DNA of 42,097 nucleotides from Candidatus Babeliales bacterium (GTDB lineage: Bacteria > Babelota > Babeliae > Babelales > Chromulinivoraceae): contig JAGOTL010000005.1 of assembly GCA_018061805.1 (NCBI GenBank), forward strand, positions 1 through 42,097, written 5' to 3'. Under the pieces are notes generated by a model, which saw nothing but the letters and a program-made list of their open reading frames with translations, was not told the DNA's origin and ran no database searches. The stretch's first letter is position 1, and every line of letters starts with the position of its first letter. Both the position numbers and the translations under genes were made by a program. Positions 1-42,097 of this stretch are shown here, piece after piece.

Positions 1-1045
1 GTTCTGAGCCGATCATTGCTTGTTGCGCAATTAATTGTTCAATAATATTGCGTTCACCCACATACGTGCGAATTAATTGTTTTCCCATTTTTTGTAAAGC
101 TTGTTCAATGCCACTGTTGGTCATAACGGTACCAACAACAGTCTTAAATTCTTGGTAATCAGGGTGGTAGTTTAATAGAAATAATAGATCGTCACCATCA
201 AAAATTCTTCCTGACTGATGAGCAATTATGACACGATCTCCATCACCATCAAATGCACAGCCCCAAGGAGTATTATTTTTTTGCATCTGTTCAAGAAGTA
301 TTGATGGCTGTGAGCAAGCAGAATTTTTATTAATGAGTGAGCCATCAGTTGAGTTATTATATGCAGTTGTTGTAATGCCACAAGCATTAAAAATACGTGG
401 TGCTATGTATGCAGTTGCACCATGCGCACAATCAAGTGTAACGGCGATATTTTTTAAAGAAGTTTGTGACAACTGTTCGGTGATAGTTGATTGATAAAAA
501 GATACGAGATCTAGGGATATAGGAGTTATTGTTTGATTGGTATCTTCGTAAGGATTATCCATTAAATCATGATATACGCTGGAAATCTCTTGTTCGATCT
601 CTTTGGTTAGGTAACCATATTCAGTCAGAATTTTAATGCCATTGTATTCAGCTGGATTGTGTGATGCTGTGATGACGATACCTAGATCAAAAAAACCTTC
701 TTCTTCTGGATCAAACTCCATATCATCTTCATCTTGATCGCTGCTTGGTTGGTAGTCGCGCAATGCTTTTGCTACAAAAGGAGTTGGGCAAATACCTGCA
801 TCATATATTTCATGATCAAAGTCTGCAAAACCATCTAAAAGAGCTTGTTTAATTTCAGGAGATGATGTTCGTGTGTCAGTTGCGATAAGAATGTTGCACG
901 GATCTTCAAACTCTTCTTCTAAAAGTGTCGCAATAGCTTGAGCAATAGTTGTTAATTTGTTGGGTTGTAAGTATCCAGATCCAGCTTTATCACGGATGCC
1001 GCTGTTGGTGAAAATATTATTTGTTTTATATTTGTTTTGATTCAT
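1..1045 (-). CDS. glmM: Phosphoglucosamine mutase-type phosphohexomutase, C-terminus cut by window edge
   Basis: Probably converts glucosamine-6-phosphate to glucosamine-1-phosphate for UDP-GlcNAc and peptidoglycan synthesis. The visible 348 residues begin at the ATG ending at 1045. They show the phosphoserine loop TASHNP and the metal-binding motif FDGDGDR, both hallmarks of the alpha-D-phosphohexomutase family. The edge falls exactly in the sugar-specificity loop: the last residues read G-S-E and the next codon starts with C, which fits the GEQ loop of GlmM better than the GEM of phosphomannomutases. An acidic insertion (DQDEDDMEFDPEEE) sits just before the serine loop and is unusual. The gene follows cdaR- and cdaA-like genes with an 8-base gap, the cdaA-cdaR-glmM order known from Firmicutes. 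The loop spelling ASHNPAEYNG is closer to PMM/PGM enzymes, so ManB-type specificity remains possible. Confidence 0.8.
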   Translation of the reverse strand, partial: MNQNKYKTNNIFTNSGIRDKAGSGYLQPNKLTTIAQAIATLLEEEFEDPCNILIATDTRTSSPEIKQALLDGFADFDHEIYDAGICPTPFVAKALRDYQPSSDQDEDDMEFDPEEEGFFDLGIVITASHNPAEYNGIKILTEYGYLTKEIEQEISSVYHDLMDNPYEDTNQTITPISLDLVSFYQSTITEQLSQTSLKNIAVTLDCAHGATAYIAPRIFNACGITTTAYNNSTDGSLINKNSACSQPSILLEQMQKNNTPWGCAFDGDGDRVIIAHQSGRIFDGDDLLFLLNYHPDYQEFKTVVGTVMTNSGIEQALQKMGKQLIRTYVGERNIIEQLIAQQAMIGSE

Positions 1046-1053
1046 AGGTATGC

Positions 1054-1425
1054 TTAGTTAGCGTTAATAGAAATATGAGACGGTATTAAGTCTACCAGTT
1101 TTATAGTGTCAGGTAAAAAAAGATTTTCGCGATCAATCATGATTTCTTGCTGGCCAGGTCGTAATGTTGTGCTATCGATATGTATTGCCGCATGATCAGG
1201 ATTAAAATAGTGCATATCTTGGCGTGATCCTTGCAGAATAATTTCAACAGAATCTTGGGTAGATAGATTCATATTATTAGTATCAAAAAATAGAATTGGT
1301 GCTTGATAGTGCTGCGTGATCGTTTGATGTTGTGCAACACAATACCAGATGCTGTAACCAAGTACTAAAGACCAGATTTTAAGGGCGTGTGGATGTTGTA
1401 TGATCGGAATTACTTTTTGAAACAT
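1054..1425 (-). CDS. cdaR: Single-domain YbbR/CdaR-like membrane-anchored protein
   Basis: A 123-residue protein with one N-terminal membrane span (about residues 14-32, [18 protein letters not shown]) and one extracytoplasmic YbbR-like domain. The segment VEIILQGSRQDM, followed later by LRPGQQEI and IPSHISI, follows the typical YbbR repeat pattern. Firmicute CdaR proteins carry several such repeats and modulate the diadenylate cyclase CdaA; this one has a single repeat. The start ATG at 1425 has a good ribosome binding site (AGGAG, about 7 bases upstream). It lies inside the end of the upstream cdaA-like gene (47-base overlap), which points to translational coupling. The assignment rests on pattern recognition plus gene order, because YbbR domains are weakly conserved. 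Confidence 0.72.
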   Translation of the reverse strand: MFQKVIPIIQHPHALKIWSLVLGYSIWYCVAQHQTITQHYQAPILFFDTNNMNLSTQDSVEIILQGSRQDMHYFNPDHAAIHIDSTTLRPGQQEIMIDRENLFLPDTIKLVDLIPSHISINAN

Positions 1426-2254
1426 AGATATCTCCTAACGATTGAGGATCTTCTTTTTGTAACAGTTTTTGGCAAATAGTGAGTAATTTTTGAGCAGAAA
1501 CGTTTTGGATCACGGTATCTTGGTGCCATAATGTTGCTTGTTGCAACGTAGGATCGATGTACCATACAAAAGCATCAGTTGCTTGTGCTAAAGCTGCAGA
1601 TGCTTGCATGTTATGTTGTAACGTGTCGTGGTTATGATCGACCAGAATACGATTATGCATTTTTTCAGACCACGTGATATTGAGACTTTTGATAATTCCA
1701 GCTTGCGAAATCACCATGACGGTAGGATTTTCTAGCTGTGTACTTGATACGATAAAATCGGTTACATCAGGTTGTATTGCAACATTTAACAGGTAGGGCG
1801 TTTGTATCAAGTGAGCAATAATATCATTTCGTTGTATGATGCAAAATATATGTTTTTTATGGTGTGCCGCAAAAAGCATTGAACGTATCATTAATGCTGG
1901 CCAATTGTTTGCAGGCATAGCTTGAGCATCTATTTTTTCGAGTCTTTCTTGGGTAAAAAAGCGTTGAATATTGTGTTGGTGTATGATGATGAATGCAAGC
2001 ATGATTAAAGGACTTAGAAAAAACAATATCCAAAAAAGAACATATGCTTGAGCGGCATAACTTGCGATCAGTAAACCCATGTAGCTATAAGCATACAGAG
2101 CAAGATTTTTGGTACTATCTTTATGCAACCACAGTATTGTTTTGTACACAAGAAAAGAAAGAATTAAAACTTCAGCATAATTTTGGTAGGAGTATAGTTC
2201 AAGTTGTTCGCTGCAAAATTGATGAAGATACAGTAAGGGTTGATAGGTGACCAT
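1379..2254 (-). CDS. Degenerate CdaA-like protein: three membrane spans plus a diadenylate-cyclase fold lacking catalytic motifs
   Basis: A 291-residue protein. The first ~100 residues contain about three hydrophobic spans, as in CdaA. The rest aligns by eye with the DAC domain: an ...[11 protein letters not shown] strand, then ENPTVMVI where CdaA has LHDGAVII, then AGIIKS, then [17 protein letters not shown] where CdaA has LGTRHRAAIGISEVTDA, and a closing ..QKLLTI helix. The catalytic DGA reads PTV and the ATP-binding RHR reads NMQ, so cyclase activity is not expected. The start ATG at 2254 is chosen for its AAAGGA-type binding site; an in-frame ATG further upstream (2383) would overlap trpS. 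The operon order with cdaR and glmM strongly supports a CdaA relationship. It could be a pseudoenzyme scaffold controlling GlmM, or a binding protein. Confidence 0.68.
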
Positions 2255-2327
2255 GTATTTTTCCTTTTTTGCTTGGTATGCTACAAGAAGTACAGCATTT
2301 TTGATTGTGAATGTAATAAGGTGTTCT

Positions 2328-3329
2328 ATGAAAAAGCAAGAGATTGTCTTAACAGGTGATCGTCCTTCAGGTCCATTGCACATTGGTCATTTTGTAGGGT
2401 CGTTGCAAAATCGTGTTCAACTGCAAGAACTCTACAAACAGTATGTGATGATTGCCGATGTGCAAGCATTAACCGATAATTTTGAAAATCCTACCAAAGT
2501 TCGCGATAACGTGGTTGAAGTGATGATGGATTATTTGGCTGTCGGTCTTGATCCTGCTAAAACGACCTTTTTTATTCAATCTATGATTCCTGAAATAGCA
2601 GAACTTACTATTTTTTATCTTAATTTAGTCACCGTTAATCGCTTGATGCGTAATCCAACGGTTAAAACTGAAATTAAAGCACGAGGTTTTGAAGAATCAG
2701 TTCCAGCTGGTTTTTTAATGTACCCAGTGAGCCAAGCAGCCGATATTACGATTGTTAAAGGAACATTGATTCCTGTCGGTGAAGATCAGTTACCTGTGAT
2801 TGAGCAAACAAATGAACTCATCAGAAGTTTTAATCGAATTTATCAAACAGAGATTTTCCCAGAAGCGCAGCCTATGATATCCAAAGTGTCACGACTTGTT
2901 GGGGTCGATGGTCAGGCAAAGATGAGTAAAAGTTTAAACAACGCAATCTTTTTAAAAGATAGTCCGGATGATCTTAAAAAAAGAGTGATGAGTATGTACA
3001 CAGATCCAAACCATCTTCGGGTGCAAGATCCAGGTCAGGTAGAGGGTAATGTAGTCTTTATGTACCTTGATGCATTTGATCCTGATACTCAGAAGGTAGC
3101 TGAACTTAAGGCGCATTATCAAGCAGGTGGCTTGGGTGATGTAAAGCTTAAAATGTATCTTTTTGATGTTTTAAATGCTGTTTTAACACCAATTCGTGAA
3201 AAAAGAGCAGAGCTGGCGACTGATAAAGGTGAAGTGATGCGTATCTTGCTTCAAGGCACTGATAAGGTACGGGCTGTGGCAGCACAAACCATGGCAGAAG
3301 TAAAGCAGGCTATCAAGTTAAATTATTAA
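2328..3329 (+). CDS. trpS: Tryptophanyl-tRNA synthetase
   Basis: Class I aminoacyl-tRNA synthetase charging tRNA-Trp. At 333 residues it is the usual bacterial length. The N-terminus shows [13 protein letters not shown], with the class I HIGH motif at its end, and KMSKS occurs in [12 protein letters not shown] at about residues 199-203. The ATG at 2328 is preferred over the upstream GTG at 2247: family alignment begins here, and AAGGTG lies about 5-10 bases ahead. It is divergent from the cdaA-like gene across a 73-base gap, and a terminator-like hairpin overlaps its stop codon. Confidence 0.95.
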
Positions 3330-3343
3330 AAACTTGATTTTTT
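3312..3343 (+). terminator. Rho-independent terminator of trpS
   Basis: Inverted repeat ATCAAGTT (3312-3319) and AACTTGAT (3331-3338) followed by a run of T. It overlaps the trpS stop codon. The stem is AT-rich and therefore weak. Confidence 0.5.
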
Positions 3344-3360
3344 AGATGAGCTTTCGATAT

Positions 3361-3382
3361 CCTTAACGTAAATGGGTTAAGG
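3361..3382 (+). other. Small hairpin ahead of the 3401 gene
   Basis: CCTTAAC (3361-3367) and GTTAAGG (3376-3382) form a perfect 7-base stem with an 8-base loop, ending 4 bases before the GGAGG ribosome binding site of the next gene. There is no T run, so it is not a terminator. It may stabilise or modulate the leader, or be chance. Confidence 0.35.
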
Positions 3383-3400
3383 GAATGGAGGTTATGATAT

Positions 3401-3988
3401 ATGATATCTAAAAAACTGTCTAAAAAGTCTTCTTCGCCGTTGTTTGCGGTAGTTACAGTTATAGTCTTTGGATCTTTATTGGCAATTACTCTTTTTATGC
3501 AGTTTCGAAACATAAGAACGGTGACTGATCATGTTATTCATGCTGATATTATGCAGCTTCAGCAAGTTTTTTCTCAGATTCACAAAGAATGTTACATTAT
3601 TGATTTTGAACATAAGCGTAATTATGTAGATTTTTTAAATGTGATTTCATTTGTAGGGTCAGAAGTTGGGTCGATGAACCTTGCTTTTGCTAAAAATTGG
3701 AAGGGGGCGTATTTGAAAAACAATCCTACAATTCAACAAAAACTATACGTTGTTTTAAAAAACAAGCAGGGATTTTTCATAGTACCTGATGATGGTGTTG
3801 TGCTTGATAATGGTAAAGTTATTGGAACAGATATTAAGCTTGGTTGGGAGAGTGATATGAAAAGCTTAATGAGTAACAACAATGCTTTACTATCAAATGT
3901 AGGGGTTCTTGCAGCTCCAATTCAAGTAGGGTCAAAACCGATTAGTGCTATGCTTACACAAAAAAACGCTTTAATGGTTATAGATTAA
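3401..3988 (+). CDS. Single-span membrane protein of unknown function, possibly pseudopilin-like
   Basis: A 195-residue protein with a Lys/Ser-rich cytoplasmic tip (KKLSKKSSS), one membrane span (about residues 14-33, LFAVVTVIVFGSLLAITLF) and a soluble C-terminal domain, presumably outside. The middle contains WKGAYLKNNPTIQQKLYVV and then FFIVPDDGVVLDNGKVIG. The W-x-G-x-YL, then Y, then P-x-x-G layout recalls GspG-like pseudopilins, but there is no prepilin-peptidase site ahead of the span, so this is only a hint. The start has a strong GGAGG site 9 bases upstream. It stands alone, bounded by the trpS terminator and a terminator at 4019-4054. Confidence 0.7.
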   Translation: MISKKLSKKSSSPLFAVVTVIVFGSLLAITLFMQFRNIRTVTDHVIHADIMQLQQVFSQIHKECYIIDFEHKRNYVDFLNVISFVGSEVGSMNLAFAKNWKGAYLKNNPTIQQKLYVVLKNKQGFFIVPDDGVVLDNGKVIGTDIKLGWESDMKSLMSNNNALLSNVGVLAAPIQVGSKPISAMLTQKNALMVID

Positions 3989-3997
3989 AAAATTATA

Positions 3998-4054
3998 AAA
4001 AAATACACGCGTATTTTTTAGATAGCTTTTAAAAAAGAGCTATCTATTTTTTTT
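3998..4054. terminator. Convergent terminator pair between the 3401 gene and uvrD
   Basis: Two hairpins lie back to back. At about 3999-4018, AAAAATAC and GTATTTTT flank a 4-base loop. At 4019-4046, TAGATAGCT and AGCTATCTA form a perfect 9-base stem followed by eight T on the plus strand. The second stem lies within the last codons of the minus-strand helicase gene, so it serves the plus-strand gene. The first, with T runs on both sides, could end the helicase transcript. Confidence 0.65.
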
Positions 4055-6273
4055 GAACCATGGTGTGTGAAATGTACCGTAACGATATATTTGTCACCTT
4101 TTTTTTCTATGTGATGTGCAATGCCAAGCCCAAATATTGAGTGTTGTACGGTTTGCATTCTTTTAAAAGGCATTGAAGTATCAGATGGCATCATTTTTGC
4201 GCTGTGTACGTGTTGTTGATGTACGGAGCTTTGTGCAGGGGAATGCTTTACAGGTGCATGCACAGAAGGTGCTTTTTGTGCTATCCAATCTTCAAAAAAT
4301 GCTTGAAATCCAGACCTGCTCCAGTGAGTAGCAGCTTGACGTTGTATCATCTGTTCTGGAATTTCTTGTAAAAAACGTGAAGGACGTTGTTGGTCAAGCT
4401 TGCCAAACACATTGCGATATTTGCTGGTCATGATACATAATTTTTCTTGTGCTCGTGTAATTCCGACATAAAATAATCGTCGTTCTTCTTGGACATTATC
4501 CTGTCCAATCGACTGATTGCTTGGCAAGATACCTTCTTCGAGCCCTGTTAAAATAACATTGTTGAACTCTAAACCTTTTGCGGCATGAAGTGTCATCATG
4601 TGAACTCGATCTACGCTTGCATCATCTTGTTTGATCTGTTCTTGCATTAATGCAATGTCATCTAAAAACTGAGAAAGGCCCGTAGCGTGTTGTTGATCAA
4701 AATAATCAGCAGCACGGATAAATTCTGCAACGTTTTCTTTTTTTTCTTCAGCTTCTTGTTTTTCATGACCATCGGTTAGATAGGTTAGATAATTTGTTGA
4801 TGCAACAAAATGAGCCAAGCACGCATGCGCTTTGTCGGTTGGTATGGTTGCGTTAAAAAGCTCTACAAATTGCAGCAGCGATGATTTTTGTTTGCCAGAG
4901 ACCTGGTTGGTAGAAATCAACAGCTGTATAATTTCTTGGAAAGGAGAAAGAGGATTTTGGTTCCACGTTTCTAAAAATAGTTCTTCAAATTTTTCACCAA
5001 GGCCACGCAAAGGACAGTTGATGACTCTGAAAAAAGATATGCGATCAAAAGGGTTCATGCGTAATCGTAAGTACGCTAATAAATCTTTGATCTCTTTTCG
5101 TTCATAAAATTGTATTCCACCGATAATTTTGTAGGGAATTGAATCTTTAATGAGCGCTTCTTCTAAAACACGTGATTGATAGTGTGTGCGATACAAAATA
5201 GCAATCGATGAACGACTTTCTTTTTTGCTCAACGTGTTAATTAGCTGTCCGACTAAAGCGGATTCTTGTAAATCCGATAAACATTCAAGAAGTAATGGAC
5301 GGTGAACTTTCGTGCTTGATGACCACAGTTGTTTGTGATTGCGATCAGTGTTGTTTTTGATGACGTTGTTTGCAATATCAAGAATCTGTTGCGTTGAGCG
5401 GTAATTTTGTTCAAGTTTAATGGTTTTTGTATTTGGAAATTCTTTATGAAAATCTAAAATATTTTGTATGGTAGCGCCACGCCATGAGTAAATTGATTGA
5501 TCTTCATCACCTACGGCACACACGGAATCAACGACAAGATCGTTGTTTTGGAGAGTCATAGCTTTGAGCAGTGCGTGTTGTATTTGGTTGGTATCTTGGT
5601 ACTCATCAACTAAAATATGACGATGTTGTTGCCAGTGACGTTCTTGAAATGTTTTGTTCGTAACAAAAAGTTGATACGTCGTATATAACAAATCATCAAA
5701 GTCGAAATAGCCGCTTAATTTTTTTTGTTGTTCGTATGCATTAAATAATTCCATGAATTGTTGGGCGTTGTGCATGTTCCACATCGGCATATCGATGTTG
5801 AGTAAATCATTCATTTTAAGACCAGAAAAAAGCGGGATTAATTGTTTAGGGTTAAACAGACGATCCATGCCTTTTTCTTTGATAATTGATTGTAATAATT
5901 TCTGAGCATCTTGCGCATCAATAACGGTAAAGTTTTCTTTGTTGAGCAAATGAGTGTTTTTTTTCAACAATTTTAAACAGTATGCGTGAAAGGTTGCAAT
6001 ATGAGGCTTAGTACGCATGTGCGGCAAAAAATGAGTGATGCGATGTTGCATTTCCTGAGCAGCTTTATTGGTAAAAGTTAAAGCAACAATTGAAGATGGT
6101 TCTATGCCATGTTCCAAAATAAGATTTGTGATCCGAGCTGTGATAACGCGTGTTTTGCCAGAACCTGCGCCAGCTATAACCAAAAAAGAACCTTTTTCTG
6201 GGGTCACGGCATTTTTTTGAGGATGATTTAATTGTTGATCAACAAATGATTTGAAAGCTTGGATCTGCATCAT
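4018..6273 (-). CDS. pcrA: UvrD/PcrA-family ATP-dependent DNA helicase
   Basis: Superfamily 1A 3'-5' DNA helicase used in excision repair and in clearing replication or transcription blocks. At 751 residues it has the usual length. All motifs are visible in order: GAGSGKT (residues 35-41), VDEYQDTNQ (Walker B), VGDEDQSIYSWRG (motif III), QNYRSTQ (motif IV), MTLHAAKGLEF (motif V) and FYVGITRAQEK (motif VI). The last 45 residues (HSIFGLGIAHHIEKKGDKY, ending in KKIDSSFLKAI) match the C-terminal Tudor-like domain of PcrA, which contacts RNA polymerase. It starts 7 bases after the end of hflX and probably shares its transcript. PcrA and UvrD cannot be told apart securely here. Confidence 0.92.
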   Translation of the reverse strand: MMQIQAFKSFVDQQLNHPQKNAVTPEKGSFLVIAGAGSGKTRVITARITNLILEHGIEPSSIVALTFTNKAAQEMQHRITHFLPHMRTKPHIATFHAYCLKLLKKNTHLLNKENFTVIDAQDAQKLLQSIIKEKGMDRLFNPKQLIPLFSGLKMNDLLNIDMPMWNMHNAQQFMELFNAYEQQKKLSGYFDFDDLLYTTYQLFVTNKTFQERHWQQHRHILVDEYQDTNQIQHALLKAMTLQNNDLVVDSVCAVGDEDQSIYSWRGATIQNILDFHKEFPNTKTIKLEQNYRSTQQILDIANNVIKNNTDRNHKQLWSSSTKVHRPLLLECLSDLQESALVGQLINTLSKKESRSSIAILYRTHYQSRVLEEALIKDSIPYKIIGGIQFYERKEIKDLLAYLRLRMNPFDRISFFRVINCPLRGLGEKFEELFLETWNQNPLSPFQEIIQLLISTNQVSGKQKSSLLQFVELFNATIPTDKAHACLAHFVASTNYLTYLTDGHEKQEAEEKKENVAEFIRAADYFDQQHATGLSQFLDDIALMQEQIKQDDASVDRVHMMTLHAAKGLEFNNVILTGLEEGILPSNQSIGQDNVQEERRLFYVGITRAQEKLCIMTSKYRNVFGKLDQQRPSRFLQEIPEQMIQRQAATHWSRSGFQAFFEDWIAQKAPSVHAPVKHSPAQSSVHQQHVHSAKMMPSDTSMPFKRMQTVQHSIFGLGIAHHIEKKGDKYIVTVHFTHHGSKKIDSSFLKAI

Positions 6274-6280
6274 GTTGAGC

Positions 6281-7402
6281 CTAGTTAGATTTTGGTTTCC
6301 ATTTGATAAGATATTTTTTGAGTGGAGCTAAACCATCTGGCTGTATGCAGCTGACGGCAACATACGGTGCAAAGAAACCAAATGAGCTTAATCGTTTTTG
6401 CAACTCTGCGCGATCAAGTTTGTCTATTTTATTGAAAACAAACAACATATCTTTATCGACATTGATTTCATCAAGAGTTTGTAACACAACATCGATGTGT
6501 GAACGCCAATTGTTGTCTGATATGTCAATAACGACAAGCAGAAGTGAGGCGTATGAAAGTTCTGCAAGTGTCGATTTAAAAGCTTCTATCAGTTGATGCG
6601 GTAACTGTTGAATGAAACCAACGGTATCAGATAAAACACCAATATCTTTGCCTGTGAAGTTGAGCTGTCGAGTTGTCGTATCAAGGGTTGCAAACAATTG
6701 ATCTTTTGCCAAAACATTGCTGTGCGTTAAAACGTTTAAAATAGTAGATTTACCGGCATTGGTATAACCCACCAAGCAGATCTGAGGTACGTGGTGGTTA
6801 ATGCGTTGTTTGCGTTGTGTTTCGCGTGATTTTTCTATTTTTGCAAGATGTTTTTTGAGTGTTTCAATAGATCGGCTAATGTGACGAAGTGTCGCTTCTT
6901 TCATGGTTTCACCAGGTCCACCGCGGACACCGATAGCACCAGCTTGTTGATCTAAATGTACACCATAACCGGTGACACGAGTTTTGCCAAATTGTAATTT
7001 TGCAATCTCAACTTGTAGTTTACCTTCAGAGGTAATAGCTGATTTTTCAAAAATAGCCAAAATGAGACGTGTTCGGTCTAAAATTGGGCAATCAAACATA
7101 TCGTTTAAATTTCTTTCTTGTTGCGCTGATAAGCTGTCTGAAATGATGATTTGTTCAAATTGATCATTATCAAACATTGTTTTTAAATCGTTCAGTTTAC
7201 CTTTGGTGAAAAAATACCCAGGATCAACTTCACGTAGTTTGATATTGACGTTGATGTAATCAGTGATGCCATAAGTATGAGCCAAATTGATGAATTCATC
7301 GTAGTATGCTTGAATATCATCTGTTTTATTATAGGGTGTGTGAACACCGATTAATAAGGTTCTTTTGGTAAAATTAGTTGAGATTAATTCGTTTTTTGCC
7401 AT
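6281..7402 (-). CDS. hflX: Ribosome-associated GTPase HflX
   Basis: Obg-HflX superfamily GTPase that splits stalled or stress-inactivated ribosomes. The 373 residues comprise an N-terminal HflX domain containing RGGPGETMKEA, a basic helical linker (KKHLAKIEKSRETQRKQR) and a G domain with GYTNAGKST (G1, about residue 210), FATLDTTTR, DTVGFIQQLP (G3) and FNKID (G4). It is first in a minus-strand pair with the helicase. A 148-base intergenic region separates it from the divergent ffh. No clear ribosome binding site is visible before the ATG. Confidence 0.93.
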   Translation of the reverse strand: MAKNELISTNFTKRTLLIGVHTPYNKTDDIQAYYDEFINLAHTYGITDYINVNIKLREVDPGYFFTKGKLNDLKTMFDNDQFEQIIISDSLSAQQERNLNDMFDCPILDRTRLILAIFEKSAITSEGKLQVEIAKLQFGKTRVTGYGVHLDQQAGAIGVRGGPGETMKEATLRHISRSIETLKKHLAKIEKSRETQRKQRINHHVPQICLVGYTNAGKSTILNVLTHSNVLAKDQLFATLDTTTRQLNFTGKDIGVLSDTVGFIQQLPHQLIEAFKSTLAELSYASLLLVVIDISDNNWRSHIDVVLQTLDEINVDKDMLFVFNKIDKLDRAELQKRLSSFGFFAPYVAVSCIQPDGLAPLKKYLIKWKPKSN

Positions 7403-7550
7403 AACTTGATTCAGCTTTCATATCACACGCACAATAGATCTTTATAAAAATAGTTTACTAAAAAAGCGGCTTATAGTGTAGTTATTTATGAAATTTGGTA
7501 TAGTGTTAGAAAATAAGCAAAATCTTACAACGAAATAATTTTAAAATATT

Positions 7551-8876
7551 ATGTTTGATTTTTTAACAGAAAAATTTTCGTCTATATTTTCATCGTTGAC
7601 GCGTCAGACGCATTTAACTGAAAATAATATTAAAAGTACGCTGGATCAGATTAAAGATACTCTTTTAGAGTCAGATGTTCCGTACGATACGGTGCAAACA
7701 TTTATTGCATCGGTATCAGATGAGATAGTCGGTAAAAAAATTGTATCAGGAATGAGACCTTCAGAGCAATTTGTTAAGGTTGTGTACGATAAAATGGTCA
7801 CTTTTTTAGGTGGAGCAGTTACGCAAGAAGCTTTTACCTTTCAGATACCGTCCGTTATTTTTATGATGGGCTTACAAGGTTCTGGTAAAACAACAACAAT
7901 TGGAAAATTAGCTTACTTGATTAAGCAGCAGGGTCTAAAGCGAGGTAAAGCTCGTAAAATCTTGTGTGCGTCAGTCGACTTTTATAGACCAGCAGCTATC
8001 GAACAGTTACAGCAGGTAGCAGGTATGGCAGGCGTTGATTTTTATAAAGCGCCATCGCAGGATCCGGTTGTAGCAACTCGTGAGATTATGCAGTATTTTA
8101 CGCAACATGGTTATGAACATCTATTGTTTGATACAGCAGGGCGTTTGCATGTTGATGAAAAGATGATACAAGAATTACAAGACATCAAAAAAATAGTGCA
8201 ACCTAAATATAGCTTTTTGGTGCTTGATAGTATGACAGGACAAGAATCTTTGTCTGTAGCGCGTACGTTTGTGCAGCAAGTAGGTTTTGATGGGGCAGTG
8301 TTATCAAAAATGGATAGTGATGGTCGAGCAGGTGCTGCATTTGCTTTTCGTTATGAATTGAAAAAGCCTATATTTTTTATGGGTGTTGGTGAAAAAATTG
8401 ATCAACTTGAAATGTTTCGTCCAGAACGTATTGCAAAACGTATTTTGGGTATGGGAGATTTGTTAACGCTGGTTGAAAATGCACAAGATAAAATTAAACA
8501 ATCAGAACAAGAATCTCTTGCGCGATCTATTACATCAGGTCGCATTACGCTTGAAGATTTTGCACAACAGCTTACTATGGTTTCAAAATTAGGTTCATTA
8601 AGTTCTATTATGAAATTTATGCCTGGTATGGGTTCTGTAAAAATATCGCAGGAAGATGCTTTACGCAGCGATCAGGAGTTAGTTCGATTTAAAGCTATTT
8701 TAAATTCTACAACGAAAAAAGAACGTTTAAATCCTGATATAATCGATGGATCACGTAAAAAACGTATAGCTTTAGGGGCAGGAGTAGATGTCGCATCGGT
8801 CAATCTTTTATTGCAAAGATTTGAACAAAGTAAACAATTTGTTAAACTTCTAAAGAAGAACCGATTTTTTAAATAA
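7551..8876 (+). CDS. ffh: Signal recognition particle GTPase Ffh
   Basis: Protein subunit of the SRP, which delivers nascent membrane proteins to FtsY and SecYEG. The 441 residues hold an N-terminal helical bundle, a G domain with GLQGSGKT (107-114), FDTAGR (193-198) and a C-terminal methionine-rich M domain (about 300-441, including MKFMPGMG). The G4/G5 region reads LSKMDSDGRAGAA, where most Ffh have LTKLDGDARGGAA. The TKxD aspartate is kept, but the loop is altered. The leader has no clear Shine-Dalgarno. It leads the operon ffh-rpsP-trmD-rplS. Confidence 0.95.
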   Translation: MFDFLTEKFSSIFSSLTRQTHLTENNIKSTLDQIKDTLLESDVPYDTVQTFIASVSDEIVGKKIVSGMRPSEQFVKVVYDKMVTFLGGAVTQEAFTFQIPSVIFMMGLQGSGKTTTIGKLAYLIKQQGLKRGKARKILCASVDFYRPAAIEQLQQVAGMAGVDFYKAPSQDPVVATREIMQYFTQHGYEHLLFDTAGRLHVDEKMIQELQDIKKIVQPKYSFLVLDSMTGQESLSVARTFVQQVGFDGAVLSKMDSDGRAGAAFAFRYELKKPIFFMGVGEKIDQLEMFRPERIAKRILGMGDLLTLVENAQDKIKQSEQESLARSITSGRITLEDFAQQLTMVSKLGSLSSIMKFMPGMGSVKISQEDALRSDQELVRFKAILNSTTKKERLNPDIIDGSRKKRIALGAGVDVASVNLLLQRFEQSKQFVKLLKKNRFFK

Positions 8877-8915
8877 AAAATTAAATGTATATTTTTAATC
8901 TAAAGGATTAGCTGA

Positions 8916-9272
8916 ATGGCAGTAAAAATTCGCTTTGCCCGTATTGGCAAAAAACATGCACCGATTTATCGCATTGTTGCGATTGATTCTCGCAAAAAAA
9001 GAGATGGTGAGTTTTTGGAAAACTTAGGAACATATAATCCAAAAACAAAACAGATCGTTCAAATGCATGATGATCGCGTAGCATATTGGTTATCAGTTGG
9101 TGCTGAACCTACAGATGTAGTAGCTCGTTTACTTACAATTCGTAGAAAACAAAATCCAGCAGCTTTGTCAGAAGTTTCTAAAGCTTCAACAGAAAAAAAA
9201 GCAGCATCTAAAAAAGCAGACACTCCTAAAAAAGTAGAAGCGAAAAAAGCAAAAAAAGTATCAGCAGAATAG
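8916..9272 (+). CDS. rpsP: 30S ribosomal protein bS16
   Basis: The first ~80 residues ([20 protein letters not shown] and following) are typical bS16, a 30S assembly protein. The last ~35 residues are a Lys/Ala-rich tail ([20 protein letters not shown]) that bS16 proteins often lack, making it 118 residues against about 80-90. An AAAGGA binding site precedes the ATG. The next gene is trmD; rimM, which usually sits between them, is missing. Confidence 0.95.
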
Positions 9273-9305
9273 TGATTTGATGTTGATATTGCTGTTGTGA
9301 CTTCT

Positions 9306-10610
9306 ATGAATGTTTCTATTGTTACATTGTTTCCGGAACTGTATGAACAATTTTTAAAAACCAGCTTGATCGAAAAAGCTATTGATAAAAAGCTTTTATC
9401 GTTTAAGTTGCAATCTGTTTTTGATTTTGTGCAGCCTAAGCAACGTATTGATGCGCCAACATTTGGACATAGTTCAGGTATGTTGGTACGTCCAGACGTT
9501 ATGGAACAAGCATTTAATCAATTAGATGCTTCATTGGGAAAATCATTTAAAGTTTTTCTTTCACCGCAAGGGACTCGATTAACTCAAACAACTGCAAAAG
9601 AGTTGTGGAAAAAAATCGAATCACATGAGCATGTTATGTTTGTAGCAAGTCGCTATGAAGGTGTAGATGCGCGTGTTGAGCAAGAATATGCTGATGCAAT
9701 AGTATCAGTAGGTGATTTTGTTGTGATGGGTGGAGATATTCCGGCGATGTTGTTGATGGAATGTTTATTTCGTCATATGCCAGGTGTTGTTGGAAAACAA
9801 GAATCGGTAGAATTAGATTCTTTTTCCGGTGCTTTTGTAGATCATCCCGAATATACCAAGCCGGTTGTTTGGCATGATAGAGAAGTACCAGAAATATTAC
9901 GATCCGGTAATCATGCAGCAATCTCGGCGTGGCGCAAAGAAAAATCTGTGCAACTCACCGTGAAAAAACATTTTGATTGGTTACGATCGCATTGGTTATC
10001 TGCGCAAGATAGACAACTAGCTCATCGTTTTATTCCATCGCATTATGTTGCATTGATGCATGATAAGATTGTATTAAAGGGTGGTCGTGTTGGCACAACG
10101 TCGGTAACATCACTTGATATTCATGATATTGCTCGTTCTAGTGCGACATATAACCTAAAAAACTATTTTGTAGTCACACCGCTTATTGATCAGCAAAAAA
10201 TAGTGAAAACAATTTTAGAGTTCTGGCAAGATTCAACGATTGGTGCTGAATACAATAAAGATCGACAAGAGGCGCTTGATCGAGTTGTTTTGACAGAAAG
10301 CATTCAGGCAGTTATTGCAGATATTGAACAAAAAGAAGGATGTAAACCAATTATTATTGGTACATCAGCTCGATTTGATCAATGTACTGATCGCATGATA
10401 TCGTATCACGATCAGACTAAGGTATGGGGACATGATAGACCTGTACTGTTACTGCTTGGTACTGGCCATGGTATGGCTCAAGAGTTGTTGGATATGTGTG
10501 ATTATTTCTTACAACCTTTACAAGGTTTTTCAGATTTTAATCATCTATCGGTACGATCAGCAGCGGCTATTATATTTGATAAATGGCTTGGTTTTGATGT
10601 TAAATCATAA
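9306..10610 (+). CDS. trmD: TrmD tRNA (guanine-N1)-methyltransferase fused to a C-terminal SPOUT-type RNA methyltransferase-like domain
   Basis: The N-terminal ~250 residues are TrmD, which makes m1G37 in tRNA and prevents frameshifting. SRYEGVDARVEQ, VGDFVVMGGDIPAMLLME and HPEYTKP are its knotted SAM-binding core and active-site segments. From about residue 255 a second domain (TSLDIHDIARSSATYNLKNY, then PIIIGTSAR, then LLLGTGHGMAQE) resembles the RNA methyltransferase domain seen attached to, or next to, TrmD in some phyla (Methyltrn_RNA_4 type, from memory). Total 434 residues against about 240-250 for stand-alone TrmD. The ATG at 9306 is chosen by family alignment; a GTG at 9297 is in frame. 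No clear ribosome binding site is present. Confidence 0.9.
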   Translation: MNVSIVTLFPELYEQFLKTSLIEKAIDKKLLSFKLQSVFDFVQPKQRIDAPTFGHSSGMLVRPDVMEQAFNQLDASLGKSFKVFLSPQGTRLTQTTAKELWKKIESHEHVMFVASRYEGVDARVEQEYADAIVSVGDFVVMGGDIPAMLLMECLFRHMPGVVGKQESVELDSFSGAFVDHPEYTKPVVWHDREVPEILRSGNHAAISAWRKEKSVQLTVKKHFDWLRSHWLSAQDRQLAHRFIPSHYVALMHDKIVLKGGRVGTTSVTSLDIHDIARSSATYNLKNYFVVTPLIDQQKIVKTILEFWQDSTIGAEYNKDRQEALDRVVLTESIQAVIADIEQKEGCKPIIIGTSARFDQCTDRMISYHDQTKVWGHDRPVLLLLGTGHGMAQELLDMCDYFLQPLQGFSDFNHLSVRSAAAIIFDKWLGFDVKS

Positions 10611-10719
10611 AAAAGAGCTTTTGTGAATATGTGGTTACGCAAAATCTATTTGTTATTTAATATGATTTTGGTAATCTAAAGAAAGATATGAATTGATTGG
10701 TAAAGGTTAATAAAACATC

Positions 10720-11115
10720 ATGAAATCAAAAAAATTAAACAAAGAAACGATTCAGTCGTTGGCTGTACGCGATATTGCGTATCCAGCATTTGGTATAGGC
10801 GATAAGATTGAAGTTGCTCAATGGGTTCAAGAAGGCGATAACAAACGTGTTCAAACATTCCAGGGTAACGTTATTGCAAAAAACAACAATGCAGGTTCAT
10901 CAACATTTACAGTTCGCAAAATAGCAGCAGATGGTGTTGCGGTTGAAAGAATCTACCCATTGTATTCACCAATTATTGATTCTATCAAGATTGTTGCTAA
11001 AGCAGAAGTACGCCGAGCAAAATTGTATTACATTCGCCATAAAGTGGGTGAAGATGCGGTTATTAAAGAGCGTGTTGTTCGTAAATCTGCAAAAGCAGTA
11101 AAAACAGCAAAATAA
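10720..11115 (+). CDS. rplS: 50S ribosomal protein bL19
   Basis: bL19 sits at the subunit interface. The segments GIGDKIEVAQWV, FQGNVIAKNN, TFTVRKIAADGVAVERIYP and IKIVAKAEVRRAKLYYIR match the family closely. At 131 residues it is slightly longer than usual, with a short basic tail. It is the last gene of the ffh operon, followed by a terminator. Confidence 0.96.
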   Translation: MKSKKLNKETIQSLAVRDIAYPAFGIGDKIEVAQWVQEGDNKRVQTFQGNVIAKNNNAGSSTFTVRKIAADGVAVERIYPLYSPIIDSIKIVAKAEVRRAKLYYIRHKVGEDAVIKERVVRKSAKAVKTAK

Positions 11116-11136
11116 TACGCAATTTATTTAGAATAT

Positions 11137-11173
11137 AAAAAGGATCGCCTTTCAATAGAGCGGTCCTTTTTTT
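11137..11173 (+). terminator. Rho-independent terminator after rplS
   Basis: AAAGGATCGC pairs with GCGGTCCTTT (one G-U pair) around an 11-base loop, followed by a run of T. It is a clear end to the ffh-rpsP-trmD-rplS operon. Confidence 0.85.
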
Positions 11174-11195
11174 ATAGAGTAGGGTGTTTAAGATC

Positions 11196-11669
11196 ATGAT
11201 TGTTGGATGTGGTTCTCGTATTTTTCAGATCGTTGTAGTGGGTATGGTTTTTGTGATAACAGCATGTTCGAGTTCTGTGGGTCACCAATCTCGCGCAAAA
11301 CAATATAAAACTCAGGTGCAGCAGGTAACCAAGGCGCAATACAGGGAAATGCTTGCTTTACATAGTGAGATACCAGATCCGTTATTGGGATTTGTAGTTG
11401 ATAGTATCGTGCTCGATGATGCGAATTCTAATATGCTTGAAGTAGTTTACAAAGCTCATAAGAGTACGATGTCACAACAAGAGATACGAGCTGCATACGT
11501 TGCAGATATGGAATTGATTGGTTGGCAATTAGTAGCAGAATTTTCAGGTGATACGCGACAGATGATTTTTGAACGACCACGCAAGGCGATGATGTGTACG
11601 GTTACGTTGTATGAACAAGATTCGATTAAAGTAACCTTGTTTCAAGGTCAGAATAAAAAAGACCTATAG
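11196..11669 (+). CDS. Small lipoprotein of unknown function
   Basis: 157 residues from the ATG at 11196, which has AGGGTG at ideal spacing; the GTG at 11184 overlaps that site and is less likely. A hydrophobic signal (IFQIVVVGMVFVITAC) ends in a lipobox ITAC, so the cysteine at residue 24 should be lipidated. The mature part has an N-terminal polar linker and then a compact domain (DPLLGFVVDSIVL, then YVADMELIGWQLVAEF, then MIFERPRKAMMCTVTLYEQD). Its strand-helix pattern looks like a small periplasmic domain, but I do not recognise the family. It is transcribed alone, between two terminators. Confidence 0.75.
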   Translation: MIVGCGSRIFQIVVVGMVFVITACSSSVGHQSRAKQYKTQVQQVTKAQYREMLALHSEIPDPLLGFVVDSIVLDDANSNMLEVVYKAHKSTMSQQEIRAAYVADMELIGWQLVAEFSGDTRQMIFERPRKAMMCTVTLYEQDSIKVTLFQGQNKKDL

Positions 11670-11695
11670 ATTTCATTAAATCTACAGGTCTTTTT
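11655..11695. terminator. Bidirectional terminator between the lipoprotein gene and the secreted-protein operon
   Basis: GACCTATAGATTT pairs with AAATCTACAGGTC with one mismatch around a 4-base loop. The stem is flanked by A and T runs on both sides, so it can stop transcripts from both directions. It overlaps the lipoprotein stop codon. Confidence 0.8.
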
Positions 11696-11720
11696 AGTGA
11701 GAGTGTGAAGGTGTTATTTT

Positions 11721-12143
11721 TTAAGCAAGAGTCTGTTTTAGACTTGTAATATCTGATTCAAGTCTTGCAATTTCAGATCTACGGTTTCTAGCCTCGATCG
11801 TACTTCCTTGGCCTCTTTTCTCTAATTTTTTCAATTCGAGTCTTTGTTCTTTTTTCATTCTTTTCTTTTCAGCTATTTGTTGTTTAGTATCTTTAGTTGT
11901 AGCTTTGTAGCTCGGTTTTGAAGTATCACGTTTCGATTGTTTCTTAGTATCAGTGTTACGTGCATCTTCTCGACGCGCTTTATCTTTTTTGTGGCTTTTA
12001 GCTATACCCCAGCTGATTAAACCAACAGCAGCTGCGGTACCAAGACCAACAGCCCATGCACCACCAGCTGATAATGCGTATGATGAAAGACTTGTCATAA
12101 GTGCAACACTTAAAAGTACTGCTTTTGTAAAATTATTTTTCAT
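11721..12143 (-). CDS. Small secreted protein, cluster member 5: signal peptide, hydrophobic Gly/Ala segment, basic coiled coil
   Basis: 140 residues, family not recognised. A signal peptide (MKNNFTKAVLLSVALMTSL..SYALSA) is followed at once by a small-residue hydrophobic stretch, GAWAVGLGTAAAVGLISWG, that could insert in or lie on a membrane. A long, very basic and charged region comes next and ends in a coiled-coil-like helix (SEIARLESDITSLKQTLA). AAAGGA precedes the ATG. It is last in the five-gene operon, 14 bases after member 4. Its hydrophobic segment resembles those of members 2 and 3 (G-x-A-x-G-x-x-T, then SW or S before a charged part). Confidence 0.75.
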   Translation of the reverse strand: MKNNFTKAVLLSVALMTSLSSYALSAGGAWAVGLGTAAAVGLISWGIAKSHKKDKARREDARNTDTKKQSKRDTSKPSYKATTKDTKQQIAEKKRMKKEQRLELKKLEKRGQGSTIEARNRRSEIARLESDITSLKQTLA

Positions 12144-12157
12144 ACTACTTTCCTTTT

Positions 12158-12553
12158 TTAAGCTACCTTATCTACAACTTTTTTATCTACAGCTTTTTTC
12201 TTTACAACATCAGTCGATTTTTTTGGTGCTGTTTTTGTTGTGCGAGTTTTTGAAGACGTTGTTTTAGCTTTTTTAGTTTTCGTTTTTCGTAATTCATTTT
12301 TTAAGTTTTGAATACGCGCATCTACATCTTTTTGGTTTTGCTTACAATCAGCAGTGATTGCTCGTTTATCTGCTTGCGCAGCATCAAGCCCTTGCGAAAG
12401 AGCAGATTTTGAAGTAAAGCTTTGCGCAACATAATCATCTATTTTCATATCGCGCATATCTAAAGCATCTGATCCTGAAGAATCATCTGCAGATATAGAA
12501 GCGATAGTCATTAACGCAGTAAGCGCAATAATGTATTTATTATATTTTTTCAT
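12158..12553 (-). CDS. Small secreted protein, cluster member 4: signal peptide and histone-like Lys/Thr tail
   Basis: 131 residues, family not recognised. The signal peptide (KYIIALTALMTIASISA) probably ends at about residue 22. An acidic Ser/Asp segment (DDSSGSDALDMRDMKIDD) follows, then a helical stretch (DVDARIQNLKNELRKTK) with one cysteine before it, then a Lys/Thr/Ser tail with TKTAPKKSTDVVKKKAVDKK that resembles histone H1-like tails in composition. Unlike its neighbours it lacks the Gly/Ala hydrophobic segment. An AAGGAG binding site precedes the ATG. It lies 10 bases after member 3. Confidence 0.72.
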   Translation of the reverse strand: MKKYNKYIIALTALMTIASISADDSSGSDALDMRDMKIDDYVAQSFTSKSALSQGLDAAQADKRAITADCKQNQKDVDARIQNLKNELRKTKTKKAKTTSSKTRTTKTAPKKSTDVVKKKAVDKKVVDKVA

Positions 12554-12563
12554 AAATTTCTCC

Positions 12564-12953
12564 TTATTCTAACTCATGTATTAATTCATCAATTTTAGCT
12601 TCTAATCTTTGTATAATATCTCTGTGTGGTTTGATTTGTTGAGCTTTAGTAACATCATCTAAATTGTTTTTTCTATTGATTCGTTCGATATCGCGATTAT
12701 GCTTTTTGATCTCGCGTTTATGAGTTTCGATTTGATTATTAATAGTTCTATTTCGTTGCTGTACTGTTTTTTGTTCGTAATATTCAGGGCTACGTTCTCT
12801 ATTTGCACTTGATGCTATACTCGTAACGGCTATACCCGTCAGAGCACCAGCTGCAAATCCACCACCAAAGCCGCCGCCATCAGCACCTACGTATGATGTT
12901 ACGGTTACCACGGCTAGTGAAGCCATGATACTTTTTTTAAATAATTTGTTCAT
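12564..12953 (-). CDS. Small secreted protein, cluster member 3: Gly-rich hydrophobic segment and coiled coil
   Basis: 129 residues from the ATG at 12953; a second ATG lies 12 bases upstream, but the inner one gives a cleaner signal peptide (MNKLFKKSIMASLAVVTVTS). After a predicted cut near YVGA comes GGGFGGGFAAGALTGIAVTS, a glycine-rich hydrophobic stretch. A highly charged helical region with heptad spacing follows (INNQIETHKREIKKHNRDIE, later IIQRLEAKIDELIHELE). The GGxFxxGxxTxxxVTSxASS pattern matches member 2. Function unknown. Confidence 0.73.
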   Translation of the reverse strand: MNKLFKKSIMASLAVVTVTSYVGADGGGFGGGFAAGALTGIAVTSIASSANRERSPEYYEQKTVQQRNRTINNQIETHKREIKKHNRDIERINRKNNLDDVTKAQQIKPHRDIIQRLEAKIDELIHELE

Positions 12954-12978
12954 AAGAACCCCCATTTAATTTCTATAT

Positions 12979-13467
12979 TTATGATCTTGATATTGATCGT
13001 TCTTTTAGCTCAGCTTGAACAGCTTTAAGTTGTTCTTGAGTATTTTTTAAAGTTTCTTTAGCATCATCAGTTTGTTGGCGTTTTAAATCATCGATTTGAT
13101 TTTGCAAATCGTTAACAGCGCTATTTAGCTGACCATTACTTGCACTTGAAGCCCAACTTGTAACAGCAACTGTCGTCATGAGTCCTAATCCTAAAGCCCA
13201 GCCACCACCCCAGCCACCACCCCAGCCACCATGACCATAACCACCATGACCATAACCACCATGTCCATAACCGCCGTGTCCACCACGTCCACCGCTATGA
13301 CTTGTGCTATGTCCGCCACCGCGACCGCCGCCGCCACCGCGACCGCCACCACCGCCGCCACCGCGACCGCCACCACCGCCGCGACCACCGCCGCCACCGC
13401 GAGGAGACATTATGCTAGGTATTGAAAGCAGAGCGATAAAAGCTAAAAAATGTTTTAATGATTTCAT
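12979..13467 (-). CDS. Small secreted protein, cluster member 2: RGGGGG and GGYGH repeats, hydrophobic segment, coiled coil
   Basis: 162 residues, family not recognised. The signal peptide (MKSLKHFLAFIALLSIPSIM) is followed by about 35 residues of (R)GGGGG repeats, then an SHSGGRGGH linker, three GGYGH units and GGW repeats. Next comes the hydrophobic stretch WALGLGLMTTVAVTSWASSA and a coiled coil (NDLQNQIDDLKRQQ, then TQEQLKAVQAELKERS). The glycine part is coded by GC-rich tandem repeats that stand out from the AT-rich surroundings and may vary in length between strains. The repeats look like eukaryotic RGG or glycine-rich proteins, but export makes an RNA role inside the bacterium unlikely. 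AAAGGAA precedes the ATG. Confidence 0.75.
   Translation of the reverse strand: MKSLKHFLAFIALLSIPSIMSPRGGGGGRGGGGGRGGGGGGGRGGGGGRGGGHSTSHSGGRGGHGGYGHGGYGHGGYGHGGWGGGWGGGWALGLGLMTTVAVTSWASSASNGQLNSAVNDLQNQIDDLKRQQTDDAKETLKNTQEQLKAVQAELKERSISRS
13202..13285. repeat. Tandem 12-bp and 15-bp repeats coding Gly-Trp and GGYGH units
   Basis: Two perfect 12-base copies of CCACCACCCCAG (13202-13225) are followed by 15-base units CCACCATGACCATAA at 13226-13240, 13241-13255 and 13256-13270 (one change), with a degenerate fourth at 13271-13285. All are multiples of three, so copy changes keep the reading frame. Confidence 0.85.
13306..13404. repeat. GC-rich CCGCCA/CCGCGA repeats coding Arg-Gly tracts
   Basis: An imperfect run of CCG, CCA and CGACC triplets encodes the RGGGGG tracts of the secreted protein at 12979-13467. 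The strong GC content is local to this tract, so it reflects codon choice for Gly/Arg and not transfer. Confidence 0.8.
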
Positions 13468-13484
13468 TGCTTATATTCCTTTTT

Positions 13485-13940
13485 TTATATATTTCTTAAT
13501 TCACTATTCAGTTCTTTAAGTTCTTCATTACTTTTTTCTATTTTGGTATTAATTTTTGCAACTTCACGCGAATCTTTTCCGTAGCGCGTAGTTTTATCAG
13601 AAAGTTCTCGTTTCAGCTGACGGATATCTTTTTTCAGATCGCGAATTTGTTTTTTGATTTCGGTCCTGTTTAAAGCATCACGTCGAGTTTGTGGATCATA
13701 AGAAGGTTGATTTGCATTATTAATAGCTTGAACGGTCGCTATTGTTGCTACGGTGTCAGCGATAGCTGCGACAGGAGAGTAATTATATCCATAGCCATAA
13801 TAAGGACCAGGTCCATAGTTAGGTCTATAATAAGGTCTTTGGTAGTAACCCCATCGTGGACCATAGCCATAACTGACATACATCCCTAAGGATTGCTGTG
13901 CCATGCCGGCAATAGCCAAAAATAATACTATTCGTTTCAT
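13485..13940 (-). CDS. Small secreted protein, cluster member 1: Tyr/Gly/Pro-rich low-complexity segment and coiled coil
   Basis: 151 residues from the ATG at 13940, chosen for its strong GGAGGT site and a clean signal peptide (MKRIVLFLAIAGMAQQSLG). The mature N-terminus is rich in Tyr, Gly, Pro and Arg (YGYGPRWGYYQRPYYRPNYG). A small-residue segment, VAAIADTVATIATVQAINNA, parallels the hydrophobic stretch of members 2, 3 and 5, and a charged coiled coil follows (IKKQIRDLKKDIRQLKREL, later KSNEELKELNSELRN). It is first in the five-gene minus-strand operon. Aromatic-glycine regions are sticky and can self-assemble; what this one does is unknown. Confidence 0.75.
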   Translation of the reverse strand: MKRIVLFLAIAGMAQQSLGMYVSYGYGPRWGYYQRPYYRPNYGPGPYYGYGYNYSPVAAIADTVATIATVQAINNANQPSYDPQTRRDALNRTEIKKQIRDLKKDIRQLKRELSDKTTRYGKDSREVAKINTKIEKSNEELKELNSELRNI

Positions 13941-14082
13941 TGGGTAACCTCCATTTCCCTTTGTACTTATGGTATAGATTGACAAAAACCAAGAAGCAAA
14001 GTCAATGGTTTATTGCCTTTATAAAAGCAATTTATGAAAAAAAGATTAGGTTGAACTGAAGGTAGGTTTTGAAGAAGTCGTA

Positions 14083-15480
14083 TTAATCGAGTAAATCGCT
14101 GGCAAAAGAGTTTATTTTTCCAGCACCTTGGAGGAGTAATAAATCGTGAGGTTGTAAGGTTTGATGTAGGAGCTCTATGATTTCTGTGCCCTCTTTGCTC
14201 AGGGGTATATAGACCGCATTGCTTGAGGGGTTTTTTTGTTGTATGGCGCGTACCATATCATAGCTTGAAAAGCCTGGCTGAGCCTGTTCACCTTTGGCAA
14301 AAATATCGGTAATGATAACCATATCAAGATCAGAGTTACTTAAAACGGTAATAAAATCATGCCATAGATGTTGGGTTCGGGTGTGACGATGAGGTTGAAA
14401 AAGCATGATGAGTCGGCCTTTGCTTTTTTTGCGAGCAACCAAAATCGTATTGCGTATTTCTTCGGGATGATGTCCATAGTCATCTACGATGGTGGCTTGA
14501 TGTCGCTTACTAACTCCTTTGATGGTGAAACGTCTATCGACACCAGAAAAGGTGCCAAGAGCAGCTTGAATTTCATCTAGGTTTAAACTTAGCGTCATTC
14601 CAAGCGTTATGATGCTGGTAGCATTTAAAACATTGTGCAAACCAAGTAATGGTATGCGCATATTTGTATAAACCATGTTGTTACGTGTGTCTACGATATC
14701 AAAAATAGATTCATCAGCCATAAGCTGTATGTTTTCTATGCGAATGTGAGCTTTAGGATGTGTGCCATACGTAATCACGGGTGTGGTGATATGGGGTAAC
14801 ACTGATTGAATGCCCGCATCGTCTAAGCATACAATATTAGTACCGTAGAATGGTAGTTGGTTCATGTATGCTATAAATGTCTGTTTGATATCTTCAAAGT
14901 TTGCGTAGGTTTCAAGGTGCTCTAAATCTATATTAGTTACGATAGAAATAGCCTTTGGTAATTTTAAAAATGATCGGTCACTTTCATCTGCTTCCGCTAC
15001 TGCAAAAAGACTTGAGCCATACTGGGCATTGGTTTGTACAGAGTTGAGCTGTCCACCAATAATAAAAGTTGGGTTTTGATCAAGTTGCAAGAGCATGTGT
15101 GTAGCAAGCGATGTGGTGGTTGTTTTTCCGTGGGATCCTGCGATTGCTATTGAAAATTGTGTTCGCATGATTTCAGCAAGCATATCTGCACGATGTATCA
15201 CTTTGATACCTTTTTGGTGTGCTGCAATTATTTCAGGATGATCTGATCGTATGTCGGTTGTATGTACTAAAAATTGTATAGAAGGATCGCTGCATATGGT
15301 GTCTTGGTGGCAAGAAGCTATAGAGCAGCCATATTTTTTTAAATCTTGTATCTGATTGCCACTTGTTGTGATGTCGCAACCGGATACGGTGTATCCTTTT
15401 TGGAGAAGTATTTTTGCAATACCGCTCATGCCTATGCCGTTGATACCCATAAAATGTATGTGACTTTTGTTGAAAAACAT
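14083..15480 (-). CDS. murC: UDP-N-acetylmuramate--L-alanine ligase
   Basis: Adds L-alanine to UDP-MurNAc, the first peptide step of peptidoglycan synthesis in the cytoplasm. 465 residues from the ATG at 15480. It has the Rossmann motif GINGIGMSGIA near the N-terminus, the ATP loop AGSHGKTTTT (about residue 113), the central-domain segment VAEADESDRSF and the C-terminal-domain DDYGHHPEEI, all typical of MurC. The ATG at 15480 has AAGGA at good spacing; an ATG 15 bases upstream is in frame. A long hairpin covers the binding site (see 15481-15536). No other mur genes are in the window. Confidence 0.94.
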   Translation of the reverse strand: MFFNKSHIHFMGINGIGMSGIAKILLQKGYTVSGCDITTSGNQIQDLKKYGCSIASCHQDTICSDPSIQFLVHTTDIRSDHPEIIAAHQKGIKVIHRADMLAEIMRTQFSIAIAGSHGKTTTTSLATHMLLQLDQNPTFIIGGQLNSVQTNAQYGSSLFAVAEADESDRSFLKLPKAISIVTNIDLEHLETYANFEDIKQTFIAYMNQLPFYGTNIVCLDDAGIQSVLPHITTPVITYGTHPKAHIRIENIQLMADESIFDIVDTRNNMVYTNMRIPLLGLHNVLNATSIITLGMTLSLNLDEIQAALGTFSGVDRRFTIKGVSKRHQATIVDDYGHHPEEIRNTILVARKKSKGRLIMLFQPHRHTRTQHLWHDFITVLSNSDLDMVIITDIFAKGEQAQPGFSSYDMVRAIQQKNPSSNAVYIPLSKEGTEIIELLHQTLQPHDLLLLQGAGKINSFASDLLD

Positions 15481-15536
15481 AAAAAATCCTTCCATGAAGC
15501 AATTGAAATGATTGTACCATGAAAGGATTTTTTTTT
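15481..15536. promoter_or_regulatory. Long inverted repeat covering the murC ribosome binding site
   Basis: AAAAAATCCTTCCATG (15481-15496) pairs with CATGAAAGGATTTTTT (15518-15533), a 16-base stem with one mismatch and a 21-base loop. On the minus strand the 3' arm contains the murC AAGGA site and ends in TTTTTT directly before the ATG. It can act as a terminator for the upstream merR-type gene, as an attenuator, or as a structure hiding the ribosome binding site. Confidence 0.6.
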
Positions 15537-15554
15537 ATATTGTCAAAGTCAAAA

Positions 15555-15905
15555 TTAAAGAGCTTGTTTTACTTTTAAAAGTTCTTGTTTAAGTAAAGCG
15601 AGCTTTTGCTGACAATCACATGAAGATTTTTTTTGTGTGTGTGTTTGTGTTGGAATAACATTACGGTCTTTTTTAATATTTTCCATTTCTTTTTTAGCAC
15701 CGGCCAGTGTATATTTTTTGTCATACAAAAGATTTTTAATTGTTTCGAATTTTTTAAAATCTTTTTCTTCATAAAAACGTTGGCCACCTTTAGAACGGTG
15801 AGATTTGATACCAAGTTCTTTTTCCCAAAATCTGATGACAAATTTTTCTACGTTGAGAGCTTTTGCTAAGTCTCCGATGCGGTATTGTCGTTTGGACATT
15901 TTCAT
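15555..15905 (-). CDS. MerR-family transcriptional regulator
   Basis: 116 residues. The N-terminal winged helix-turn-helix is clear: YRIGDLAKALNVEKFVIRFW, then RSKGGQRFYEEKDFKKF and a recognition of the YTLAGAKKEM helix, the MerR pattern. The C-terminus is a short Thr/Gln linker with a CDC motif and a helix (LALLKQELLKVKQAL) suitable for dimerisation; no effector-binding domain is present. An AAGGAG site precedes the ATG at 15905. Target genes are unknown; the adjacent murC and divergent yidC are natural candidates. Confidence 0.88.
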   Translation of the reverse strand: MKMSKRQYRIGDLAKALNVEKFVIRFWEKELGIKSHRSKGGQRFYEEKDFKKFETIKNLLYDKKYTLAGAKKEMENIKKDRNVIPTQTHTQKKSSCDCQQKLALLKQELLKVKQAL

Positions 15906-35395: not shown

Positions 35396-35813
35396 TGATT
35401 TAGTTAAATTAACGAAAAAAAGAAAACGTGTAGGCCGCGGTGGTAATCGTGGTGGTACATCAGGACGAGGACATAAGGGTCAAAAAGCTCGTACAAGTGG
35501 TACAGTCCCAGCTCGCTTTGAGGGTGGACAAATGCCAATGGCTCGTCGTATTCCAAAACGTGGTTTTACGAATTCACTATTCAAAACAGAATATGAAATT
35601 GTAAACTTGAACCAATTGGAAAATCATTTTGAAGATGGTCAAACAATCACTAAAGTTATGTTGGTTGAATCTGGCTGTGTTAAAAAAGGTAAATTGGTTA
35701 AGATTTTGGCGACTGGCTCATTAAGTAAAAAGCTTAATGTTGAAGTAGATGCATGTAGCCAAACAGCAAAAGAAGCTGTAGAGCGTGTAGGTGGCGCAAT
35801 TAAACTCGTTTAG
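35382..35813 (+). CDS. rplO: 50S ribosomal protein uL15
   Basis: 143 residues; extended N-terminal arm RKRVGRGGNRGGTSGRGHKG buried in 23S rRNA, then RIPKRGFTNSLFKTEYEIVN. It starts inside the end of rpsE, leaving no room for rpmD (uL30). Confidence 0.95.
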   Translation: MLQLNDLVKLTKKRKRVGRGGNRGGTSGRGHKGQKARTSGTVPARFEGGQMPMARRIPKRGFTNSLFKTEYEIVNLNQLENHFEDGQTITKVMLVESGCVKKGKLVKILATGSLSKKLNVEVDACSQTAKEAVERVGGAIKLV

Positions 35814-35825
35814 GAGTAGTAAAAC

Positions 35826-37139
35826 GTGGTTTTATTAAAAAGTTTTCGGAACATTTTCCTGATTTCTGAACTTCGTAAAAAAATAGCTTTTACGTTGGGA
35901 GTATTAATTGTGGATCGTTTAGGAACGTATGTGCCAGTTATTGGCGTTAACGTTTCTAGGCTAACAGAATTTATGCAACAGAAGTCGGGTATTGGTGGGT
36001 TGCTTAGTTATTTTGATATTTTTTCTGGCGGTGCTTTAAATCGTTGTACCGTGTTTGCACTCGGTATCGGGCCGTACATTACAGCCTCGATTATGATGCA
36101 GATTTTGAGTATGACAATTCCTTCTTTAGAAATGCTTGTCAAAGAAGGTGAGTACGGCAGAAAAATTATTAATCAGTACACTCGATACTTGGCATTAGCG
36201 TTAAGTATTGCATATAGCTTGTCATTAGCTATGGTTCTTGAACATCAAGGATTAGCTTTAACGCCAGGATGGGCATTCCGTCTGCTTTTTGTTATGACCT
36301 TGACAGCTGGTGCTATGATGGTGATGTGGTTGGGTGACCAAATATCACTGTATGGTATTGGCAATGGTAGTTCGGTGATTATCTTTGCAGGTATTGTATC
36401 CGGCTATCCTACTATGATTTTGAAATTAGTGCATATGGTACAAGAAGGTAATATCCATTTGTTTATGGCGCTTATAGTGCTTTTAGCATTCTTGTTTATT
36501 ACTGCTTCTATCGTTTTCCTTGAAAAAGGTGAACGTAAAGTACCTGTACAATATGCTCGTCGTATAGTTGGAAACAAAGTTTTTAACGGACAAACAAGTT
36601 ATATTCCGTTTAAAATTAATAACGCAAGCATTATGCCGGTTATTTTTGCAGGCACGGTATTGCGTTTTCCACAGATTATAGCAAGTTTGTTGTCAGTAAA
36701 ATTCCCTATACTTACTACATGGGTTTCCGCTTTTTCAAACGGGCCTTTGTTTTTTGTATGTGAATTTTTATTGATCATCATGTTTTCATTTTTCTACACA
36801 GCGCTCGCAATTAATCCTGTTGAGCTTGCAGAAAATATACGAAAAAATGGTGGATTTGTTCCAGGGCTTCGTCCTGGCCAGCAAACAGCTAAATATTTTG
36901 ATTACTTATTGACCCGCATAGGTTTAGTAGGTGCTATTTATTTAGGGTTTTTAGCTATATTTCCAGCTATATTACAATTAGGTTTTGGTATACCGTTTGA
37001 ACAATCGGGTACCACGATGTTGATTGCTGTTGGCGTAGCGCTTGAACTTGCAAATCAAGTAGAATCATACTTGATTGAACGACGTTATGAAGGTTTCTTA
37101 TCGGGCGGTGCTCGTATGAAACGCGGAAGCGTTCGTTAA
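35826..37139 (+). CDS. secY: Protein translocase subunit SecY
   Basis: The membrane channel of the Sec system. 437 residues, about ten membrane spans, from a GTG start with AGGAG upstream. DRLGTYVPVIGVNVSRL, FALGIGPYITASIMMQIL and GERKVPVQYARRIVGNKVF (cytoplasmic loop) are conserved, as are NPVELAENIRKNGGFVPGLR and AVGVALELANQVESYLIERR. It exports the signal-peptide proteins seen elsewhere in the window. Confidence 0.96.
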   Translation: MVLLKSFRNIFLISELRKKIAFTLGVLIVDRLGTYVPVIGVNVSRLTEFMQQKSGIGGLLSYFDIFSGGALNRCTVFALGIGPYITASIMMQILSMTIPSLEMLVKEGEYGRKIINQYTRYLALALSIAYSLSLAMVLEHQGLALTPGWAFRLLFVMTLTAGAMMVMWLGDQISLYGIGNGSSVIIFAGIVSGYPTMILKLVHMVQEGNIHLFMALIVLLAFLFITASIVFLEKGERKVPVQYARRIVGNKVFNGQTSYIPFKINNASIMPVIFAGTVLRFPQIIASLLSVKFPILTTWVSAFSNGPLFFVCEFLLIIMFSFFYTALAINPVELAENIRKNGGFVPGLRPGQQTAKYFDYLLTRIGLVGAIYLGFLAIFPAILQLGFGIPFEQSGTTMLIAVGVALELANQVESYLIERRYEGFLSGGARMKRGSVR

Positions 37140-37140
37140 T

Positions 37141-37800
37141 ATGAGTACGATATACATCTTGTTTGGTCCTCCAGGATCTGGTAAAGGTACGCTTGCAACT
37201 CTATGTATACAGCAATTTGGTTGGATACAGTTATCGACAGGAAATTTGTGTCGAGAACAAATTCAACAAAAAACAGCAATTGGTGTACAGATTGCAAGGT
37301 TGATAGAACAAGGTCAACTTGTACCTGATGACATTATTGCACAACTGGTAGCAGATTGGCTTATGTCACATGAACAGTTGCCTTCAGGAGTGATCTTTGA
37401 TGGATATCCTCGTACATTGCAACAAGCTGAAACGCTTTATGGGTTATTACAAACAAGATTGCGTTCATTTAACGTACTGTTGGTAAAATTTGAAATAAAT
37501 GTTAATTTGTTAGTTGATAGAATTGTGAATCGAGTTGTGTGTGCAGATAAAAAATGTGCGCAAACATACTCGTTAAAACAGTTGCCTTTGGGTACTCATC
37601 AATGTTTGGCGTGTAATTCTGAATTAATACGTCGATCAGATGATACTCCAGAAACATTGCAACAACGATTGAATGTTTATTTTGAGCATGAAAAACAAAT
37701 TTTAGATTTTTATGCTCAAAAGCATTTGCCCATAGTAGTGCTTGATGGATCTCTTGCGGTACAAGCGGTGTTTGAAAACTTTAAAAATAGCATTGCGTGA
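37141..37800 (+). CDS. adk: Adenylate kinase with zinc-type LID domain
   Basis: Interconverts ATP+AMP and 2 ADP. 219 residues: P-loop GPPGSGKGTLATL, AMP-site LSTGNLCREQIQ, FDGYPRTLQQAE, and the LID with four cysteines (CADKKC, later CLAC) before RRSDDTPETLQQRL. The first cysteine pair is spaced by four residues, where zinc-type LIDs usually have two, so the zinc site is altered or binds differently. It lies directly after secY, one base apart. Confidence 0.94.
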   Translation: MSTIYILFGPPGSGKGTLATLCIQQFGWIQLSTGNLCREQIQQKTAIGVQIARLIEQGQLVPDDIIAQLVADWLMSHEQLPSGVIFDGYPRTLQQAETLYGLLQTRLRSFNVLLVKFEINVNLLVDRIVNRVVCADKKCAQTYSLKQLPLGTHQCLACNSELIRRSDDTPETLQQRLNVYFEHEKQILDFYAQKHLPIVVLDGSLAVQAVFENFKNSIA

Positions 37801-37802
37801 TT

Positions 37803-38552
37803 ATGGTCATTAAAAATGTGCATGAATTAGAAAAAATGAGAACGGCGGGAAAACTGCTTGCAGAAATCTTTGAAAGTATTCCGTCGAAAATACAGGCAGG
37901 TATATCTACAGCGTCTTTAGATGCTTGGATTGAGCAGCAATTGATACAACGTCAGTTGGTATCTCAATCTAAAGGATATAAAGGATACCTTCATGTTAGT
38001 TGTATATCAGTTAATGATGTTGTGGTGCATGGTGTACCAAGCCCACTCGTTATTTTACAACAAGGTGATTTGGTAAAAGTAGATGTATGTGCTGCATGGC
38101 AAGGATACTGTGCAGATATGGCGCGATGTTTTTTTGTGGGTGATCAACCAACAGAACAATTAGCCCATTTGGTAGCTGTTGCTTATCAAGCGCTTGATTT
38201 AGGAATTGCTCAAGCTGTAGAAGGTAAGCGATTGTTTGATATATCTGCGCATATACAGCATCATGTTGAGCAGTTTGGGTATGGAGTAGTACGTGATTTT
38301 GCAGGTCATGGTATCGGCAAAAGAATGCATGAAGATCCTGATGTGCCAAATTTTGGGACCGCAGGAACTGGTATGCGTTTGAAAGCTGGTATGACATTTG
38401 CAATTGAACCTATGATTACTCAAGGTTCATATGAAATATATGTTGAAAGTGATGGATGGACTGTCAAAACAAAGGATGGATCATATGCAGCGCATGTGGA
38501 AGATACCGTTGTTGTTGGACAGAATGGTCCTGAAATTTTAACTCGTTGGTAA
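37803..38552 (+). CDS. map: Methionine aminopeptidase, type I
   Basis: Removes the initiator methionine. 249 residues from the ATG at 37803; a GTG at 37797 overlapping the adk stop is an alternative, and no clear binding site decides. Metal ligands are visible: VKVDVCAAWQGYCADM (two Asp), GHGIGKRMHED (His), MTFAIEPMI (Glu) and AAHVEDTVVV (Glu). No N-terminal zinc-finger extension is present. It sits between adk and infA, the usual place. Confidence 0.94.
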   Translation: MVIKNVHELEKMRTAGKLLAEIFESIPSKIQAGISTASLDAWIEQQLIQRQLVSQSKGYKGYLHVSCISVNDVVVHGVPSPLVILQQGDLVKVDVCAAWQGYCADMARCFFVGDQPTEQLAHLVAVAYQALDLGIAQAVEGKRLFDISAHIQHHVEQFGYGVVRDFAGHGIGKRMHEDPDVPNFGTAGTGMRLKAGMTFAIEPMITQGSYEIYVESDGWTVKTKDGSYAAHVEDTVVVGQNGPEILTRW

Positions 38553-38584
38553 GCAGAAGCTTAAAGTGAGGTATAAAGGTTGAT

Positions 38585-38803
38585 ATGAAACCAAAAGATG
38601 ATGTTGTTCGAATTGATGGAATAGTAAAAGAAACATTGCCGAATGCAATGTTTAAAGTTGAAATAGAAGGTGGGCATGTCGTGTTAGGACATGTTTCTGG
38701 TAAAATGCGTATGAATTTTATTCGTATTTTGCCGGGAGATAAGGTTGTTTTGGAGCTTTCTCCTTATGATTTAACGCGGGGAAGAATCATACGTAGAAAT
38801 TAA
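38585..38803 (+). CDS. infA: Translation initiation factor IF-1
   Basis: 72 residues, a single S1-type OB domain: [36 protein letters not shown] and [14 protein letters not shown] match IF-1 exactly in layout. It binds the 30S A site during initiation. Confidence 0.96.
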
Positions 38804-38843
38804 GTGGTTAAACATAATGTTTTTTTGAAAGAAAGCTGTTATA

Positions 38844-38960
38844 ATGAAAGTAAGAACTTCTGTTAAAACAATGTGCAGTGATTGTCGTATTATTCGACGA
38901 GAAAGAGTTGTAAGAATTATTTGTAAAAAAAACCCGAAGCATAAACAACGTCAAGGATAA
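38844..38960 (+). CDS. rpmJ: 50S ribosomal protein bL36
   Basis: A 38-residue gene between infA and rpsM, in its usual place. The protein begins [20 protein letters not shown] and ends [17 protein letters not shown]. The zinc ligands C-x2-C, then C, then H are present, so this is the zinc-binding form. Confidence 0.95.
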
Positions 38961-38973
38961 ATAAAGGTCAGAT

Positions 38974-39363
38974 ATGGCAAGAATTTCTGGAGTTAATTTA
39001 CCTCCGCGGAAGCGCATAGAGTACGGGCTCACTTATGTATACGGCATAGGTTTGAAGTCAGCACAACAAATTTTACACGATCTTAATATCAATATTGATA
39101 CACGCGTTAAAGATCTTACCGATCAAGAAGTATTTGCAATACAGAAAAAAGTTGCAGAAGAATACACAACTGAAGGTGATTTGCGCAAAGAAGTATTGTT
39201 AAACATTAAGCGTCTTCAAGAGATTGGATGTTACCGTGGCTTACGTCACAAAAAAGGTCTTCCGGCTCGAGGACAACGTACCAAAACAAATGCGCGTACA
39301 CGTAAAGGTCCACGTAAAGCAGGTTCTGCGATTGCGTTGAAGAAGAAAATAGCGAAAAAATAA
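38974..39363 (+). CDS. rpsM: 30S ribosomal protein uS13
   Basis: 129 residues; contacts the 50S and P-site t[34 protein letters not shown] and [20 protein letters not shown] are standard, with a longer basic end. AAAGGTCAG precedes the ATG. Confidence 0.96.
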
Positions 39364-39382
39364 GATTTGTTGATTAGGTAAA

Positions 39383-39772
39383 ATGTATATGGCGTTTCAA
39401 AAAAAAGTCAAAAAAACAAAACGACAACTAACTGCGGCAGTTGCGCATGTTAAATCGTCTTTTAACAATACGATGGTTACGATAACCACTCTTGAAGGAG
39501 ATGTGGTGTTGTCAAGTAGCGCTGGTAAATTAGGGTTTAAGGGTTCACGTAAAGGAACTCCTTTTGCAGCTTCTCAAATAGCAAGCACTCTTGCAAAAGA
39601 TATGCAAACTATGGGTATTAAAACCCTTGAAATTAACTTACAAGGACCAGGCGCTGGACGAGATTCAGTCGTTCGCGCATTCCAAGGTTCTGGTATCCAC
39701 ATTTCAACCCTAAGAGACGTTACGCCGCTTCCTCATAACGGTGTTCGTCCAGCAAAAAAACGTCGCGTATAG
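39383..39772 (+). CDS. rpsK: 30S ribosomal protein uS11
   Basis: 129 residues; platform protein near the E site. HVKSSFNNTMVTITTLEGDV, GFKGSRKGTPFAASQIA and RDVTPLPHNGVRPAKKRRV are diagnostic. A second ATG two codons later could be the start. Confidence 0.96.
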   Translation: MYMAFQKKVKKTKRQLTAAVAHVKSSFNNTMVTITTLEGDVVLSSSAGKLGFKGSRKGTPFAASQIASTLAKDMQTMGIKTLEINLQGPGAGRDSVVRAFQGSGIHISTLRDVTPLPHNGVRPAKKRRV

Positions 39773-39805
39773 TTAAAATAATATCAAAAATCGGTTAAAA
39801 AAATT

Positions 39806-40393
39806 ATGGCACAAAAACCAAACGCAAAAGCGAAAACTAAAGATCAAACAGCAGCAAATGCTGGCCAAGGTGAACAAGCTTCTAAAGCAGCTAGCTTTAA
39901 ACGCACATCTGGGTATGGTCGTCAATTAGGTGAAAAACAAAAATTAAAACGTATGTATGGCATGCGTGAACGCCAATTCCGTTGTTTCTTTGAAGAAGCA
40001 GTTCGTATGGAAGGCGTTCCTGGTGAAAACCTATTGAGTCTTTTAGAGCGTCGTTTAGACAATGTTGTATATCGCCTTAAAATGGCAACAACATGTGCGC
40101 AAGCTCGTCAGATGATTGTTCATGGACATATTTTAGTTAATAATAAAAAAGTAACGATACCTTCATATCGTGTTGACATTGAAGATGTAATTAGCTTGCA
40201 TCAAACAACGTTAAATAATGCTGAATTTTTGGCACAAGTTGTTGATAAACGCATGAGCATTGCGATCAAAGTGCCAGAATGGTTGGAACTTATGAAGCAA
40301 ACTCGATCAGGAAAAATACTCCGTTATCCAGCACGCACTGACATTCAGTTCCCAGTAGAAGAACACATGATCGTTGAGTTATACTCAAAATAA
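39806..40393 (+). CDS. rpsD: 30S ribosomal protein uS4 with replaced N-terminus
   Basis: 195 residues. From about residue 37 on, the family is clear: YGRQLGEKQKLKRMYGMRER, the S4 RNA-binding domain LLSLLERRLDNVVYRLKMA, QARQMIVHGHILVNNKK, and the end TDIQFPVEEHMIVELYSK. The first ~36 residues are a low-complexity Lys/Ala/Gln stretch with no cysteines, in place of the usual N-terminal domain (zinc-binding in many bacteria). It is followed by rpoA, the standard order. Confidence 0.93.
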   Translation: MAQKPNAKAKTKDQTAANAGQGEQASKAASFKRTSGYGRQLGEKQKLKRMYGMRERQFRCFFEEAVRMEGVPGENLLSLLERRLDNVVYRLKMATTCAQARQMIVHGHILVNNKKVTIPSYRVDIEDVISLHQTTLNNAEFLAQVVDKRMSIAIKVPEWLELMKQTRSGKILRYPARTDIQFPVEEHMIVELYSK

Positions 40394-40452
40394 TACAGGA
40401 GATTGTGGTTAATGAATCGAAATGTATGTGTGTTAAGTGATTAGGGAATATT

Positions 40453-41508
40453 ATGTCAAAATCAATGTATAAACCGCTTACCTTGCCAACTCTTGGTTGG
40501 GATAAAAAAACGATGAGTTCAACCTTTGGAAAATTGGTTGCTCAGCCACTTGAGCCTGGTTTTGGGGTAACGCTTGGTAATGCTTTACGTCGATCTTTAT
40601 TGGGGGCTATTGAAGGTTCTGCTGTAACATCAGTCATTATCAACGGTGTTAACAATGAATTTTCAACAATACCTGGCGTTGTAGAAGATGCAATGCAATT
40701 GATTTTAAACATCAAACAGATTGTTATCAAAAATAAAGAAAATATGCCAGCAACTATGAAATTATCAGTAACTGGTGCTACTAAAGATGTAGTAACAGCT
40801 GGTGATATCGTGTGTGATGAACATGTTGAAATTGTTAATAAAGATTTAGTTCTTGCGCAATTAGCAAAAGATGGTCATTTAGAAATTACCTTTTTTGTTG
40901 AATCAGGCCGTGGATATCAGCTTGCTGCATGGCCAGTAGGGACAGCTTTAAACGAAGAAGGTCGTATTTATCTAGATGCGATGTTTTCACCAGTACGTAA
41001 CGTTTCTATGAACGTTGAAAAAACACGTGTTGGAAAAGATATTGATTACGATAAATTGACATTGGAACTGACAACAAGTGGTGCAGAAACTCCGGTTGAT
41101 GTACTCAATTATGCAGTATCAGTACTTCGTACTCAAATGGAAAATTTCTTAGTAGATAAAGAAATTCCATTTAATGATATTTCTGCGGGTAGCGAAGAAG
41201 TATCTGTTGCGCCAGCTGAAGACACAGATGATCTAAGTCTACAAGAAATTTCAATTGAATCATTGTTTAAATCAATTGATGAATTGGAACTTTCTGCACG
41301 TGCTCATAACTGTTTGGCAAATGCAAACATTACACGTGTGTTAGACTTGGTAAATTTATCTGAAGATGAAAGTTTGCGCATTAAAAACTTTGGTAAAAAA
41401 TCGCTTGATGAAGTGAAAGAAGTGCTCAAATCAATGGGTCTTCGTTTCGGTATGCATATTAAAGAAGAAGTTGCATTAAAAGCTTTAAAGCGTAAAACTG
41501 GTAAGTAA
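40453..41508 (+). CDS. rpoA: RNA polymerase alpha subunit
   Basis: 351 residues, scaffold for polymerase assembly. The N-terminal domain shows LEPGFGVTLGNALRRSLL and the later SVLRTQMENFLV. An acidic linker (APAEDTDDLSLQEIS) leads to the C-terminal domain: LSARAHNCLANANITRVLDL and FGKKSLDEVKEVLKSMGLRF, with the arginine and asparagine that contact UP-element DNA retained. Confidence 0.97.
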   Translation: MSKSMYKPLTLPTLGWDKKTMSSTFGKLVAQPLEPGFGVTLGNALRRSLLGAIEGSAVTSVIINGVNNEFSTIPGVVEDAMQLILNIKQIVIKNKENMPATMKLSVTGATKDVVTAGDIVCDEHVEIVNKDLVLAQLAKDGHLEITFFVESGRGYQLAAWPVGTALNEEGRIYLDAMFSPVRNVSMNVEKTRVGKDIDYDKLTLELTTSGAETPVDVLNYAVSVLRTQMENFLVDKEIPFNDISAGSEEVSVAPAEDTDDLSLQEISIESLFKSIDELELSARAHNCLANANITRVLDLVNLSEDESLRIKNFGKKSLDEVKEVLKSMGLRFGMHIKEEVALKALKRKTGK

Positions 41509-41543
41509 ACGATAGCATCTTTGTATGCGTAAGGATTTATGGC

Positions 41544-41900
41544 ATGAGACATTTAAATAATAGAAAAAAATTGAATATGAAATCTTCCTATCGGAAGGCA
41601 TATTTGCGTAATCAAGTTATTCACTTGATTAACTTTGGTCATATTACAGTATCACTTGCTGGTGCTAAAGAAATTCGTCGATTAGCTGAAAAAATGGTGA
41701 CTATTGCGAAAAATAGCACTGATTTTAACGGTCGTCGTCGTGCACAGCAGCTACTTCCGTATAGCGATGTAGCCTTGGATAAGTTGTTTACTGATATTGC
41801 GCCGCAATACAGCCAGCGTCCAGGTGGATATACCCGTATTTTAAGAATGGGCCGTCGTGCGAGCGATACAAGCTCAATGGCACGTTTGTCTTGGGTGTAA
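41544..41900 (+). CDS. rplQ: 50S ribosomal protein bL17
   Basis: 118 residues at the end of the alpha operon. MRHLNNRKKLNMKSSYRKAY, AKEIRRLAEKMVTIAK and GGYTRILRMGRRASDTSSMA are typical bL17. AAGGA precedes the ATG. A large hairpin 28 bases after the stop may end the transcript. Confidence 0.96.
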   Translation: MRHLNNRKKLNMKSSYRKAYLRNQVIHLINFGHITVSLAGAKEIRRLAEKMVTIAKNSTDFNGRRRAQQLLPYSDVALDKLFTDIAPQYSQRPGGYTRILRMGRRASDTSSMARLSWV

Positions 41901-41901
41901 A

Positions 41902-42097
41902 TTGACCAATTTTGACGTAGAATCAAAAAAATACGATGTTTTGGGTGATAATAGCCCAGAGCATCGTATTTTGCTTATAATCGAAAAATTAAGACCTTAT
42001 GTTCAGTCTCATGGTGGGAATGTCGAATTTGACCATTTGGCTGATTCAGTCGTATTTATACGATTTTCGGGTACATGTGTTACCTGTCCTTTATCCT
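41902..42097 (+). CDS. NifU C-terminal-domain protein, cut by right edge
   Basis: The reading frame from TTG at 41902 (GGGTG upstream) runs off the window. It contains IEKLRPYVQSHGGNVEF and then FIRFSGTCVTCPLS, matching the NifU-like Fe-S scaffold domain, whose two cysteines (CxxC) hold the cluster. The start is uncertain: no ATG is in frame, and a terminator-like hairpin (41928-41972) covers the first codons. A later TTG (41941 or 41971) is possible. The TTG start overlaps no other gene and lies 1 base after rplQ. Confidence 0.75.
   Translation, partial: MTNFDVESKKYDVLGDNSPEHRILLIIEKLRPYVQSHGGNVEFDHLADSVVFIRFSGTCVTCPLS
41928..41972. terminator. Large hairpin after rplQ, overlapping the start of the NifU-domain gene
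   Basis: AAAATACGATG (41928-41938) pairs perfectly with CATCGTATTTT (41962-41972); an inner TGGG/CCCA stem (41942-41945, 41955-41958) extends it. The T run is only four bases. It could end the alpha operon or act as an attenuator for the next gene. Confidence 0.5.

Follow-up and report, generated by a model that had tools for sequence, protein, structure and literature searches.

The adhesin FadA of Fusobacterium is a small exported helical hairpin, and SlyB of E. coli is a glycine-zipper protein. The oligomers of SlyB are transmembrane rings that surround outer-membrane proteins (PMC13067283). CdzC and CdzD of Caulobacter, small neighbouring glycine-zipper proteins of 84–86 aa that associate with the cell surface, are type I secreted, come with an immunity gene and act in contact-dependent killing (PMC5380434). 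Cultured members of the Dependentiae are intracellular parasites of protists (PMC4378268, PMC6561590), and 44% of Chromulinavorax proteins carry a signal peptide (PMC6561590); exported proteins being this common in the group, a run of signal-peptide genes is unsurprising by itself.

Here we characterise a row of five minus-strand genes, A to E, in a 42,097-nt stretch of DNA (the window) from a Candidatus Babeliales bacterium whose genome amounts to 0.94 Mb in 51 contigs. The order belongs to the Dependentiae (TM6), since it includes the candidate division TM6 bacterium GW2011_GWF2_43_87 (LCGZ01000001.1, locus L051). To describe the family we used a profile, A2, built from 25 members that include A, C and E, with B outside. 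The features of the row and its flanks are as follows.

14083..15480, minus strand: murC, upstream neighbour in a conserved slot (Mur ligase domains; conserved gene order)
13485..13940, minus strand: gene A, 151 aa (open reading frame; A2 match and itself an A2 member; AlphaFold model); predicted signal peptide, Tyr/Pro/Gly-rich stretch, Ala-rich helix, helical hairpin
13713..13778, minus strand: small-residue helix of A, residues 55–76, with Ala replacing Gly (segment scan; AlphaFold helix 56–76)
13491..13694, minus strand: helical hairpin of A, residues 83–150 (AlphaFold helices 83–120 and 125–150, pLDDT 92–97)
12979..13467, minus strand: gene B, 162 aa (open reading frame; A2 match; positional counterparts in same-genus genomes); predicted signal peptide, Gly/His/Arg-rich low complexity, zipper segment, helix
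13162..13227, minus strand: irregular zipper segment of B, residues 81–102 (segment scan)
12564..12953, minus strand: gene C, 129 aa (open reading frame; relatives in 18/33 genomes; AlphaFold model); predicted signal peptide, glycine zipper, long charged helix
12813..12878, minus strand: glycine-zipper segment of C, residues 26–47 (segment scan; helix 31–47 in a low-confidence model)
12158..12553, minus strand: gene D, 131 aa (open reading frame; profile match limited to the signal peptide); predicted signal peptide, acidic stretch, Lys-rich tail, outside the shared design
11721..12143, minus strand: gene E, 140 aa (open reading frame; same-genus relatives at 1.1e-15 and 2.7e-9); predicted signal peptide, Gly/Ala-rich helix, Lys-rich charged region
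12012..12077, minus strand: small-residue (partial zipper) segment of E, residues 23–44 (segment scan)
11656..11695, minus strand: terminator hairpin (−21.7 kcal/mol, z −6.7)
11184..11669, plus strand: lipoprotein-like gene, convergent with the row and lying towards rplS (many relatives have genes like it next to rplS)

An operon-like organisation of A–E is supported. The first-pass annotation had placed five adjacent minus-strand genes with products of 129–162 residues here, and its coordinates, running from 13940 down to 11721, are exact; the intergenic gaps (A–B 17, B–C 25, C–D 10 and D–E 14 nt) agree with its range of 10–24 bases except at the upper end, which is 25. A ribosome-binding-site-like stretch lies ahead of every start from A to E, bearing out the binding site assigned to each gene, and the shared terminator is likewise confirmed in the form of a hairpin flanked by A- and T-runs at 11695–11656, the long stem of which was overlooked by a simple terminator scan and found by folding. 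This hairpin is probably bidirectional, also ending the convergent plus-strand gene. The promoter scan returned 10 promoter-like sites where shuffled sequence gave 7.4 ± 2.6, an uninformative excess close enough to the shuffle level that no promoter is established for the row, and transcription by read-through from murC, at a spacing of 142 nt from gene A, is therefore possible.

Several neighbouring genes deserve mention in their own right. The lipoprotein-like gene is small, fast evolving and without a Pfam match, while trmD (9297–10610, plus strand) encodes a fusion of a tRNA (guanine-1)-methyltransferase domain (PF01746) with Methyltrn_RNA_4 (PF09936), a second RNA methyltransferase domain, with similar lengths in several relatives. 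Further along the window, a plus-strand gene at 20340–21266 encodes a 308-aa protein with a signal-peptide-like start and, again, no Pfam match.

By a simple rule, all five proteins of the row begin like signal peptides, with a positively charged N-region, a hydrophobic core and a small-residue cleavage motif, in agreement with their earlier description as exported; export and signal cleavage are accordingly predicted for A–E. The same description had all five ending in charged helices, which holds strongly for A and B, where the helical moment was reached by 0/1000 and 7/1000 shuffles, and fairly for C (52/1000), but helical periodicity was not shown in D (98/1000) or E (308/1000). AlphaFold modelled A with a helix at residues 56–76 and a helical hairpin at 83–150, with block-mean pLDDT of 92–97 across most of the hairpin, and C as a zipper helix followed by one long helix, at a low-confidence mean pLDDT of 60.

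We then compared the proteins with each other by profile–profile alignment after removing the first 20 residues. The probabilities were 97% for A–B, 96% for A–C, 95% for A–E, 97% for B–C and 89% for C–E, against 2–13% in reversed-sequence controls for these well-linked pairs, with only B–E weak at 23%. A reversed control of B against distant C members reached 70%, so single profile comparisons need to be read with care. With its signal removed, D matched none of the other four profiles. Downstream of their signal peptides, A, B, C and E all have a small-residue helix followed by a charged region, and the profiles support, at the level of sequence, their being four diverged duplicates of one design. 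The first-pass view of the whole row as diverged duplicates thus stands for these four and fails for D, which shares only the signal peptide with them.

The first-pass annotation had suggested looking for the cluster in related genomes, and members do turn up at this position in dozens of the order's genomes, which is more than chance. At E 1e-4, profile A2 had matches in 72 of the order's 101 genomes. Of 32 further genomes to which the fetched loci led, the 31 from other bacteria gave no match, and neither did the remaining one, a TM6 genome; since several genomes without an A2 match hold a zipper-like exported gene in the same slot, 72/101 is probably a lower bound. Within the window, A, C and E matched A2 at 1e-25 to 1e-37, being in the profile, B matched at 5e-5 as a called gene and at 0.28 in a six-frame search, and D gave no match. 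A2 searches of the same genome for dispersed copies returned A, C, E and, weakly, B, with nothing else convincing. At 35 loci containing murC plus rplS or trmD, all 66 members lie between these genes, 63 of them on murC's strand (the three exceptions are all in locus L038), and the number of small exported genes that the slot holds on murC's strand varies between 0 and 6. At 12 other loci the members are divergent from glyA, mostly in pairs. Zipper genes that are for the most part paired and divergent from glyA lie at L033:975-1714, L034:5206-6466, L042:6158-6928, and loci L166, L168 and L181-L188; one partner often carries a C-terminal transmembrane helix whose end is basic, which would suit these pairs to tests of topology.

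Exported genes of other kinds were also seen between murC and rplS. Locus L169 (4685-5844) has three in tandem, none matching the zipper profile and two with near-identical starts (MKQLLSIALLAGLC), and at locus L222 (5138-6749), on the other strand from murC, three tandem genes encode exported proteins that have an IRCY motif in common.

The small-residue hydrophobic stretch that had been noticed in four of the proteins is present in A, B, C and E. Taken over the whole family, this stretch can be identified as a glycine zipper, an element already described, because glycine pairs are enriched at spacings 4 and 8 and depleted at 3 and 7. The periodicity test was run first on profile-selected proteins and then, as a guard against selection bias, repeated on proteins picked by position alone from loci outside A2 profile building. 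In this independent set, spacing 4 occurred 137 times against 73.2 ± 6.1 in shuffles (z 10.5) and spacing 8 occurred 81 times against 57.3 ± 5.4 (z 4.4), with spacings 3 and 7 rarer than expected; other small signal-peptide proteins of the same loci gave z 2.3 at spacing 4. Glycine content was 31% in the positional zipper set versus 9% in other signal-peptide proteins of these loci. Among the window proteins the periodicity is clear in C and partial and irregular in B and E, and the helix of A is without glycine, having alanine instead.

In line with the first-pass statement that no known family is recognisable, A–E reached no curated Pfam or NCBIfam cut-off: scans of the five gave only sub-threshold coiled-coil and membrane matches, with no zipper family listed, as did scans of 25 relatives. 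Some positional counterparts come closer to described families. The one at locus L210 scored 35.2 bits for Gly-zipper_YMGG (cut-off 28.9) and 28.4 bits for Gly-zipper_Omp (cut-off 25), the one at L204 cleared Gly-zipper_Omp (PF13488) by 0.1 bit, and others fell short. Those of group f14 resemble classical two-helix zippers, and a link from the window proteins to this group by sequence comparison alone was set aside, C matching it at 94% and its reversed version at 88%; profile likeness to classical zippers is confounded by the repetitive glycine pattern. Homology of the window proteins to classical zipper domains is nonetheless suggested, mostly by position. Matches of the profile in the PDB (Rcf1, ATPase inhibitor IF1, prion protein and MakA) looked compositional and were also set aside, and a Foldseek search with the model of A gave a best E of 0.42.

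The family is real, extends across the order and has duplicated locally, and it arranges a known structural element in a new way. In the literature searched, none was found joining 'glycine zipper' with 'Dependentiae', and the cluster probably represents a component of the cell envelope that is specific to this lineage and has yet to be described. As a working model, to which we assign a probability of roughly 55%, we propose a family of glycine-zipper envelope proteins, exported by Sec and duplicated in place, that self-associate in a SlyB-like manner. Each protein would be exported and lose its signal peptide, and its zipper helix would lack the hydrophobicity needed to lodge in the inner membrane. 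On the biological hydrophobicity scale, the summed value for a zipper segment is +4.2 kcal/mol at the median, with +3.4 in C, +3.7 in E, +4.7 in B and +8.4 in A; hydrophobicity this weak makes a stop in the inner membrane unlikely. The zipper helices may instead pack against one another in or at the outer membrane, giving homo- or hetero-oligomers, with the charged coiled coil in the periplasm pairing with those of sister proteins; co-assembly of the proteins is plausible. In 12 members, most of them linked to glyA, there is an additional C-terminal helix, strongly hydrophobic and basic at its end, and under the positive-inside rule the coiled coil ahead of it would be periplasmic; in the glyA-linked relatives, the coiled coil would pair with a partner having such an inner-membrane anchor. 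Against the model stand the scarcity of a lipobox-like motif, which in contrast to SlyB occurs in only 5 of 102 members, none of them in the window, the lack of glycine in the helix of A and the irregular segments of B and E. We infer an outer-membrane location, oligomerisation and a function: like SlyB and comparable small proteins, the zipper assembly would keep the outer membrane stable or organised. A more elaborate version, an undescribed multi-subunit envelope assembly peculiar to the order, in which an outer-membrane oligomer is built from several paralogous zipper subunits, its coiled coils crossing the periplasm and in some families docking on an inner-membrane-anchored partner to make a membrane tether or conduit, appears distinctly doubtful.

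The first-pass annotation had also raised an action on a host. Adhesins or membrane-active proteins at the bacterial surface or in the protist host, with duplication supplying variants, would suit a group of intracellular parasites with many exported proteins of unassigned function (PMC4378268, PMC6561590), the varying copy number per slot, and the hairpin of A, which is shaped generally like small helical adhesins, though the Foldseek match to FadA is not significant (E 2.3 or worse). Sequence divergence points in both directions: in the window's genus, matched members are 32–43% identical and MurC 49%, a faster divergence that would favour host-directed proteins, but it is similar to that of the neighbouring lipoprotein-like gene. 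In the closest pair of loci (L163/L179), the zipper gene has dN 0.09 and dS 0.96, a dN/dS of about 0.1, compared with dN 0.02 and dS 0.72 for murC and dN 0.09 and dS 0.52 for the lipoprotein-like gene; selection was measured in this one pair, synonymous sites being near saturation in more distant ones. The zipper genes are faster-evolving than murC yet constrained, with purifying selection in this pair, and an arms-race reading was rejected on the dN/dS of this single pair close enough to measure. Given also a position fixed among housekeeping genes, between murC and rplS, in most of the order, and with neither a second secretion signal nor a secretion gene found beside the row, action on a host is unsupported and we consider a host-directed role unlikely.

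The remaining alternatives concern topology and relatedness. If signal peptide and zipper together made a two-helix hairpin in the inner membrane, the charged region would be cytoplasmic, an orientation for which the main argument is that 57 of 98 members carry net positive charge behind the zipper, E in particular having AKSHKKDKARR after its helix; the weak hydrophobicity of the zipper segments, the opposite topology fitted by the 12 members with a basic C-terminal membrane helix and the cleavage motifs in all five proteins make it improbable. Still less credible is a gathering of unrelated small exported genes in a permissive slot, alike through composition alone. The abundance of exported proteins in Dependentiae, the other protein kinds in slots such as those of L169 and L222, the unrelatedness of D and high reversed controls such as that of B against distant C would all be expected of it, but for the five well-linked pairs the reversed controls (2–13%) lie far from the matches (89–97%), the enrichment is of a spacing-specific glycine pattern rather than of glycine content, and C and E have same-genus relatives at E 1e-15.

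Dependentiae are widespread, barely cultured protist parasites with many exported proteins of unassigned function, and here a family found at one fixed locus in most of an order, and duplicated in place, can be reduced to a glycine zipper plus a coiled coil, turning anonymous small proteins into a testable envelope hypothesis.

Compared with described systems, the row shares with CdzC/CdzD its small neighbouring glycine-zipper proteins, but type I secretion and immunity genes are absent beside it, the neighbours being murC, a MerR-type gene, the lipoprotein-like gene, rplS and trmD. Protein A and FadA have in common that both are small exported helical hairpins. With the Pfam families Gly-zipper_YMGG, Gly-zipper_Omp and Rick_17kDa_Anti (PF13441, PF13488 and PF05433), the family described here shares predicted export and a GxxxGxxxG helix near the mature N-terminus, but the window proteins have one short zipper helix in place of the Pfam families' two-helix hairpin, usually lack a lipobox and carry a long charged tail. 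SlyB, finally, is alike in being a small envelope protein with self-packing membrane helices, and provides the proposed working model; it is a single lipoprotein under PhoPQ control, whereas the type seen in the window consists of tandem paralogues, mostly without a lipobox and with coiled coils.
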